64,000 bases of DNA from Alphaproteobacteria bacterium (GTDB lineage: Bacteria > Pseudomonadota > Alphaproteobacteria > Sphingomonadales > Kordiimonadaceae), in assembly GCA_006226495.1 (NCBI GenBank), contig SBGU01000060.1:1-64000 (forward strand), given 5' to 3'. A model generated the notes under the pieces. That model worked only from the letters and a program-made list of their open reading frames with translations, did no database searches and was not told the origin of the DNA. Each line of letters starts with the position of its first letter. Position 1 is the stretch's first letter. Below, piece after piece: positions 1 to 64,000 of the stretch. A program made the translations under genes and the position numbers.

Positions 1-1
1 C

Positions 2-94
2 ACCCGTTTCGACAAGCTGGCGTCAAACTTCCTCGCCGCCGTCGCCCTCGCTTCCACAAGACTCTGGATCAGAAATTATGAGTCCAGAACCTAG
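2..94 (+). CDS. IS5-family transposase, C-terminal end only
   Basis: The second frame reads about 30 residues up to a TAG stop at 92-94. It contains the stretches RFDKLASNFLAAVALAS and TRLWIRNYES, which match the typical end of IS5-family DDE transposases (YDKLAxNYLAxxxLASIRLWLR). The rest of the gene lies before the window. The stop sits in the tetramer CTAG (91-94), which fits the YTAR-type target known for IS5-group elements, so the element probably ends at about this point. The inverted-repeat end cannot be confirmed without the left end. Confidence 0.6.
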   Translation, partial: TRFDKLASNFLAAVALASTRLWIRNYESRT

Positions 95-717
95 ACCTGG
101 TCGGCAGCGGCGGGTTCGGGCGCCGGTGTGCGACGGCTTTCCAGTTCCTGCTGCAACAGGCCAAGGACGATGCTGCGGTAAGGTTCCGCCGCTTCTTTCA
201 GACCCACCGTCGGCACAATCAGGCGCGTGCCCTGGCTGTGGATGCGCCATTCGTCGCCGGTGCGGAACACATAAAGCGGATGGCCGCCTGTCGAGACCAC
301 ATAATATGGTGCGCGCGACGTGATCGGGATATGGCGCGAATAGCGCACATTCACGAACGGGCAACTGGTCAGGTCCAGAGGGCCGGCCATGCCGCCGATC
401 ACGCAGTCGGTGAAACTGGTGTCGCGCACGCTGGCGCCCTGAAAGTTGGAACAGGTCATGTTGCTGCTGATAAATTCGCAGCCGTCGATGTCGCAGGCGG
501 TGAAATTCGCGCCCGAAAAATCGCACTGGAAAAAGATCGCATCGGTCATGACGATCAGGTGCAATTGCGCTTCGGAAAAATCGCAATTCACAAAAATCGT
601 TTCCGACCAGCGGATCACACTTCGGACCTTCAGCGCCGTGATGCTTTCCTGAGCGAACTGTTCCCCCATGACCAGGGTATGGGACGGGAACATATTGGTG
701 AGCGTTTTCAGATCCAT
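91..717 (-). CDS. pentapeptide-repeat protein
   Basis: A 208-residue protein if started at the internal ATG that gives MDLKTLTN; an upstream in-frame codon at 762 would add 15 residues. The first half has a pentapeptide-repeat pattern with a bulky residue or Cys every fifth position (for example VNCDFSEAQL, FQCDFSGANF, TACDIDGCEF, CSNFQGASV), expected to form a right-handed quadrilateral beta-helix. The second half is not repetitive and ends in a Pro/Ala-rich tail. There is no signal peptide, so it is probably cytoplasmic. Its role is unknown; the family includes DNA-mimic gyrase protectors and effector-like proteins. The stop codon overlaps the CTAG that also ends the facing IS5 transposase, so the original C-terminus may have been changed by the insertion. 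Base composition is visibly lower in GC than most of the window. Confidence 0.7.
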   Translation of the reverse strand: MDLKTLTNMFPSHTLVMGEQFAQESITALKVRSVIRWSETIFVNCDFSEAQLHLIVMTDAIFFQCDFSGANFTACDIDGCEFISSNMTCSNFQGASVRDTSFTDCVIGGMAGPLDLTSCPFVNVRYSRHIPITSRAPYYVVSTGGHPLYVFRTGDEWRIHSQGTRLIVPTVGLKEAAEPYRSIVLGLLQQELESRRTPAPEPAAADQV

Positions 718-1069
718 AGACCCCCCGGCGGATGGAAGCAGCGACTGCGGCAGTGACAACATTGACCCAACTCGTGCGTTGTGATTCGATGGGAAATGAT
801 AACGGTTCGCGGTGATAAATCGGTAAAGGGTTACCTAAAATTTTATCGATTCCGGCAGACATTTTGTCCCCGGCCGCCTGGTGCCAACCATCTCTGGTAC
901 GCAGGCCGGCCGGCTGTCCGTCGCACGAATTTCCCGTGTGACAAAGCCTGGGCACGGGGACCGGCCTTGACGGCGGGACAATCTCGCGATTGGATATTAT
1001 ATATCACCCGATATCTTCGGGGCCGCGCCGCTGTCGGCTGCGGACGGGCAGACAATAACAGGATGGAAC
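718..1069. other. intergenic region upstream of pentapeptide gene and gntR
   Basis: About 350 bp between divergent genes. An AT-rich patch at about 990-1015 (TTGGATATTATATATCACC) could carry the gntR promoter. A Shine-Dalgarno-like AGGA lies just before the gntR ATG. No coding signal or convincing operator was found. Confidence 0.4.
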
Positions 1070-1726
1070 ATGGCAAAAGCGCCGCTTGTCGAGCGAAAAT
1101 CACTGGCAATCCAGGTTGCGGACGCGCTCAGGGATCTGATCCTCTCTGGCGCCTACGACCTTGGTGAACAGCTCAGGCAGGACGAGGTGGCCAGGAAGCT
1201 GGGTGTCAGCCGCATTCCGGTGCGCGAAGCCTTCCAGCAACTGGAAGCCGAAGGGCTGGTGGTCAATGTGCCCTACAAGGGTGCCGTGGTGTCGCGCCTG
1301 ACTTTGGCCGAGATCGAGGAATATTTCGATATCCGCACCAGCCTTGAATGTGAATTGCTGTCGCGCGCCTTGCCGCACATGACCGCCGACACCTTCGTGC
1401 GCGCCCGCAAGGCGGTCGAGCGCATGAATGCCGCCAGCCCCGCCAAATGGGGCGACCATAACTGGCAACTGCATGCCGAACTTTACATGCCCGCGAACCG
1501 GCCCATCACCCTTGAGATGGTGAAAAAGATCCATGACAACCTGGACCGTTATGTGCGCATCCAGCTTTCCCTGTCGGAAGAAAACCGCCTGCGCGCGAAC
1601 GAAGAACACAGCCGGCTGATCGCCCTTTGTGAACAGAAGCGCCGGGGCGAAGCCATCGGGCTTCTCGAGGACCATATCGTCGAGGCCAAGAAGGACCTTC
1701 TGGACCATCTGAAGGAAAGCGCCTGA
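1070..1726 (+). CDS. GntR-family (FadR/FCD type) transcriptional regulator
   Basis: A 218-residue regulator. Residues 5-75 form the winged helix-turn-helix of the GntR family (VADALRDLILSGAYDLGEQL, then DEVARKLGVSRIPVREAFQQLEAEGLV). Residues from about 85 onward are an all-helical FCD effector domain (FDIRTSLECELLSRALP, then ENRLRANEEHSRLIALCEQK). FCD regulators usually answer to organic or sugar acids. The ATG at 1070 has an AGGA motif about 8 nt upstream. It stands alone between the pentapeptide gene and the convergent maltose locus, so its target is not evident from context; self-regulation from the AT-rich upstream patch is possible. Confidence 0.88.
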   Translation: MAKAPLVERKSLAIQVADALRDLILSGAYDLGEQLRQDEVARKLGVSRIPVREAFQQLEAEGLVVNVPYKGAVVSRLTLAEIEEYFDIRTSLECELLSRALPHMTADTFVRARKAVERMNAASPAKWGDHNWQLHAELYMPANRPITLEMVKKIHDNLDRYVRIQLSLSEENRLRANEEHSRLIALCEQKRRGEAIGLLEDHIVEAKKDLLDHLKESA

Positions 1727-1756
1727 ACGCCGGCCCGCTCGCTGGCCACGCGCAAG

Positions 1757-1789
1757 AAAAAGGGCGCCGCTGGTCGGGATGCGGCGCCC
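1757..1789 (-). terminator. rho-independent terminator of the six-hairpin glycosidase gene
   Basis: A perfect 9-bp GC-rich stem (GGGCGCCGC at 1762-1770 with GCGGCGCCC at 1781-1789, loop of 10). Read on the minus strand the stem is followed by TTTTT, so it ends transcripts from the gene that stops at 1874. No U-tract is present in the plus direction. Confidence 0.75.
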
Positions 1790-1873
1790 AGTCCTTGGGA
1801 AAATACTCAGAACATTTTCCGCCCGAACCCCCAGAGAGCAAGGGCCGGGCGGAACCCCGGATACTCGGAACAA

Positions 1874-3883
1874 CTACTTGTTACACATGCCCGCCGCCGG
1901 GTGCGGCAGGCCAAGATAGACCGTGCTCCAAAGCTGCACGGCATTCGATTCGGTCAGGTGCCCGGCGCTTTGCCCGAAGGGCGCAACGGCATACCTGCCG
2001 TCCCGGTAGGACCATGACCAAAGCTCGGAATTGCGGATATCGGCGGTGGCATCGATTGCCTGCCACAGCCGGCATTCGACAGCCTTCAGGCGCGCCTTCA
2101 GGCCGGCATCCAGGTCGGTGCGCGCCATCTGGCGGCGGATGCCCGCCACCCACATGGCCTGCTGCCAGGACCAGACCACGGTGCCATGGTAATTGCCGGG
2201 GCCAACCAGGCCCTGGGTGTCCGCATCCGCAAATACCGGGTTCGCGACAAACAGGCCCACGGGCGACATCAGGCCCGCCGGGAACGGCCGTTCGGCGGAC
2301 GCCAGCGCCCGGTCCAGCACCTCGGGCGCCGGGGCGGTGAACAGAAGGCCGAAGCCGGGGTCGGACTGCTGCACCGGGACCGCATTGCCGGAGGCATCCA
2401 GCGCCAGTGCATCAAAAGCCACCGGCCCCGTGCCAAGCGACGCCAAAGCCGCCTCCACCGGCACAGCCTGTTGTGCGCCGTAGGCCTGCACCCTGGCCGC
2501 CGCGTCGTCCGCCGGCACGCTCACGATGAAATGTTTCACCGCCTCGCGCTGCCAGAAGGCGGCAAGGGCATGGGCATCGCCCGCCGCGCCCGCCAGCAGG
2601 CCGCGTGTGCGGAGGGCCGCGATGGCATCCAAGGCCGCCGGCATCAGGACCGTGTTCACATCATAGGGATAGCGCCCGCCGGCCAGGCCTTCTTCACTGT
2701 CGCGCCAGTTGCCATGCACCTGGCCGGGCTTCAGCGAAATCAGGTTTTTGGCGACCGGATCGGCGGCAAAGGGCCGCGCGGCATTCAGGACAAAGGCGGC
2801 ATTGTCGGCCACCACACTGCCATAGCTGTGGCCATCCGCGCGGGTGCGGCGCAGGAAGGCGATGGCGTCCGTGTCTGACAGGCCGTTGATATAGCGCGCC
2901 AGCACCGGCAGCAGCATCAGATTGTCGTCGACCATGGCATAATCATAGATCGGCGTGTCGGCGGCCCGGCCCTCCGATTGCAGGTTATGCAAGACCGCCA
3001 GTTCGCCGATTTCTTCTTCGTGCGCCACCTCGCCCGCTGCGTTCACCCGCTCGATCACAGACCCCAGCCCGGCTTCGACCGCATCGCGGCCCAACACCGG
3101 CATCAACAATTCGACCGTCAGCAAGGTATCGCGGCCAAAATAGGTGAGGAAACGCCAGGACCCGGCCAGCAGTTTCTGTTCGTAGGACAGGAACCCGAGC
3201 GCGTTTTCCAGGCGCGGCGCATCGACCGCCTGTTCCGTCAGCAGGCTTTCCCCCGTAATCGGCGTGAGCGGTGTATCACCCGTCAGCGCGGTGATGCGCA
3301 GGCTGAGCGATGCCGCTTTGGTCTCGAAGACAACCTGCCCGCCCTCGCCCGCCGTGGCGCTGCCATTCAGCACCTCGACCGTCAGCCGGTAGCGGCTTTT
3401 GCCGTCGGCCCGGTCGCGCTGCCATGTGGCTTTCTGGCCATCAAGCGCCGGGGCAATTTCGGGCCGTGGTGCCACCGCGTTCATGTCGACCGCGCCCCGG
3501 ATGAACCGAAGGCTGCCAACATCACCGCGGGCAACCGTCAACCGGTTTGTATCCAGAGACACATCCAGCATGAAACCGGCAAGGCCGATGCCGTCAGGGT
3601 CCGCAAGGATAACCGGTTCAAGATCGCTGGTGCGCTGCCATGTCACCGACCGGTCGCCGCCTTCAAAAAACAGGCCGGCGCCGCTGTTGCCGGCGGGGAA
3701 AGCGGCAATGAGGCGCGGATGTGTGCCGGAGGTCAGCATCAGATGCCCGGCCACGGGCCCGGCTTCGATGAAGGCATTGTCGCCCCGGCCTTCCTGAATG
3801 GCGAACCGGTGGTCCTGGGCCGCCACCGGCATCGCCGCCGCAAGGCCCAGCATCAACATGGCAATCAGGCGCGGAAGGCTCAT
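1874..3883 (-). CDS. secreted six-hairpin glycosidase-like protein
   Basis: Started at the ATG giving MSLPRLIAMLMLGLAAAMPVAAQ, which is a clear signal peptide; a longer in-frame start at 3922 would run into a terminator. The mature protein (about 645 residues) has a beta-rich N-terminal part and a helical part from about residue 230. That part contains LTYFGRDTLLTVELLMPVLG and later NWRDSEEGLAGGRYPYDVN, which resemble the GRDT and substrate-site regions of amylo-alpha-1,6-glucosidase/glycogen-debranching-type (alpha/alpha)6 barrels. HEEEIGEL is a plausible source of a catalytic Glu. The position behind a TonB receptor in a maltose locus suggests a periplasmic enzyme trimming alpha-glucans, but exact specificity is an inference. 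It ends at a good terminator. The MSLP start has a GGGAGAG sequence about 10 nt upstream. Confidence 0.6.
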   Translation of the reverse strand: MSLPRLIAMLMLGLAAAMPVAAQDHRFAIQEGRGDNAFIEAGPVAGHLMLTSGTHPRLIAAFPAGNSGAGLFFEGGDRSVTWQRTSDLEPVILADPDGIGLAGFMLDVSLDTNRLTVARGDVGSLRFIRGAVDMNAVAPRPEIAPALDGQKATWQRDRADGKSRYRLTVEVLNGSATAGEGGQVVFETKAASLSLRITALTGDTPLTPITGESLLTEQAVDAPRLENALGFLSYEQKLLAGSWRFLTYFGRDTLLTVELLMPVLGRDAVEAGLGSVIERVNAAGEVAHEEEIGELAVLHNLQSEGRAADTPIYDYAMVDDNLMLLPVLARYINGLSDTDAIAFLRRTRADGHSYGSVVADNAAFVLNAARPFAADPVAKNLISLKPGQVHGNWRDSEEGLAGGRYPYDVNTVLMPAALDAIAALRTRGLLAGAAGDAHALAAFWQREAVKHFIVSVPADDAAARVQAYGAQQAVPVEAALASLGTGPVAFDALALDASGNAVPVQQSDPGFGLLFTAPAPEVLDRALASAERPFPAGLMSPVGLFVANPVFADADTQGLVGPGNYHGTVVWSWQQAMWVAGIRRQMARTDLDAGLKARLKAVECRLWQAIDATADIRNSELWSWSYRDGRYAVAPFGQSAGHLTESNAVQLWSTVYLGLPHPAAGMCNK

Positions 3884-3920
3884 CTGGTCCGTCTCTCCCG
3901 CCGGCGGTGCGGCATCAACC

Positions 3921-3959
3921 AAAAAAAATGACGCTGTATCTTTGGAGGAAGATACAGCG
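3921..3959 (-). terminator. terminator between TonB receptor and six-hairpin gene
   Basis: An 11-bp perfect stem (CGCTGTATCTT at 3932-3942 with AAGATACAGCG at 3949-3959, 6-nt loop), followed on the minus strand by a run of T (complement of AAAAAAAA at 3921-3928). A second hairpin, GGCATCCGC/GCGGATGCC at 4002-4021, lies between it and the receptor stop. Together they should reduce readthrough into the downstream glycosidase gene. Confidence 0.8.
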
Positions 3960-4042
3960 CCCAGGCCCCATTAAAACCAGGGAAGGAAAGTGTATGGCAG
4001 CGGCATCCGCGTGCGGATGCCGCCCGCCCGGGCGCGACGAGC

Positions 4043-6310
4043 TTAGAAGTCGTACCCGATGCTGAATTTGACCGACCGGCCCAGGATCGCACGACCGTTC
4101 GGCGCCGCGGCGCTGCGCGGATCGCTTTCGGTCAGGCCTTCGCTGTCGGTCAGGTTGTCGGCATGGACCTGGAAGAACAGGCCGGATTGCAGGCTGACGA
4201 GCACACCGGCATCGATCTTCTCGTAACCTTCGAGCTTGTTGGTGTTGGCATTGTCGCCCCAGCGGTCGCCCACCAGGCTGATGGCACCATAAATCGTTGC
4301 CGTGGCATCGCCGATCGCGATGTCATAGCTGGGTGCAATGCGAACCTGCCATTTCGGCTGGCGCAGGACCGTGTTGTCGATATCCGACGCCGTGGTGCTG
4401 TCAGTGATCTTGGCATTCTGCAGGGTACCGATGAACGACAGGTTGAAGGCGTCATAAGTTACATGGCCGTCAAGCTCGACACCGATGGCGCGGGTCTTGA
4501 ACGCGGCGGCTGCCACATCGCTGCCCACCACAGCCGAGAAGCTGTCGTTCTTGTTATAGAAAGCCGTGGCATACATGCCGAAATAGTCGTTCGAATATTT
4601 CAGGCCGCCTTCAAGCTGCTTCACGCCGTTTACGTTCAGGTTGTTTTCGCGCACATCGTCGAAGTGCGGGAACAGCGAACCTTTGGAATAACGGACAAAC
4701 ACACCCAGGTCGTCGCTGAAGTCATAGTTCACGGCGCCGGTATAGGACCAGGCCTTGTCCTTCAGGTTCACGGCCATATCGCGCACGCCGTCCGGGTAAC
4801 CGGGGCCGCTGTCGAGGGTATAGTCGATGTCGATCCATTCATGGCGCACACCGACGTCAAAGCGCAGGGCTTCGTTCATCTGCCAGCTATCGGCGAAATA
4901 GACCGCGTCGGCGGTGGCATCACCGGCGGACTGGATGCCATACGCCCAGCAACCCGACCCGGAACCGGCATCCGCCAGGTCCGTACAGGTGGTGCCATCC
5001 AGCATGTCGCCGTTTGCGACATTATGCACCGGAATGAAGTTGCCAATGGTCCAGAAATCGTCCGACGACCAGGTGGCTTTATAATAGCCGAAGGTCACGT
5101 CGTGATCGCCGACCATCTTGTTCAGGCTGAGGTCGTTGGTGAAGCTTTCAAGCGCTTTTTCCACAACCCAGTGGCCATAGTTCTGCACCCATTCGCTGCC
5201 GGCCAGGGTTTCGCCGCCCGCGGTGGTCGCCGTGCCGCCGGCCAGGGCCGAAACCTGGATCGCGCCACCATCCGGCACGAAGCCATAGGTGTTGGCGTCG
5301 CCATTGGTGTAGGACATATTGTCGCGAACACGCCAGCCATCGCCCAGGTCGAAGTCGGCATTCAGGCCCGAAACCGAACCATCCCAGCCACGACCGTCGG
5401 CGAAATCATAGGTTTTGGTGTCGCCGTTGGCGTTGATCTGCAGTTCGCGGAAGCGGGTGGCGTTGCCAAGCTGCGAGAAGCTGCCCAGGTCGTTGCCCGA
5501 GTTCAGCGCCTGCGGCAGATACCACTGGCCATGGTCGTCGGTGACACGGGTCCAGACATTGATCTCGCCATTGTCGAACACCTTGGTCAGTTGCGCGGTA
5601 ACCTGTTTGCCTTTTTCAGAATTGAATTCGGCGCTGCGGATACCTTCCGAGCTCTGCACATACCCGCCAACCATGTAATAAAGGCCGTCCGAAATCGGGC
5701 CGGACATCACGGCATCAACGCGCTGCAGGCCATAATCGGAGGTCGAGTATTTCACCCGGCCTTCGGTGGTGTCGCCGCCTTTTTTCAGGTTGAAGTTCAG
5801 GGTCACACCCGGCTCGCCGTTCGAGAAAACGGCGTTCGGGCCACCGCGCAGGGCTTCCGCCGAACGCACGGTTTCGTCAACCCGGAAGATCGAGCTTTGC
5901 TCGAAGAAGGACAGCATTTCGGTGCCGTAAATCGGCGCGCCGTTGATCGACATGGTCACGAACGGGGCGTCACCGCCACCCGGCAGGCCGCGCACGTCGA
6001 TGTTGGCACCGGCCACACCGCCCGAGCTTTCGGCCCAGACACCCGGCACAAGCGTGAACAGCTCGGCGGTGCTTTTGGCACCGGCAAGGCCGATGGTGTC
6101 GGCATTCATGGTGGTGATGGCGAAGCTGGCATCCTGTTTCTTGACGCCGGCGCCGCCCGGGGTGCCCAAGACGACGATCTCTTCAAAACCTTCGTCTGCA
6201 GCGGTGGATTGTTGTTCGTCCTGCGCGTATGCCGCAGCAGAAACCGACGACAGCGCAACAGCCATCGCGAATGTGGAAATCATACTCTTGTTGAATGAAC
6301 GCATGTTCAT
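4043..6310 (-). CDS. TonB-dependent outer-membrane receptor, probably for maltodextrins
   Basis: A 755-residue outer-membrane transporter. It has a signal peptide (MISTFAMAVALSSVSAAAYAQ within the first 30 residues) and a TonB box-like EEIVVLGTP directly after. A plug domain (about 55-170) holds IDVRGLPGGGDAPFVTMSINGAPIYG. The 22-strand barrel ends in the expected aromatic residue (SVKFSIGYDF). It is expected to import a bulky substrate with TonB-ExbBD energy. The divergent LacI gene, shared operators and nearby GH65/PgmB/MFS genes point to maltose or maltodextrins, as with MalA of Caulobacter; the substrate is inferred. The ATG at 6310 is followed by a second Met two codons later. Two LacI-type palindromes lie about 125-160 bp upstream of the start. 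Confidence 0.9.
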   Translation of the reverse strand: MNMRSFNKSMISTFAMAVALSSVSAAAYAQDEQQSTAADEGFEEIVVLGTPGGAGVKKQDASFAITTMNADTIGLAGAKSTAELFTLVPGVWAESSGGVAGANIDVRGLPGGGDAPFVTMSINGAPIYGTEMLSFFEQSSIFRVDETVRSAEALRGGPNAVFSNGEPGVTLNFNLKKGGDTTEGRVKYSTSDYGLQRVDAVMSGPISDGLYYMVGGYVQSSEGIRSAEFNSEKGKQVTAQLTKVFDNGEINVWTRVTDDHGQWYLPQALNSGNDLGSFSQLGNATRFRELQINANGDTKTYDFADGRGWDGSVSGLNADFDLGDGWRVRDNMSYTNGDANTYGFVPDGGAIQVSALAGGTATTAGGETLAGSEWVQNYGHWVVEKALESFTNDLSLNKMVGDHDVTFGYYKATWSSDDFWTIGNFIPVHNVANGDMLDGTTCTDLADAGSGSGCWAYGIQSAGDATADAVYFADSWQMNEALRFDVGVRHEWIDIDYTLDSGPGYPDGVRDMAVNLKDKAWSYTGAVNYDFSDDLGVFVRYSKGSLFPHFDDVRENNLNVNGVKQLEGGLKYSNDYFGMYATAFYNKNDSFSAVVGSDVAAAAFKTRAIGVELDGHVTYDAFNLSFIGTLQNAKITDSTTASDIDNTVLRQPKWQVRIAPSYDIAIGDATATIYGAISLVGDRWGDNANTNKLEGYEKIDAGVLVSLQSGLFFQVHADNLTDSEGLTESDPRSAAAPNGRAILGRSVKFSIGYDF

Positions 6311-6433
6311 GGCCCTCCCACGCCTATATAGCGGATTGTTTCCCGTTTTCAGCGCCGCCGCTCCCTGTAACCCGGACTCCGACCAAGAACCGAATCAATG
6401 GCGACACTGATGACACATAAGAGCTACGCCCGA

Positions 6434-6449
6434 ATGCAATCGATTGCAA
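6434..6449. promoter_or_regulatory. LacI-family operator 1
   Basis: ATGCAATCGATTGCAA: the 14-bp core 6435-6448 is a perfect palindrome and 15 of 16 positions match the perfect copy at 12971-12986. It lies in the divergent TonB receptor/lacI promoter region. LacI-family regulators typically bind such palindromes with a central CG. Confidence 0.8.
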
Positions 6450-6455
6450 CTACAT

Positions 6456-6471
6456 TTTCAATCGATTGCAA
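6456..6471. promoter_or_regulatory. LacI-family operator 2
   Basis: TTTCAATCGATTGCAA, again 15 of 16 positions of the perfect copy at 12971-12986. Its centre is 22 bp from the centre of operator 1, about two helical turns, so two dimers could bind on the same DNA face. Confidence 0.78.
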
Positions 6472-6524
6472 GAAAATGGTAATATCTCTCGACTTTGAGG
6501 GGCCCGGGTCTATATTACCGAGCT

Positions 6525-7544
6525 ATGAAGAGGGACAGGAACCTGACAATGGCGGACATCGCACGCCTCGCCGGCGTGTCGGAGGCGACCGTATCGCGGT
6601 CGCTGAAGGATAGTCCCTTGATCAATGAAAAGACGCGCCTGAAGGTTCAGGAAATCGCGCGCGAGCATAATTACAAGGTCAATGCCGCCGCGCGGAACTT
6701 CCGCCTCAAGAAAACCCACACCCTGGCCGTTGTGCTGCTGGTCGACCGCGAATGGGGCCACGAGGTATCTGACGCCTTCCTGATGGTGCTTCTGGGCAGC
6801 ATCGCCGACGAGGCCGCGCACCAGGGTTATGACCTTCTTCTCTCGACCAACCCGCACGATGTGGCGGATTTGAATGCCTATTATCTCGAATCCATGCGCG
6901 CGGACGGCTTGATCATCATTGGCCAGGGCCGCAACGACCCGCGGCTGGACCGGCTGGCGGACGCGGGCGCGCCCTTCATCGTCTGGGGTGCCGAGGTCGA
7001 GGACCATAATTATTTCACCGTCGGCAGCGACAACCGCCAGGGCGGCTACGATGCCACCAGCCTGCTTGTCCGCAACGGTCGCAAGCGCATCGCCTTCCTG
7101 GGCGACATCCGCCACCCGGAAATGGAACACCGCTGGGAAGGCTACAGGCACGCGCTCGCCGACGCCGGCCTGCCCTATGAAGAAAAGCTGGTCATCCCGA
7201 CCGATTTCTCGCGCTCCGACGGCTATGAAAAAGCCGCCCGCATGGTGGTGGACGGCCCCGACTGCGACGCCATCTTCTGCGTCAGCGACAATATCGCGCT
7301 CGGCGTGATGAAACGTTTCGCCGAAGGCGGCATCCGCGTGCCCGAAGACATCGCCATCGTCGGCTTCGACGACAATCCGCTGGCCGTGTTTTCAACCCCC
7401 AGCATCACCACCATCAAGCAGGACATCCGCGAAGGCGGTAAACTGTTGGTGCAGAACCTGATCAAGGTGCTGAACGGCGAAAAAATCGACCATGTCACCA
7501 TGCCCACCGAAACCATCATCCGCCAGTCGTGCGGTGCGGCCTAG
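6525..7544 (+). CDS. LacI-family regulator of the maltose locus
   Basis: A 339-residue LacI/GalR-type repressor. The helix-turn-helix is MADIARLAGVSEATVSRSL with the hinge region INEKTRLKVQEIAREHNYKVN. From about residue 65 there is a periplasmic-binding-protein-like sugar domain (TLAVVLLVDREWGHEVSDAF, IVGFDDNPLAVFSTPSITTI near the end). I chose the ATG at 6525 (MKRDRNLTMADIA); a TTG at 6495 is in frame but implausible. It is divergent from the TonB receptor and faces two palindromic operators, a third copy of which precedes the GH65 gene. It therefore most likely represses the whole locus until maltose or a derivative binds. Its last 47 bp are duplicated at 8810-8856. Confidence 0.92.
   Translation: MKRDRNLTMADIARLAGVSEATVSRSLKDSPLINEKTRLKVQEIAREHNYKVNAAARNFRLKKTHTLAVVLLVDREWGHEVSDAFLMVLLGSIADEAAHQGYDLLLSTNPHDVADLNAYYLESMRADGLIIIGQGRNDPRLDRLADAGAPFIVWGAEVEDHNYFTVGSDNRQGGYDATSLLVRNGRKRIAFLGDIRHPEMEHRWEGYRHALADAGLPYEEKLVIPTDFSRSDGYEKAARMVVDGPDCDAIFCVSDNIALGVMKRFAEGGIRVPEDIAIVGFDDNPLAVFSTPSITTIKQDIREGGKLLVQNLIKVLNGEKIDHVTMPTETIIRQSCGAA
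7498..7544. repeat. 47-bp direct repeat, copy 1 (3' end of lacI)
   Basis: The last 47 bp of lacI including its TAG stop. It is repeated without a mismatch at 8810-8856 in the same orientation. The two copies bracket the esterase gene. Confidence 0.95.
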
Positions 7545-7550
7545 CGCTGG

Positions 7551-8738
7551 CTATTCAAAACCGAACCGGGCCATCAGGCTTTTGGCGTAATCGTCATCCG
7601 GGTTCAGCTCGAGCGCATGCTGCAGCGCGGCTTTCGCGTCCTCATCACGCCCCGCGGCATGATAATATTCGGCGATCCCGTTCCAGGCGCCTGAAATGCC
7701 GGGATGGGCCTCAAGGTTGGCCTTGAACAGTTGCTCGGCCTTGTCGAGCCAGCGGTAATAATAAAGCGCATTATAGGCAACAACCGACACATAGAAAGGA
7801 TCGGGCTCGAACGCCACCCCCATGCGCGCGGAATAGTCGGCATAATGCCTGAACAGCAGGTCCGGGTCCTTTGCCGCCGCTTCGATGCCGGGCGGTGCAT
7901 AACCTTCAAAAACATGCCGCAAACCTTCATGGTAACTGACGAACTGCACCGACTGATGGGATTCATGTTCAAAAAATTGCTGGCGGGTCCGAATGGCCCC
8001 GCCGCCCAAAGCCTCAATCAAAGCCAGGAAGTCAATGACCCGACCCTCGCTGCCAGCGTCCTCCGGATGCGGGATATAGGACATGTAGAAGCCGCCCTTG
8101 AACGCCGGGGATGCCGCTGCCTTGCGGGCTTCATCAAGCAACAGGCCACCCGCGTACCAAAGCGACGGGTCAATTGCGATATACGCCTCGAACAGAGGAT
8201 CGGCAGACAGCATGTCATGGATCGCAAACAAGCCGCCAAAGGAATGGCCGACCAACACACGATAGGGTTTCGTGCGGTATTTGGCCTCGATCAACGGCAA
8301 CAATTCTTCCCGAAGGTGCCGCCGGTAGGCTTCGGCACCGCCACTGTCTTCCAGAAAGGGGGCATCGGTACCGTCACTGTTTTTCAGGGAATGGACCGGC
8401 GTATAGTCGCGCACCCGGTTCGGGCTTGGCAGCCCGACCACAATGGCCTCAGGCACCAGTGACCCCATCTTGTTGTTGGCAAGCGCTGCCGCGCGCACGG
8501 TCTCGAACTGGGTCAGGTAACCGTCTAGCACATAAATGACCGGATAGGTCGCATTGGCGCCGACAGAATCATAACTTTCCGGCAGGGACACGGAATACCG
8601 CAAGTCACCTTCGCCCAGAAGGGCCGAGTTCAGCGAATATTGCGTGCCGATCTCGATTTTGCTTTCAAAAGGTTCGGCGCCATAGGCACCGGCACACCAG
8701 CACAGCCCAAGAACCAGCACCACAAGATATCGCATCAT
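7551..8738 (-). CDS. secreted alpha/beta-hydrolase esterase (enterochelin-esterase type) with TPR tail
   Basis: Started at the tandem ATG giving MMRYLVVLVLGLCWCAGAYGAEP, a signal peptide; the protein is 395 residues. Residues 25-290 are an esterase D/Fes-type alpha/beta hydrolase: YPVIYVLDGYL strand, nucleophile Ser in VLVGHSFGGLFAIHDML, and a His candidate in EHESHQSVQ. The C-terminal 90 residues hold TPR-like helices (WNGIAEYYHAAGRDEDAKAALQHALELNPDD). Members hydrolyse siderophore, glycerol or sugar esters; the substrate here is unknown. Lines counted by eye are about 55 percent GC against about 65 percent in lacI. It is flanked by exact 47-bp repeats of the lacI end, so it looks like a later insertion into the maltose locus. 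Confidence 0.82.
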   Translation of the reverse strand: MMRYLVVLVLGLCWCAGAYGAEPFESKIEIGTQYSLNSALLGEGDLRYSVSLPESYDSVGANATYPVIYVLDGYLTQFETVRAAALANNKMGSLVPEAIVVGLPSPNRVRDYTPVHSLKNSDGTDAPFLEDSGGAEAYRRHLREELLPLIEAKYRTKPYRVLVGHSFGGLFAIHDMLSADPLFEAYIAIDPSLWYAGGLLLDEARKAAASPAFKGGFYMSYIPHPEDAGSEGRVIDFLALIEALGGGAIRTRQQFFEHESHQSVQFVSYHEGLRHVFEGYAPPGIEAAAKDPDLLFRHYADYSARMGVAFEPDPFYVSVVAYNALYYYRWLDKAEQLFKANLEAHPGISGAWNGIAEYYHAAGRDEDAKAALQHALELNPDDDYAKSLMARFGFE

Positions 8739-8809
8739 CGCCCCACCCCCCGGTTGCAGACATGCACCCTTATAACAGGCACAAATCACGCCCGGCAATC
8801 GGCGAAAGG

Positions 8810-8856
8810 CCATGCCCACCGAAACCATCATCCGCCAGTCGTGCGGTGCGGCCTAG
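8810..8856. repeat. 47-bp direct repeat, copy 2 (orphan lacI end)
   Basis: An exact copy of 7498-7544 with no lacI coding sequence in front of it. It lies 1,312 bp downstream of copy 1. Together they mark the borders of a segment of about 1.3 kb carrying the esterase. Confidence 0.95.
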
Positions 8857-8870
8857 GGAATCAACGCCAC

Positions 8871-9710
8871 CTACTGAAAACTTGCCTGAAAGTTCGTAGC
8901 GGTCAGCGATACATGTCGGTCAAGCGGCGGCCTGAGCTCAAACGCCTTTGGCTCCCGCATATAATCCCAAACACGGACGAGGCACCATTCATCTCGGCGC
9001 TCGTCAGCAACCGCAAGCTCATTGCGGGTAATATGGAACGGCGTCCAGTTCCAGCCGCTTTTTGTCGTCTTGACTTCGATAAGCCGGGGCCGACCGTCAG
9101 GTTCGAAGCTGGCAATGTCGTAGCCAGCCCCATCGCCGTCCAAATCCGACACCCAGCGAAGGCGCTTTGCCAGATCACCACGTCCGGAATTTGTAAGGGT
9201 CGCGCGTTCATATTCCAGTACCAACTCCTCGCCCGCACGCCCAAGGGCGCGGTTGCGGGCATCGCGGCCTGCGGGGTCAAACTTCCGGGCGATGCGGCGC
9301 ATCTGTTCGATATTTTCTGGAGTGGGTTGGTTGCTTAGGGTTGGTGCGGCCCCGATAAAGAGCGAAGCGCCATCATGTACCTTAGGGGCCTTTGCGGTTC
9401 CAGCTTGATGGAAATTCCAGACTGGCGCTCTCTCAAGGAAACGCACAATCGCGTCCTCAAGACTGGCTTGAAAATTTCCGGCCGGTTTGTAGCCCAAAAT
9501 CCAAGGTTCGCCACCGCCCATCAGCACAGCGCTGATATTCTGATGCTTGAACTCTATCGAACCTTCGCTACGACCCTGAAGCAAAGGCTGCAACTGTCTA
9601 CGATGCTCTGATTTGCTATAGGACTGGCCGGATAAATCCTTGGCCAACATCGCGAAATAGTCCGCGACGATCAGATCATTCTCGGTATCTGTCCATGGAT
9701 CATTGGCCAT
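8871..9710 (-). CDS. DUF3883 (nuclease-fold) protein
   Basis: A 279-residue cytoplasmic protein. Residues about 150-255 match the DUF3883 domain seen at the end of NO VEIN-like and defence-associated proteins: GRAGEELVLEYERATLTNSGR, then GYDIASFEPDGRPRLIEVKTTK and NELAVADERRDEWCLVRVWDY. GYDI followed by IEVK is the D...ExK arrangement of PD-(D/E)XK restriction-endonuclease folds. The N-terminal 140 residues are not recognised; a segment there (EFKHQNISAVLMGGGEPWILGYKPAGNFQ) looks like those found before DUF3883 in mobile genes. Sampled lines are about 50 percent GC, well below the flanks, and no methylase or helicase partner is present, so it looks horizontally acquired. Role unproven. Confidence 0.75.
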   Translation of the reverse strand: MANDPWTDTENDLIVADYFAMLAKDLSGQSYSKSEHRRQLQPLLQGRSEGSIEFKHQNISAVLMGGGEPWILGYKPAGNFQASLEDAIVRFLERAPVWNFHQAGTAKAPKVHDGASLFIGAAPTLSNQPTPENIEQMRRIARKFDPAGRDARNRALGRAGEELVLEYERATLTNSGRGDLAKRLRWVSDLDGDGAGYDIASFEPDGRPRLIEVKTTKSGWNWTPFHITRNELAVADERRDEWCLVRVWDYMREPKAFELRPPLDRHVSLTATNFQASFQ

Positions 9711-9796
9711 GGCGCCAGGCTAATTGCGAAATATTCGAATGTCACCAAGGGTTTCACAAAATCGCGCATAACTTACCTGACATCCGAGATGCTGGA

Positions 9797-9877
9797 TGCG
9801 CCGATCAAGTCGGCGCATGACGAATTCTTCTGATGCTTGGTTTACCCACATCGTCACCCGCCGACTTGATCGGCGGG
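9797..9877. repeat. REP-like hairpin pair with TCAAG/CTTGA loops
   Basis: Hairpin 1 is TGCGCCGA-TCAAG-TCGGCGCA (9797-9817). Hairpin 2 is CCCGCCGA-CTTGA-TCGGCGGG (9857-9877), the opposite orientation. The stems differ but keep pairing, the loop is constant, and both are flanked by ATGACG or its complement CGTCA. The same units recur at 15.5 kb and 18.8-19.3 kb. Confidence 0.8.
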
Positions 9878-9901
9878 TCCAGGATGGCGGCAGCCTGCCC
9901 C

Positions 9902-10555
9902 TCATCCCACCAGTTTCGCCAGGCCTTTGTCGGCGAGGTCGGCGGTATCCGGCAGCACGAGGTCAGCGTGGCCGAGGATGGTTTTCTCGCCGATGCCGAT
10001 GGCGGTCATGCCGGCGGCTTTGATGGCGGTGACGCCGGCGGCGGCGTCTTCGACACCGATGCACTGTTCAGGCGCGATGCCGAAGGCATTGGCGACATCC
10101 AAAAAGATATCAGGCGCCGGTTTGCCGCGCGGGATCAGGGCGGCGTCAGCGACATAATGGAAGCGCCCTTCGATGCCGAGGCTGCGGATCACCTCGCCCG
10201 CGTTTTTGCTGGCGGACGCGAGGCCGATTTTCAGGCCGCGGGTATCCAGCCAGTCGAAGGCCAGCATGATGCCGGGCAACAGGTCGTCGGCACTGATGGA
10301 CCGGATCAACTGTTTATAGTCATCATTCTTCTTGGCGGCCAGCAGTTCACGTTCGGCCTGGTCAAACACCCGGTCAGACTTGTCAAGGATATAGGCGAGC
10401 GATTCCATGCGCCCGACGCCCTTTAGCTGGTGGTTATCTTCCTCGTCGAACGGGATGCCCAGCCCTTCGGCCAGCCGCTTCCAAGCCAGATAATGATAAT
10501 GCGCCGTGTCGGTGATCACACCGTCGAGGTCAAAAATGCAGGCCTGGAATGCCAT
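9902..10555 (-). CDS. pgmB: beta-phosphoglucomutase
   Basis: A 217-residue HAD-superfamily enzyme converting beta-glucose-1-phosphate to glucose-6-phosphate. The ATG at 10555 gives MAFQACIFDLDGVITDTAHYHYLAWKRLA, with nucleophile Asp9, acid/base Asp11 and the cap start typical of PgmB. GVGRMESL is the substrate-specificity loop, ASASKNA is motif II, and RGKPAPDIFLDVA with GVEDAAAGV are motifs III/IV. It lies directly downstream of the GH65 phosphorylase (28-nt gap) on the same strand, so it handles that enzyme's sugar-phosphate product. A TTG start at 10582 is possible but less likely. Confidence 0.93.
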   Translation of the reverse strand: MAFQACIFDLDGVITDTAHYHYLAWKRLAEGLGIPFDEEDNHQLKGVGRMESLAYILDKSDRVFDQAERELLAAKKNDDYKQLIRSISADDLLPGIMLAFDWLDTRGLKIGLASASKNAGEVIRSLGIEGRFHYVADAALIPRGKPAPDIFLDVANAFGIAPEQCIGVEDAAAGVTAIKAAGMTAIGIGEKTILGHADLVLPDTADLADKGLAKLVG

Positions 10556-10582
10556 GGCTCTGGTCCCTGGTTTAAGTGACAA

Positions 10583-12919
10583 TCAGTTGGGCAGGATTGA
10601 CGCCATGCCGGGGGTAAGGCTGAGCGCCTGCCCCTTGTGCATGAGCTCAAGCGCCGGCCCCGAGACAACTTCATAGCGGGTCGTATCCGCGCCCACGGTG
10701 ACCTTCAGGCGCCGGCCCCGGAAGGCGAGATGGAAGCTGAAATCGTCCCAGCCGCCGGGCAGGTAGGGCCGAAAGCTGAGTTGCCCGCCCACCAGCCGCA
10801 TGCCGGCGAACCCATACACCAGCCCCATCCAGGACCCGGCCATGCAGGCGGTGTGCACACCATACGATGTGTTGCCGTGCCGGTTCTCGAGATCCATGCG
10901 GTAGGTTTCTTCGAAAAAGTCGAAGGCGCGTTCGCGGCTGCCCACCTCGGCGTTGGCGACCGCATAGATGCAGGCCGACAGGGTGCTGTCGTGGGTGGTC
11001 AGCGGCTCGTAATAAGCCAGGTTGCGGCGCTTTTCATCTTCAGTGAACCGGTCCGCCAGCAGCACCATGGCCAGCACCACATCCGCCTGCTTCAGCACCT
11101 GATGGCGATAGATCACCAGCGGGTGGAAATTCAGAAGAAGCGGATATTTGTCCGCCGGCGTGCCGTCAAAGTCCCATTTCGGGCGTTCGAGGAACATTTC
11201 GTCCTGCGCATGCACCTGAAGGGCCGCGTCATAAGGCAGGTGCATCAGTTCCGCCGCGCGGGCCCAGTTGGCCACTTCGTCGGCGGCAAGGCCAAGACGG
11301 TCGGCCAGCGCCCCAAACGCATCCGGCGCGCGGTCCTGCATCTCGGCAGCCACGCGCGCGGCGCCTTCCAGATGATGGCGCGCCATGGCGTTGGTATAGA
11401 AATTATTGTCGGCCATCGCGGAATATTCGTCCGGGCCGGTCACTTCATGAATGCAGAATTTCCCGCCCTTGCGTTCGGAAAAATGGCCGAGTTCCAGCCA
11501 TACCCGCGCGGTTTCGCACAAAAGCTCGGCGCCCGATGTTTCGATGAAATCCCAGTCGCCGGACACGGCATAATATTGAAGCGCGGCATAGGCGATGGCG
11601 GCATTGATATGATATTGCGCCGTGCCGGCCGGGAAGAAGCTTGAACATTCTTCGCCGCCGATGGTGCGCCAGGGGAACAGCGCGCCCTTCTTGTGCGCCA
11701 TCTGCCGCGCGCGGGCCCGTGCCTGGTCCAGCTTGCCGGCGCGATATTCCAGAAGGCTGCGCGCCACTTCGGGGCAGGTGTAGCTGAGGAACGGCACGAT
11801 ATAGATTTCGGTGTCCCAGAAATAATGGCCGTCGTAACCGGGGCCGGTGAGGCCCTTGGCGGCGATGCTGCACTGGCCGTTGCGCCCGGCGGACTGATAC
11901 AGGTGGAACATGTTGAAGCGCATGCCCTGTTCGACCCCCGGTGCGCCAGAGATGGCCACATCGGCCGAACGCCAGAAATGCGCCACGGCCTCCGCCTGTT
12001 CGGCGATCAGGGTATCGAAGCCGTCGGCTTCCGCCACGGCAAGGTCCGCCACCGCGCGCGCCTCAAGGTCGGCGCCTTCGGCCGCACCGCCATGGCCGTA
12101 CCAGACATATTTGGTGTAGGTCACGGTCTGGCCGGGTTCGATGTCGAAGCTGATGCGCGCGCCGCCATAATGGCTGTCGATCACCGGCTGGCTGTCGGCC
12201 ACGGCCCCCGAAAGTGTGTGCCGGCAGGCGGTGACAATGCGGGTGTCGCTGTCGCGCACCATATGCCGGAACAGGCTGCCGCCCGCGTCCGCCGCCGCAT
12301 TTTCCCGGATCAGACAATGCCGGATCGACATCTCGCCCGCCCGCGGGTCGCCGCCGCGCGCGGTACCGCCATAGCCTGCGTCCAGACCGGCCGACAGGGT
12401 CACCTTGCCGGTATAATCGACCGAGCTGACGGCATAGTCGATGGCCATCAGGTTCTGGCGCTTCAGGCACACGATGCGGCGGGTCCTGATATCGAGCGCC
12501 TTGCCGGACGCGAGGCGCCAGCGCTGGGCGCGCGCCAAAAGGCCGGCCTGCATGTCGAACGCACGGCTGTGGTTTTCCACTTGGCTGGCGCCATGCACAA
12601 AGGCTTCACCGCCCGCCGAGATATCGATCTGTTTGCCGTTCGGCACCAGGATCATCTTGTTATTGTGGGTCGCGAAACCGAAGGCGCTTTCGTCATAATG
12701 GATTTCTTCGCGCACATAGACGCCGTTCAGGTACGTGCCTTCAACCGAGCGCATACCGTCCGCCAGCTTTTCCTCGAACGTGCCGCGTGTGCCCACATAC
12801 CCGTTCGCCAGGGCAAAAAGGGATTCGGCTACAGCAAGGCTGTCGGCGTCGAACGCCGTTTCCTCAACGCGCCATTTGTCGGCCGCAAACTGCGGCGCTT
12901 TTGTTCCATGCTTGCGCAT
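10583..12919 (-). CDS. GH65 disaccharide phosphorylase, probably maltose phosphorylase
   Basis: A 778-residue family-65 enzyme. The start is the ATG giving MRKHGTKAPQFAADKW, with GGGGAGA just upstream. The N-terminal beta-sandwich contains ESLFALANGYVGTRGTFEE, the hallmark of GH65. The (alpha/alpha)6 barrel holds FWDTEIYIVPF and the general acid Glu (about residue 498) in HEVTGPDEYSAMADNNFYTN. KQADVVLAMV is the phosphate/sugar-site segment. Such enzymes phosphorolyse maltose, trehalose or kojibiose to beta-glucose-1-phosphate plus glucose. The pgmB neighbour and the maltose-type locus make maltose the best guess; trehalose cannot be excluded. No signal peptide, hence cytoplasmic. A perfect LacI operator lies about 52 bp before the start. 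Confidence 0.9.
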   Translation of the reverse strand: MRKHGTKAPQFAADKWRVEETAFDADSLAVAESLFALANGYVGTRGTFEEKLADGMRSVEGTYLNGVYVREEIHYDESAFGFATHNNKMILVPNGKQIDISAGGEAFVHGASQVENHSRAFDMQAGLLARAQRWRLASGKALDIRTRRIVCLKRQNLMAIDYAVSSVDYTGKVTLSAGLDAGYGGTARGGDPRAGEMSIRHCLIRENAAADAGGSLFRHMVRDSDTRIVTACRHTLSGAVADSQPVIDSHYGGARISFDIEPGQTVTYTKYVWYGHGGAAEGADLEARAVADLAVAEADGFDTLIAEQAEAVAHFWRSADVAISGAPGVEQGMRFNMFHLYQSAGRNGQCSIAAKGLTGPGYDGHYFWDTEIYIVPFLSYTCPEVARSLLEYRAGKLDQARARARQMAHKKGALFPWRTIGGEECSSFFPAGTAQYHINAAIAYAALQYYAVSGDWDFIETSGAELLCETARVWLELGHFSERKGGKFCIHEVTGPDEYSAMADNNFYTNAMARHHLEGAARVAAEMQDRAPDAFGALADRLGLAADEVANWARAAELMHLPYDAALQVHAQDEMFLERPKWDFDGTPADKYPLLLNFHPLVIYRHQVLKQADVVLAMVLLADRFTEDEKRRNLAYYEPLTTHDSTLSACIYAVANAEVGSRERAFDFFEETYRMDLENRHGNTSYGVHTACMAGSWMGLVYGFAGMRLVGGQLSFRPYLPGGWDDFSFHLAFRGRRLKVTVGADTTRYEVVSGPALELMHKGQALSLTPGMASILPN

Positions 12920-12970
12920 GAGCTTCTCCCCATCCCTTCGGCAACAGACTCGCCCCTCATAATATCGTTC

Positions 12971-12986
12971 TTGCAATCGATTGCAA
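12971..12986. promoter_or_regulatory. LacI-family operator 3 (perfect palindrome)
   Basis: TTGCAATCGATTGCAA, a perfect 16-bp palindrome between the divergent GH65-pgmB unit and the MFS gene. It matches operators 1 and 2 near lacI at 15 of 16 positions each, so both directions are probably controlled by the same LacI protein. Confidence 0.85.
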
Positions 12987-13100
12987 TAAAGATATTATGG
13001 TCGCCGGGAAGTGAGGGGTCATCCCCGGTGCTTGCGCGCCGGTGCCTGTGACCCATTATGGGGCCTGACCATGGCCCCGCAGTGTGGGAAGGACAAGCAC

Positions 13101-14372
13101 ATGCATAACTGGCGGATCAAGTTTTCGCTGTTCCTGATCTATTTTGTCTTCGCGATCTTACTCAACAGCGTCGGCACCGTGATCCTGCAGGTCATGAGCA
13201 ATTACGACCTGGCGCATTCTGATGCCGCGATCCTCGAAGCCTTCAAGGACCTGTCGATTGCCGCGGTGTCCTTCCTGGTCGCCTCGTTCCTGCCGCGCCT
13301 CGGTTTCCGGCGCGCCATGATGCTGGGGCTGGCCATCGTTGCGGTGGCCGCAGCCGCACAGCCCATCGTGCCCTCGTTCCTGACCACCAAGCTGATGTTC
13401 CTGGCGACCGGGGTATCGTTCGCACTTGTGAAAGTGTCCGTGTTCGCGACCGTGGGGCTGATCACCAACGACCGGCGCGAACATGCGAGCACCATGAATG
13501 TGCTTGAAGGCATGTTCATGATCGGCGTTCTGTGTGGCGGTGTGCTGTTCGGCGCCTTTGTCGACGCCGCCGACCCCAAAAGCCAGAGCTGGCTGAATGT
13601 TTACTGGGTGCTGTCGGCCCTGTCCGTCTTCAGCCTGCTTGTGTTTGCCGTCACGCCGATTGACGAGCACGAAGGCCACCAGGCCAAACCCACAAGCGCA
13701 GCCGAGGATTTCTTCGGCATGCTGAAGCTGGCGGCGCGGCCCCTGGTGGGCGTGTTCATCCTCAGTGTCTTTCTTTATGTGCTCATCGAACAGGGCATCG
13801 GCACCTGGCTGCCGACCTTCAACAAGGAAGTCTTGATGATGCCCGCGGACATGAGCATCCAGACGGGCGCGGTGATCTTCCCGCTTGCCATCGCCATCGG
13901 GCGGCTGAGCGCGGGGGCGGTGATGGCGCGTTTCAGTTGGTATCCGGTCCTCAACGTCTGCCTTCTGGCCATGGCGGCGCTTGTCATCCTCGTGCTGCCG
14001 CTTGCAAGCGGTGTTGCGGCGCAGGAGAACATGAGCTGGGGCACGGCACCTGTGGCCGCTTTCATCTTTCCGCTCATCGGCCTTTTCATGGCGCCCATCT
14101 ACCCGGCGATCAATTCGGCGGTGCTGTCGGCCTTGCCCAAACACCAGCATGCGGCCATGACCGGGCTGATCGTCATTTTCTCCGCGCTCGGCGGCACCAC
14201 GGGCTCGCTGATCACCGGCAAGGTGTTCGGCCTGATGGGCGGCCAGACCGCCTTTTACCTGTCCTTGGTGCCGATCAGCGCCATCCTGGTCACCCTCTAT
14301 TTCTTCCGCCGCGCGACGGTGAAGGCCGCAGAGGCGGTGGAAGCGGCAGAGGCCACGGAGGCCGCGGCCTGA
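13101..14372 (+). CDS. MFS sugar permease of the maltose locus
   Basis: A 423-residue membrane protein with about 12 hydrophobic segments (first: FSLFLIYFVFAILLNSVGTVIL) and a charged central loop (about 205-225, DEHEGHQAKPTSAAEDF). It resembles the fucose/glucose-type major-facilitator permeases of proteobacteria. The ATG at 13101 has GGGAAGGA about 10 nt upstream; the upstream in-frame ATG codons lack a good site. It is divergent from GH65-pgmB with the perfect LacI operator between, so it most likely brings maltose (or glucose) from periplasm to cytoplasm. The substrate is inferred from context only. Confidence 0.82.
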   Translation: MHNWRIKFSLFLIYFVFAILLNSVGTVILQVMSNYDLAHSDAAILEAFKDLSIAAVSFLVASFLPRLGFRRAMMLGLAIVAVAAAAQPIVPSFLTTKLMFLATGVSFALVKVSVFATVGLITNDRREHASTMNVLEGMFMIGVLCGGVLFGAFVDAADPKSQSWLNVYWVLSALSVFSLLVFAVTPIDEHEGHQAKPTSAAEDFFGMLKLAARPLVGVFILSVFLYVLIEQGIGTWLPTFNKEVLMMPADMSIQTGAVIFPLAIAIGRLSAGAVMARFSWYPVLNVCLLAMAALVILVLPLASGVAAQENMSWGTAPVAAFIFPLIGLFMAPIYPAINSAVLSALPKHQHAAMTGLIVIFSALGGTTGSLITGKVFGLMGGQTAFYLSLVPISAILVTLYFFRRATVKAAEAVEAAEATEAAA

Positions 14373-14386
14373 CCCCCTCTCCCTGA

Positions 14387-14465
14387 CCCTCTCCCCGTGG
14401 GGGAGAGGGAAACGAAGGCTTGGCGCGCCAGCGCCCTAGCCGCAGTCGGGTGAGGGGGGGCTGGG
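14387..14465. repeat. GC-rich composite repeat with stem-loop downstream of the MFS gene
   Basis: A 10-bp stem CCCTCTCCCC/GGGGAGAGGG (14387-14409, 3-nt loop), then about 30 nt, then GCCGCAGTCGGGTGAGGGGG. A related copy lies at about 18555-18652. The stem could help stop transcription of the MFS gene, but there is no U-tract. Confidence 0.6.
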
Positions 14466-14616
14466 TGAGGGGTCAGAGACACGGGGCCCCACCCCATCCA
14501 TACCGTTTTCTGATGGCAAGCGCCGATAAAACCGATATATCTGGGGTCATCGACAGCGACACCCGGTTGCCCCACCAGCCTTGGCCATCGGGACAAAGCA
14601 CACGAAAGGGCCGGCC

Positions 14617-15513
14617 ATGGATATCGAACACGCGCGCACCTTCCTCGCGGTGGTGGACACCGGCAGCTTCGTCGCCGCAGCCGACAAAATCTATGTCACA
14701 CAATCCACCGTTTCCATGCGCATCAAGGTGCTGGAACAGCAGTTGGGCCAGACCCTGTTCGAGCGCTCGAAGGCCGGCGCGGCCCTCACCCCCGCCGGGC
14801 GCCAGTTCCAGAAACACGCGCGCGCCTTTTTGAAAATCTGGCAACAGGCCAAGCTTGAAATCGCGCTGCCCGAAGGCCATGAAGCCGCCATTACCATCGG
14901 CGCGCAACCCAGCCTGTGGGACGGTTATGTACTGGCGTTCCTGCCGTGGATGCGCGAGCGCGCGCCCCAGATCGCCATCCGCACCCAGATGGCGGCGGCC
15001 AGCACCATCCTGATGGAACGGCTGAACAGCGGCATCATCGACCTCGCCATCCTTTACCGCCCCGATGCGCGGCCCGGCATCCGCATCACCCAACTGTTCG
15101 AGGAACATCTGGTGATGGTGTCATCGGAAGCCGCGAGCGACACCCCGGCCCTGCCGCCCAAAGGCTATGTCTATGTCGACTGGGGGCCCGAGTTCCGCGC
15201 CGACCACAGCGTGAATTTCCCGGACCTGACCCTGCCGGGCCTGCACCTGGATGTCGGCACCCTGGGCATCGAATATCTGCTCGAAAACCCGGCCAGCGGC
15301 TATTTCCCGCTCCGGATCGCCGAACCGCACCTGAAGGCCGGCCGCCTGTCCCTCGTCGCGGGCGCGCCCATCTTCTCCTACCGCACCTATGCCGCCTTCT
15401 CCGAACAAGCCGACGAAACTGTCATGGCCCTGGCGCTTGAGGGTTTGAACACGGTGGCCCGGCGGCAAGTGCCGGAGGATGCGGAAAAGGCGGTGGAAAG
15501 GTTGAGGGGGTAA
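14617..15513 (+). CDS. LysR-family transcriptional regulator
   Basis: A 298-residue protein. The N-terminal winged helix is MDIEHARTFLAVVDTGSFVAAADKIYVTQSTVSMRIKVLEQQLGQTLFERS, the LysR signature. Residues 90-290 form the effector-binding domain (ITIGAQPSLWDGYVLAFLPW, IDLAILYRPDARPGIRITQLFEEHLVMV). The ATG at 14617 gives the canonical LysR start; an upstream in-frame codon at 14581 would only add a non-conserved tail. It has no divergent partner: the MFS gene is upstream on the same strand beyond a repeat, and the following gene is convergent. Target unknown. Confidence 0.88.
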   Translation: MDIEHARTFLAVVDTGSFVAAADKIYVTQSTVSMRIKVLEQQLGQTLFERSKAGAALTPAGRQFQKHARAFLKIWQQAKLEIALPEGHEAAITIGAQPSLWDGYVLAFLPWMRERAPQIAIRTQMAAASTILMERLNSGIIDLAILYRPDARPGIRITQLFEEHLVMVSSEAASDTPALPPKGYVYVDWGPEFRADHSVNFPDLTLPGLHLDVGTLGIEYLLENPASGYFPLRIAEPHLKAGRLSLVAGAPIFSYRTYAAFSEQADETVMALALEGLNTVARRQVPEDAEKAVERLRG

Positions 15514-15528
15514 TCCCAATATTCGTCA

Positions 15529-15612
15529 CCCGCCGACTTGATCGGCGGGCCCAGGGACACAGCCCTCTGCGGATAAGCCCGCGATCATGGGTTCGCCGAT
15601 CAAGCCGGCGAA
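15529..15612. repeat. REP-like hairpin pair with CTTGA/TCAAG loops
   Basis: CCCGCCGA-CTTGA-TCGGCGGG (15529-15549) is identical in stem and loop to the hairpin at 9857-9877. TTCGCCG/CGGCGAA (15592-15612) encloses ATCAAGC and is followed by TGACGAGG. They fill the space between the convergent lysR and secreted-protein genes and may act in transcription stop. Confidence 0.8.
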
Positions 15613-15634
15613 TGACGAGGTATTGGGGTTGCCC

Positions 15635-17407
15635 CTACAGCCCGTCAAGCGCCTTGCAGACGTCCCAGGTCATGACCTGCACCGGCGCGGGTTGGCCATT
15701 TTCGTTGCGGGGCATTGTCGTGAAGGCGATGGTACAACCATCGTCGGCGACGTCGGATTCTGCGGGATACCCCTCCCATATCTTGACCGCACCCCCGTCA
15801 CGCATCAGGTAGAAACCACCCGGCTTCGGCCCCACGGGGGTGTAGCGGGACGGCATGCGCCGGATGATGCCGGCTTTGGTGACCAGGGTCTGGGTCTGGC
15901 CGCGCTCGCCGTCAATCCGTGCAATATCGGTCGTCGTGACCTTGGGACCATCGGGACCCAGGGTCAGGAGCGCCACCGGCAACAGCGCGTCATTTTCGTT
16001 GGCGCCACGCACCGATACATAGCTGATCGGACAGGCCACCATCTGGAAGGCGTCCATGAAGGGCAGGTATTTCATGCAGGCCAGCGGATAGTCGGTGTCG
16101 GAAATCTTCACCGCCTTCAGGGTGCCGGGCGCATAATGGTAGGTGCCGCCGCTCGATTCCAGGAAGCCCAGGTCGCGGCCAAGCTGGCTGACCGAATTGG
16201 CGTTCGACGGCAGATCGGCGTCGCCTTCATAATGAAACCATTGGCAGGTGAGCGAGCTCTGGCCCCAACTGGCGAAGGCGCCGGTGCGCATCATCTGGGT
16301 CTGATAGCCACCGCGCGCAACCATGGTTTCCGTATAGGTGAAGGACTTTTCGGACATATAGCTGCCCGGCCGACCCTGTTTGTAATACAGTTCCTTCGGG
16401 CGCGTGCGGTCGAATTTTGGTTTCTCGCCTTCAGGGCGCGGCATTTGCCGCTGGTAGGAAACATAACCGCCCGCCGCACAAACATTCTCGCCCAGCACAT
16501 CATCGGCAATCATGGTCGTTTCCTTGCCGTCCCACACCATCAAGCGGTTCGCGGCACGCGGCACGGACGTCAGGAAAACCAACTGATTTCCGGCACCCCA
16601 ATAGAGCTTCGCCACATTCACACCCCTGAGGACCACCTCCGGCGCCATCGCCGGCTGCAGGCTGGGTGTTTTTTCCTCCATGGGGGCGGTCAGGCTGTCG
16701 AAATTCTGGCGCGCCCCGGCGAACAGCTTTTCATAATCCGGCACCACATCGGCTTCGTCCCTGAGCCAGGGCGCAGGCGCTTCCTGCAGCGCGCCATCAG
16801 GGATGCCGAGCTGTCTGCGTTCTTCCGCGGTCATGGATTTCTTGAGCTGGTTCTGGAGCGCACTGTTCATCGCCCGCATGCCATGCACACAAATCCACCA
16901 GGGTGACGCCTCGCCGTCGCGCAGGTCGTCGCGCGCCAGCACGCGCTTGCCGGCTTCGCCCGATTCCTTCGGATGCGTGCGGGTATAGGCAACAACGCTT
17001 TTGGCCGCAGCCGGCAGGTACCTAACGCCCTGCGCCGCCGTGGTATCGGCACACAGGATCGCATCCATGCGGGCCCGCATATGGCCAAGCCAATACCATT
17101 CCAGCGCCGCCTGCGGGTCAGAGGCAAAGGTATGTTCGGCAAGATAATAGAGGAAAATCGGCGGCAGTTCGTTGCGCCGGGCTTCAAGTTCGGCGCGCAA
17201 GGCTTCGTCGCCCGCCGGGGCCTGCATCGCGCGTTTGAGCAGCGCCTCGTAACCCGTATGTTCGTTCTGGGATACCGAAAAGGTGCGCCCGACCGCCGGA
17301 TAACTGACATAGGGGCCGCCTGCTGCAAACACTGGTGCCGTCAGCATGACAAACAGCCCCAGGAAAATCGCGCTGATGCGCCGGACGCTCAATTGCCGTC
17401 CCCTCAT
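15635..17407 (-). CDS. secreted protein of unknown function
   Basis: A 590-residue protein with an N-terminal signal peptide (ISAIFLGLFVMLTAPVFAAGG) and no further membrane segment, so it is probably periplasmic or exported. I do not recognise the family. Residues 50-200 are helical and Ala/Glu-rich (EALLKRAMQAPAGDEALRAE, LAEHTFASDPQAALEWYWLG), reminiscent of helical repeats. Residues from about 250 are beta-rich with many Gly/Tyr/Trp residues and several cysteines that could form disulphides (SSLTCQWFHYEGD, DYPLACMKYLPF, VACPISYV, DGCTIAF). Its ATG overlaps the stop of the M14-type deacylase (ATGA), so the two are translated together and probably work together. Confidence 0.7.
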   Translation of the reverse strand: MRGRQLSVRRISAIFLGLFVMLTAPVFAAGGPYVSYPAVGRTFSVSQNEHTGYEALLKRAMQAPAGDEALRAELEARRNELPPIFLYYLAEHTFASDPQAALEWYWLGHMRARMDAILCADTTAAQGVRYLPAAAKSVVAYTRTHPKESGEAGKRVLARDDLRDGEASPWWICVHGMRAMNSALQNQLKKSMTAEERRQLGIPDGALQEAPAPWLRDEADVVPDYEKLFAGARQNFDSLTAPMEEKTPSLQPAMAPEVVLRGVNVAKLYWGAGNQLVFLTSVPRAANRLMVWDGKETTMIADDVLGENVCAAGGYVSYQRQMPRPEGEKPKFDRTRPKELYYKQGRPGSYMSEKSFTYTETMVARGGYQTQMMRTGAFASWGQSSLTCQWFHYEGDADLPSNANSVSQLGRDLGFLESSGGTYHYAPGTLKAVKISDTDYPLACMKYLPFMDAFQMVACPISYVSVRGANENDALLPVALLTLGPDGPKVTTTDIARIDGERGQTQTLVTKAGIIRRMPSRYTPVGPKPGGFYLMRDGGAVKIWEGYPAESDVADDGCTIAFTTMPRNENGQPAPVQVMTWDVCKALDGL

Positions 17408-18438
17408 ACCGGATAATCCCCCTCGCCCAGGCCTTCGAGCGAGGCTTCGAACCGCTTCACGGTCTTCCGCGCGTGCGCCGCGTCCGCGAATTCGGCGATG
17501 TGGAACAGGGCATCGCCTTCGTTGACGATGGGCAGGTTGGTGCGACCGATGACCACGCCGTCTTCGCGGGCCTTGATCTCGCTTTCGTCGTCGCCCAGCA
17601 GGTCGGAAAGATAGGCGAGTGTGTCGCCCGCGCGCACGCGGCGCCCGAGCTGGATGGGCGAGCGCAAAATGCCGGACTGTTCGCTTCTGATCCAGTGCGA
17701 GGCTTCGGCTTCCACGGTCACATGCGGGCGGCGTTTCTGTTCGCGCTTGATCATGCCCACGCCTGCCAGCACATTGAGGATGCCGCGCACACCGGCGCGC
17801 ACCGCCATGTCGTCGAACCTGAGCGCTTCCGAAGCTTCATACAGAAGGATCGGTTTGCCTTTTTCGACACCATAGCCGCGCAAGCTACCGTCGCGCAGGT
17901 TGGCGTTCACGATCACCGCCGTGTTGAAGGCACGCGCGAGCCGAGCGGTTTCTTCGTCCTTCATGTTGGCGCGGATGTGCGGGAAGTTGGTGCGGTGGTT
18001 CGCACCCGTGTGCAAATCGATGCCATAATCGGCCCGGTCGATAATCTCGCGCCGGAACACGTTGGCGACCCGGGAGGCGAGCGAACCATGTTCCGAGCCC
18101 GGAAAGGCCCGGTTCAGGTCGCGCCCGTCCGGCAGGTAGCGGGTGTGGTTCAGGAAGCCATGCATGTTGACCACCGGCACACAGATGAGGGTGCCCCTGA
18201 GCCGGCTGAGCGCCTTTTGCTTGAGGAGTTGGCGGATAATCTCGATGCCGTTGATCTCATCCCCGTGAATGGCGGCGGAAACACACAAGACCGGCCCGTG
18301 CCCGCGCCCATGCACCACATGCACGGGCATCGCCAAGGGCGTGTAGCGGGACTGGCCCGGCAGGGTGAGCGAAAAGGATTCGCGCCGGCCCGCCGGAATG
18401 CTGTGCCCCGCAATCGTGAATGCTTCCCTGACCGCCAT
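17404..18438 (-). CDS. succinylglutamate desuccinylase/aspartoacylase-family (M14-type) metallohydrolase
   Basis: A 344-residue enzyme started at the ATG giving MAVREAFTIAGHSI. Zinc ligands are visible in AAIHGDEINGIEI (His58, Glu61) and in the His of YGIDLHTGANHRTNFPH. NRAFPGSEHGS is the substrate/Arg region and ILLYEASEALRFD may carry the catalytic Glu. The C-terminal EDGVVIGRTNLPIVNEGDALFHI is the beta-domain usual for this family. Members cleave N-acyl groups from amino acids. The gene lies in the same direction as rimB-rimK, a pairing seen in other proteobacteria, and is coupled to the unknown secreted protein downstream. It might also supply the AstE step missing near astAB, but this is inference; the family is broad and AstE proper is usually nearer 320-340 residues. 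Confidence 0.85.
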   Translation of the reverse strand: MAVREAFTIAGHSIPAGRRESFSLTLPGQSRYTPLAMPVHVVHGRGHGPVLCVSAAIHGDEINGIEIIRQLLKQKALSRLRGTLICVPVVNMHGFLNHTRYLPDGRDLNRAFPGSEHGSLASRVANVFRREIIDRADYGIDLHTGANHRTNFPHIRANMKDEETARLARAFNTAVIVNANLRDGSLRGYGVEKGKPILLYEASEALRFDDMAVRAGVRGILNVLAGVGMIKREQKRRPHVTVEAEASHWIRSEQSGILRSPIQLGRRVRAGDTLAYLSDLLGDDESEIKAREDGVVIGRTNLPIVNEGDALFHIAEFADAAHARKTVKRFEASLEGLGEGDYPV

Positions 18439-18554
18439 GAAAATGCCCCTCGCACAAAAAAAACAGCGATATACCGGCCAAAATTCGAGGCCGAACAACG
18501 GTTTGCAGGGTGGGCGATTTTGCACGCCTTGGCAAGGGGCACCGTGGGGCCAAA

Positions 18555-18652
18555 ACAAAGCCCCCTCTCCCCGCCCTCTCCCCCGCGGGGGGAGAGGGAT
18601 ACGCAGGCCCGGCAAGCGCCAGCGCGCCCCGGCCGCAGTCGGGTGAGGGGGG
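18555..18652. repeat. GC-rich composite repeat, second copy
   Basis: CCCTCTCCCC-rich stem with GGGGGGAGAGGG, then a spacer, then GGCCGCAGTCGGGTGAGGGG. Same order of blocks as 14387-14465. It lies just upstream of the M14-type gene and forms the first part of a gene-free stretch of 1,015 bp (18439-19453). Confidence 0.65.
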
Positions 18653-18710
18653 CCGGACACTGCCGCCCCCGCACATCACCGTTCGCCTGCGCCACCGCCC
18701 CCACACATCA

Positions 18711-19413
18711 CCGTTCGCCCTGAGCCTGTCGAAGGGCAGAATGCAGGGCGGAGACAGTGCCGGCAAACGCCGCACCCGCCATCCCGGGCTTCGACAGGCT
18801 CAGCCCGAACGGTGTGGGTGTGCAGGGCGGAGACTTCTGCCACCCACTCGCTGTCATGGCGGGACTTGATCCCGCCATCCATAACCCGGCCAGACCGGGC
18901 GCGCAGGCGTTTCGGGCAAAGCCGTATGGATTCCGGGGTCGGGCCCCGGAATGACACTGTATCTGCAAGGTTTGAGCCCAACCTTGCCCGATCTTGCCCC
19001 ACCGTTCGCCCTGAGCCTGTCGAAGGGCAGAATGCAGGGCAGAGACTGTACCGGCACCCCCGAGCCCGCCATCCCGGGCTTCGACAGGCTCAGCCCGAAC
19101 GGTGTGGGTGTGCAGGGCACAAGTATGGTGTCGGGTGCGCCGGCCACCTCCTCGCTGTCATGGCGGGACTTGATCCCGCCATCCATAACCCGGCCAGACC
19201 GGGCGCGCAGGCGTTTCGGGCAAAGCCGTATGGATTCCGGGGTCAAGCCCCGGAATGACAGGGTGGTTTGGCTGGTGTCTAAACGTCCCCGATCTTGCCC
19301 CACCGTTCGCCCTGAGCTTGTCGAAGGGCAGGATGCAGGGCGGAGACTGTACCGGCAAACTCCGCGCCCGCCATCCTGGGCTTCGACAGGCTCAGCCCGA
19401 GCGGGGTTGGGGG
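18711..19413. repeat. array of about 0.3-kb palindromic repeat units (2.4 copies)
   Basis: Units start at 18711, 19002 and 19303 (spacing 291 and 301). Each begins with CCGTTCGCCCTGAGC-type sequence, continues with CTGTCGAAGGGCAG, and is met about 80 nt later by its near-perfect inverse (CTTCGACAGGCTCAGCCCGAAC), forming a long stem. The first two units go on with two small hairpins each: ATGGCGGGA-CTTGA-TCCCGCCAT (18856-18878 and 19160-19182) and ATTCCGGGG-TCGGG/TCAAG-CCCCGGAAT (18930-18952 and 19234-19256). The third unit stops before these. No coding potential; the reading frames through it are driven by high GC. It separates rimK from the M14-type gene. Confidence 0.85.
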
Positions 19414-19453
19414 GAGTTGCGGCCGGCACCAGCAGGCACCAGCCCTGCGGTCG

Positions 19454-20380
19454 TCAGCCGCGGCCTTTGGTTTTGGTGCGGCCGTGGCGGGCGTTTTTTT
19501 CGATGAATTCGATGATCTTGCCGGCGACATCGATGCCGGTCGCGGTTTCGATGCCCTCGAGTCCCGGCGAGCTGTTCACTTCCATGATCACCGGCCCGTG
19601 GTTGGAGCGGAGCATGTCGACACCGGCGACATTCAGCCCCATGGCCCGCGCGGCGCGCACGGCGGTCGAGCGTTCTTCGGGCGTGATGCGGATGGGTTTC
19701 GAACTGCCGCCCCGGTGCAGGTTCGAACGGAACTCGCCTTCGGCACCCTTGCGCATCATCGAGGCCACCACCTTGTCGCCCACCACCAGGGCGCGGATGT
19801 CCTGCGCCTTGGCTTCCTTGATATATTCCTGCACCAGGATGTTGGCCTTCAGCTTGCCGAACGCCTGGATCATCGAGCGTGCGGCATCGCGCGTGTCGGC
19901 CAGTACCACACCCACACCCTGGGTGCCCTCCAGAAGCTTGATCACCACGGGCGGGCCACCGACCATGTCGAGCAAATCATCCGCTTCCGACGTGCCGTGC
20001 GAAAAGGCGGTGACCGGCAGGCCCACGCCCTTGCGGGAAAGGAGCTGGAAGCTCCTGAGCTTGTCGCGCGAGCGGCTGATCGCCACGGATTCGTTCAGGG
20101 GGTATACCCCCATCATCTCGAACTGCCTGAGGACGGCGGTGCCAAAAAAGGTGATCGACGCGCCGATCCGCGGGATCACGGCGTCATAGCCATCCAGCAC
20201 CTCGCCCTTGTAGCGCACTTCGGGCCGGTGCGAGGCGATGTTGATATAAACCTTCAGGGTGTCGATCGCGTCGATTTCATGCCCGCGTTCGCGCGCCGCC
20301 GCCATCAGGCGCTGGTGCGAATACAGGTTGGCGTTCCGGGTCAGGATCGCGATGCGCAGTTTGCCGTTTTTTTCTTCCAT
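19454..20380 (-). CDS. rimK: RimK-family ATP-grasp alpha-L-glutamate ligase
   Basis: A 308-residue ATP-grasp ligase that adds glutamates to the C-terminus of ribosomal protein S6 (or makes poly-glutamate) in the cytoplasm. The N-terminal domain has [24 protein letters not shown]. The ATP-grasp core shows [43 protein letters not shown] and the metal-binding [15 protein letters not shown]. The basic C-terminus ([14 protein letters not shown]) is usual. The start ATG shares its A with the stop of rimB (TGATG), so the two are translationally coupled. Length and motifs match E. coli RimK (300 residues) closely. Confidence 0.93.
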
Positions 20381-20850
20381 CAGGCTTTGCCTTCTTTTTC
20401 CTCTTGCCCGCCCGGCCCCGGTTCTTCGCCCATGGCATAGGAGAGCGCACTGTCAACAATGTAGCGGCCCTTGAGCGCCTCGCGCCCGACCAGCATGCGG
20501 AACCCCATTTCGTCCCGATTGGTCAGGCTCAGCTTCACCAAGCGGGTGAAGGGGCCAAGGGTCAGCTTTGTCGCCACCACCAGCCGAAGCTCGGTATGGC
20601 CGTTTGAACTTTTGATCAGCCGTTCACCCACAACGGGCGCCAGGCATTTCACTTCGGGCCGCCGGTGTTTCTGCACCGGATGCACCCTGAATTCGGCCCA
20701 CAGGCGGCCGTCTATCATCTTTGTCTTCACGCCATACGCATGCAGCGCCGAGGTTTTGGCGCCGGTGTCGATCTTGGCCTTGATGGCGCCGATACCAAAG
20801 TCGGGCAGCCCTGCCCATTCGCGCCATCCAATGATCAGTTTCGATTTCAT
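20380..20850 (-). CDS. rimB: RimB-type retropepsin-like protease
   Basis: A 156-residue protein of the family often labelled ATP-dependent zinc protease and found beside rimK. It starts [38 protein letters not shown], with the conserved WREW and the retropepsin motif DTGAKTS that supplies the catalytic Asp. The end ([20 protein letters not shown]) carries the second conserved [10 protein letters not shown] block. The C-terminal tail is Glu/Gly-rich. In Pseudomonas, RimB is reported to modulate RimK activity; the overlap with rimK here supports the same partnership. The ATG at 20850 was preferred over an upstream frame extension that lacks conservation. Confidence 0.85.
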
Positions 20851-21303
20851 AGGGCGGATTCTGCTCTCCGTTGCCGGGCCGCCATCGGGCAATTGCCCCG
20901 GCCCCCCTGGTGCATGGCACCCCCACCGGGCCCGACGCACCTGTCTCTGTTCCTCAATGTTTCCGGATACTGATGCACCGGGTCGGGTCACGGCTCACCG
21001 CCCGCAGCCCCGCCTGCGCAATGCACTTGCCGGGCCACCTACTCGACCGGGCCACTTCTTGAAAAGCGAATTTATCGCGACCTATCTATCGGTTATGCCA
21101 ATGGCTGCAATCCGGAAGCCCCATGGCTGCCGCGACTTATGGCGCCGGGGCCCGGCCTGCATGCCGTTCCTTCCGCGCCCAGTCTAACAAATCCAGCCGC
21201 ATTTTCCAGTGGCCTGCACCGGATGCGGTTGCTTGACTTTACCGGTTGGGGGCCGACCTTAAGGCTATGGCCCCATGGGCCCAGCGAACAGAAGGATTTT
21301 GCC
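20851..21303. other. intergenic region between rimB and acyl-CoA dehydrogenase
   Basis: A 453-bp divergent spacer. It must hold promoters for rimB-rimK and for the acyl-CoA dehydrogenase. I see no RNA gene, no strong palindrome and no credible short gene. AGAAGGA precedes the acyl-CoA dehydrogenase ATG. Confidence 0.4.
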
Positions 21304-22995
21304 ATGCCGACGCCCCGCGACCCCCGCAGCCAGCTCGCGACCCATGAGGTGATGAACCAGCCGACCCCGTTCGGCGACCGCAATGTATTTTCGGGCGACG
21401 CCATCGCGCGCGATTATGTTGCACGGGCGTTCCAAACTGTTGCGGCATGCAACAGTTCCGGGGGCGGTTTTGACGGGCTTTTGTCGCATCTGCAACAGTT
21501 TGGATCAACCGTAGGGTGTGAAGAAGCGCGTGAACACGGCCGGCTCGCCAACGAGAATCCGCCCAAGCTGACGCCGTTCGACCGCTATGGCCACCGTATC
21601 GACGAGGTGGAATTTCACCCGTCTTATCATAAACTTATGGATATGGGGCTTTCGGCGGGCGCCAGTTCGGTGGCCTGGACGGCGCCTGCGGGCGGCCACA
21701 CGGCCCATATCGCGCTCATGACCCTGATGACCTGGGCCGACGCCGGGGTCACCTGCCCCATGTCCATGACCTATGCGGTGGGGGCGGTCTTGCAAGCCCA
21801 TGATTGGACTAGGGAATCCTGGCTGCCGGCGGTCACGTCCGGTATTTATGACCCCGCGGTGCGGCCGCTCAGCGAAAAGCGCGGCGCCACCATGGGCATG
21901 GCCATGACCGAGAAGCAGGGCGGCTCTGACGTGCGGGCCAATTCGACCCGCGCCATTGCCATGCCTGGCAGCGACGATGAGGTGCAACTCATTGGCCACA
22001 AATGGTTTTGTTCCGCGCCCATGTGCGACGGCTTCCTGACTTTGGCCTATGAGGACGCGGGGCTTTCCTGTTTCCTGGTGCCGCGCTGGCGCCCGGATGG
22101 CAGCCGCAACGCCATGGAAATCCAGCGCCTCAAGGACAAGATGGGCGACAAATCCAACGCCTCCAGCGAAATCGAATATCGCCATGCCTGGGCGCGCCGG
22201 GTCGGTGAACCGGGCCGGGGCGTGAAGACCATCATCAACATGGTGCATCATACCCGGCTTGACTGCGCGGCGGGCTCGGCGGCGAACATGCGCATCGGCA
22301 CGGCGCTGGCGGCGCACCATGCCACAGGCCGGTCCGCGTTCCAGAAAAAGCTTATCGATCAACCGCTTATGCAGTCCGTTCTGACGGACATGGCGCTTGA
22401 ATGCGAAGCCGCCTATGCGCTTCTCTTTGAAGAAACCGCTGCGTTTGATGCTGCCCATCTGGGTGATGAAGACGCGGCCATGCTGTCGCGAATCCTGGCG
22501 CCCGTGGCCAAATACTGGATCTGCAAACGCGCGCCGGCGGTCGCCTACGAAGCCATGGAATGCCATGGCGGGGTTGGTTTTGTCGAAGAAACCGGCATGC
22601 CGCGGCTCTATCGCCAGTCGCCCTTGAATTCCATCTGGGAAGGCTCGGGCAATGTGATCGCGCTTGATATCCAGCGCGCGCTGATGGCGCCGCCGGTACT
22701 GGCCGCCCTGCAGAAACGGCTGCTGGTCCACAAGGGCGCGGATGCAACCCTTGATGCCGCCACCGACAAGCTGTTGAACCCGAAGGCGTTTCTGGCGCAG
22801 GGCGAAGCCGGCATGCGCGCGTTTGCGGAAAAACTGGCGCTCACCCTTCAGGCCGGGGCCCTGCTTTCAGGCCCGCGCCCGGACCTTGCGGACGCCTTCA
22901 TCCGCACGCGCATGGTTGCGCCCGCACTGGCGTTCGGCGGGTCAACCGAACGCCTGCCGCACGATATACTTCTGGAAAGGGCTTTGATTGCCTGA
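21304..22995 (+). CDS. AidB-like acyl-CoA dehydrogenase
   Basis: A 563-residue flavoprotein of the AidB subgroup of acyl-CoA dehydrogenases. It has the AidB-type beginning (THEVMNQPTPFGDRNVFSGDA) and a mid domain with GMAMTEKQGGSDVRANST and HKWFCSAPMCDGFLTLA. The C-terminal helical bundle has RLKDKMGDKSNASSEIEY, ECHGGVGFVEETGMPRLYRQSPLNSIWEGSGNV, the FAD-binding end of the family. E. coli AidB (541 residues) is induced by alkylation and binds DNA and FAD; homologues may act on branched-chain acyl-CoA. Which of these applies here cannot be told. Convergent with glk, with only 2 bp between stops. Confidence 0.85.
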   Translation: MPTPRDPRSQLATHEVMNQPTPFGDRNVFSGDAIARDYVARAFQTVAACNSSGGGFDGLLSHLQQFGSTVGCEEAREHGRLANENPPKLTPFDRYGHRIDEVEFHPSYHKLMDMGLSAGASSVAWTAPAGGHTAHIALMTLMTWADAGVTCPMSMTYAVGAVLQAHDWTRESWLPAVTSGIYDPAVRPLSEKRGATMGMAMTEKQGGSDVRANSTRAIAMPGSDDEVQLIGHKWFCSAPMCDGFLTLAYEDAGLSCFLVPRWRPDGSRNAMEIQRLKDKMGDKSNASSEIEYRHAWARRVGEPGRGVKTIINMVHHTRLDCAAGSAANMRIGTALAAHHATGRSAFQKKLIDQPLMQSVLTDMALECEAAYALLFEETAAFDAAHLGDEDAAMLSRILAPVAKYWICKRAPAVAYEAMECHGGVGFVEETGMPRLYRQSPLNSIWEGSGNVIALDIQRALMAPPVLAALQKRLLVHKGADATLDAATDKLLNPKAFLAQGEAGMRAFAEKLALTLQAGALLSGPRPDLADAFIRTRMVAPALAFGGSTERLPHDILLERALIA

Positions 22996-22997
22996 AC

Positions 22998-23957
22998 TTA
23001 GGCGACAGCCGCGCCGATGAGCGCCGTATTGTTGGCGGTGATCAGCCGGACCGGGATACGGTCCAGGTAAGGCGACATCGGCCCCTTGGCGACAAAACGG
23101 CGCAGGAGGTCGCTGGGCGCCACCATATCGGCGATCTTGGGCAGGATGCCGCCACCCAGGAACACGCCGCCCGTGGCGCCGTGCGCGAGCGCAAGGTCGC
23201 CCGCCACGCTGCCGAGAACCGCCAGGAAAAGCTGTACCGCACGGGTGCAGGAAGGCGCCCCCCCCATGGCCGCAAGGCGCGAGATTTCGGCGGGCGGCAG
23301 GGCGCGGTTGCCACTGCCACCATAATCGACCAGGAAGCGGTGAATGCGCGCAAGTCCTTCACCGCACAGGAGATATTCGACACAGACATAACCAAGCTCT
23401 GCCTTCAGATGCTCGGTCAGGTCATGCTCAAGCCGGGTCGACGGCGCGAAGGCCATATAACCGCCTTCGGTCGACACCGTGATCCAGCCATCGTTCGATG
23501 GCACCAGCAAGGCGGCGCCAAAACCGGTGCCCGGCCCCATGACCGAGATCGGCCCCTTGGCTTCAAGCTTGCCGTCCTTCAGGCTGATGAAATCGGTGCC
23601 GGCATTCAGATACAGGCAGGCGCGGGCCAGCGCGCCAAAATCATTGAGCAGCAGGGCTTCGGTGAAGCCGAATTCTTTTTCGAGCTCGTCCGAGGAAACA
23701 GACCAGCCAAGGTTGGTGAGGAAGCCTTCGCGCGCTGTGGTCGGGCCGGCGATCGCCAGTTTGGCCACCTTGGGGTGCGGGCCTTCAAGGCCACGCACAT
23801 AATGGTCCAGCATCGCGGCCAGGCCTTCATGCTCGCCGGATGAAAACACCCTTACATTCTCGATGACAGGTTTACCCGCACCCGTGAAACGCGCCACGCC
23901 GAAGCGACCGTTGGTTCCGCCAATATCTGCCACGATGCAGGTCTGATCACCGCTCAT
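22998..23957 (-). CDS. glk: glucokinase
   Basis: A 319-residue ROK/GlcK-type glucokinase phosphorylating glucose with ATP in the cytoplasm. It shows the phosphate loop DIGGTNGRFGVARF (residues about 10-23), the sugar-binding LLLNDFGALARA with catalytic Asp, SVMGPGTGFGAALLVP, the TEGGYMAFAP block and GGVFLGGGILPKI for adenosine binding. Length matches E. coli Glk (321). It would convert the glucose left by maltose phosphorolysis to glucose-6-phosphate, although it is 9 kb from the maltose locus and has no copy of the LacI palindrome. Confidence 0.93.
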   Translation of the reverse strand: MSGDQTCIVADIGGTNGRFGVARFTGAGKPVIENVRVFSSGEHEGLAAMLDHYVRGLEGPHPKVAKLAIAGPTTAREGFLTNLGWSVSSDELEKEFGFTEALLLNDFGALARACLYLNAGTDFISLKDGKLEAKGPISVMGPGTGFGAALLVPSNDGWITVSTEGGYMAFAPSTRLEHDLTEHLKAELGYVCVEYLLCGEGLARIHRFLVDYGGSGNRALPPAEISRLAAMGGAPSCTRAVQLFLAVLGSVAGDLALAHGATGGVFLGGGILPKIADMVAPSDLLRRFVAKGPMSPYLDRIPVRLITANNTALIGAAVA

Positions 23958-24187
23958 CTTCTACCCTTTACGCCAACAGGCCTTGCGGCCGATCAGGTCA
24001 ATCCTCAGGCGAACAGGATACACGAAACGGCCGCTGGCCGATCCTTGAGCGATATCCCTTCCCCATTCCTTCCGCCTTGTCTTTAACCTCTAAAGACAGC
24101 GCTGTCAATTTACTGTTTGGGCCGCGCGCGGGCGCCTGCCACACGGCTTCACACGCCCCAAGCACGGCTTTGTGTGCCATATATTTC

Positions 24188-24217
24188 TTGACCCCGGCGC
24201 GCAGGCCGGTGTTAAGC
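24188..24217 (+). promoter_or_regulatory. possible MerR/CueR-type promoter of the copper operon
   Basis: TTGACC (24188-24193) and TTAAGC (24212-24217) are separated by 18 bp. Centred between them is the dyad ACCCCGGC-N6-GCCGGTGT (7 of 8 positions pair). Such an arrangement, an inverted repeat inside a slightly long spacer, is typical of MerR-family metal activators. The -10 is only 7 bp from the first ATG, so the message might be leaderless. Tentative. Confidence 0.35.
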
Positions 24218-24224
24218 TCGCGCC

Positions 24225-24584
24225 ATGAAACGTGTCCGACATATGCTTGGCCTTGTGCTTCTGGCATTCAGCCTGATGACCCTGCAGCAACCTGCAGCGG
24301 GCGCCAGCGCCATGCCCTGTTGCGACGAGGCCAGGATGGCCGCCATGCATGCCGCCATGGGACACGAGCCAATGGACGCGGGCCAGCATACGCCCTGCGA
24401 CCCGATGAAGGGCGAGCAAGACCTGCCCGACTGCTGCAAGGACATCAACCACGCCGTTGCAGCCACCCTGAGCACAGAGTCCGATACCAGCATGCCCCTG
24501 TTTCGTGTGGACCTGAAGGCCGAAGGCGTGGCGCGGTTGGTTGCCGTTATGCCCACCCACCATACCCCACCGCCCAACGCCTGA
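24225..24584 (+). CDS. small exported Met/Cys/His-rich protein, first gene of the copper-efflux operon
   Basis: A 119-residue protein with a signal peptide (MLGLVLLAFSLMTLQQPAAGASA). The mature part is dense in metal ligands: MPCCDEARMAAMHAAMGHEP, MDAGQHTPCDPMKGEQ and LPDCCKDINHA, then a less rich tail ending in HHTPPPNA. I know no named family with certainty; small proteins of this type occur ahead of cusCBA-like operons. It probably binds Cu(I)/Ag(I) in the periplasm and passes it to the pump or buffers it. No Shine-Dalgarno sequence precedes the ATG; a start at Met7 is possible and would leave the signal peptide intact. The next gene begins 65 bp downstream. Confidence 0.7.
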   Translation: MKRVRHMLGLVLLAFSLMTLQQPAAGASAMPCCDEARMAAMHAAMGHEPMDAGQHTPCDPMKGEQDLPDCCKDINHAVAATLSTESDTSMPLFRVDLKAEGVARLVAVMPTHHTPPPNA

Positions 24585-24649
24585 TCGACCGACAGCCGGT
24601 GCGCGGCAATTGCCGCCGCCATGTATGATGTTTTGATCAGGAATTTGCC

Positions 24650-25897
24650 ATGACCTGGAAATTCGCACCCCTTCTGGGGATTGCCCTTGCCTTTGCCGCC
24701 ACGCCCGTGCGTGCCGAAGGCCCCCTGTCGCTTGATGAAGCGCTGAACCTTGCCCTTGGCCGCACCGACCCTTCGGTTGCACGCTATACCGAACGGGCGG
24801 CCGGGCGGCTGGATGCCGCCATCGCCGCCGGTGCCCTGCCGGACCCGATGGTCAGTGTCGGTGTCGCCAACCTGCCTTTGGATAACCTGTCGCTTGACCG
24901 CGAGGCCATGACCCAGTTGCGGCTTGGCGTGCGGCAAAGCTTCCCGCGCGGCCATACCCGCAGCCTGATGGCGGCAACCGAACAGGAAAAGGCTGCCGAA
25001 ATGCGCGCCGAAGCCGATGCCCAGAGCCTGTTGATTGCCCGCGCGGTTACCGCCGCCTGGCATGAAGCGCGCTATAGCTATATCGCTGAGCAGGAACTCA
25101 CCAAGGTGCGTGCCCAGCTTGAAGGGCTGAAGGCCCAGCAGGAAAGCAGCTTCGCAGCCGCAGGTGGCGCGGCACTGGAACGCATCTACCGCACCGAACT
25201 GGAAATCGCGCTGTTGGACGACCGATTGGCGAGCGCGGTGCAGGACCGGGAACGCGCGGTCGCGGGCCTTGCCCGTTTCATCGGGCAGGCTGCCGCAGAA
25301 CGCCAACCCATGCCTGGCGCCCTGCCGTCGCCAACCCTGCCCGCAGGTGCCCAGATCGAAGATGCTGTGGCCAACCACCCCAGCCTGATGGCATCGAAGA
25401 ACCGCGAGGCGCAGGCCGGCACGTCGGTCGCCCTTGCACACGAAGCCTATAAACCCGCCTGGAGTCTCGAGCTGGACTATGGCGCCCGCTTCGGCGACCG
25501 GGCCGACTTTGGTTCCGCCATCGTGACCTTCGACCTGCCGCTCTGGACCGGCAAACGCCAGGACCCGGCGCTGAGTGCCGCCAAACGGCAGGCGCAGGCG
25601 GCGGCGTTCGAGACCGACACCTTGCGCCTGAACATGCTGCAAAGCGCGCATACCCTGATGGCGGACCTGCGCGGCCTGACAACGCGCCTTGATCGTTTCG
25701 ATAGTGAAACAATCAAGCGGGCGACCGATGCCGCGGGCGCCACACGCAATGCCTATCAGGCCGGCACCGTGGATTTTGCCGAACTGGTGCGCGCCGAAAT
25801 CGCGCTTCTGGACACACGCCTGAGGGCCGAAATGCTGCGGCGGGATATCGCGCTTGCCCGCGCGAACCTTGCCTACCTGATGGGAGAAACCCGATGA
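24650..25897 (+). CDS. cusC: TolC-family outer-membrane channel of Cu/Ag efflux (CusC)
   Basis: A 415-residue outer-membrane efflux protein. It has a signal peptide (LLGIALAFAATPVRAEG), then two repeated helical halves typical of the family: LSLDEALNLALGRTDPSVAR with ALPDPMVSVGVANLP, and IEDAVANHPSLMASKNREAQ with WSLELDYGARFGDRADFGSAIVTFDLPLW. It forms the trimeric exit duct for the CusBA complex. AGGA lies about 10 nt before the ATG. Its stop overlaps the cusB start (ATGA). Confidence 0.88.
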   Translation: MTWKFAPLLGIALAFAATPVRAEGPLSLDEALNLALGRTDPSVARYTERAAGRLDAAIAAGALPDPMVSVGVANLPLDNLSLDREAMTQLRLGVRQSFPRGHTRSLMAATEQEKAAEMRAEADAQSLLIARAVTAAWHEARYSYIAEQELTKVRAQLEGLKAQQESSFAAAGGAALERIYRTELEIALLDDRLASAVQDRERAVAGLARFIGQAAAERQPMPGALPSPTLPAGAQIEDAVANHPSLMASKNREAQAGTSVALAHEAYKPAWSLELDYGARFGDRADFGSAIVTFDLPLWTGKRQDPALSAAKRQAQAAAFETDTLRLNMLQSAHTLMADLRGLTTRLDRFDSETIKRATDAAGATRNAYQAGTVDFAELVRAEIALLDTRLRAEMLRRDIALARANLAYLMGETR

Positions 25898-27372
25898 ACC
25901 GCGCCCCGATCCTGATCGCCGCAGCCTGCCTGGTCGCAGGTGCTGCCGGCGGCTATTTCTACGCCACCAGCACGGCGCCCGCCACACCCGCCGCCGAAGG
26001 CAAATCCGGCGGCGAACGTGAAGTGCTGTACTGGGTCGCGCCCATGGACCCGAGCTATCGGCGCGACGGGCCCGGCAAATCGCCCATGGGCATGGACCTG
26101 ATCCCGGTTTATGCCGACGAGGCAAAATCGGCGAGCACAGGCGGTGTGCAGATTGACCCCTTGCTGGTGAACAGCATCGGTGTGCGCACGGTGGCAGCCG
26201 AGCGGCGCGACCTGACCCCCACCATCCGCACGGTCGGGCGCATCGCCTATGACGACAAGGGCACAGCCCATGTGCATGTGCGCGCGCCCGGCTGGATCGA
26301 AAAGCTGCATGTGCGGGCGGCTGGCGAAATCGTGAAAGCCGGCCAGCCGCTGTTCGATGTCTATTCGCCCGACCTGATCACCGCGCAGGCCGAATATCTG
26401 CAGGCACTGGCCGCCGGACGCACAACCCTGGCCAATGCAGCGAAGGACCGGCTGCTGGGCCTGGGCCTGACAGTTGCAGACATCGACAGCCTGGCGGCCC
26501 GCAAGAAACCGATCGAACGCTTGACCGTGCGGGCACCAATTTCCGGTACCGTGACCTCGCTGAAGGTCAGCGATGCCGCACGGCTGATGCCCGGCGAACC
26601 GGCGCTGACGGTCGTTGACCTGTCGAAGGTATGGCTGATCGCCGACGTGTTCGAAAGCGACATGGCTGCCGTGCGGCCGGGTGCCACCATTACCGCGCGC
26701 ACCAGCACCCTGCCGGGTGTGGCTGTGACTGGCACCGTAGATCATATCTACCCCGACCTTGATGCCGTGACCCGTACCAACCCCGTGCGTGTGGTGCTGG
26801 ACAACAGGGATGGCCGCTTCCGGCCCGGCATGTTCATGGACGTGGATATCTCCCGCGCGGCCATCCCGGATGTGCTGGTGGTGCCCACGTCCGCCGTGAT
26901 CAGGCTGGGGACCAGCGACCATGTGATTGTGGCGGAAGGTGAAGGCCATTTCCTGCCCGCCAGGGTGACCCTGGGCGCGGAAGCCGACGATATGGTCGAA
27001 ATCCGGTCGGGCCTTGATGCCGGAGAGAAAGTTGTGGTCGCCGGCCAGTTCATGCTGGATGCGGAAAGCAGCTTCCAGGGTGCCAGCCTGCGCATGGCGT
27101 CGCCCAGGGAAAAAGAAATGGCCGAAGCCGTGGAGACCGAAACCTTCACCCGCGGCAAAGTCAACTCGGTGGATATTGCCAACCATATGGTGAATGTCAG
27201 CCACGATGCGGTTGAAGCCATCGGCTGGCCGGCCATGACCATGGATTTCCCGGTGGCGCCGGATGTCGACCTCGAGGAAGTGCATGAAGGTGCCATGATC
27301 CATTTTGGCATCGGCAAGCGCTCTGATGGGCGCTACATCATCACCCTCATTCATGTGATGGGGGCTATGTAA
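25894..27372 (+). CDS. cusB: RND periplasmic adaptor CusB with N-terminal metal-binding domain and fused CusF domain
   Basis: A 492-residue membrane-fusion protein. An N-terminal anchor is followed by a heavy-metal-binding domain (about 48-80, YWVAPMDPSYRRDGPGKSP then MGMDLIPVY). Lipoyl/barrel-sandwich and beta-barrel domains follow (VHVRAPGWIEKLHVRAAGEI, LTVRAPISGTVTSLKV, VWLIADVFESDMAAVRPG). The last 80 residues match the copper chaperone CusF, with His437, Trp445, Met448 and Met450 at the same spacing as His36, Trp44, Met47 and Met49 of E. coli CusF. It links CusA and CusC and can receive Cu(I)/Ag(I) itself. Separate cusF is not needed in this operon. Start overlaps cusC stop; stop overlaps cusA start. 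Confidence 0.92.
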   Translation: MNRAPILIAAACLVAGAAGGYFYATSTAPATPAAEGKSGGEREVLYWVAPMDPSYRRDGPGKSPMGMDLIPVYADEAKSASTGGVQIDPLLVNSIGVRTVAAERRDLTPTIRTVGRIAYDDKGTAHVHVRAPGWIEKLHVRAAGEIVKAGQPLFDVYSPDLITAQAEYLQALAAGRTTLANAAKDRLLGLGLTVADIDSLAARKKPIERLTVRAPISGTVTSLKVSDAARLMPGEPALTVVDLSKVWLIADVFESDMAAVRPGATITARTSTLPGVAVTGTVDHIYPDLDAVTRTNPVRVVLDNRDGRFRPGMFMDVDISRAAIPDVLVVPTSAVIRLGTSDHVIVAEGEGHFLPARVTLGAEADDMVEIRSGLDAGEKVVVAGQFMLDAESSFQGASLRMASPREKEMAEAVETETFTRGKVNSVDIANHMVNVSHDAVEAIGWPAMTMDFPVAPDVDLEEVHEGAMIHFGIGKRSDGRYIITLIHVMGAM

Positions 27373-30300
27373 TGATCCCCGCTCTTATCCGAACCGCCAT
27401 CCGCAACCGTTTCATGGTGCTGGTGATGGGGGCGCTGTTGCTGGCCGGCGGCCTGCTTGCGCTCAAACAAACGCCGCTTGATGCCATCCCCGACCTGTCG
27501 GACGTGCAGGTGATCGTGAAAACCAGCTACCCCGGCCAGGCGCCGCAGGTGGTGGAAGACCAGGTTACCTATCCGCTGACCACAGCGCTCCTGGCTGTGC
27601 CGAAGGCGACGACGGTGCGTGGTTTTTCCTTCTTTGGCGACAGTTATGTCTATGTGCTGTTCGAGGACGGCACCGACCTTTATTGGGCGCGTTCCCGCGT
27701 GCTGGAATATCTGAACCAGGTGGCGGGGCAATTGCCCGCAGGCGTGCGCCCGACCCTGGGACCCGATGCCACAGGCGTTGGCTGGGTGTACCAGTATGCG
27801 CTGGTGGACCGCACCGGCCAGCATGACCTGGCGGAACTGACCAGCCTGCAGAACTGGTTCCTGAAGTTTGAACTGCAAAGCGTGCCGGGCGTGGCAGAAG
27901 TGGCCACCATCGGCGGCATGGTGCGCCAGTATCAGGTGGTGCTGGACCCGAACAAGCTGCGCATCTTCAACCTGACCCTGGCACAGGTGCGGCAAGCGAT
28001 CGAGCAGGGCAATGCCGAGGTTGGCGGGTCGGTGATCGAGATGGCCGAAGCCGAATATATGATCCGCGCCAAGGGGTATGTCTCGTCCGCCGACGACCTG
28101 AAAGCCATTCCGGTCGGACGCCTGAACGCCGGCACGCCCTTGCTGCTGGGCGACATTGCCGACATTTCGGTGGGTCCGCAGATGCGGCGCGGCGTGGGTG
28201 AACTGAACGGCGAAGGTGAAGCCGTGGGCGGTGTTGTCGTGCTGCGGATGGGTGAAAATGCGCTGGCGACCATCAAGGCGGTCAAGGCCAAGCTCGCAAC
28301 GCTGAAGGCCGGGCTGCCCGACGGCGTGGAACTGGTCACCACCTACGACCGCTCGGGCCTGATCGAACGGGCGGTTGAAAACCTTGAACACAAACTGATC
28401 GAGGAATTCATTGTCGTCGCCATCGTGTGTGCGCTGTTCCTGTTGCACTTCCGTTCGTCGCTGGTGATCGTCATCACCCTGCCCTTGGGCATCCTCGCCG
28501 CCTTTATCGTGATGAAACTGCAGGGCATCAATGCCAACATCATGTCCCTGGGCGGCATTGCCATCGCCATCGGCGCCATGGTGGATGCGGCCATCGTGAT
28601 GATCGAATCCCTGCACCGGCGTATGGAGCATGAAGAGGTGACGAAAGAAAACCGCTGGCAGATCATCGGCGAAGTCTGCGCCGAAGTGGGGCCGGCGCTC
28701 TTTTTCTCGCTTCTCATCATCACGGTCAGCTTCATGCCTGTGTTTGCGCTCGAAGCCCAGGAAGGCCGGCTGTTCAAACCGCTTGCCTTCACCAAAACCT
28801 ATGCCATGGCGGCGGCGGCCATGCTGTCCGTCACCCTGGTGCCGGTGCTGATGGGATACCTGATCCGGGGTCGTATGCGACCGGAGACCGCAAACCCGAT
28901 CAACCGGGCGCTGATGGCGATCTACAGACCACTTCTGAAGGCCGTGCTGGCATTCCCGAAACTGTCGGTGCTGTTCGCCCTTGCCATCACCCTGTCGGGC
29001 CTTATCCCGCTCAGCCGGCTGGGCAGCGAATTCATGCCTGACCTCAATGAAGGTGACCTTCTCTATATGCCATCGGCCTTTCCCGGTGTTTCCATCGGCA
29101 AGGTGACCGAGATCATGCAACAGACCAACAAGATGATCATGGCGGTGCCCGAGGTGGCAACAGCTTACGGCAAGGCCGGGCGGGCGCTCACTGCGACCGA
29201 CCCCGCCCCCCTGACCATGATCGAAACCACGGTGCAGTTGAAACCCAGAAGCGAATGGCGGCAGGGCATGACCATCGAAAAGATCCGGGCCGAACTCAAT
29301 GAGACCGTGAAGATACCGGGTCTGACCAACGCCTGGGTGATGCCGATCAAGAACCGCATCGACATGCTGGCCACCGGCATCAAGACCCCGGTGGGTATCA
29401 AGATCAGCGGGCCTGACCTGAAGGTCATCGCCGGCATCGGCACCGACGTGGAACGTATCCTCAAGGGCGTGCCCGGTACCCTGTCGGCCTATGCCGAACG
29501 GGTGGTCGGCGGGCGCTATATCGAGGTTGAGGTCAGGCGTGCCGACGCGGCCCGCGTAGGCATGAGCGTCGCAGCGGTCGAGGATGTGGTGCGGTCCGCC
29601 ATCGGCGGTGCCGACATCGGCCAGTCAGTCGAGGGGCTGGAACGCTATCCCATCAACCTTCGCTTCCCGCGTGATGTGCGCGACAGCCCGTCGAAGCTGG
29701 GTGAACTGCCGGTCGTCACCCCCACGGGGGCGCAGGTGCCCCTGAAGGCGCTGGCCGACATTCATATCACTGAAGGACCGGGCATGATCCGCAGCGAAAA
29801 CGCCCGCCCCGGCGGCTGGGTGTTTGTCGACATCGAAGGCAGCGACATCGGGTCCTATGTAGCCAATGCCCGCGCGGTACTGGACAGGGACCTGAAACTG
29901 CCGGCGGGTTACACCCTCGCCTGGTCGGGCCAGTTCGAATATCTGGAACGCGCGCGTGAACGGTTGACCCTGATTGTACCCGCCACCCTGCTGGTGATCG
30001 TGATCCTGTTGTTCATGGTATTCCGGCGCGCGGGCGATGTGGCCATCGTGATGCTGTCTGTACCCCTGGCCCTGACCGGCAGTTTCTGGTTCCTTGATAT
30101 GCTGAGCTATAACCTGTCGATCGCGGTGGCGGTGGGGCTGATCGCGCTTGCGGGTGTGGCGGTCGAAACCGCTGTGCTGATGCTGCTGTTCCTGCATCAG
30201 GCGCACAAGGAGCACCTGGCGCGCGATGGCAACAATATCGACCTGAAGGCCGTAGTGATGGACGGGGCACTGTTACGCTTGAGGCCCAAGATGATGACTG

Positions 30301-30479
30301 TCTTCACCATCGTCGCCGGCCTTGTGCCCGTGATGTATGGCACCGGCACGGGGTCGGAGGTCATGCGCCGGATCGCGGCGCCCATGGTGGGCGGCATGGC
30401 CACGGCCACGGTGCTGACCCTTCTGGTGATCCCGGCGATCTATTATCTGTGGATGAGCCTGGGGCGGCGTGAGCCCTAG
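27372..30479 (+). CDS. cusA: Cu(I)/Ag(I) RND efflux pump CusA
   Basis: A 1,035-residue inner-membrane RND transporter with 12 transmembrane segments and two large periplasmic loops. Met566, Met616 and Met665 fall in the sequence contexts LLYMPSAFPG, APLTMIETT and NRIDMLATGIK. Their spacing (50 and 49) equals that of the three-methionine metal site of E. coli CusA (573, 623, 672), which argues for copper/silver rather than Co/Zn/Cd. The proton-relay Asp is in GAMVDAAIVMIESL. Start ATG overlaps the cusB stop (TAATG). A strong stem-loop follows the stop. Confidence 0.95.
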   Translation: MIPALIRTAIRNRFMVLVMGALLLAGGLLALKQTPLDAIPDLSDVQVIVKTSYPGQAPQVVEDQVTYPLTTALLAVPKATTVRGFSFFGDSYVYVLFEDGTDLYWARSRVLEYLNQVAGQLPAGVRPTLGPDATGVGWVYQYALVDRTGQHDLAELTSLQNWFLKFELQSVPGVAEVATIGGMVRQYQVVLDPNKLRIFNLTLAQVRQAIEQGNAEVGGSVIEMAEAEYMIRAKGYVSSADDLKAIPVGRLNAGTPLLLGDIADISVGPQMRRGVGELNGEGEAVGGVVVLRMGENALATIKAVKAKLATLKAGLPDGVELVTTYDRSGLIERAVENLEHKLIEEFIVVAIVCALFLLHFRSSLVIVITLPLGILAAFIVMKLQGINANIMSLGGIAIAIGAMVDAAIVMIESLHRRMEHEEVTKENRWQIIGEVCAEVGPALFFSLLIITVSFMPVFALEAQEGRLFKPLAFTKTYAMAAAAMLSVTLVPVLMGYLIRGRMRPETANPINRALMAIYRPLLKAVLAFPKLSVLFALAITLSGLIPLSRLGSEFMPDLNEGDLLYMPSAFPGVSIGKVTEIMQQTNKMIMAVPEVATAYGKAGRALTATDPAPLTMIETTVQLKPRSEWRQGMTIEKIRAELNETVKIPGLTNAWVMPIKNRIDMLATGIKTPVGIKISGPDLKVIAGIGTDVERILKGVPGTLSAYAERVVGGRYIEVEVRRADAARVGMSVAAVEDVVRSAIGGADIGQSVEGLERYPINLRFPRDVRDSPSKLGELPVVTPTGAQVPLKALADIHITEGPGMIRSENARPGGWVFVDIEGSDIGSYVANARAVLDRDLKLPAGYTLAWSGQFEYLERARERLTLIVPATLLVIVILLFMVFRRAGDVAIVMLSVPLALTGSFWFLDMLSYNLSIAVAVGLIALAGVAVETAVLMLLFLHQAHKEHLARDGNNIDLKAVVMDGALLRLRPKMMTVFTIVAGLVPVMYGTGTGSEVMRRIAAPMVGGMATATVLTLLVIPAIYYLWMSLGRREP

Positions 30480-30540
30480 AAAAAGATGCCGGTGGAAGGC
30501 CGGGTGCTTTGGGAGCTTAAACCCCTGCCTTCCACCGTTT
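30480..30540. terminator. bidirectional terminator between cusA and astB
   Basis: An 11-bp perfect stem (CGGTGGAAGGC at 30490-30500 with GCCTTCCACCG at 30527-30537). In the plus direction it is followed by TTT only; in the minus direction by CATCTTTTTC. It sits between the convergent cus and ast operons. Confidence 0.75.
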
Positions 30541-30551
30541 CTGGCGGATCA

Positions 30552-31889
30552 TCAGATCCGCTGGAAATCATATATGGGCCCCAGGCCCATGATCTCGGTC
30601 AGCGCATCAAGCGCGACCAGGCTTTCTTCGGCCAGATGCGGGTCGGCCAGGTCGGCCGGCGCCAGCTCCTCGCGGTAATAGCGGTTGATCCAGTCCTCAA
30701 GGTCGGCAGCCAGCGCGTCGTCCAGGAGGACCCGGCCTTTCATGGCAGCCCGCTCGGCGTCCGTCAGCACGATGCGCAGCCTCAGGCAGGCGGGCCCGCC
30801 GCCGTTGCTCATGCTTTCGCGCAGGTCAAAGAAATGTGCGTGCTTGATCGGGCCACCTGACGCAACAAGCGACTGCACATAGGCATGGGTCGCCGTGTTC
30901 TCGCGCGCGTCTTCCGGCAGGATCAAGGCCATGTCGCCACCCGGCAGGGTGACAAGCTGGCTGTTGAACAGATAGGACTTGATCGCGTCCGCAAGCGACA
31001 CTTCGGCTGCCTGCACCTCGATGAATACGGGGTCAAAGTCGGCGCGGGCACGGATATCGTCCAGAAGCCTGGCCGTGTCGGCGAAGGCATGCGCGTGATA
31101 GAAAAGCACCGGCCCGTTGGCGACAGAGACGACGTCATTATGGAACGCACCGGCATCAATCGCGACCGGGCTTTGACGTGCGTGCACGACATGGGCGGCC
31201 GCAAGGCCATGGCGGCGCGCGATGGCCTCACTGATTTCAAGCGCCTGACGGGCCGGGAATTTGAGCGCCTTGGCGGCACCATCGAAAGCGGAGGCCCCGT
31301 GCACAAACAGTTCAATGCCCGGGCTGTTGTGGCGCACGCACAGGCGGCCATGGTTCGCCGCCCCCTCGTCGCCCATGCGCCCGCCGCCCGGCAGCGGGTC
31401 ATGCACAGCAAAATAGCCGGTATCGGCAAAAATGGCGCGCAGGGTGGTGGCGGACTGTTCCGCCTCGATCGAGCGGTGGAAATTCGCGGTCAGGCTGGCA
31501 GGCGTAAAATGCACACGCCCGTCGGCGGTATCGGCGGACGGCGACACGGTCGCTGCATTCGCGGTCCACATGGCGGATGCCGACATCAGGTTCGCGAGCA
31601 GCGGCATGGACGATTTGGCTGCGGCTTCGACCTTTTCGCCCAGCGATCCAGTGAAGCCCAGCGCCCACAGGGTAGCGCCGTGCGGACGTTCATGGGGTGG
31701 CAGCACCGCCTGCGGCAGCCCCATGGCGGCCAGCGCCCGCATCTTGGCCAGACCCTGAAGGGCAGCCTTTCGTGGGCTGGACACCCGGCCCGAATTGTTC
31801 ATGGACGCCATGTTGCCATAGGACAGGCCGCCATAATTGTGGGTCGGGCCCACAAGACCGTCAAAATTCACTTCCACTGCGGTGTGCAT
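30552..31889 (-). CDS. astB: N-succinylarginine dihydrolase
   Basis: A 445-residue enzyme, second step of the arginine succinyltransferase pathway (succinylarginine to succinylornithine, CO2 and ammonia). The start gives MHTAVEVNFDGLVGPTHNYGGLSYGN, the typical AstB N-terminus. DEGAANHGRLC carries the catalytic Glu, VAIDAGAFHNDVV the His and SNGGGPACLRLRIVL the nucleophilic Cys. Length matches E. coli AstB (447). It lies 13 bp downstream of astA in the same direction. Confidence 0.95.
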   Translation of the reverse strand: MHTAVEVNFDGLVGPTHNYGGLSYGNMASMNNSGRVSSPRKAALQGLAKMRALAAMGLPQAVLPPHERPHGATLWALGFTGSLGEKVEAAAKSSMPLLANLMSASAMWTANAATVSPSADTADGRVHFTPASLTANFHRSIEAEQSATTLRAIFADTGYFAVHDPLPGGGRMGDEGAANHGRLCVRHNSPGIELFVHGASAFDGAAKALKFPARQALEISEAIARRHGLAAAHVVHARQSPVAIDAGAFHNDVVSVANGPVLFYHAHAFADTARLLDDIRARADFDPVFIEVQAAEVSLADAIKSYLFNSQLVTLPGGDMALILPEDARENTATHAYVQSLVASGGPIKHAHFFDLRESMSNGGGPACLRLRIVLTDAERAAMKGRVLLDDALAADLEDWINRYYREELAPADLADPHLAEESLVALDALTEIMGLGPIYDFQRI

Positions 31890-31902
31890 ACAGGCTCCGA
31901 TC

Positions 31903-32901
31903 CTATATTTGGTAAACCATGGCGCTGTCGCCGGCCTTGAGGCCAAGCGCTTGCAAGTGCCGTGCCTTCAGGCCCACCTGGCCATCACCCCTGACTTCCG
32001 CCGTGCGGCTGCTGACAACGCAGAAGTCCTGAAGGGCCGTGTTGGCCGCCATGATTGATACGTCGCCCGCGCCCGCGCAGACCGTTTGGCCACGGGCATC
32101 CCTGATCAGGGCGATGTCCTCGGTCCGGGCATCAAGGCAGGCGCCGGCATCAAAAATATCCACTAGGCCATTATAACGCAGGCCCTGCTGGCGCAGAAGC
32201 CGGGCCGCGCCTTCCGCTCCTGCGTTCACCTTGCCGATCACGGCCTGGGCGGCATCGGGCAACAGATCGACATAGATGGGGTGGGTCGGCATCAGGTCGG
32301 CGATGAAACGATAGTCCCTGCCGCTCATGCGGTCCGCCACACCATAATCCAGCTTGAAAAAACGGCTGCCGACCGCGTCCCAGAAGGGCGAGCCATCGGT
32401 TTCATCGGTCGCACCACGGATTTCGGCGAACAGCCGGTCCGGGAACCGGTCCGGATGGCAGGCCATGAACATCAGGCGCGCATAGGACAACAGGCGCCCA
32501 CGGCCACCACCACGTTTGTCGGGCCTGAGGAACAGGGTGCCCAGTTCTGCGGCGCCGCCATAATCGTTCACCAGATGCAGAATGTCGGTGCTGACCTGGA
32601 TGTCATATTCAGGCGCCTTCTTGGAAATGCGCGATACCCGGTAGCTGTAGAACGGACGGTCCAGCCCTACTGCGGCGAAAATGGCGGACAGACCGACAAT
32701 CTCGCCCGCTTCCTCGAGCACGAACAGATACATTTCATTACCCGGTTCACGCACGTCTTTGGCGACGCTGTCGAGCGACCATTGCACCCGTTCCCGCATG
32801 GCGGCGGCATCGCGGGGCATGGTGGTCATATGTCCATCGACCGTGCATGCCAGCGCCACAAGCGCGTCCACATCGTCGATGGTTACCAGCCGTACCCGCA
32901 T
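31903..32901 (-). CDS. astA: arginine N-succinyltransferase
   Basis: A 332-residue enzyme that transfers succinyl from succinyl-CoA to arginine. The ATG at 32901 gives MRVRLVTIDDVDALVALA, as in other AstA proteins. Further landmarks are LFLRPDKRGGGRGRLLSYARLMFMA (acyl-CoA/GNAT-like core), LFAEIRGATDETDGSPFWDAVGSRFFKLDY and LMPTHPIYVDLLPDAAQAVIG. It is a single-subunit AstA. Lrp-type regulator gene lies upstream in the same direction; astC, astD and astE are not next to it. Confidence 0.94.
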   Translation of the reverse strand: MRVRLVTIDDVDALVALACTVDGHMTTMPRDAAAMRERVQWSLDSVAKDVREPGNEMYLFVLEEAGEIVGLSAIFAAVGLDRPFYSYRVSRISKKAPEYDIQVSTDILHLVNDYGGAAELGTLFLRPDKRGGGRGRLLSYARLMFMACHPDRFPDRLFAEIRGATDETDGSPFWDAVGSRFFKLDYGVADRMSGRDYRFIADLMPTHPIYVDLLPDAAQAVIGKVNAGAEGAARLLRQQGLRYNGLVDIFDAGACLDARTEDIALIRDARGQTVCAGAGDVSIMAANTALQDFCVVSSRTAEVRGDGQVGLKARHLQALGLKAGDSAMVYQI

Positions 32902-33066
32902 ACCCGTACTCCTTTGGCGCACCACGATGACACGGCGCGCGACATACTCCCTGTATTCAAGTGTAGCGAATAGGCCCGCGAATTAATGATGGAAGGCGAA
33001 CGCCAGAGCCGCAGGGTCTGTGCTTGCGCTGATCATTTGCCGCAGATTCTGCGGAAATCGGGAATG

Positions 33067-33543
33067 TCAGCCAGCCAACAAGGCATCAAGCGGGTAGCCG
33101 GAGAAGACCTTGCAGTCTTCAAGCACCGGCAGGGTATGCAGCTTGATCACCCCAATGCCGGCGCCCAGCATCTCGTCGGACAGGCGCCTGAGCTGCGCCA
33201 TGTCGCGGACCACCACATGCAACAGATAGTCGAAGGACGCGCCCAGCATGAAGCCGGATACAATTTCCTGCTTGTTGGCGATATAGGTATCAAACTTCTT
33301 GAAATCGTTCGGAAAATGGCTTTCCAGCGTGACTTCCATGAAGGCGGAAAGCACGGGCCCGATACGATCGAGCGCCACTTCGGCCCGGTAACGCTGGATA
33401 TAACCTTCATCCTCGAGCCAGCGCAGGCGGCTGAGGCACGCACTGGCCGACAGGTTGACCTTTTCCGCCAGGTCCTGGTTGGTGATGCGGGCATTTTCCT
33501 GCAGGCAGGCAAGGATGTTCAGATTGATGCGATCCAGCTTCAT
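33067..33543 (-). CDS. Lrp/AsnC-family regulator, probably of the ast operon
   Basis: A 158-residue protein. I chose the ATG giving MKLDRINLNILACLQENARI because GGGGAGG lies 6 nt upstream; the longer in-frame start at 33594 has no ribosome site. The N-terminal helix-turn-helix is ITNQDLAEKVNLSASACLSRLRWLEDEGYI. The C-terminal RAM/AsnC ligand domain has FMEVTLESHFPNDFKKF, VSGFMLGASFDYLLHVVVRD and GVIKLHTLPVLED. It probably senses an amino acid such as arginine and controls astAB, which begins 165 bp downstream. A 12-bp palindrome in its own upstream region may be an autoregulatory site. Confidence 0.88.
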   Translation of the reverse strand: MKLDRINLNILACLQENARITNQDLAEKVNLSASACLSRLRWLEDEGYIQRYRAEVALDRIGPVLSAFMEVTLESHFPNDFKKFDTYIANKQEIVSGFMLGASFDYLLHVVVRDMAQLRRLSDEMLGAGIGVIKLHTLPVLEDCKVFSGYPLDALLAG

Positions 33544-33639
33544 GGCGGCCTCCCCGGGGTTATCCGCAGAAAATTCGGCCTTCGTTTCTGCCATATCCGG
33601 TCTGTATGGTGCAACAATGGTTGTAGCAATCGCCCAAAT

Positions 33640-33651
33640 GTAACCGGTTAC
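33640..33651. promoter_or_regulatory. 12-bp palindrome upstream of the Lrp-type gene
   Basis: GTAACCGGTTAC is a perfect palindrome about 97 bp before the regulator's start, in the 136-bp gap to the dnaE2 stop. A looser dyad, CAAC-AATG-GTTG (33612-33623), lies nearby. Possible operator; no second copy was found before astA. Confidence 0.35.
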
Positions 33652-33679
33652 CGAATAATCTTCGCCTGTTTTCCGACCC

Positions 33680-36600
33680 TCAGTGGAAATCGCGGCTTTT
33701 GGGCACCAGCCCCTTCACATTGCGGGGGTGGCCATGGCGGGCCATCGGTGGCAGGCGCTGGTCGCCCGCGTTCGGGTGTGCCACCTCGTCAGCCCTGGCC
33801 ACCGGCGGTGCCAGGCGCCCGTCGGACAGGCGCAGCAGTTCGTGCGAGGCGTCGACCAGTTCCTCCGCCACCACATGGATGACACCATCCTGTTTCTGCA
33901 CATGGCCCCGGATCACCATCAGGCGCGCGCCCATCACCACCGCGCGAACCTGGTCGAACACCTTTTGCCAGACCACAGCATTGGCGATACCGGTTTCATC
34001 CTCGAGGGTCAGGAACACCACGCCCTTGGCGCTGCCCGGCCGCTGGCGCACCAGCACGAGCCCGGCCACCATCACCCGGGCACCGTCCCGCACCGTGTCC
34101 AGCGACCGGCAGGGCACCACACCGCGCGCGGCCAGAAGTGTACGCAGGAAACTGAGCGGATGCGCCTTCAGGGACAACCGGAGGGTCTGATAGTCATTGA
34201 CCACGTGTTCGGCCATCGGCATTTCCGGCAGTGCCGGGCGGGCCTCCGCGCCCCTGTCCTTCGCCTCGGCATGGATAAAAAGCGGCAGGTCCGGTGTGTC
34301 GGCCAGCCCCCGCACCTGCCAGAGCGCCTGCCGGCGGTCGAGCCCGGCGGAACGGAAGGCATCGGCATCCGCAAGCTTCTCGATCTGCCCGACCCCGAGC
34401 CGCGTGCGGGCATGCAGGTCCTCGACATCGGTAAAGGGGCGCAGGCGCGCGGCTACCAGCCGTTCCGCCGTGTCCGCCTTCACGCCGTTGATCTGCCTGA
34501 GGCCAAGCCTGAGCGCAAAACGCCAGCGGTTGCCGGGCGCGGCCTCCAGGGTCGAATCCCATTCGCTGTGGTTGATATCGGCTTCGCGCACCTCCACGCC
34601 ATGTTCGCGGGCATCGCGCACAATCTGGGCCGGCGCATAAAAACCCATGGGTTGGGAATTCAGAAGCGCACAGGCAAACACTTCCGGATGATGGCGCTTG
34701 AGCCAGGAAGAGGCATAGACCAAAAGCGCAAAACTGGCCGCATGGCTTTCCGGGAAGCCATAATCGGCAAAGCCTTCTATCTGTTTGAAACAGCGTTCGG
34801 CGAAGTCTTCCTCGTAGCCCCGGGCCACCATGCCGCCCACAAACTTGTCATGAAACTGGTGTACCGTGCCGGTGTTGCGGAAGGAGGCCATCGACCGCCG
34901 CAGCTTGTCGGCCTCTCCCGGTGAAAAACCGGCAGCAACAATGGCGATTTTCATCGCCTGTTCCTGAAACAGCGGCACGCCATGGGTTTTTTTCAGCACC
35001 TGTTCGAGCTCGTCCGCAGGCCCGTGCGCCGTGTCCGGGCTTGGATAACTGATCGGCTCCTTGCCCTGCCGTCGCCTGAGGTAGGGGTGCACCATATTGC
35101 CCTGAATAGGCCCCGGCCGCACAATCGCCACCTGCACCACAAGGTCGTAGAATGCCCGGGGTCGCAAGCGCGGCAGCATGCTCATCTGCGCCCGGCTTTC
35201 CACCTGGAACACACCCAGGCTGTCGGCCTCGCACAGCATGTCATAGGTTGCCGGGTCCTCTGCCGGCAGGGTCGCCAGTTGCCATGCGGGGCCATGATGG
35301 GCCGCAATCAGGGCAAAGGCCTTGCGGATACAGCTCAGCATACCAAGCGCCAGCACATCCACCTTCAGGATATTGAGCGCGTCCAGGTCGTCCTTGTTCC
35401 ATTCAATGACCGTGCGGTCCTTCATGGCCGCATTCTGGATCGGCACAATTTCATGAAGCGGGCTTTCGGTCAGCACAAACCCGCCCACATGCTGGGACAG
35501 GTGTCGCGGGAAGCCGACCAGTTCGTGCGCCAGGTCCAGGGTCTGCCGCAGCCGCCCGTCGGCAACATCAAACCCGGCTTCCTTTACCTGTTCGTCCGGA
35601 ATGTTCCTGCCATACGAACCCCAGACGGTACCGGCCAGCGCACCGACCGTGTCTTCCGACAGGCCCATGACCTTGCCCACATCCCGGACCGCGCTGCGCA
35701 TACGGTAGGTAATGGTGGTGGCCGCAAGGCCGGCCCGGTGGCGGCCATAACGTTCATAGATATACTGGATCACCTCTTCCCGGCGTTCATGCTCGAAATC
35801 CACATCGATATCCGGCGGTTCGCCCCGTTCGCGAGACACAAACCGCTCGAACAGAAGGTCAACCTTGACCGGGTTCACATCGGTGATGCCAAGGCAGAAA
35901 CAGACCACCGAATTGGCCGCCGAGCCACGCCCCTGGCACAGGATATTCTGGGCACGGGCATAGTGCACGATGTCATGCACGGTCAGGAAATAGGGCTCGT
36001 ATCCAAGCTCGGCAATCAGGGCCAGTTCATGTTCCATCGTCGCCCGAACCGTGTCCGGCACGCCGTCCGGGTACCGCCACTGAAGCCCCTCGCGGGCCAG
36101 ATGGGCCAGATGCCCGGCGGGGGTGCTGCCCGCCGGCACCGGCTCGTGCGGGTAATTATAGCTGAGCTCATCGAGCGAAAACCGGCAGGCATCGGCAATC
36201 TCCAGGGTCGCCTGCACGGCCGCGGGCATATCCGCAAACAGGCGCGCCATCTCTTCGGGCGGCTTCAGGAACCGTTCCGCGTTCGCAGACAGCAGATAAC
36301 CGGCATTGTCGATGGTTTCATGGTTGCGTACACAGGCCAGCACGTCGGCCAACACGCGGCGCTCTGCGCTGTGATACAACACATCCCCGGTGGCCACCAA
36401 AGGCACACGGGCCGCGGCGCCCAGCGCCCGCAACGCCCCCAGCCGGCGCCGGTCCTGCCCCTGATAGGGATACCGGACCGCCAGATACAGCGGCGCTGCC
36501 AGTTGTTCCCGGATTTCCGCCAGCAGGGGGAGCGCAAGGCCCGGCCCGGGCCCAGGCCCGGTGTCTGGCAAAGTGTTTGGCAAAGTGTCTGGCAACAGGA

Positions 36601-36961
36601 TGAAGATCATGCCCCCGGCATACCGCGCCACATCCTCGCGCCACAGGAAACATTCCCCCTTTGGGGCACGCCGGTTGCCATCGGTCAAAAGGCTGGTCAG
36701 CCGCGCATAGGCCGCCCTGTCGGTCGGGTAGGCCAGCAGGGACGGGCCGTCCTGCAGGTCCAGGCGGCAGGCGGGAATATACCGCATGCCATGCGCCTTG
36801 GCCGCCACATGGCCACGCACCACACCGGCCAGCGAGTTGCGGTCGGTCAGCGCCATGGCCGTCAGTCCCAGGCCCTTGGCCATGATGACCAGTTCGTCCG
36901 GATGCGAGGCACCACGCAGGAAGCTGTAGTTGCTGGTTACCTGAAGTTCGGCATAGTCCAT
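33680..36961 (-). CDS. dnaE2: error-prone DNA polymerase DnaE2
   Basis: A 1,093-residue C-family polymerase used in damage-induced mutagenesis. The ATG at 36961 gives MDYAELQVTSNYSFLRGASHPDELV, the start of the PHP domain (to about residue 270). The palm contains the catalytic-Asp motif EPPDIDVDFEHERREEVIQYIYERYG (about 383-405). Fingers and helix-hairpin-helix follow, and the protein ends after an OB-fold (GARVMVAGLVLVRQRPGSAKGVVFLTLEDETG), without the tau-binding tail of replicative DnaE. It follows imuB by 11 bp in the imuA-imuB-dnaE2 cassette headed by a LexA-type box. Confidence 0.95.
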   Translation of the reverse strand: MDYAELQVTSNYSFLRGASHPDELVIMAKGLGLTAMALTDRNSLAGVVRGHVAAKAHGMRYIPACRLDLQDGPSLLAYPTDRAAYARLTSLLTDGNRRAPKGECFLWREDVARYAGGMIFILLPDTLPNTLPDTGPGPGPGLALPLLAEIREQLAAPLYLAVRYPYQGQDRRRLGALRALGAAARVPLVATGDVLYHSAERRVLADVLACVRNHETIDNAGYLLSANAERFLKPPEEMARLFADMPAAVQATLEIADACRFSLDELSYNYPHEPVPAGSTPAGHLAHLAREGLQWRYPDGVPDTVRATMEHELALIAELGYEPYFLTVHDIVHYARAQNILCQGRGSAANSVVCFCLGITDVNPVKVDLLFERFVSRERGEPPDIDVDFEHERREEVIQYIYERYGRHRAGLAATTITYRMRSAVRDVGKVMGLSEDTVGALAGTVWGSYGRNIPDEQVKEAGFDVADGRLRQTLDLAHELVGFPRHLSQHVGGFVLTESPLHEIVPIQNAAMKDRTVIEWNKDDLDALNILKVDVLALGMLSCIRKAFALIAAHHGPAWQLATLPAEDPATYDMLCEADSLGVFQVESRAQMSMLPRLRPRAFYDLVVQVAIVRPGPIQGNMVHPYLRRRQGKEPISYPSPDTAHGPADELEQVLKKTHGVPLFQEQAMKIAIVAAGFSPGEADKLRRSMASFRNTGTVHQFHDKFVGGMVARGYEEDFAERCFKQIEGFADYGFPESHAASFALLVYASSWLKRHHPEVFACALLNSQPMGFYAPAQIVRDAREHGVEVREADINHSEWDSTLEAAPGNRWRFALRLGLRQINGVKADTAERLVAARLRPFTDVEDLHARTRLGVGQIEKLADADAFRSAGLDRRQALWQVRGLADTPDLPLFIHAEAKDRGAEARPALPEMPMAEHVVNDYQTLRLSLKAHPLSFLRTLLAARGVVPCRSLDTVRDGARVMVAGLVLVRQRPGSAKGVVFLTLEDETGIANAVVWQKVFDQVRAVVMGARLMVIRGHVQKQDGVIHVVAEELVDASHELLRLSDGRLAPPVARADEVAHPNAGDQRLPPMARHGHPRNVKGLVPKSRDFH

Positions 36962-36972
36962 AGCGCCCTCCT

Positions 36973-38523
36973 TCAGGCAAACAGGCCGTGCAGGTACCAG
37001 ACCGGCTGCGGCAGCTCGGCCCCGCGCACGCCGGGCACCGCATACAGGCCGTGGCGGAACAGCCAGAAACGCACGCCTTCCTCGTCCTCGACCCGGTAAT
37101 AATCGCGCGTATGGTCGGTTGGATTGAGCCACCATTCAGGCGCGATGCGTTCCGGCCCCTCGGCCCGCGCGATCCGGTGCAGGGCCCGGCGCCAGCGGAA
37201 ACTGCGGGGCGGGCCTTCCGGCACCTCGGCCAGCACTTCGATGGGTTCGGGCCGCATAAGGAGCCGCAGGGGACGCGGCGCCTGACCAGCCGGCAACTGG
37301 TCCCAGCCCAACCTGTCCTCGCCCACAGGGGCCAGGGTCTGGGCCCGTTCCGGCAGGTGCCCGGGCCGGTGCCTGAGGCGCGATACAGTGCCGCCCCCCA
37401 GCCGGGCCGACAGCCGGTCCATCAGTTCCGCGACCGACCGCATTTCGGCCACACGCCGGTCGCCCAACTGTTCGGGGCCCAGCCTTTCGCTGTCGCGCGC
37501 GGCCAGAAGCAACAGGTCGATCCCGAACCCGGCATCGATATCGTCCAGCCGTTCCGCCATCAGCTTCATCAGATGCGCGGCATCGCGATTTGGCCGGCTG
37601 GTACCCACGGCACAGGTTGCCACCGTGCCGTCAACGCGGAACGCGCTTAGCTGCAGGCGTCTGACGCCCTGCCCCGCTTCCTGCAGGATAAGGCACAGAT
37701 CCTCGATCAACGCCCGCACGGCGGTTGCCATGACCTCGGTATGCGCCACAGGTTCCATGAAGGCCTGTCGCACCTGCCAACCAGGCAGCGGCAGCAGCGG
37801 GTCGATGGGTTCGTGCCGACGCCCGGTTGCCTGGTCCAGCCGCTCCAGAAGTGCCGTCACCGCCTTCGCGGGCACACCCTGGAACCGGCGCGCCAGCGCC
37901 GGGCGTTCGATGGCCGACAGGCTGCCGATGGTCTTGAGGCCCAGCCGCCCGAGGGTCAGCACACTGGCGTCATCCAGCCGCAGCGCCTTCACCGGCAGGC
38001 CGGCAAGGGCGGCGACTGTCTCCCCCACAGGTGCAAGGGTTCGCGGTCGGTAGCGGCTGAGCGCCCAGGCCGCACCCGGCGTATCGGCCATGGCCATGCA
38101 GGCCTGGATACCGGCCCGGGCCAGCCGCGCTTCTATATCCGCCAGCATGGCCGCCTCGCCCCCGAACAGGTGCGCGCAGCCGGTGGCATCAATGAACAAG
38201 GTGTCGACACTTTCAATCCCGACCAGCGGGCTGTAGCGCACGGCCCAATATGCCAGACGTTCCAGCGCCGCCTTGTCCCCTTCCGGATCGGCAGGCGCGG
38301 TTTCAAGCGTAGGCAGGATCGCCCGGGCCGCTGCCAGGGTCATGCCGGCCTCAAGCCCGATACGGTCTGCGGCTTCATTGATGGCATACAGGCGCTGGGC
38401 GCTGCCGTCCTGATGGGTCAGCGCCAGCGGACCAGCGTCAGCCGACGTGCCGGCTGGCGCCTGTTTCTGCCGCCGGCGGTCGGTCGGCCAGCGGGGCAGC
38501 CACACGGAAATGATGCGTCGCAT
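36973..38523 (-). CDS. imuB: mutasome protein ImuB (inactive Y-family polymerase)
   Basis: A 516-residue Y-family-like protein. The start gives MRRIISVWLPRWPTDRRRQ, in place of the DxDxFFA motif of active polymerases, and VDTLFIDATGCAHLFGGE lacks the catalytic Asp-Glu pair, as in ImuB proteins. A helix-hairpin-helix region (VLTLGRLGLKTIGSLSAIERPALARRF) and a little-finger domain follow. ImuB recruits DnaE2 to the sliding clamp. Its start overlaps the end of imuA by 86 nt in a different frame, which is long for such a cassette. A longer in-frame reading to 39042 is rejected because it is antisense-free but wholly inside imuA. Confidence 0.92.
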   Translation of the reverse strand: MRRIISVWLPRWPTDRRRQKQAPAGTSADAGPLALTHQDGSAQRLYAINEAADRIGLEAGMTLAAARAILPTLETAPADPEGDKAALERLAYWAVRYSPLVGIESVDTLFIDATGCAHLFGGEAAMLADIEARLARAGIQACMAMADTPGAAWALSRYRPRTLAPVGETVAALAGLPVKALRLDDASVLTLGRLGLKTIGSLSAIERPALARRFQGVPAKAVTALLERLDQATGRRHEPIDPLLPLPGWQVRQAFMEPVAHTEVMATAVRALIEDLCLILQEAGQGVRRLQLSAFRVDGTVATCAVGTSRPNRDAAHLMKLMAERLDDIDAGFGIDLLLLAARDSERLGPEQLGDRRVAEMRSVAELMDRLSARLGGGTVSRLRHRPGHLPERAQTLAPVGEDRLGWDQLPAGQAPRPLRLLMRPEPIEVLAEVPEGPPRSFRWRRALHRIARAEGPERIAPEWWLNPTDHTRDYYRVEDEEGVRFWLFRHGLYAVPGVRGAELPQPVWYLHGLFA

Positions 38524-39247
38524 CCTGCCACTCCAGATCATGGGTTTGCGGGCGGTATCCGCCCCGGTGTTTGACAAGCCGGGCCTGCAGGCGCGCGGGC
38601 CCGGGCGCGCGGGCATCATGGGGATCGGGCGCCCCCGGCATGGCCCGCACCTGCCAGCGGCTGTAGGTGGCGCTGGCCGCCGGCCGGGCCGTGCGCTGCA
38701 ACAGGAAACAGGCGGTACCATGGTCCTTGGCCACCAGGGCCAGGCGCCGGCTTTCGGCCAATTCCATCGCCAACCCTTCGCCCACCACGGCAGACAGGGC
38801 CGGTGACCTGAGCCCTTCCTCGAGCGCCCACAGGGCATCCTGGTCCTTGCGGGGGCGCACCAGGATGAACCGGCCCGGGTCCAGCCCCTGGGCGGCAAGA
38901 CCGGGACCATAGGGCAGCCCGTGTTCGCGCACCGCTGTGGGCGACACCACCCACAAGAACGGCCGGCCATCGTCCCTGAGCCAATTAAGCAGGAACGCCA
39001 TCGCAGGCACATGATCGACCGGTTTTTCAGCCCAGGCTTCATGCATCCAGCCCTGGTCCGGCCGGGCCTCGACCAGACGGGACAGGGAAACCGGGCCCGG
39101 CGTCTTGCCGTCCGGTTCGGACAGGCGGTGCCCCCGCGCCTCGATGGCAGCGACCTCGGCTTTCAGCCCGGCCAGACGCGCTGCCCCCGGCCCCGGACGG
39201 GAGGCCGGAACGGGGGGCAGGTTGTCATTGCGGGCAACGGATTTCAT
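38438..39247 (-). CDS. imuA: mutasome accessory protein ImuA
   Basis: A 269-residue RecA/SulA-like protein. Residues 20-110 contain LAGLKAEVAAIEARGH, then VDHVPAMAFLLNWLRDDGRPFLWVVSPTAVREHGLPYGPGLAAQGLD, typical of the alphaproteobacterial ImuA. Later DQDALWALEEGLRSPALSAVVGEG and RLALVAKDHGTACFLLQRT correspond to the RecA-like core. It interacts with ImuB and RecA-type functions in translesion mutagenesis. A GTTC-N7-GTTC box lies 43 bp before its ATG. Confidence 0.9.
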   Translation of the reverse strand: MKSVARNDNLPPVPASRPGPGAARLAGLKAEVAAIEARGHRLSEPDGKTPGPVSLSRLVEARPDQGWMHEAWAEKPVDHVPAMAFLLNWLRDDGRPFLWVVSPTAVREHGLPYGPGLAAQGLDPGRFILVRPRKDQDALWALEEGLRSPALSAVVGEGLAMELAESRRLALVAKDHGTACFLLQRTARPAASATYSRWQVRAMPGAPDPHDARAPGPARLQARLVKHRGGYRPQTHDLEWQDATHHFRVAAPLADRPPAAETGASRHVG

Positions 39248-39289
39248 GGCGTCGGATGCCTATGTTCTTGTCGTGACTCGGGTGTTTTT

Positions 39290-39304
39290 GTTCTCTATTT
39301 GTTC
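39290..39304. promoter_or_regulatory. LexA-type SOS box before imuA-imuB-dnaE2
   Basis: GTTCTCTATTTGTTC fits the alphaproteobacterial LexA consensus GTTC-N7-GTTC exactly. It lies in the 107-bp gap between the ycaQ-like stop and the imuA start, as expected for this SOS-induced cassette. Confidence 0.85.
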
Positions 39305-39354
39305 TCATTTCAGAACAAAAGAGTCAAGGGGAACGAGAAACGTCGCCCCCAGAT

Positions 39355-40572
39355 TCAACCGTGCTTCGGATGCACCGCAACCTGAAGGGAGGCGGCAAGG
39401 TCGCCGCGGTCGAACACAAGCACATCGCTGAGTCCGAGCCAGTCGGCCATGTGCCGAAGCTCGTCCGCCAGCGCCGCACAGACCTTGCCGCGGTTGATGC
39501 GGGGTTCGGCGTGCGCCGCCCGCACCTCGAGCCGGCTTTCCTGCCGGTTCGCGCGCATGTCCAGCCGCGCCACCAGCTTTTCATCCATCAGGAACGGCAG
39601 CACATAATAGCCATACACCCGCTTGGGTTCGGGCACATAAATCTCGATCCGGTAATGGAAGCCGAACAGCCGTTCGGTGCGGTCGCGTTCCCACACCAGC
39701 GGATCGAAGGGCGACAGGAGCGCCCGGCACGACACCCGGCCCGGCAGGCGCGCATCCCGGTGCAGGAAGGCCTGCTGGGTCCAGCCGTCCACGGACACGG
39801 GCACCAGGGTGCCGTCTTCCTGCAGTTCCGCGAGCGCGCGTTTGAAATCGGCGACCGGCAGGCGGAAATAGTCGCGCAGGTCGGTGGCCGCCGCAATACC
39901 ATGCGCCCGGGCCGACAGAGCCACCAGCGCGCGCACCGCATCGGCCTCCGCGGGTGTGGGGATGGCCTGGATATCCGCCGGAATCACCCGTTCCCGAAGG
40001 TCATAGACCCGTTCGAAGCCGCGCCGTTCGGCGGTGGTGACCCGACCGGCCCAGAACAGATATTCAAGCGCGATCTTGCCCTTGTTCCAGCCCCACCAGG
40101 GGCCGCCACGTTCGCCGGGATCGCTGAGTTCACTGGCGCTCAAGGGGCCATGCAATTCCACTTCACGCAGCACGGCGGCCATATAATCGGGATTTTCCGC
40201 CGCAAAACGGGCAAGGCTTTTATAAAGCCCCTCACCGCGCGCCGCCCGGTCCATGCGCCAGCGCATGAGGGGTTCCAGCTCGAACGGCAAAAGGGAGGCT
40301 TCGTGCGCCCAATATTCGAAATATTGCCGGTGCTTGCGCGAAAACACCCGGCGTTCGAACTGGCCGGTATCATAGGCCCCGAGGCGGGAGAAGCCGGGCA
40401 TATAATGGGTGCGCACGATGGCATTGACACTGTCGAGCTGCAGCAGGCCCATCTGCCGGATGGCGGCATCAAGGCGCGGCCATGCGGTCGTACCGGTGCC
40501 GCGCCGGGCATCGAAGCCCTGTGCCACCAGCGCAATGCGCCGCGCTTGTGTGTTGGAGAGAGTGTCCATCAT
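39355..40572 (-). CDS. YcaQ/AlkX-family winged-helix DNA glycosylase
   Basis: A 405-residue member of the helix-turn-helix-42 family whose E. coli member YcaQ (AlkX) unhooks DNA interstrand crosslinks. Features: SNTQARRIALVAQGFDARR, then LDAAIRQMGLLQLDSVNAIVRTHYMPGFSRLG, FEYWAHEASLLPFELEP, GWNKGKIALEYLFWAGRV, and in the C-terminal part FDPLVWERDRTERLFGFHYRIEIYVPEPKRVYGYYVLPFL. LDSVNAI/RTHYMPGFSRLG and DPLVWERDR are the conserved blocks. The start was placed at the tandem ATG at 40572; an ATG at 40605 lies inside a LexA-type box. The box and the neighbouring mutasome genes make this an SOS DNA-repair gene here. Confidence 0.85.
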   Translation of the reverse strand: MMDTLSNTQARRIALVAQGFDARRGTGTTAWPRLDAAIRQMGLLQLDSVNAIVRTHYMPGFSRLGAYDTGQFERRVFSRKHRQYFEYWAHEASLLPFELEPLMRWRMDRAARGEGLYKSLARFAAENPDYMAAVLREVELHGPLSASELSDPGERGGPWWGWNKGKIALEYLFWAGRVTTAERRGFERVYDLRERVIPADIQAIPTPAEADAVRALVALSARAHGIAAATDLRDYFRLPVADFKRALAELQEDGTLVPVSVDGWTQQAFLHRDARLPGRVSCRALLSPFDPLVWERDRTERLFGFHYRIEIYVPEPKRVYGYYVLPFLMDEKLVARLDMRANRQESRLEVRAAHAEPRINRGKVCAALADELRHMADWLGLSDVLVFDRGDLAASLQVAVHPKHG

Positions 40573-40596
40573 GCCCCCGGGTACAGACAGCAAATT

Positions 40597-40611
40597 GTTC
40601 GCCATTTGTTC
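40597..40611. promoter_or_regulatory. LexA-type SOS box before the ycaQ-like gene
   Basis: GTTCGCCATTTGTTC, an exact GTTC-N7-GTTC match sharing CATTTGTTC-like right half with the imuA box (ATTTGTTC). It lies 25 bp upstream of the chosen start. Confidence 0.8.
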
Positions 40612-40634
40612 CTGAAAGCCGATGGTCTGTCAAG

Positions 40635-40668
40635 CCCCGGCCCCCACGCACAGGCGCGGGGGCCGGGG
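40635..40668 (-). terminator. GC stem-loop after the GH97 gene
   Basis: An 11-bp all-GC stem (CCCCGGCCCCC at 40635-40645 with GGGGGCCGGGG at 40658-40668, 12-nt loop), 9 bp beyond the GH97 stop. No U-tract, so termination is only likely. It also separates GH97 from the SOS gene. Confidence 0.5.
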
Positions 40669-40676
40669 CCGGATTT

Positions 40677-42740
40677 CTATTGGGCAGGCGTGAAACGCAC
40701 GGCCATGCCACCGCCGGCTGCCAGCCGGATCGGGAAGGTATCCGCCGACGTGACCTCGATTTCCTCGATGATCATGTCATAGGGGTTGCTGTCCCAGTGC
40801 GCCTGCAGACCATCCCTGTAGACCTGCGCCTTGTAGGTGACCCCGGGCGTGAGGAAGTTGAGCGGCACCGACAGCAGCCGGCCATGGTCATCGGTCAGGC
40901 TGCCGAGGTACCAGTCCTCGCTGTGCCGGTCCTTGCGCACGATGGTGACCTGTTCGCCGATCTCGCCGGTCAGTGCGCGGCTGTCGGCCCAATCGGTAGG
41001 CACATCGCGGATGAACTGGAACGCATCCAGGCGTTTTTCATAATTTTCCGGCAGGTCGGCCGCCATCTGGATCGGGCTATAGAGCACCACATACAGCGCC
41101 AGTTGTTTGGCGAGCGTGGTTTCCACCCGGTTGTCGGGTTTTTCCTTCTCGAACAGCAGATCGAAGATACCAGGCGTAAAATCCATCGGACCCGACAACA
41201 TGCGTGTGAACGGCAGGATGGCCGTGTGCGACGGCGGGTTACCCGGTTCACCCCAGGCGTTATATTCCTGGCCGCGCGCGCCTTCGCGGGCGATCCAGTT
41301 CGGGTAGGTGCGCCTGAGCCCCGTGTCCTTGATCGGTTCGTGCGCGTTGATCGAAATCTTGTGCTCGGCGGCTTCGATCAGCACCCGTTCATGATGTTCG
41401 GCCATGAACTGGCCATCGTGCCATTCGTTGAACACATGGCCCTTCTTGTCGCGGCGGATGATTTCGCCGCCATTGGCGACATAGCCGGTTTTCACCTGCC
41501 GCACGCCAACCTTTTCATACAGCTTGAAAGCATCGGCCATCTGGTTTTCATAGTTGGTGACACTGCCCGAGGTTTCATGGTGGCCGATGATACGCACACC
41601 GCGTTCGGCGGCATATTTGCCCAGCGCCTCAAGATCGAAATCGGGATAGGGTTTGGTGAAGCTGAACAGGTCGCCATTGTTGAACCAGTCGCCGTCCCAG
41701 CCTTCGTTCCAGCCTTCAACCAGCACCCCCTTGAAGCCGTATTTGGCGGCAAAATCGATATAGCGTTTGGTGTTTTCGGTGGTGGCACCATGGATCGGGC
41801 CCGAGCCCCAGCTTTCGATGGCCAGGTGCATGCCCCACCAGATGCCGACATATTTGCCGGGTTCGACCCAGCTTACATCACCCAGCTTGTTGGGTTCATT
41901 GAGATTAAGGATCAGGTCCGAATTGATGAGACCCGGCGCGCTGTCGGCAATCTGCAGGGTGCGCCAGGGCGTAACGAACGGTGCCTTGGTCTTGACCTTC
42001 ACGCCGTCCGACCAGGGGGCCAGATCGGTGACAAACTGGCGTGGGCCAACCCGGCGCATGGACATGCCGGCGTAATGCAGCAGCGCGGCTTCATGCACGC
42101 TGATATGCAGGCCGCCAGTGGTGCGCATGGTGATGGGCGTATGCGCCATCGTCACTTCATCCAGCGGGGTCTTCTCATACAGATATTCATACCGGTTCCA
42201 TTGCCGGCCCGGAATCCACCAGGCGGTGGCATCGTCATGGAACTTGAATTCGGTCAGTTCGTCAGTGATTTCGACCGCGCCGATACCGCTCTGTTTGCCG
42301 ATCTCGTACCGGAACCCGAGGCCGTCGTCATAGAGGCGGAACACGACCCGGAAGCTGCGCCCCTTGTCGAGGCCCTTTTCTTCCCGCACTTCGCGGAGGT
42401 CGACCGCCAGTTCGTTGAAATGGTTGCGCACCTCGGCGCGTTCGCCCCACGGCAGCGGCCAGGTCTCGTCAACCGACCGGGTTTCAACATGGGTGACCGC
42501 AAGGCCGGTTGCCAGCGCACGCGCATCCTTGAACCGGAGGCCAAGGCGCGATGCATCAATGACCGGCTCACCAAAACGGCTGATGCTGTAGGTAACGCCG
42601 CTTGGGCCAGCGTCGATGGTGACGGACAGGATATTGCCCGGCGAAGACAGGCTGACGGGGCCCTCAGGCACATCGTCGGCACGGACGCCAAGCGCAAAAA
42701 GGCCGAAGCCAAGAACAAGAAAAGACAGAATGCGTCGCAT
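40677..42740 (-). CDS. secreted GH97 alpha-glucosidase (SusB type)
   Basis: A 687-residue protein started at MRRILSFLVLGFGLFALGVRADD, a signal peptide with GGGAGGGG just upstream. The N-terminal beta-sandwich (about 30-280) has FKFHDDATAWWIPGRQWNRYEYLY. The (beta/alpha)8 barrel has GFKGVLVEGWNEGWDGDW, RIIGHHETSGSVTNYE, VGVRQVKTGYVANGGE and YPNWIAREGARGQEYNAWG, with a C-terminal beta domain. Having Gly in VKTGYV where retaining members carry an Asp nucleophile, plus the Glu-rich REGARGQEYNAWG, suggests the inverting SusB group acting on alpha-glucans; this assignment is from memory of the family. It acts in the periplasm. It lies far from the maltose locus and lacks the LacI palindrome. Confidence 0.9.
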   Translation of the reverse strand: MRRILSFLVLGFGLFALGVRADDVPEGPVSLSSPGNILSVTIDAGPSGVTYSISRFGEPVIDASRLGLRFKDARALATGLAVTHVETRSVDETWPLPWGERAEVRNHFNELAVDLREVREEKGLDKGRSFRVVFRLYDDGLGFRYEIGKQSGIGAVEITDELTEFKFHDDATAWWIPGRQWNRYEYLYEKTPLDEVTMAHTPITMRTTGGLHISVHEAALLHYAGMSMRRVGPRQFVTDLAPWSDGVKVKTKAPFVTPWRTLQIADSAPGLINSDLILNLNEPNKLGDVSWVEPGKYVGIWWGMHLAIESWGSGPIHGATTENTKRYIDFAAKYGFKGVLVEGWNEGWDGDWFNNGDLFSFTKPYPDFDLEALGKYAAERGVRIIGHHETSGSVTNYENQMADAFKLYEKVGVRQVKTGYVANGGEIIRRDKKGHVFNEWHDGQFMAEHHERVLIEAAEHKISINAHEPIKDTGLRRTYPNWIAREGARGQEYNAWGEPGNPPSHTAILPFTRMLSGPMDFTPGIFDLLFEKEKPDNRVETTLAKQLALYVVLYSPIQMAADLPENYEKRLDAFQFIRDVPTDWADSRALTGEIGEQVTIVRKDRHSEDWYLGSLTDDHGRLLSVPLNFLTPGVTYKAQVYRDGLQAHWDSNPYDMIIEEIEVTSADTFPIRLAAGGGMAVRFTPAQ

Positions 42741-43073
42741 GAAGCGCCCCTCCCAACGTGAAAACAAAATCCACGGGCCACGCCAGACGGCATGAACCGT
42801 TTCCATTTTCACCGGGATATCGCGCGGGGCATATTGCTGTGTTTTTAGACGCGGACCCAGGTGGACCAAATGCCGCCACCCCTTCCCGGGGGCAAATGCG
42901 ACACCTTCCCTACCGGCCCACTGACTAACGGACAACGCAGGCGCTGTCAAATGACGTCTCGCACTTTGTGCGGCCTGCAGACTTTTTCGTGAGGCGTCTT
43001 GCGGAGACCCGCCCGTTGGTATACCGCTTGGCATCGGGAGTGAGTGTCATAAGTCCAGAGGGGGCCATCGTCA
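42741..43073. other. divergent intergenic region GH97/nhaC with an imperfect dyad
   Basis: 333 bp without coding potential. GACGTCTCGCAC (42953-42964) is nearly inverted by GTGAGGCGTC (42989-42998), with a small GCAC-TTT-GTGC hairpin at its inner edge. It lies about 75-120 bp before the nhaC start and could be an operator or part of a structured leader. No copy of the maltose palindrome is present. Confidence 0.35.
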
Positions 43074-44603
43074 GTGTCTGATAACAATTCCACCGAAACC
43101 GACAAACCAATTCCGCTATTGCTGGCCCTTGTGCCACTGATTGTCCTGATGATCATGCTGGCCGGCGGCGTTTATTTCTTCGGTCCAGATTCGTCCTATG
43201 GCCCCAACCAGATTTCGCTCTTGCTTGCGACATGTGTCGCCTTCCTGATCGGCCGCAGCCGCATGGGCCTTGACTGGCCGGAAATGGAAAAGGCGCTCGT
43301 TAAGGGTATTTCCCTGTCACTGCATGCCTGCCTGATCCTTCTGGCCATCGGCTCGCTGATCGGCGCCTGGATGCTGGCGGGCACGGCCCCTGCCCTCATC
43401 TATTACGGCCTGGCGATCCTGGACCCGAGCTGGTTCTACCCGGCCGCACTGATTATCTGCGCCCTGGTGTCCATGGCCATCGGATCGAGCTGGACCACGG
43501 CCGGCACCATCGGCCTTGCGCTCATTGGCATCTCCCACGTTCTGGGCCTTGATGTGGCCATCACGGCGGGTGCGGTTATCTCAGGCGCCTATTTCGGTGA
43601 CAAGATGTCGCCCTTGTCGGACACCACGAACCTGGCGCCCGCCATGGTGGGCACCGACCTGTTCACCCATATCAAACATATGGTCTGGACCACGGCACCG
43701 TCGGTCGCTATCGCGCTTGTGCTGTTCTCCTGGATCAGCCTGACAAGCGCCCACACCGCCGCATCGCCCGAAAGCATCGCGGCGATGCGGGACCTGTTGT
43801 CCCAGTCCTTCAATCTCGGTATCCCGACCCTGCTGCCGCTGGTGCTGCTGGTCTTCATGGCCGTGCGCAAGCTGCCGGCGCTGCCGACCATTGCCGTGGG
43901 TGCCCTGTTTGGCGCCATCATCGCTGTCGTGTACCAGCCTGCGGGCGTGCGCGCCTTCATCGACCCCGATGGCACCATGAATTTTGCAAGCGCGGCCTTC
44001 AAGGCATCATGGAAAGCCTTCGCCGACGGTTATGTCGCCACCACGCCGGACGAGAAGCTGAATGAGCTTCTGTCGCGCGGCGGTATGTCCACGATGCTGA
44101 ACACCGTGTGGCTGATCATGACCGCCATGTGTTTTGGCGCATCGATGGAACGCACGGGCCTGTTGCAGCGTATTGTGCTGACCCTCCTGAAGGGTGTGAA
44201 AGGCACCGGCTCGCTGATCGCGACCACGGTCCTTACCGGCGTCGGCATGAACCTGATCGCGTCGGACCAATATATCGCCATCGTGCTGCCGGGCCGCATG
44301 TTCCGGCTCGAGTTCGCGCGCCGCGGCCTTGCGCCCGAGAACCTGTCCCGCACGCTTGAGGATGCAGGCACCATGACTTCGGCGCTGATCCCATGGAATA
44401 CCTGCGGTGCCTTCATGGCCGGCACCCTTGGTGTACCGACCCTTGTGTACGCACCCTATGCCTTCGTGAATATCCTGAACCCGATCATCGCCATCATCTA
44501 TGGCATCTTCAATGTGAAGCTTACCAAGCTGGAGGATACAGACCCCGAGATCGCGGAAGAACTGATCCATGAGGTTGAAGAAGCAGGCGAAGAGCGCGTC
44601 TGA
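43074..44603 (+). CDS. nhaC: NhaC-family Na+/H+ antiporter
   Basis: A 509-residue inner-membrane antiporter starting at GTG (43074) with AGAGGGGG upstream. Around 11-12 hydrophobic segments are visible. Conserved NhaC features include SMAIGSSWTTAGTIGLALIGI, GAVISGAYFGDKMSPLSDTTNLAPAMVGTDLFTHIKHM and, late in the protein, GVGMNLIASDQYIAIVLPGRMF and MTSALIPWNTCGAFMAGTLGV. The GDKxSPLSDTTNLA block is diagnostic. It exports Na+ for H+, or in some relatives exchanges organic acids; a marine or saline setting would fit. A terminator follows. Confidence 0.93.
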   Translation: MSDNNSTETDKPIPLLLALVPLIVLMIMLAGGVYFFGPDSSYGPNQISLLLATCVAFLIGRSRMGLDWPEMEKALVKGISLSLHACLILLAIGSLIGAWMLAGTAPALIYYGLAILDPSWFYPAALIICALVSMAIGSSWTTAGTIGLALIGISHVLGLDVAITAGAVISGAYFGDKMSPLSDTTNLAPAMVGTDLFTHIKHMVWTTAPSVAIALVLFSWISLTSAHTAASPESIAAMRDLLSQSFNLGIPTLLPLVLLVFMAVRKLPALPTIAVGALFGAIIAVVYQPAGVRAFIDPDGTMNFASAAFKASWKAFADGYVATTPDEKLNELLSRGGMSTMLNTVWLIMTAMCFGASMERTGLLQRIVLTLLKGVKGTGSLIATTVLTGVGMNLIASDQYIAIVLPGRMFRLEFARRGLAPENLSRTLEDAGTMTSALIPWNTCGAFMAGTLGVPTLVYAPYAFVNILNPIIAIIYGIFNVKLTKLEDTDPEIAEELIHEVEEAGEERV

Positions 44604-44631
44604 GGCGCGATCCACTGGCTTAACGAGATAC

Positions 44632-44660
44632 AGAGGCGCCATGTTGGCGCCTCTTTCCAT
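44632..44660 (+). terminator. terminator of nhaC
   Basis: A 9-bp perfect stem AGAGGCGCC (44632-44640)/GGCGCCTCT (44646-44654), 5-nt loop, followed by TTCCATTT. It lies between convergent nhaC and yceI. Confidence 0.7.
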
Positions 44661-44669
44661 TTCTGGCGC

Positions 44670-45242
44670 TCAGGGTGCCCGGTGCGCGACCAGGTCGATA
44701 CTCACCGTCACTTCATGCGCGATGAAATCCGGGTTGGCCCAGAAGCCGCCACCAAGGCCGAAGGCCTCGCGGTCCAGTACAAGGCTGCCGCTGGCATGGG
44801 CGCTGTCGCCGGTTACGGTCAGCTTGAACGGCAGGGTCACCGGCACGGCCTTGTCCCGGATTGAGAGCGTGGCTTCCATACGGTAGCCGTCACCGTCCTT
44901 GCTGACCCTGGTGCTGGTGAAGGTCGCCTTCGGGAAAAGTTTCACATTGAACCAGTCCCCGCTTTTCAGGGAATCGTCAGCATCCTTCGACCCGGCATTC
45001 ACGCTGGCGAGATCAATGGTCGCCGAAATGCTAGCGGTTGACGGGTCGGCGGGGTCGAAACGGATATCGGCATCGAAACTGCCAAAATGGCCGCCGTGCC
45101 GGGTGCCTTCCTGGATGTAGGTGAAATCGAGGCTGCTGTCCTTCATGCCCAGCGTCCAGGCCGGGGCATCGGCGTGAGCCACCACGGGCGCGAATATCGC
45201 CAGTCCTGCCAAAGCAGCAAACAGTTGAACTTGCTTCATCAT
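44670..45242 (-). CDS. YceI-family periplasmic protein
   Basis: A 190-residue protein with signal peptide (VQLFAALAGLAIFAPVVAHA). The rest is the YceI lipocalin-like barrel that binds polyisoprenoid (quinone-like) lipids: LDFTYIQEGTRHGGHFGSFDADIRFDPAD, ASISATIDLASVNAGS, LKSGDWFNVKLFPKATFTSTRV, and the closing DREAFGLGGGFWANPDFIAHEVTVSIDLVA. It overlaps the stop of the upstream cytochrome b561 gene (ATGA), the same pairing as yceJ-yceI of E. coli. Function is probably linked to membrane lipid or quinone redox. Confidence 0.92.
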   Translation of the reverse strand: MMKQVQLFAALAGLAIFAPVVAHADAPAWTLGMKDSSLDFTYIQEGTRHGGHFGSFDADIRFDPADPSTASISATIDLASVNAGSKDADDSLKSGDWFNVKLFPKATFTSTRVSKDGDGYRMEATLSIRDKAVPVTLPFKLTVTGDSAHASGSLVLDREAFGLGGGFWANPDFIAHEVTVSIDLVAHRAP

Positions 45243-45802
45243 AGCCTCTCCTTCCGGCCCGGCAGCATGCGCCGCAGGATATTGTCCTTCAGCACAAAAT
45301 GATGCTTGAAGGCGGCCCCGGCATGCAAGGCCACAAGGCCGATCAGCACAAACGCCAGTATCTCGTGCAGGTCCTCGAAAAAATCATGCAGCGCTTTATC
45401 GGGGCCAATCAGTTTCGGCAGGGTGAACAGCCCGAACACTTCGGTCGGAATGCCCCGTGTGGACGCCGATACCATCAGCCAGCCGACGATGGGCATCGCG
45501 AACAGCACGGCATACAGCCCATAATGGGTGAGGTGCGCGAGCACTTTTTCATGGGGCTTCAGCGAGGTGGGCAACAGTGGCACCGGCCCGCATGCGCGCC
45601 AAACAAGCCGAAGCATGCTGAGCGCCAGCACCAGCATGCCGAAGGACTTGTGCCACTGGATCAGCCGGAACCGCGCTCCAATATCCTCGATGAAATCGGC
45701 CATCAGGAAACCGACGACCAGAAGCCCGAATACCAGCAGCACGGTCAGCCAGTGAAAGCCCTGGCTGATCGCACCCCAGCGTTCGGAACTGTTTTTCCAC
45801 AT
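45239..45802 (-). CDS. cytochrome b561-family membrane protein
   Basis: A 187-residue inner-membrane di-haem cytochrome. Start at MWKNSSERWGAISQGFHWLTV, typical of the family; an in-frame ATG at 45838 would add 12 residues. Four membrane segments with haem-ligand histidines are visible in SQGFHWLTVLLVFGLLVVGFL, LIQWHKSFGMLVLALSML, LAHLTHYGLYAVLFAMPIVGWL and LHEILAFVLIGLVALHAGAAFKHH. It moves electrons from quinol to unknown acceptors. Transcribed and translationally coupled with yceI. Confidence 0.92.
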   Translation of the reverse strand: MWKNSSERWGAISQGFHWLTVLLVFGLLVVGFLMADFIEDIGARFRLIQWHKSFGMLVLALSMLRLVWRACGPVPLLPTSLKPHEKVLAHLTHYGLYAVLFAMPIVGWLMVSASTRGIPTEVFGLFTLPKLIGPDKALHDFFEDLHEILAFVLIGLVALHAGAAFKHHFVLKDNILRRMLPGRKERL

Positions 45803-45863
45803 GCCACGCACCTGCCTGTTCAAAGGAACCTGAAGCATCCTACACCGCAGCGGCGCCCGCCGC

Positions 45864-45897
45864 AAAAAACGAGGGCCGCCCCCGAAGGCGCGGCCCT
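45864..45897 (-). terminator. terminator of the M20 peptidase gene
   Basis: An 8-bp stem (AGGGCCGC at 45872-45879 with GCGGCCCT at 45890-45897), followed on the minus strand by CGTTTTTT (complement of 45864-45871). It lies 23 bp beyond the M20 peptidase stop and before the cytochrome b561 gene on the same strand. Confidence 0.8.
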
Positions 45898-45920
45898 GTC
45901 ATTCGTCAGGCAGCTACATC

Positions 45921-47327
45921 CTATTTGCCGGCAAGGTCGGTCAGGATGATGTGCCAATGTTCGAGCGCGGCCGGCAGGGATGCAACGGGCACCCGCTCGT
46001 TGAGGCCGTGGGCATAACCGTCCGACGCTTTCATGAAGATGCCGGAAACGCCATAGCTCGGCATGCCGACGGAGCGGAAATGCATACCGTCGCTACCGCC
46101 GGACGACATCTGCGGAATGATCGGCACATCCGGATACCGCGCATGCACGGCATGACGCACGGCATTCAGCACGTCATCGCGCAGCGGCGAACCGGGGCTT
46201 TCGGTCGGGTCGCCCAGCATGGTCCATTCAATGGCGTCGTTGCCGGCGGCTTTCTTCAGTTGCGCCAGCGTATTGTCGAGGCCCGAGCCCGGGAACACCC
46301 GGCAGTTGATGGTGGCCGTGGCCGACTGCGGCAGCGCATTTTCGGCATGGCCGCCCCTCAGCATGGTCGCAATACAGGTCGTGCCCGTGGTGCCGATATA
46401 TTCCGGCTGGGCCCTGAGGAGCGCGAGCGCTTCCTTGTCCTTGGGGTTTTCAGCAAAACGTTTCATGGCCGCACCGATGGGGCCCGGCGTCAGTTTGCTC
46501 ATTTCCTCGAAATAGGCCTTGGTCAGGTCGCTCAGTTCCGGCGGGAACTGGTAGGCTTCGATATTCTTGAGCGAGGTCGACAGTTCATAGATCGCATTGT
46601 CCGCGCGCGGGCGCGAGCTGTGGCCGCCCGGGTTGCGCACTGTTGCCTCGAAGGTCACATAGGTTTTTTCCGCCGCCTGGAAATCATAGGAAACGGCCTT
46701 GCCGTCCTCGTCCAGAAGCCCGCCGCCACCATCGGCGATCAGCACAAATTCACTGTCGGTCAGGTCGCGGTACTGGTGCGCCAGCGCCTTGGTGGACGCC
46801 ATGCTGCTTTCCTCGTCGCCCGAGAAGGCGATGATCAGGTCGCGGTCAGGCACAAACCCTTCGGCCTTCAGGCGCAGAAAGGTGGTGGTCAGGACCGACA
46901 GGCCGAACTTGTTGTCTTCCGAGCCACGACCGAAGAAGAAACCATCCTCCTCGATCAGCTTGAAGGGGTCACGCTCCCAGTCCTCGGGCAGCGCATCGAC
47001 CACGTCCATGTGGGCGGACAGAAGAATCGGCTTTTTGCCGGAACTGCCGTCACCATGATAGCGGACCACAAGGGCCGCGGTTTCGCCAACCGGCAGGATA
47101 TGGATATCCTTTTCGTCAAAACCGCCGGCCTTGAATTCGCCCGCAAGATATTCCGCCAGCTTGGGCACCAGGCCATGGCCCTCTGCCGTGCGCATGCTGA
47201 CCGCCGTTTCCAGGATCTGGCGCGCCTTGGCCACAAACGGTGCAGCATCGTCAGCCTGCGCAAAACTGCTGAGCATCGAACCCATCATTGCGGCGGTTGC
47301 CGCCATCTTCATCCAACGTTTCATCAA
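45921..47327 (-). CDS. secreted M20 zinc peptidase
   Basis: A 468-residue metallopeptidase with a signal peptide (MAATAAMMGSMLSSFAQADD). Zinc-site motifs: LLSAHMDVVDALP (His ligand and Asp), FFFGRGSEDNKFGLSVL (bridging Asp), FSGDEESSMASTKAL (catalytic/ligand Glu pair), ADGGGG (Asp ligand) and a late His in DGYAHGLNERV. A dimerisation domain sits at about 230-370 (VTFEATVRNPGGHSSRPRADNAIYE). This is the ArgE/DapE/CPG2-type family, here exported, so it probably acts on peptides or N-acyl amino acids in the periplasm. GGGGGAG precedes the start. Divergent from the amidohydrolase gene. Confidence 0.9.
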   Translation of the reverse strand: MMKRWMKMAATAAMMGSMLSSFAQADDAAPFVAKARQILETAVSMRTAEGHGLVPKLAEYLAGEFKAGGFDEKDIHILPVGETAALVVRYHGDGSSGKKPILLSAHMDVVDALPEDWERDPFKLIEEDGFFFGRGSEDNKFGLSVLTTTFLRLKAEGFVPDRDLIIAFSGDEESSMASTKALAHQYRDLTDSEFVLIADGGGGLLDEDGKAVSYDFQAAEKTYVTFEATVRNPGGHSSRPRADNAIYELSTSLKNIEAYQFPPELSDLTKAYFEEMSKLTPGPIGAAMKRFAENPKDKEALALLRAQPEYIGTTGTTCIATMLRGGHAENALPQSATATINCRVFPGSGLDNTLAQLKKAAGNDAIEWTMLGDPTESPGSPLRDDVLNAVRHAVHARYPDVPIIPQMSSGGSDGMHFRSVGMPSYGVSGIFMKASDGYAHGLNERVPVASLPAALEHWHIILTDLAGK

Positions 47328-47492
47328 ACTCCCCCGTCTGCCTGTTGGTTTGTGTCCTGAACGCTACACAGAAAAAGCCATGGCACCCAAACACTTCTTT
47401 TTGATGTGCGCAAAGCGCCCCCCGGCCTGACCTGCCTTGCCACCACGGGTCTTCCTTCCTAAGCTCGCGGTCAAATCACTGGGGGAATCACC

Positions 47493-48788
47493 ATGCGCCA
47501 ATTTGTGCAAATCCTGCTGGCGGCCATCCTTGCGGCCCTGCCCGCCGCGGCCGCCGATATCACGGTCATCCATGCCGGCAAGCTGATCGACATCGAAAAC
47601 CAGAAAGTGCTTCAGGACCAGATGATCACGGTTGAAGGCGACCGCATCATCGCCGTCGGCCCGTGGAAGGCCGCGCCCGAAGGTGCCAGGGTGCTGGACT
47701 GGTCGGGCCGCACCGTGCTGCCCGGGTTGATGGACATGCACACGCATATGGCCGATATCGGCCAGTCCAACAATCCGCTGGCCCCCCTGATGTATTCAGC
47801 GTCCGAAGCGGTGCTTGAGGGCGTGCAGAATGCCCGGCTGACCCTGATGGCCGGTTTCACCACCGTGCGCGACGTCGGCTCCTGGCGGGCGTTCAACGAT
47901 GTGGCGCTTCGGGATGCCATCAACAAGGGTATCATCCCCGGTCCCCGTATGTCGGTGGTGGGTGCCTATGTCACGGTGCCGGGCGGCGCGGGCGCGATTA
48001 CCGACCAGGCCATAGATGTCAAAATCCCTGACGACATGCAGTATGGCGTGGTCAGGAACGCCGACGAGGTGCGCGAAAAGGTGCGCTCCCTGATCCAGCA
48101 TGGGGCCACCTTTATCAAGACCCTCGCCACCGGCGCAGTGCTGACCAACGGCACCAAACCCGGCGCACCGGAACTGACCGAAGAGGAACTGCACGCAGCC
48201 GTGGTCGAAGCCGGGTATTACGGGGTCTATGTCACCAGCCATGCCCATGGTGCCGAAGGCATCAAGAACGCGGTGCGCGCCGGGGTAAGGTCGATCGAAC
48301 ATGGTTCGCTGATCGACGACGAAGGCATTGCCATGATGAAAAAACACGGCACCTGGCTGGTGGCCGACATCTATAACGGCGACTATATCGCCGACGTGGG
48401 CCGCGCCGAAGGCTGGCCGGAAGAACAACTGATCAAGAATGACGAAACCACCGATGCCCAGCGCCAGGGCTTCCGGAAGGCCGTGAAGGCCGGCGTCAAG
48501 ATCGCCTATGGTACCGACAGCGGTGTTTATCCGCACGGCCTGAACGGTCGCCAGATGGCCTATATGGTCAAATATGGCATGACCCCCATGCAGGCGATCC
48601 GGTCCGCCACCCTTTCGGCCGCCGAACTCCTGGGCTGGGAAAAGGATGTCGGGTCCATCACACCCGGCAAATATGCCGACATCGTCGCCGTGGACGGCGA
48701 CCTGATGCAGGATGTCAGCCTCGTTGAACATGTTACGGCTGTCATGAAGGGCGGCGTGCTGTATAAGGACGAAGCCGCCACCGAATAA
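47493..48788 (+). CDS. secreted amidohydrolase (prolidase/imidazolonepropionase-like)
   Basis: A 431-residue metal-dependent hydrolase with signal peptide (VQILLAAILAALPAAAADI). TIM-barrel metal motifs: GLMDMHTHMADIG (HxH), KTLATGAVLT (possible carboxylated-Lys position), VTSHAHGAEGIKNAVRAGVRSIEHGSLID (two His ligands) and YGTDSGVYPHG (Asp). Closest in pattern to the exported Xaa-Pro/Xaa-Arg dipeptidase-like group of amidohydrolases (Sgx9355e-type). It probably cleaves dipeptides ending in Pro, Lys or Arg, but substrate range in this group varies. The TauE-like permease gene follows 45 bp downstream and may be cotranscribed. Confidence 0.85.
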   Translation: MRQFVQILLAAILAALPAAAADITVIHAGKLIDIENQKVLQDQMITVEGDRIIAVGPWKAAPEGARVLDWSGRTVLPGLMDMHTHMADIGQSNNPLAPLMYSASEAVLEGVQNARLTLMAGFTTVRDVGSWRAFNDVALRDAINKGIIPGPRMSVVGAYVTVPGGAGAITDQAIDVKIPDDMQYGVVRNADEVREKVRSLIQHGATFIKTLATGAVLTNGTKPGAPELTEEELHAAVVEAGYYGVYVTSHAHGAEGIKNAVRAGVRSIEHGSLIDDEGIAMMKKHGTWLVADIYNGDYIADVGRAEGWPEEQLIKNDETTDAQRQGFRKAVKAGVKIAYGTDSGVYPHGLNGRQMAYMVKYGMTPMQAIRSATLSAAELLGWEKDVGSITPGKYADIVAVDGDLMQDVSLVEHVTAVMKGGVLYKDEAATE

Positions 48789-48833
48789 GCGGCCAACCGA
48801 CCCGAACCAAACGACTTCCGGAGCCGCCTTTCC

Positions 48834-49835
48834 ATGACCATCCAGCCGCCGCGCAAGACCTTCCTGTGGCTGTGGTTCCTGTGGCTTGCAGCCTTTTATG
48901 CTGCCTGGAGCTGGCTTGCCTTCCATGGTTCCGGCTGGGCCGACGCCGTGGCGCACTGGCCCATGGCGCTGGCGATGGCGCTTGGCAGTTATGCCGCAGG
49001 TTCGACTCCCATGGGCGGCGGCACAGTCGGCTTCCCGGTCCTGGTATTGCTGTTCGACCAGCCGGCAAGCCTGGGGCGCGATTTCAGTTTTGCCGTGCAG
49101 TCCATCGGCATGACCAGCGCCAGCATCTTCATCCTTGCCCGCAGGCAACCGCTCGCGACGTCGCTCTTGCGCGGTGCGCTGATCGGCAGCCTGTTCGGTA
49201 CGCCGCTTGGCATTTTTGCTATCGCCCCCTTTGTGCCCGAACTCTGGATCAAGGTTACATTCGCCGTTGTCTGGGCCAGCTTCGGGCTGTTGCACCTGTA
49301 CCGTATCCGCGAAATCGCCGCACACACGGGCATGACCGAATTTGACGAACGCTGGGATTTCCGCCTTGGCCTGAGGCTTGGTTTCCTCGCAGGCGCGACC
49401 GTGGCGGCAGTCACCGGTGTCGGCATCGACATGGTGGTCTATGCCGCCCTTGTGCTGGTCTGCCGCGCGGACCTGAAGATCGCGATCCCGACCTCGGTCA
49501 TCATCATGGCCTTCACCTCGGTGCTGGGCATCCTGGTCAAGATGGTCGGCCCCGGCGTACAGCCGGGCGTGTATGAAAACTGGCTGGCCGCCGCGCCGGT
49601 CGTGGCACTGGGCGCGCCCCTTGGCGCCTTCATGGTCGACCTGATCGGCCGGCGCCCGACCCTGGTGTTTGTAGCCGTCCTGTGTGTGGGCCAGTTTGTC
49701 TGGACCTGCATCTCCGAACAGGCGTCGCTGGGTGTTCAGGGCATCCTGATTGCCATTGCCGCAGTGGCCGCGTGCCTGTATGGCCTCGAAAAACTGCGGG
49801 CCTGGGGCGCCACCCTGGTGGGCGACCGCACCTGA
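48834..49835 (+). CDS. TauE/SafE-family membrane permease
   Basis: A 333-residue membrane protein with about eight hydrophobic segments in two halves. Typical TSUP features: AGSTPMGGGTVGFPVLVLLF in the first half and LAGATVAAVTGVGIDMVVYAALVLV in the second, plus AAPVVALGAPLGAFMVD near the end. Members export or import sulphite, sulphoacetate or other small sulphonates/organic acids; the substrate is not evident. It lies just downstream of the amidohydrolase. Stop is 12 bp from the convergent S10 peptidase stop. Confidence 0.85.
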   Translation: MTIQPPRKTFLWLWFLWLAAFYAAWSWLAFHGSGWADAVAHWPMALAMALGSYAAGSTPMGGGTVGFPVLVLLFDQPASLGRDFSFAVQSIGMTSASIFILARRQPLATSLLRGALIGSLFGTPLGIFAIAPFVPELWIKVTFAVVWASFGLLHLYRIREIAAHTGMTEFDERWDFRLGLRLGFLAGATVAAVTGVGIDMVVYAALVLVCRADLKIAIPTSVIIMAFTSVLGILVKMVGPGVQPGVYENWLAAAPVVALGAPLGAFMVDLIGRRPTLVFVAVLCVGQFVWTCISEQASLGVQGILIAIAAVAACLYGLEKLRAWGATLVGDRT

Positions 49836-49847
49836 CGCGCCGCTGCC

Positions 49848-51338
49848 TCAGGGCTGCAGGAAAGCTTCGATATCCTTGCTGAACTGAAACCGCGAAGGCT
49901 GGTCGCGATAGAACATATGGCCGCCTGTGTAACAGCGGAATGACATGGCCGTCTTCAGGGGTGCCGGCAGTGCGGCCGCGATGGCGGCGTTGCCTGTGCA
50001 ACTGTTGAGGGAATCGAAACTGCCTGCGACCACAAGCACCTTCAGGCCGGGCGCAATATCCAGTGCTTCGGCAACCGAAGGCAGGGGCGGGCCCAGCCGC
50101 GGCGGGCCGCCACCGTCGCGAATGGCCTTGTCGATCGCCGCCTTGATTTCCGCCTCGGACAGTTTGGCGGTGGCATAGTTCCAGCGTGCGCCCACACTGG
50201 CAGGAAAGCGGCCATCAGGTGCATATCCCGCATCCGCCCCACCAAGGCCGACATAGGCAAGTGAGGTGGCAAAACCAAGATCATGTCGGATATAGCGTTC
50301 AATGGCCGGGGCGGCGTTTTCTTCGTCCTGCCCGGTCAGGCGCATGTCGAATGTATCCAGCTTCAGGCCCTCGGCCTTCAAAAGGCCCTCGCGATAGGCG
50401 CGCGGCGAAATGGTCAGGCTGTCCGCATCCACCATGTCGGCGGCAATACCGATCCGGCGCGCCAGTTCGTCCGCCAGCGCCGATCGCGCTTCGGCAGACA
50501 GGCCGGCTTTGTTTTCAAGCGCCGGCCGGTAAACCCGCCGGGCCCAGTCTTCCGCGCGTGCCAGCACCTCGGTGGCATCCGTACCAAAAACAGGATCAAG
50601 TTTGCCATGATAGTGCGCGACCAGCGCCAGATCCGGCACCTTGAGCGCGGTGCGCAGCGATGGCGCAATCACCGGCTCATTCAGGCCAGCACCGCCGGAG
50701 ATCAGCACAAGCCCCTTCACCGGCAAGCCCTGTTTCAGCAAGGTATAGCCCACGCTGCCGGCCCGTCCGGCGCCCCAGCTTTCGCCCGCCAGATACAGGG
50801 GCGCATCCTCTGCGCCGTGCAACAGCCGCCAGGCCCGTACAAATTCGGCCACCGAGGCGACATCCCCCACGGTTCCATAAAATTCTGCGGCATATTCCGG
50901 GGCGGTCGGGCGGCTGAAGCCGGTGCCAATCGGATCGACAAAAACCAGGTCGGCATAGGCGAGCCATGTTTCGGCGTTTTCGGACAATTGGCCACCGCTG
51001 GCACGCCGGGGCCCGGCGACTTCAAAATGCAGGATCGCAGAATTGGAGCCAGGACCACCGTTCCAGATAAACATCAGGGGCCTTCCGGTGCCTTTTGGGG
51101 CCGGAACCCGATAGGCGAAATAGCCCATTTGGCCGCGGGCGGCCCCGGTCTCGGCATCGCGGATCGCGACGCGCCCGGCCTCTGCCACATAGCCCAGCGT
51201 ACCGGTCGCCAATTCGACGCTGTGGCTGGACACCACGGGCACCCCGTCGAAGGCAGGATCGATCCCGTCCGCCAGCGCAGGTGCCGTGAAGGCCAGCAGC
51301 AGGGTCGCTAACAGGACGGAAAATCGGCGTTCGGTCAT
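49848..51338 (-). CDS. secreted S10-family serine carboxypeptidase-like protein
   Basis: A 496-residue protein started at MTERRFSVLLATLLLAFTAPALADG, a signal peptide. Family marks: GRPLMFIWNGGPGSNSA (oxyanion hole), LVFVDPIGTGFSRP, the nucleophile Ser in LYLAGESWGAGRAG, Asp in VVAGSFDSLNSCTGN and His in RCYTGGHMFYRDQP. The common form is GESYGG; here it is GESWGA. Serine carboxypeptidases remove C-terminal residues; bacterial exported members are poorly studied. It lies 114 bp downstream of the flavoprotein gene on the same strand and may be in the same transcript. Confidence 0.88.
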   Translation of the reverse strand: MTERRFSVLLATLLLAFTAPALADGIDPAFDGVPVVSSHSVELATGTLGYVAEAGRVAIRDAETGAARGQMGYFAYRVPAPKGTGRPLMFIWNGGPGSNSAILHFEVAGPRRASGGQLSENAETWLAYADLVFVDPIGTGFSRPTAPEYAAEFYGTVGDVASVAEFVRAWRLLHGAEDAPLYLAGESWGAGRAGSVGYTLLKQGLPVKGLVLISGGAGLNEPVIAPSLRTALKVPDLALVAHYHGKLDPVFGTDATEVLARAEDWARRVYRPALENKAGLSAEARSALADELARRIGIAADMVDADSLTISPRAYREGLLKAEGLKLDTFDMRLTGQDEENAAPAIERYIRHDLGFATSLAYVGLGGADAGYAPDGRFPASVGARWNYATAKLSEAEIKAAIDKAIRDGGGPPRLGPPLPSVAEALDIAPGLKVLVVAGSFDSLNSCTGNAAIAAALPAPLKTAMSFRCYTGGHMFYRDQPSRFQFSKDIEAFLQP

Positions 51339-51452
51339 GGCGGGCTCCTTGCCTGGCCGGCAAGGACCGGCGGGATATTTGCCCCATGCTACCGAACCGC
51401 GCCCGCATAAGCTGCCCCGGTTTGCCACCAAAAGGCGCCTTTCCGGAATAGA

Positions 51453-53510
51453 TTATGCCTGCGCCAGTGGCAAATGGCGCCTGAACGGCACCTCCGGACG
51501 CTGCCCCGCATCCATTTCGATACCGTAACGATATCCTGCATAGGTCGCATGTGCGATAAGCCCAGGCGCTTCGGCGTCACCAATGACACGTACATCCTGA
51601 ACACCGGCTGCGGTCCAAGCGTCCGGTCGGGCCTTCAGGGCCTGATAGAGCCCGTCATTCGGCAGGCGCATGGTAACCGGCATCAAGGCATCGGCAGCCA
51701 GTGCCGTCTCGTCACCCGACCAGACATGGCTGAACCGCGCGGTGCCACCATCCCATGCCAGCAGTGCCCGGCTGGTTAGCTGCCGCACACCAAGTGCATG
51801 CAGGCGCTTTTGCAGGTGCCCGTATTCCAGGGTCTTGGCGGTCCAGCCCGCCATGATGTCTTCAGGTGTCACCAGCGTTACCGTGCAGCCAAGCGCCACC
51901 AGCCTTTCCGCCATCACCCCCGCCATATAGAAGCCGTCGTCGTCATAGATGACCACATGGCCCGCGGGCGTAATGCCGTCCATGATGTCATCCGGGGTCA
52001 GGAGATTCGCACTGCCAGCCGCAATCACGCATCCGGTCGCGCGCCCGAACCCGTCGCGCCGCCAATGGCTGCCGGTTGCGACCAACACATGGCCTGCCCC
52101 GAACTCCAGAACGTCGTCGGCTGTCAGCGGCGATTCCCGGTAAATGGAAACATTGGGCAATTTATCCAGTTGGCCCACCCGCCAGTCGCGCACACGGCCC
52201 CATTCGGCCAGGCCCGGCAGGCGGCATTCGCGCTCGACCCTGCCACCAAGCGTGCGGCTTGTTTCGGCCAGATGCACCTCGTAACCGCGCACACCCAGCA
52301 CCCGCGCGGCCTCAAGGCCCGCCGGTCCCGCACCCACCACCAGCACCTTGCCTGCCCCGGCCCTGGCGGGCAGGCGTTCGGGGTGCCAGCCCTTGCGCCA
52401 TTCTTCGCCCATGGTCGGGTTCTGGGTACAGCGGATGGGGGTAATGGTCATGTCGCCGGTCACGCAGATATTGCAGCCGATACATTCGCGGATATCGTCC
52501 AGACGGCCTTCCTCGATCTTCCTGGGCAGGAACGGGTCGGCGATCGAGGGACGGGCGGCGCCGATCATGTCCAGTATCCCACGCCGGATTTGTGACACCA
52601 TCGTATCGGGTGATGTGAACCGCCCGACCCCGACAACCGGCTTCGCGGTGAATTTCTTCACCCAGGCGATGAAGGGTTCCTGCGCGCCTTCGCCCGCGAA
52701 GCGGCTGGTCATGCTGTCGTTGGCCCAGGCCGCCACATTCACGTCCCACAGGTCCGGCAGGTCCGCAAGCATGCCGACCACATCCTGCGCTTCGGCGAGT
52801 GTTACACCACCGTCGCCGATCAGTTCATCAACCGCAAAGCGCACGGCAACGGCACAGCGGTCGCCCACGGCATCCCTGGTGTCCTCGATCATCTCGCGCA
52901 GCAGGCGGACCCGGTTTTCAAGGCTGCCGCCATAGGCGTCGGTGCGGTGGTTGCGGCGTTTCTGCAGAAAATGCATGGGCAGGCACAGGTCATGCCCGGC
53001 ATAGACATAGACGATATCGAACCCTGCCCGCCTGGCCCTGAGCGCGGCATCACGGTGCCAGCGGCGGAAGGCGCGGATATCCTCGAGATCCATGGCCCTG
53101 GCCTGGTGCGGGTACCCGTGTTTGCTGGGCTGGTGCGACGGCCCGAGGATGATCTCCCGGCTATAGAGATTGGAGGCGGAGACACCATTATGCACCAGTT
53201 CCACCGCCGCCAGGCTGCCGTGCGCATGCACCTTGTCGCACATCAATTGAAGTGCCGGAATATCCTGGTCGTCCCACAACCGTGCCTCGACATAGGGAGA
53301 AATGTCACCTGATGGGTGGATTTCGCACTCTTCAGTGCTGACCACCGCCCAGCCGCCTTCGGCCTTCACGGCGCGCATGGCGGCATGGGCTTCGGGCATT
53401 GCGTGGCCCATGCCATTGCAGTGCGGCACCTGGTAAAAACGGTTGCGCGCCGTCACCGGCCCCAGTTGCACCGGTTCAAACAGGATATCGTAGCGTGGAT
53501 CGCGTGCCAT
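51453..53510 (-). CDS. trimethylamine/histamine-dehydrogenase-family iron-sulphur flavoprotein
   Basis: A 685-residue protein collinear with trimethylamine dehydrogenase (TMADH). An old-yellow-enzyme barrel (1-340) has Cys31 in NRFYQVPHCNGMG, the site of 6-S-cysteinyl-FMN. A 4Fe-4S site is in CIGCNICVTGDMTITPIRC. NAD/FAD-like domains follow (KVLVVGAGPAGLEAARVLG, HVVIYDDDGFYMAGVMAERL). His173, Trp262 and Asp265 match TMADH His172, Trp264 and Asp267. However, TMADH Tyr60 is Glu61 here and Trp355 is Asp353. As I recall, histamine dehydrogenase also has Trp plus an Asp at that last position, so a primary amine may be the substrate. Electron acceptor not seen (no ETF genes). Cytoplasmic; divergent from the P1 peptidase gene. 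Confidence 0.85.
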   Translation of the reverse strand: MARDPRYDILFEPVQLGPVTARNRFYQVPHCNGMGHAMPEAHAAMRAVKAEGGWAVVSTEECEIHPSGDISPYVEARLWDDQDIPALQLMCDKVHAHGSLAAVELVHNGVSASNLYSREIILGPSHQPSKHGYPHQARAMDLEDIRAFRRWHRDAALRARRAGFDIVYVYAGHDLCLPMHFLQKRRNHRTDAYGGSLENRVRLLREMIEDTRDAVGDRCAVAVRFAVDELIGDGGVTLAEAQDVVGMLADLPDLWDVNVAAWANDSMTSRFAGEGAQEPFIAWVKKFTAKPVVGVGRFTSPDTMVSQIRRGILDMIGAARPSIADPFLPRKIEEGRLDDIRECIGCNICVTGDMTITPIRCTQNPTMGEEWRKGWHPERLPARAGAGKVLVVGAGPAGLEAARVLGVRGYEVHLAETSRTLGGRVERECRLPGLAEWGRVRDWRVGQLDKLPNVSIYRESPLTADDVLEFGAGHVLVATGSHWRRDGFGRATGCVIAAGSANLLTPDDIMDGITPAGHVVIYDDDGFYMAGVMAERLVALGCTVTLVTPEDIMAGWTAKTLEYGHLQKRLHALGVRQLTSRALLAWDGGTARFSHVWSGDETALAADALMPVTMRLPNDGLYQALKARPDAWTAAGVQDVRVIGDAEAPGLIAHATYAGYRYGIEMDAGQRPEVPFRRHLPLAQA

Positions 53511-53636
53511 TGTACCCTACTCCCTGATCGCACTGCGCGGGCGTGCGCAATGCGACTTTCTGTTCATTTTGCTTCCGCCCCGCCGCAGCGGGTTTAGACT
53601 GCCGTGCAACAGCCCCAAAGGGAAGGACCCTGCACC

Positions 53637-54809
53637 ATGATCCTGCGCCGCCTTATGCTTGCCCTTGCCGCCACAACAGTTGTTGCATCTGCAACACTTT
53701 CGGACGATGCCGTGCCCCGGGCGCGCGACCTTGGCATCCCCTTTTCCGGCACGCCCGGCCCCTTGAATGCGATCACCGACATCAAGGGCATCACCGTCGG
53801 GCAGGTAACCCTGATAGAGGACCTTGCGGGCGGCAAGGCGGTCCGCACGGGGGTGACCGCCATCCTGCCGCGCGGCCAGACCACCAACGCCGATCCGGTG
53901 TTCGGGGCCAGCTTCGCGCTCAATGGCAATGGTGAGATGACCGGCACCGCCTGGATCGAGGAATCCGGCTTCATTGAAGGCCCGATCCTGTTGACCAACA
54001 CCCATTCGGTGGGTGTGGTGCGCGACGCGGCGATTGCCTGGCGCGTGCAACAGGGTGGTGCCGACGCCAGCGGCTACTGGTGGTCGCTGCCGGTGGTTGC
54101 CGAAACATGGGACGGTTTCCTGAGCGATATCAACGGCTTTCATGTGAAGCCAGAGCATGTGTTCCAGGCCATTGAAAGCGCGAAGACCGGTCCGGTCACG
54201 GAAGGTGGTGTCGGCGGCGGCACCGGCATGATCTGCCATGAATTCAAGGGCGGCATCGGTACGGCATCGCGCATCACCGAGGCCGGCACGGGTACCTACA
54301 CGGTCGGTGTACTGGTGCAGGCCAACTACGGCATCCGCGATACCCTGACCATCGCCGGCGTGCCGGTGGGGCAGTATCTTCGGAGCGACATGGTCTATCA
54401 GCAGCCCGCGGCGCCAAACGGCGATACCGGTTCGATCATCATCATCGTCGCGACCGACGCGCCGCTGTTGCCGCACCAGTTGAAGCGGCTGGCCAAGCGC
54501 GCGGGCATGGGCCTTGCGCGTGTCGGGTCCTATGCCGGCAATGGCTCGGGAGACATATTCGCGGCCTTTTCGACCGCGAACCGGAACGCCCAGCAGGCCG
54601 GCCCGGCAACGGAGGTGACCATGCTGTCGAACGAAGACATGGACCCGCTGTTCCTGGCGACGGTCGAGGCCACCGAAGAAGCCATCGTCAATGCCCTTGT
54701 GGCCGGGCGGGACATGACCGGCAACGACGGCAATTATGTCAAAGGCATCCCGCATGAGCAACTGAAGGCCCTTCTGGCAAAATTCGGCCGGCTGCAACCG
54801 GCCGAATAA
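53637..54809 (+). CDS. secreted P1-family (DmpA-like) aminopeptidase
   Basis: A 390-residue protein started at MILRRLMLALAATTVVASATLS, a signal peptide; an upstream in-frame start at 53604 lacks a ribosome site and GGAAGGA precedes the chosen one. Family marks: ARDLGIPFSGTPGPLNAITDIKGITVGQVTLIED, TGVTAILPRG, the substrate loop VGGGTGMICHEFKGGIGTASRI and the self-cleavage site in GDTGSIIIIVATDAPLLPHQ with nucleophile Ser266. These enzymes are made as one chain, cut before the Ser, and remove N-terminal L- or D-amino acids or beta-alanine. Acts in the periplasm. Confidence 0.92.
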   Translation: MILRRLMLALAATTVVASATLSDDAVPRARDLGIPFSGTPGPLNAITDIKGITVGQVTLIEDLAGGKAVRTGVTAILPRGQTTNADPVFGASFALNGNGEMTGTAWIEESGFIEGPILLTNTHSVGVVRDAAIAWRVQQGGADASGYWWSLPVVAETWDGFLSDINGFHVKPEHVFQAIESAKTGPVTEGGVGGGTGMICHEFKGGIGTASRITEAGTGTYTVGVLVQANYGIRDTLTIAGVPVGQYLRSDMVYQQPAAPNGDTGSIIIIVATDAPLLPHQLKRLAKRAGMGLARVGSYAGNGSGDIFAAFSTANRNAQQAGPATEVTMLSNEDMDPLFLATVEATEEAIVNALVAGRDMTGNDGNYVKGIPHEQLKALLAKFGRLQPAE

Positions 54810-54815
54810 CAGGCA

Positions 54816-56816
54816 TTACGGCTTCAGGTGGGTTTCATACCAGCCGAGAGTCTGGCGCATGCGGTGTTCGAGGTAACTGGGCACCACAATGCCGTGGTTC
54901 TGGTTCGGATAGATGACAAACCGGGTCTCGACACCGGTTGAGCGCAGCGCCTGATACATCTGTTCCGCGCCCAGGCACGGCACGTTGAAATCGACCTCGG
55001 AACACTGGAACAGGGTCGGGGTCTTGATCCGGTCCGCATGCAGGAACGGGAAACTGACCCGCATATAGGCATCCAGGTTCTGCCAGGGCGTGCCCAGTTC
55101 CAGCTCATATTCCCGCGAATACTGGTCATGGCCATAGCTGGCCAGCATATTGGACGTGCCGGCGCCTGATACCGCTGCCTGAAACCGCGTGTCGGATGCA
55201 ATGACATAGTTGGTGAGCATCGAACCATAGCTCCAGCCGCCGATCCCCAGGCGCGCCGGGTCTGCGACGCCCATATCGACAACCGTATCCACACCTTTGA
55301 GCACATCGCGCACATCGACATTGCCCCAGTCGGCATAGATGGCCTTGGCGAAATCGAAACCGCGGCCCGATGATCCACGGGGGTTGATGGCAACAACGGC
55401 GAAGCCCTTCGCGGCATAGATCTGCCAGTCATACATGAATTCATGGCTGAACTGATACACCGGCCCGCCATGTACGCGCACGATGGTCGGATAGGCCTTG
55501 CCGGCTTCGTATCCCGCCGGTTTCATCAGCATGCCATGGATTTCATGGCCGTCGCTTTGGAAGCTGAAATCTTCCGCCGTGCCGAGCGCCACATCCTTGA
55601 GGAAAGCATTGTGCCGGGTCAGCGGACGCTGTTTTTTCTCGACCGCCGAAATGGCGAAGGGCGTGGTATCGTCGCTGTCCAGGATGACCGTATGGCCGCC
55701 CTTGGCGACATCGAAGTCATACCCGAAGCGCTTGCCCCTCGTGAGGTAGGTTACCTTGTCCGACTTCAGGTCGATGCGGGCCAGCCAGGTGTTTTCCGGG
55801 TTCTCAACCAGCGCAATGATGGATTTGCCATCCGGGCTGAAGCGGGGTTTATAGACAAAATGGTCGCGCGGGGCCGGGTAGGTTTCGGCGCCGGTTTCAA
55901 CATCGGCGACCACCAGGTCCCAGGGCGCATAATAGATCCATTTGTCATCGCCCGACCGCAGCCACACGAGCTTCTTGCCGTCAGGCGACCACATGGGCCG
56001 GCTTTCCCAGTAAGGATCGATGTCTGTGCCTTCAAAGTGGCTGATCTGGCGGGCCGTGGCGCCGGCTTCGGCATCCATGACAAAAATGTCGTAATCGAGA
56101 TTGCGATCAGCATCACCCCGGTTTTTGGCAACAAAGGCGATCTGCGTACCATCCGGCGAGAAGGAAGGCAGCCAATGGTCGGCATCGCCATCGGTGATCT
56201 GGGTCGTGGCGCCGGACCTGGTATCCACGAGATACAGGTGCTGCCGGTTTGTGGTCAGGTAACCCCGATAATCTTCCTTGAACTGGAAACGGTGGATTTC
56301 GATGGGCGGCACCGGTTTTTCGCGGCCCCGGCCGTCGACACCGGCTGCCGGCAGGGGCGGTTCGCTGACAAACACCAGACGGTCGCCCTTCGGGGACCAG
56401 ACATAGTCGCTGATCCCGCTGGGCACGTTCGTCAGCATACGGGGGGCGCCGCCGGATGCCGGCATCAGCCATATCTGCACGGTTTCGTCCGCACCGCGAT
56501 CAGACAGAAAGGCGACCTCGGTGCCGTCCGGCGACCATTTGGGCGCCCATTCGCTGGCAAAGGGCGTGTCGGTCAACTGCACGCTGTCGCCACCTTTGTA
56601 GGGCACAATATAAAGGTCGCTGACCTGCGCATCGGCATCCAGATTATGGGTGCTGATCACATAGGCCACCTGCGCGCCATCGGGCGATATCGCGGGGCCG
56701 GACAGGTCTTCCAGCCGGTGCATGTCATCGACCGTGAAGGGCCGTTTGGCGTCTGCATGGGCCGGCAGCGCGATTGCCACCGCGAGCAGCGCCGGTTTCC
56801 AGATATGGTTCAGCAT
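54816..56816 (-). CDS. secreted S9 prolyl-oligopeptidase-family peptidase
   Basis: A 666-residue protein started at MLNHIWKPALLAVAIALPAHADAK, a signal peptide with AAGGGGG upstream. Residues 35-390 are a beta-propeller of TolB/PD40 type (ISPDGAQVAYVIST, KWSPDGTEVAFLSDRG, SFSPDGTQIAFVAKNRG). The alpha/beta-hydrolase domain has Ser529 in GIGGWSYGSMLTNYV, Asp609 in CSEVDFNVPC and His641 in YPNQNHGIV. It cleaves short peptides, probably acylaminoacyl- or dipeptidyl-peptidase type. It begins 1 nt after the CehA-type gene, so the two are translated together at the end of a six-gene unit. Confidence 0.92.
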   Translation of the reverse strand: MLNHIWKPALLAVAIALPAHADAKRPFTVDDMHRLEDLSGPAISPDGAQVAYVISTHNLDADAQVSDLYIVPYKGGDSVQLTDTPFASEWAPKWSPDGTEVAFLSDRGADETVQIWLMPASGGAPRMLTNVPSGISDYVWSPKGDRLVFVSEPPLPAAGVDGRGREKPVPPIEIHRFQFKEDYRGYLTTNRQHLYLVDTRSGATTQITDGDADHWLPSFSPDGTQIAFVAKNRGDADRNLDYDIFVMDAEAGATARQISHFEGTDIDPYWESRPMWSPDGKKLVWLRSGDDKWIYYAPWDLVVADVETGAETYPAPRDHFVYKPRFSPDGKSIIALVENPENTWLARIDLKSDKVTYLTRGKRFGYDFDVAKGGHTVILDSDDTTPFAISAVEKKQRPLTRHNAFLKDVALGTAEDFSFQSDGHEIHGMLMKPAGYEAGKAYPTIVRVHGGPVYQFSHEFMYDWQIYAAKGFAVVAINPRGSSGRGFDFAKAIYADWGNVDVRDVLKGVDTVVDMGVADPARLGIGGWSYGSMLTNYVIASDTRFQAAVSGAGTSNMLASYGHDQYSREYELELGTPWQNLDAYMRVSFPFLHADRIKTPTLFQCSEVDFNVPCLGAEQMYQALRSTGVETRFVIYPNQNHGIVVPSYLEHRMRQTLGWYETHLKP

Positions 56817-56817
56817 G

Positions 56818-59340
56818 TCATTCCCCCTTTGCCATCGTGCGGTAGCGGTCACGCGCGGCCCTGAGATAGTCCAGGGTCGCGGCTTTTTCTTCGTCCGTGT
56901 TGAAATCGTCGGCCCGGCCTTCGACCACCTCGATGGCGCGGCTCAGCCAGTCGGCGAAATAGGCTGCATCGTCGGGCGCCTTGTGTGGGTGGCCCGCCAC
57001 ATTGATCCAGACCGGGTTGGTGGTGCCGTAGGGATAGAGGTCCTGCACGAAGGGCGACGGCGCCGGGTCGGTGGCACGCAACAACAGCCAGCCTGATTTC
57101 GGTATATCGATATCGGCCACAAGGTCGCCGTGGCGGCCACCTTCTGCAGGCGCCAGCGTGGCAACCACCTTGCCATTGAAAACCACCTCCATGCGGCTGA
57201 GCGGCACGATCGAGCGCACGGCGGCATCGACCCGCACCGTGCCGGGTGCCGGCATGTCGATGCTGCCACCCGGTGCTTGACCATCCACCAGCAAACCGAG
57301 AAGCGGCCCGTTGGTGACAAAACTTTTTGCATCCCGTATCGCGCCCACCAGACCACGCGGCGACCGGTCCCTGGTATTGATGAAGGCGCGGTTCAGGCCC
57401 ACAGGCCCCCTGAGCCAGGCATAGTTGGTCATGGCATCCGTGCCCGCGCCCGCAGCCAGATGGAAACCGAGGTTCAGGAATTTGTGCCAGACCGCTGCCG
57501 TAGCTTCATGGTCCGCGAACGAGACTACCTCGATATAGTCCGCCCGCCCCATGGCGACATCGGCCGGCACCATATGGCTGATGGGCGCCGTCACGTCTGG
57601 CACACTGTCGAACGGATGCACATACCCCGCGATAGCCGCCTGATCATGCGCAAGGTCGATCACTACCCCGTTGTGCGGGAAAGGCGAAGCCAAAGCCGTG
57701 TGGCGGTAGCTCGCGAAATCGGGGGTCAGGTAATGGTCTTCAAGGTTCAGGAGACCAAGATGGCCCCAGAAGCTGGTATGGAATTCCTGCCCCTGGAAAA
57801 TGGTCACGCCCTTTTCCCTATAGGTGCCCTGCGCAAATTCGCCGATGTCCGGGATGCGCTCTTCCTTGTTCACCGCCAGATTATAGATGATATCCAGCCC
57901 CTCGGCGCGGGCTTGGGCGGCGAGACCCGCGCGGGTTTGTTTATACTGGCCACCATAGTTCATATGCACATGCATGTCGGCGGACACGAAGTCACCGAAC
58001 CGGCTGGGCAGGTTGTCGTCTGCCAATGTCACAGGCACAGTCATGCCCGCCTTTGGCTCCACCCACATCTCGACCGGCTTGCGGGCGAAACCGGCCATGG
58101 CCTGTATCGCAACCACGCCATCCGGCACCATGACGGTGCAGGTTTCGATGCAGTGGAAATAATGGGTTTCGTGGTTCTGCACCGCAGGGTCGAAACCATC
58201 GTCCGCATGCAGGCGCGCATCCATGGGGCCATAGTGCAGGGCATCCGCGCCCATGACACTCAGCCGCGCTGCGATGGGAGCACCTTTTTCGTCAACCGGG
58301 GTGAAAGTGATCGCATGCATGGGCCGCCTCCAGACCCGTTCGGTCGGCGTTACCCGCATGCGGGCGCCGCCAACAACGGTCTGGACCCAGAGGGAAAGAC
58401 CGCCCGTTTCATTGCTGGTATAAAGCACCTGTTTGCCGTCCGGCGACCAGCGCGCGCCATGCAGGTCAAACTCCCCGAACGTCAGCGGCAGCGGCGATTG
58501 TCCGGTCGGTGTGGTCAGCCAGAGCTGATGCCACTGGCGGCCACGATAGCTTGAATACAGAAGCCGTTTTCCGTCTGGCGCCAGTTCGGGCCGGGCCGCC
58601 CATGTCGTTTCTTCGACCAGCACCTTCTTCAGGTCCGCCGGATCATGCGCCGCAACCGACCACAGGTCGCCGCTGCCCCAGGCCACTTCGCGGTTGTTCA
58701 CGAAATAGAGCCGGCTGCCGTCCGGGCTCCAGCTCGGGTTAATGGCATGGTCGTCCTTGCCATAATAATAGCGGTCGATCTCGCTTTCGCGCGGGGTGAC
58801 GGCGAGGCGCATGGCACCAAGGCCGTCCGGCGTGATGTCCGCCACATGCAGGTCGAAGTGCCCCGTGGTTTCCGACGAGACAAAGGCGAGCTGGCGGCCG
58901 TCCGGCGACACGCGGGGTTCGACACTGACACCATAGCGGGTGAGCGCCACTTCCGCTCCGGTCGCAAGCTCCAGCCGCATCAGGATATAGGCGTCCCCCC
59001 TGTGGCGCGTGAAATAGACCATACGTCCATCAGGCGACCAGTCGGGCTGGAAATCATAACCACGGCCTGCGGTCAGTTCGACCGCACGCCCCGATCCGAT
59101 TTCCTGCCGCCACAGGGACCCCGCCATGGAATAGATCACCGACTTGCCGTCCGGGCTGAAGGCTGCCGACGATGGCCCCGCGGTCAGTTGCGGCAGGTAC
59201 ATTTCCCGCCAGTAATAGGTGTGGGGATGCTGGACCTGCGCCACACTTGGCACCCGGCCGCTGTCGGCCTGGGCCGGTGCCACCGACAATCCCGCCGCCA
59301 ATAGTGCGGCGCTCAAACCTGTCCAAATCCGTGCCTGCAT
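56818..59340 (-). CDS. secreted CehA/McbA-type metallohydrolase with N-terminal beta-propeller
   Basis: An 840-residue protein with signal peptide (IWTGLSAALLAAGLSVAPAQA). Residues 45-370 carry seven or so PD40 blades (AAFSPDGKSVIYSM, DWSPDGRMVYFTRHRGD, SWSPDGSRLYFVNNREV, RWSPDGKQVLYTSNETG). Residues about 475-710 are a PHP-like metal hydrolase of CehA/McbA type: DFVSADMHVHMNYGG, FQGQEFHTSFWGHLGLLN, GYVHPFDS and AAGAGTDAMTNYAWLRGP supply the His/Asp ligands. The C-terminal part is a beta domain. CehA is a carbaryl hydrolase, but the family is wide and the substrate here is unknown. It starts 27 bp after the aminotransferase stop and abuts the S9 gene. Confidence 0.85.
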   Translation of the reverse strand: MQARIWTGLSAALLAAGLSVAPAQADSGRVPSVAQVQHPHTYYWREMYLPQLTAGPSSAAFSPDGKSVIYSMAGSLWRQEIGSGRAVELTAGRGYDFQPDWSPDGRMVYFTRHRGDAYILMRLELATGAEVALTRYGVSVEPRVSPDGRQLAFVSSETTGHFDLHVADITPDGLGAMRLAVTPRESEIDRYYYGKDDHAINPSWSPDGSRLYFVNNREVAWGSGDLWSVAAHDPADLKKVLVEETTWAARPELAPDGKRLLYSSYRGRQWHQLWLTTPTGQSPLPLTFGEFDLHGARWSPDGKQVLYTSNETGGLSLWVQTVVGGARMRVTPTERVWRRPMHAITFTPVDEKGAPIAARLSVMGADALHYGPMDARLHADDGFDPAVQNHETHYFHCIETCTVMVPDGVVAIQAMAGFARKPVEMWVEPKAGMTVPVTLADDNLPSRFGDFVSADMHVHMNYGGQYKQTRAGLAAQARAEGLDIIYNLAVNKEERIPDIGEFAQGTYREKGVTIFQGQEFHTSFWGHLGLLNLEDHYLTPDFASYRHTALASPFPHNGVVIDLAHDQAAIAGYVHPFDSVPDVTAPISHMVPADVAMGRADYIEVVSFADHEATAAVWHKFLNLGFHLAAGAGTDAMTNYAWLRGPVGLNRAFINTRDRSPRGLVGAIRDAKSFVTNGPLLGLLVDGQAPGGSIDMPAPGTVRVDAAVRSIVPLSRMEVVFNGKVVATLAPAEGGRHGDLVADIDIPKSGWLLLRATDPAPSPFVQDLYPYGTTNPVWINVAGHPHKAPDDAAYFADWLSRAIEVVEGRADDFNTDEEKAATLDYLRAARDRYRTMAKGE

Positions 59341-59367
59341 GGCCTGCCCTCCCCTTCAACTGGCGTT

Positions 59368-60693
59368 TCAGTTTTCTGCGACAACTTCCCGAAGGCTGGT
59401 TTCCAGCATGTCCATGGCCTCGTCGACATGCGCTTCCGAGATCATCAGGGGCGGAATGAAACGCACGGTGCTGATGCCGCATGATAAAAGCAGCAGGCCG
59501 TTATGGTAGGCCCGGGTAAGAAGTTTGTCGCAGATATCGACCGCAGGTGCCTTGCTCGTGCGGTCCTTCACCAGTTCCATGCCGATCATCAAGCCATGGC
59601 CGCGGATGTCGCCGATCACGTCGAACCGGGTGGCCATGTCCCTCAGCCGCTCCATGAAATAGGCGCCGACCTTTGCCGCATTTGCCGCATATTCCTGTTG
59701 TACCAGTTCGATTGTGGCAATGGCCGCCGCGCAGCAGACCGGGTTGCCGCCATAGGTGTTGCCGTGTGCGCCCCGCGCCCATTTTTCCATGATGGTACGT
59801 TTGGCGACAACGGCGCCAATGGGCATGCCGGAACCCAGCCCCTTCGCGAGGGTCATGATATCCGGTTTCACGCCGGTATGTTCGGCAGCAAACAGTTTGC
59901 CAGTGCGGCCGATACCCGATTGCACCTCATCGAAAATCAACAGGATGCCATGACGGTCGCACAGCGCGCGCAGGCCTTCTAGGAAGCCCGCCGGCGGCAC
60001 GATATAACCGCCTTCGCCCTGCAACGGTTCAATCAGCACGGCGGCAACTTCGCTGGCCGGCACGTTCGACTGGAACAGCATGTTTTCCATATAGTTCAGC
60101 ACCGCCTGACCCTGGTCGTCGCCCGCAAACACCGGGCGATAGGGGTTCGGGTAGGGCACGTGGGTCACGCCCGGCATGGTCGGAAAAAAACCCTTCTGCT
60201 GGGTATATTTGCTGGCGGTACAGGCGAGCGAGCCCATGGTGCGGCCATGGAAGGCACCCAGGAAGGCGATGACGCGCTGGCGACCGGTTACATAGCGCGC
60301 CAGCTTGAGCGCGCCTTCCACCGCCTCGGTGCCGCTTTGGCACATGAAGCTGAGCACAGGTTCGCCCATCGGGGCCACCTCATTCAGCTTTTCGCCCAGC
60401 CGCACCTGATAGCCATGCCAATAGTCGCTGGAAATATGCAGGAAATTCTGGGCTGCATCCGTGATGGCCTCCACCACCTTCGGATGACTGTGGCCAGTGG
60501 AACAGACCGCGATACCGGACATGAAATCCAGGAAGCGGTTGCCGTCGACATCCCAGACCTCGGCACCCCTGCCGTGGGACATGACAAACGGATAATCCCG
60601 CGGATAGGAAGGCGAGATCACCGCCTTGTCGCGCGCCATCAGCTCGATCGCCTTGGGGCCGGGCAACGCGGTTTTGATGTGGCTGTTTTTCAT
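59368..60693 (-). CDS. class III PLP aminotransferase (omega-amino acid type)
   Basis: A 441-residue fold-type I aminotransferase. The ATG at 60693 has AAAAGGAAAG upstream. Marks: VWDVDGNRFLDFMSGIAVCSTGHSHP, CQSGTEAVEGALKLARYVTGR, AFHGRTMGSLACTASK, LIFDEVQSGIGRTGKLFAAEH with the PLP Asp, and the Schiff-base Lys in IMTLAKGLGSGMPIGAV. It is of the 4-aminobutyrate/ornithine/lysine omega-aminotransferase kind; substrate not fixed. It follows the CoA-transferase genes by 14 bp, so its aldehyde product is probably passed to the operon's aldehyde dehydrogenase. Confidence 0.88.
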   Translation of the reverse strand: MKNSHIKTALPGPKAIELMARDKAVISPSYPRDYPFVMSHGRGAEVWDVDGNRFLDFMSGIAVCSTGHSHPKVVEAITDAAQNFLHISSDYWHGYQVRLGEKLNEVAPMGEPVLSFMCQSGTEAVEGALKLARYVTGRQRVIAFLGAFHGRTMGSLACTASKYTQQKGFFPTMPGVTHVPYPNPYRPVFAGDDQGQAVLNYMENMLFQSNVPASEVAAVLIEPLQGEGGYIVPPAGFLEGLRALCDRHGILLIFDEVQSGIGRTGKLFAAEHTGVKPDIMTLAKGLGSGMPIGAVVAKRTIMEKWARGAHGNTYGGNPVCCAAAIATIELVQQEYAANAAKVGAYFMERLRDMATRFDVIGDIRGHGLMIGMELVKDRTSKAPAVDICDKLLTRAYHNGLLLLSCGISTVRFIPPLMISEAHVDEAMDMLETSLREVVAEN

Positions 60694-60707
60694 GCTTCTT
60701 TCCTTTT

Positions 60708-61511
60708 TCAACCTTGTACCTGTTTCAACTTTATTCTGATCGGGGCCTTGTGGGCAGCGTCGGTGCGGGCCATCAGGCTGCGCAGGGCCGACAGCTCCTC
60801 GTCCGTCGGCGCTGCAATCACCTCCAATTTGTCGGCGACGCGCAGCGGCCAGCCGGTTGCAGCCTGTGCTTCTTCAGCGGTGCGGCCTTCAAACAGTGCC
60901 ACCAGCACCAGTTCATCACTGTCCGGGTCGGGTCGCAACAGGCCGATATCGGTGACCACCACACTGGGCCCCTTGCCCGGATAGCCCTTTCGCCGACGCT
61001 CGCCACCGCCGCCCAGATGGCCGGCACTGGTGCGGAAATCGAGCGCATCCACAAACCCGCGTTTGCTTTGGTGCATGATCACAAAAATATCGCGCGCATG
61101 GGTGATGATTTCAGGCGCGCCACCAGCGCCCGGCAGACGGGTCACAGGCTTTTCATAGGGGCCGACCACCGTGGTATTCAGGTTGCCAAACCGGTCGATC
61201 TGCGCCGCCCCCAGGAACCCGACATCAATGCGCCCGCCCTGCAGATAATGGGTGAAAATTTCCGGCAGCGGCACCACAACATCGGCGGTTTCCGCAAGCT
61301 CGCCATCGCCGATCGACAGCGGCAGCACACGGGGCCGTGTACCCACGGTGCCGGATTCGTAGATCAGCACCAGCCCGGGTGCATGGATCATGCTGGCCAG
61401 CACACAGGCGGCACTTGGTTTGCCGATGCCGACAAAACAGACGTCGCCGTCCTTCAGTTGGCGCGCAGCCGCCACGGTCATCATTTCATCGCGGGTATAG
61501 GCCGTGCTCAT
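60708..61511 (-). CDS. CoA-transferase subunit B (GctB-like)
   Basis: A 267-residue protein of the family-I CoA-transferase beta type. It begins TRDEMMTVAAARQLKDGDVCFVGIGKPSAACVLA. LIYESGTVGTRPRVLPLSIGDGELA carries a Glu where glutaconate-type transferases have the CoA-thioester-forming Glu, so it is likely a true transferase rather than an IpdB-like hydrolase. GRIDVGFLGAAQIDRFGNLNTTVVG and RRKGYPGKGPSVVVTDIGLLRPD are further conserved blocks. Its start overlaps the stop of subunit A (ATGA). Confidence 0.85.
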   Translation of the reverse strand: MSTAYTRDEMMTVAAARQLKDGDVCFVGIGKPSAACVLASMIHAPGLVLIYESGTVGTRPRVLPLSIGDGELAETADVVVPLPEIFTHYLQGGRIDVGFLGAAQIDRFGNLNTTVVGPYEKPVTRLPGAGGAPEIITHARDIFVIMHQSKRGFVDALDFRTSAGHLGGGGERRRKGYPGKGPSVVVTDIGLLRPDPDSDELVLVALFEGRTAEEAQAATGWPLRVADKLEVIAAPTDEELSALRSLMARTDAAHKAPIRIKLKQVQG

Positions 61512-62359
61512 GCCAGCACCCCCAGGCTTTCAAGGTGGGCCCGATGGTCGGGCTTCGAGATGCAATGTTCCTGCATCCAGGCCAGAAAGGTCTCGCGCTC
61601 CCGTGCGACAGCGTCCCAGCCAACATAGAAGCTGTTGTCGCGGCCATAACAGCCCTGGGCATAGCTTGGGTAGGCACCACCAGGGACATGCGAGATCGCG
61701 GTCACGACAAAATGCGGCAGCACCAGCGCATTCATCGGTGCGGCAAGGTCGTCGACGATTTCTTCCACGGTCACCAGCACGGCGCGGGCAGCAAAAGCGG
61801 CATCGCGTACCGCGCCCGAAATGCCTTCGATCAGCACATTGCCGCGCCGGTCGGCCTTCTGGGCATGCAGGATGGTGACATCCGGATTGACCGCGCGCAC
61901 GGCCTTCAACGGCTGGCCCGTGAAGGGACACACCACCGACGCAACCCGGCCTTCCTGATGCTGCGGCAAATCGGTATCCATCGGCCCCTTCATCAGGCCA
62001 TGCGGCAAGCCCGCGGCACCAGCGGCGAATGCCGCCGCCATTTCGCCGTGGCTGTGCTCGAAAATCGCCAGTTCGTTTGGCCAGCCCCGTTCGGTGGCGT
62101 CCCTGAGCCGGTGCAACGAGCCCACACCGGGGTTACCGCCCCAGGAAAATGTCAGCCGGTCAGCCACGCCCATGCCGATCATCTGGTCATAGATCAGGTC
62201 GGGGGTCATGCGCACCAGATGCAGGCGCTTGCGCCCCTGCCGGATGATCTCGTGCCCCGCGGCGAACGGAATCAGGTGGGTGAAGCCCTCAAGCGCCACG
62301 CACATGCCGTCCTCGACATGGCGGCCAATGGCATCGGCAAGCGACAGAAACGCCGGCAT
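61508..62359 (-). CDS. CoA-transferase subunit A (GctA-like)
   Basis: A 283-residue alpha subunit. SLADAIGRHVEDGMCVALEGFTHLIPFAAGHEIIRQGRK is the CoA-binding N-terminus and LHLVRMTPDLIYDQMIGMGVADRLTFSWGGNPGVGSLHRLRD the glutaconate-type core. HAQKADRRGNVLIEGISGAVRD is the conserved family-I signature region. With subunit B it would move CoA from acetyl-CoA or succinyl-CoA to a carboxylic acid formed by the operon; which acid is not known. It lies 6 bp downstream of the aldehyde dehydrogenase gene. Confidence 0.85.
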   Translation of the reverse strand: MPAFLSLADAIGRHVEDGMCVALEGFTHLIPFAAGHEIIRQGRKRLHLVRMTPDLIYDQMIGMGVADRLTFSWGGNPGVGSLHRLRDATERGWPNELAIFEHSHGEMAAAFAAGAAGLPHGLMKGPMDTDLPQHQEGRVASVVCPFTGQPLKAVRAVNPDVTILHAQKADRRGNVLIEGISGAVRDAAFAARAVLVTVEEIVDDLAAPMNALVLPHFVVTAISHVPGGAYPSYAQGCYGRDNSFYVGWDAVARERETFLAWMQEHCISKPDHRAHLESLGVLA

Positions 62360-62365
62360 AGACCC

Positions 62366-63934
62366 CTACTCCACAACCGTTTGCGACTGTTCGCGCATGT
62401 AACGCGCCAGATAATAGAAGGAAGCAATAGCCACCCCTGTGTTGCCGGAACCCTTCCAGCCGCCAAAGGGCTGGTAACCGGGCCAGGCGCCGGTGGTCGC
62501 GCCCTGCGGGCGGTTCACATAGGTGACGCCGGCCTCAACCCGATCCAGGAAGCTGGCCACCTCTTCATCATTGCCATAAACCCCAGCGGTCAGACCAAGT
62601 GGCGAGGCGTTGATCTCGGCCATGGCTTCGTCACCGTCCCTGACGGTGGCAAGCATCAATACCGGCAGGAACATTTCGCGCTGGAACAAGGGATGGTCCT
62701 TGGGTGCCGTCACCAGGGTGGGCGCGACAAAATAACCACCGGCCAGCGCCCCTTCCGCCAATGAACGACCGCCGGTTACAATCTCGCCACCATGACCCGC
62801 CAGTTCGGGCAACAGGCCCTTATAGCGCTGATAGGCTTCCTCGGTGGCGACAGGGCCCATATAGACCGCGCGGTCAAGCGGGTTGCCAACCACCAGGCTT
62901 TCGATCTGCACCTTCAGGCGCGCGACCAGTTCCTCGGCAATCTCGGCATCGGCATACACCCTGGACAGGGCCGAACATTTCTGGCCGCTGAGGCCAAAAG
63001 CCGACCGGCTGATACCCAGCACCGCCCGATCCAAGTCGGCATGGCGCGACACATAACAGGAATTCTTGCCACCCATTTCAGCAATAACGGGTTTTGGCCA
63101 GGCACCCCCGATCATCTGGCGCTGGATCGCCATGCCGGCCTCGTGCGAACCCGTGAACGTGACCCCGCCAACCTGCGGGTGCGCAACTAGCGCCTTGCCG
63201 ACCGCGTCGCTGCCGCCACCAAGGTCGTTGAAAACACCATGGGGCAGGCCGGCGTCGCGCAGGCATTCCGCCAGCATGCGCCCGGACCAGGGTGTGGACG
63301 GCGCGCCCTTGTGCACGACCGTGTTGCCGGTCACCAGGGCTGCCGCGACCGGGCCGCCCGCAAGTGCGAACGGGAAGTTGAAGGGCACGATAACCGCCCA
63401 AACACCATGGGGTTTCATGACACTGCGGTTGGTCGATACCCAGCCGTCCAGCGGGTCGTTGGGCAAACGCCTGTCGAAGGCGCCATTGGCTTCGAAATCA
63501 GCGCAATAGTGACGGAAGAAGTCCGCAGTTTCCTGAACTTCCCCCAAAGCTTCCATGCGGTTCTTGCCGACTTCGAGCGCGACCGCCGCCGACATCTCGT
63601 AAACACGCTGTTCGATGATATCGGCGGCACGGCGCAGGATCGCCATGCGGTCCTTGGCAGGCGTGTGACGCCAGCCGTCGAATGCCGCGCGCGCGGCGGC
63701 GACCGCCTGTTCCACATGGGATGTTTCGGCCACGGCAAAGTCACCAAGATGCAGGGCACGATCGACCGGGCTGGCAAGCGTGGCGTAGACCGGCGTGGCC
63801 ACATCTTCACCGCCAATAAACAGGTCATGCCGAGCGCCAAGCGCGGGCCGCAAACGCGCGGCCGCAGCGTCGAACCGCGCATGCATTTCCTCCGGCGGGT
63901 TGAACATGGTCGAATAGGTCAGGCTGAAGCTCAT
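62366..63934 (-). CDS. aldehyde dehydrogenase of the 1-pyrroline-5-carboxylate dehydrogenase type
   Basis: A 522-residue NAD(P)-dependent enzyme. Started at MSFSLTYSTMFNPPEEMHARF, with AAAGGGA upstream. Rossmann motifs: VWAVIVPFNFPFALAGGPVAAALVTGNTVVHK and GGVTFTGSHEAGMAIQRQM. Catalytic Glu286 is in IAEMGGKNSCYVS and Cys320 in LSGQKCSALSRVYAD; the ending PFGGWKGSGNTGVAIASFYYLARYMREQSQT resembles RocA/PruA proteins. It oxidises a semialdehyde such as glutamate or 2-aminoadipate semialdehyde. It is the first gene of the six-gene unit; the promoter should lie in 63935-64000 or just beyond the window. Confidence 0.88.
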   Translation of the reverse strand: MSFSLTYSTMFNPPEEMHARFDAAAARLRPALGARHDLFIGGEDVATPVYATLASPVDRALHLGDFAVAETSHVEQAVAAARAAFDGWRHTPAKDRMAILRRAADIIEQRVYEMSAAVALEVGKNRMEALGEVQETADFFRHYCADFEANGAFDRRLPNDPLDGWVSTNRSVMKPHGVWAVIVPFNFPFALAGGPVAAALVTGNTVVHKGAPSTPWSGRMLAECLRDAGLPHGVFNDLGGGSDAVGKALVAHPQVGGVTFTGSHEAGMAIQRQMIGGAWPKPVIAEMGGKNSCYVSRHADLDRAVLGISRSAFGLSGQKCSALSRVYADAEIAEELVARLKVQIESLVVGNPLDRAVYMGPVATEEAYQRYKGLLPELAGHGGEIVTGGRSLAEGALAGGYFVAPTLVTAPKDHPLFQREMFLPVLMLATVRDGDEAMAEINASPLGLTAGVYGNDEEVASFLDRVEAGVTYVNRPQGATTGAWPGYQPFGGWKGSGNTGVAIASFYYLARYMREQSQTVVE

Positions 63935-64000
63935 GAAACGATCCCTTTTCCCCTGGCGCATGGTTGCCGCCCCAAGCCCGTATCAGTTTCAAATCAGTAT

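Follow-up and report, generated by a model that had tools for sequence, protein, structure and literature searches.

The window analysed here is a 64,000-nucleotide stretch of the genome of a Kordiimonas species. Towards its left end two genes, encoding an esterase and a NOV_C/DUF3883 protein, lie between a lacI-family regulator gene and pgmB (Table 1). Self-comparison of the window confirmed the feature that a sequence-only reading had singled out: the final 47 nt of lacI, stop codon included, recur without mismatch beyond the esterase, and a single reversed open reading frame lies between the two copies. The flanks of the copies differ immediately (A versus G on the 5′ side, C versus G past the TAG), and a chance origin is excluded, the odds of such a pair in 64 kb being about 2e-18 (self-BLAST E value 1.6e-13). 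A search for the 47-mer elsewhere in the genome, which the same reading had proposed, found no third copy in the 4.32-Mb, 60-contig assembly with up to three mismatches allowed. No other duplication of the lacI-tail pattern exists in 396 genomes of the order, and the core 23-mer of the repeat has no match in viral contigs.

Table 1. Features of the lacI-pgmB region, in window coordinates.
Feature	Position	Strand	Basis
lacI-family regulator, host gene, intact (mechanical ORF 6495-7544)	6525-7544	+	PF00356, PF13377; DNA 84% identical in K. marina
Proximal 47-bp repeat, lacI tail	7498-7544	+	Self-comparison
Acquired DNA, approximate extent, lacI to REP-like pair	7545-9780		Comparison with K. marina and four more relatives
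Esterase, predicted to be secreted, C-terminal TPR; convergent with lacI	7551-8741	-	PF00756 (E 9.5e-21), PF14559
Distal 47-bp repeat, orphan lacI tail	8810-8856	+	Self-comparison
NOV_C/DUF3883 gene, second acquired gene	8871-9710	-	PF13020; PADLOC PDC-S36; missing at the site in relatives
REP-like inverted pair, same place in K. marina	9784-9890		Self-comparison and synteny
HAD hydrolase, beta-phosphoglucomutase-like (pgmB), native right neighbour of lacI	9902-10582	-	PF00702, PF13419; synteny

The distal repeat is likely to be intergenic and to lie outside the esterase gene, since the true esterase start is likelier near 8741, where a signal peptide was read by eye, than at 8831, where the mechanical open reading frame begins within the right repeat. 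The spacing between repeat and stop codon is 6 bp for the left repeat and the esterase and 14 bp for the right repeat and the NOV_C gene. The GC content of the segment between the repeats is modestly lower than that of the window (57.7% versus 62.6%), and GC3 is 0.67 for the esterase and 0.59 for the NOV_C gene against a window median of 0.74. The NOV_C/DUF3883 protein is a full-length match to the single-gene PADLOC phage-defence candidate PDC-S36 (E 3.9e-120). It has a homologue of 67% identity in another Kordiimonas, and its relatives include a gene in G014 and DUF3883 genes on alphaproteobacterial plasmids; the homologues in G014 and G045 are without flanking repeats. Close relatives of the esterase were found in neither GTDB genome contigs nor viral contigs, and a plasmid search did not recover the arrangement, matching only DUF3883 and LacI homologues. 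Elsewhere in the window, at 18660-19414, direct repeats (D1, D2 and D12) and inverted repeats (I1-I4, I6 and I7) are clustered and probably represent REP or BIME-like intergenic elements.

The sequence-only reading had also held that DNA was inserted at the end of lacI with the gene kept intact, and had called for a comparison with relatives that lack the esterase. This comparison bears it out. In K. marina (G011), G010, Pseudokordiimonas caeni (G028), G021 and G007 a pgmB-like gene follows lacI within about 130 bp, compared with a spacing of 2.36 kb in the window, and in K. marina the lacI tail is single where the window has two copies. Because lacI is followed directly by pgmB in all five relatives, the orthologous site was empty. 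The esterase was correctly placed between the repeats, but the insert is larger than had been supposed: the NOV_C gene, which lies outside the repeats and was overlooked, is also missing at this site in the relatives. Since the REP-like pair ahead of pgmB is common to the window and K. marina, the acquired DNA amounts to about 2.2 kb, extends past the second repeat and comprises both genes. A profile search detected no integrase or transposase in this DNA or among the flanking genes tested. An insertion sequence or transposon was rejected as the source, there being no transposase open reading frame and no inverted repeat at the insert ends, and the duplication being 47 bp rather than short.

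The same scar is found at other host genes in Kordiimonas. Esterase homologues are present in 17 of the 19 genomes of the genus, and two of those most similar to the window's esterase adjoin duplicated host tails. In G008 the esterase, situated between purN and ndk, has on either side a 50-bp repeat (96% identity) made up of the final 46 nt of ndk and 4 further nt. The G014 case has thiC tails (81 bp of 88% identity and another short block) on both sides of a 112-aa gene, and the esterase stands directly behind the distal thiC copy and its thiC-type terminator. Further cases were sought by a self-comparison scan of the fetched loci, which returned about nine more tail duplications, many of them near thiC-rpsD. 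The duplicated tails belong to a hypothetical 'MPDITGYV' gene, a DUF3574 gene, a probable racemase gene and purN in G015, to a DUF2306 gene in G012, to rpsD in G014, to a DUF3291 gene in G013 and once more to thiC in G017; the window's own genome holds a weak case at a gene in L205. The last few of the scan cases are diverged and were read from alignments by eye, and the host names ndk, thiC, purN, rpsD and racemase were read from translations rather than from profile matches. In most cases the edge of the repeat is no more than about 10 nt from the stop codon of the host gene. Related cargo is found behind lacI, ndk and thiC, and thiC carries different cargo in different species. Outside the lacI case the copies are 78-96% identical, so scars of this type can be old and stable; the earlier suggestion of a recent or ongoing event is possible for the perfect copies here. 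Recombination between the two 47-bp copies could in principle excise the segment.

In several Kordiimonas genomes the thiC-rpsD neighbourhood (L215, L216, L218, L224, L229 and L231) shows duplicated tails and differing small genes, and gene turnover seems to be concentrated there; some L218 open reading frames, for example near 14900-16000, may resemble RebB killing-trait proteins. The small cargo genes of G015 and G014 are homologous, and AATAAGGCCGCCACCAGCTTA is common to cargo 3′ ends at L218:19650-19691 (G015) and in L111 just below 5954 (G014), beside different host genes. The 112-aa cargo gene by thiC (L032:2943-3050, G014:C47) may be a pseudogene or contain a sequencing error because a TGA codon lies in frame within the region of the putative signal peptide. 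At L137:2665-2783 and 3853-3973 (G001:C4) tandem esterase paralogues are associated with a diverged, intergenic copy of the 3′ end of one gene, which may be either another such scar or the remains of a paralogue.

The same scan applied to 1.14 Mb from other genera gave no gene-tail case of this form. The Kordiimonas loci that were scanned had been picked around esterases, thiC and ndk. Less selected Kordiimonas DNA totalling 0.79 Mb (395 kb from the window's genome, 200 kb from G012 and 200 kb from G007) yielded a single case, the weak one in L205. The scars are therefore concentrated at plastic sites, the thiC-rpsD neighbourhood among them. An even spread over the genus is ruled out, the 200 kb from each of G012 and G007 being free of any case. 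Repeats in L207, L213 and L091 were rejected as gene tails, being dispersed or internal repeats. The pair in L091 (1995-2045 and 3865-3915; Duganella sp. SG902) is a 51-bp direct repeat of 98% identity with a gene between its copies; by eye this gene looks like a PIG-L deacetylase, and it may be another integrase-free insertion.

The recurrence of the scar bears on two explanations that would apply to the lacI locus taken by itself. In one, the second copy comes from a wrong join during assembly, for which an exact repeat in a draft of 60 contigs gives some opening. Such an artefact is very improbable given that the same architecture occurs with diverged copies in independent assemblies and that 47 bp is shorter than an ordinary read. 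In the other, the 47-bp copies would be attL and attR of a cryptic integrase-type element (e.g. a cis-mobilizable one) at the lacI 3′ end, served by a recombinase in trans. Small integrase-less elements with flanking att sites are known, and the locus resembles integrase-mediated islands and cis-mobilizable elements at gene 3′ ends in that the gene end is exactly restored, with direct repeats at both ends of a length within the usual att range. It differs from them in its single-gene cargo, in the many target genes used and in that no integrase is encoded by the segment or by the neighbouring genes that were tested. The genome search with the 47-mer disclosed no shared att site, and the absence of further duplicated lacI tails in the order and of the core 23-mer from viral contigs also speaks against such an element. 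Rather than occupying the same target gene, related esterases are found at lacI, ndk and thiC. We consider this explanation improbable for the window, and the integrase-type event to which the insertion had initially been likened is unsupported. Because the pairing of cargo and host varies, at thiC as well as among the three esterase hosts, a single site-specific recombinase is also disfavoured as the general cause.

We favour one-sided (homology-facilitated illegitimate) recombination, which would have added a gene behind the host gene and left the old tail in place, and to which we assign a probability of roughly one half. The recipient would have taken up DNA from a donor strain in which another gene already followed lacI. 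Homologous recombination within lacI would have joined the two on one side and, on the other, illegitimate rejoining would have occurred 47 bp before the recipient's own lacI stop codon. The outcome would be a whole lacI with the donor's downstream gene placed past its stop codon, and the recipient's old lacI tail would stay as a remnant between the esterase and NOV_C genes. Since the stop side of each acquired gene is 6 or 14 bp from a lacI tail, the insertion seems to have been built up by one addition after another at a single gene end, probably with NOV_C placed behind lacI first and the esterase then in front of NOV_C. The lacI-pgmB junction would in this way have been enlarged by acquired genes without an integrase or transposase of their own.

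Several observations are in favour of one-sided recombination, including the empty site in five relatives and the presence of the same scar with other hosts and other cargo in other Kordiimonas genomes. The position of the repeat edges near the host stop codon fits donor-recipient homology that stops where the coding region stops. To keep the host gene intact, selection would need an edge at or past the stop codon but would not need it to be close; a homology limited to the coding region explains this closeness. Furthermore, several distal copies remain in frame up to a stop codon of their own with a changed C-terminus, and across six cases 60 of the 110 differences between copies fall at third codon positions (28, 22 and 60; hand-summed). 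Together, the in-frame copies and the third-position excess suggest that two functional alleles met, although the excess is roughly compatible also with one decaying copy beside one selected copy, for which we estimate about 44% third-position changes, and is not decisive. The genome encodes a ComEC homologue, which would allow DNA uptake without demonstrating it; such homologues are also widespread among bacteria with no known competence. A mosaic pattern in the DUF2306 gene was considered as a possible crossover and then set aside; over the same central part the G016 orthologue shows almost no variation (reverse strand, inspected by eye).

Other observations count against one-sided recombination. 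The lacI copies are identical, and donor and recipient copies are therefore indistinguishable. No donor allele in which lacI is followed directly by the esterase was found. In G014 the remnant of rpsD has decayed and is most similar to that genome's own rpsD, the outcome expected of a simple duplication. The identity of the lacI copies and the affinity of the rpsD remnant are both accommodated by insertion with long target duplication, in which the lacI tail would have been widely nicked, the esterase joined and the gap filled, with both copies derived from one recipient sequence; retention of the thiC-type terminator by the distal thiC copy in G014 is likewise expected of a duplicated target. 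There is a precedent in H. pylori, where insertions of this kind have been described for restriction-modification genes (Nobusato et al., 2000, as recounted in PMC1643837 and PMC4978471). There, as here, a foreign gene is seen by comparison with a related genome, a direct repeat of the target is present and a transposase is not, and our 47 bp, single in the empty site of G011, falls within the tens to hundreds of bp of target that are doubled. The Kordiimonas cargo differs in being an esterase, and the adjoining defence candidate NOV_C/PDC-S36 is no restriction-modification pair; the repeats are host-gene tails that end at stop codons, with copies that have often diverged in frame. Long target duplication leaves unexplained why the edges keep to host stop codons when any point further on would do, the apparent signs of two alleles in the distal copies sit poorly with a single recipient sequence, and the native rpsD terminator seems to follow the proximal copy. 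We regard it as possible but somewhat unlikely.

For one-sided recombination the counterpart is provided by the T6SS effector-immunity arrays of V. cholerae, where homology-facilitated illegitimate recombination has been proposed and the old effector 3′ end and immunity genes are shifted downstream (PMC5361080). In both systems a new gene would be placed behind a homologous anchor, with old 3′ ends left downstream as remnants. In contrast to V. cholerae, the Kordiimonas hosts are housekeeping or regulatory genes that stay intact, the cargo is no effector-immunity module, and natural transformation would have to be presumed. The Kordiimonas scars would work like the V. cholerae model and look like the H. 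pylori type, and may belong with either. An unrecognised, dedicated Kordiimonas mechanism that places single genes or short sets after host stop codons, duplicates about 45-180 bp of the tail and moves some cargo repeatedly (the esterase-TPR gene and the small gene of G014 and G015) seems doubtful to us.

The lacI locus and its counterparts are best seen as what looks like recurrent gene addition past the end of a host gene, without an integrase; the host gene stays intact and a remnant of its tail is the scar. The new part is the recurrence of this scar across the genus, while the mechanism is one that we infer. Most bacterial accessory genes are without recognisable mobility machinery, and their entry into the chromosome is rarely visible. 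Here the scar can be read: about a dozen times within a single genus, the tail of a host gene is left beyond the complete gene itself. Confirmation would make this a simple sequence signature of integrase-free gene acquisition and would provide a set of sites at which donor, recipient and join could be worked out and tested.
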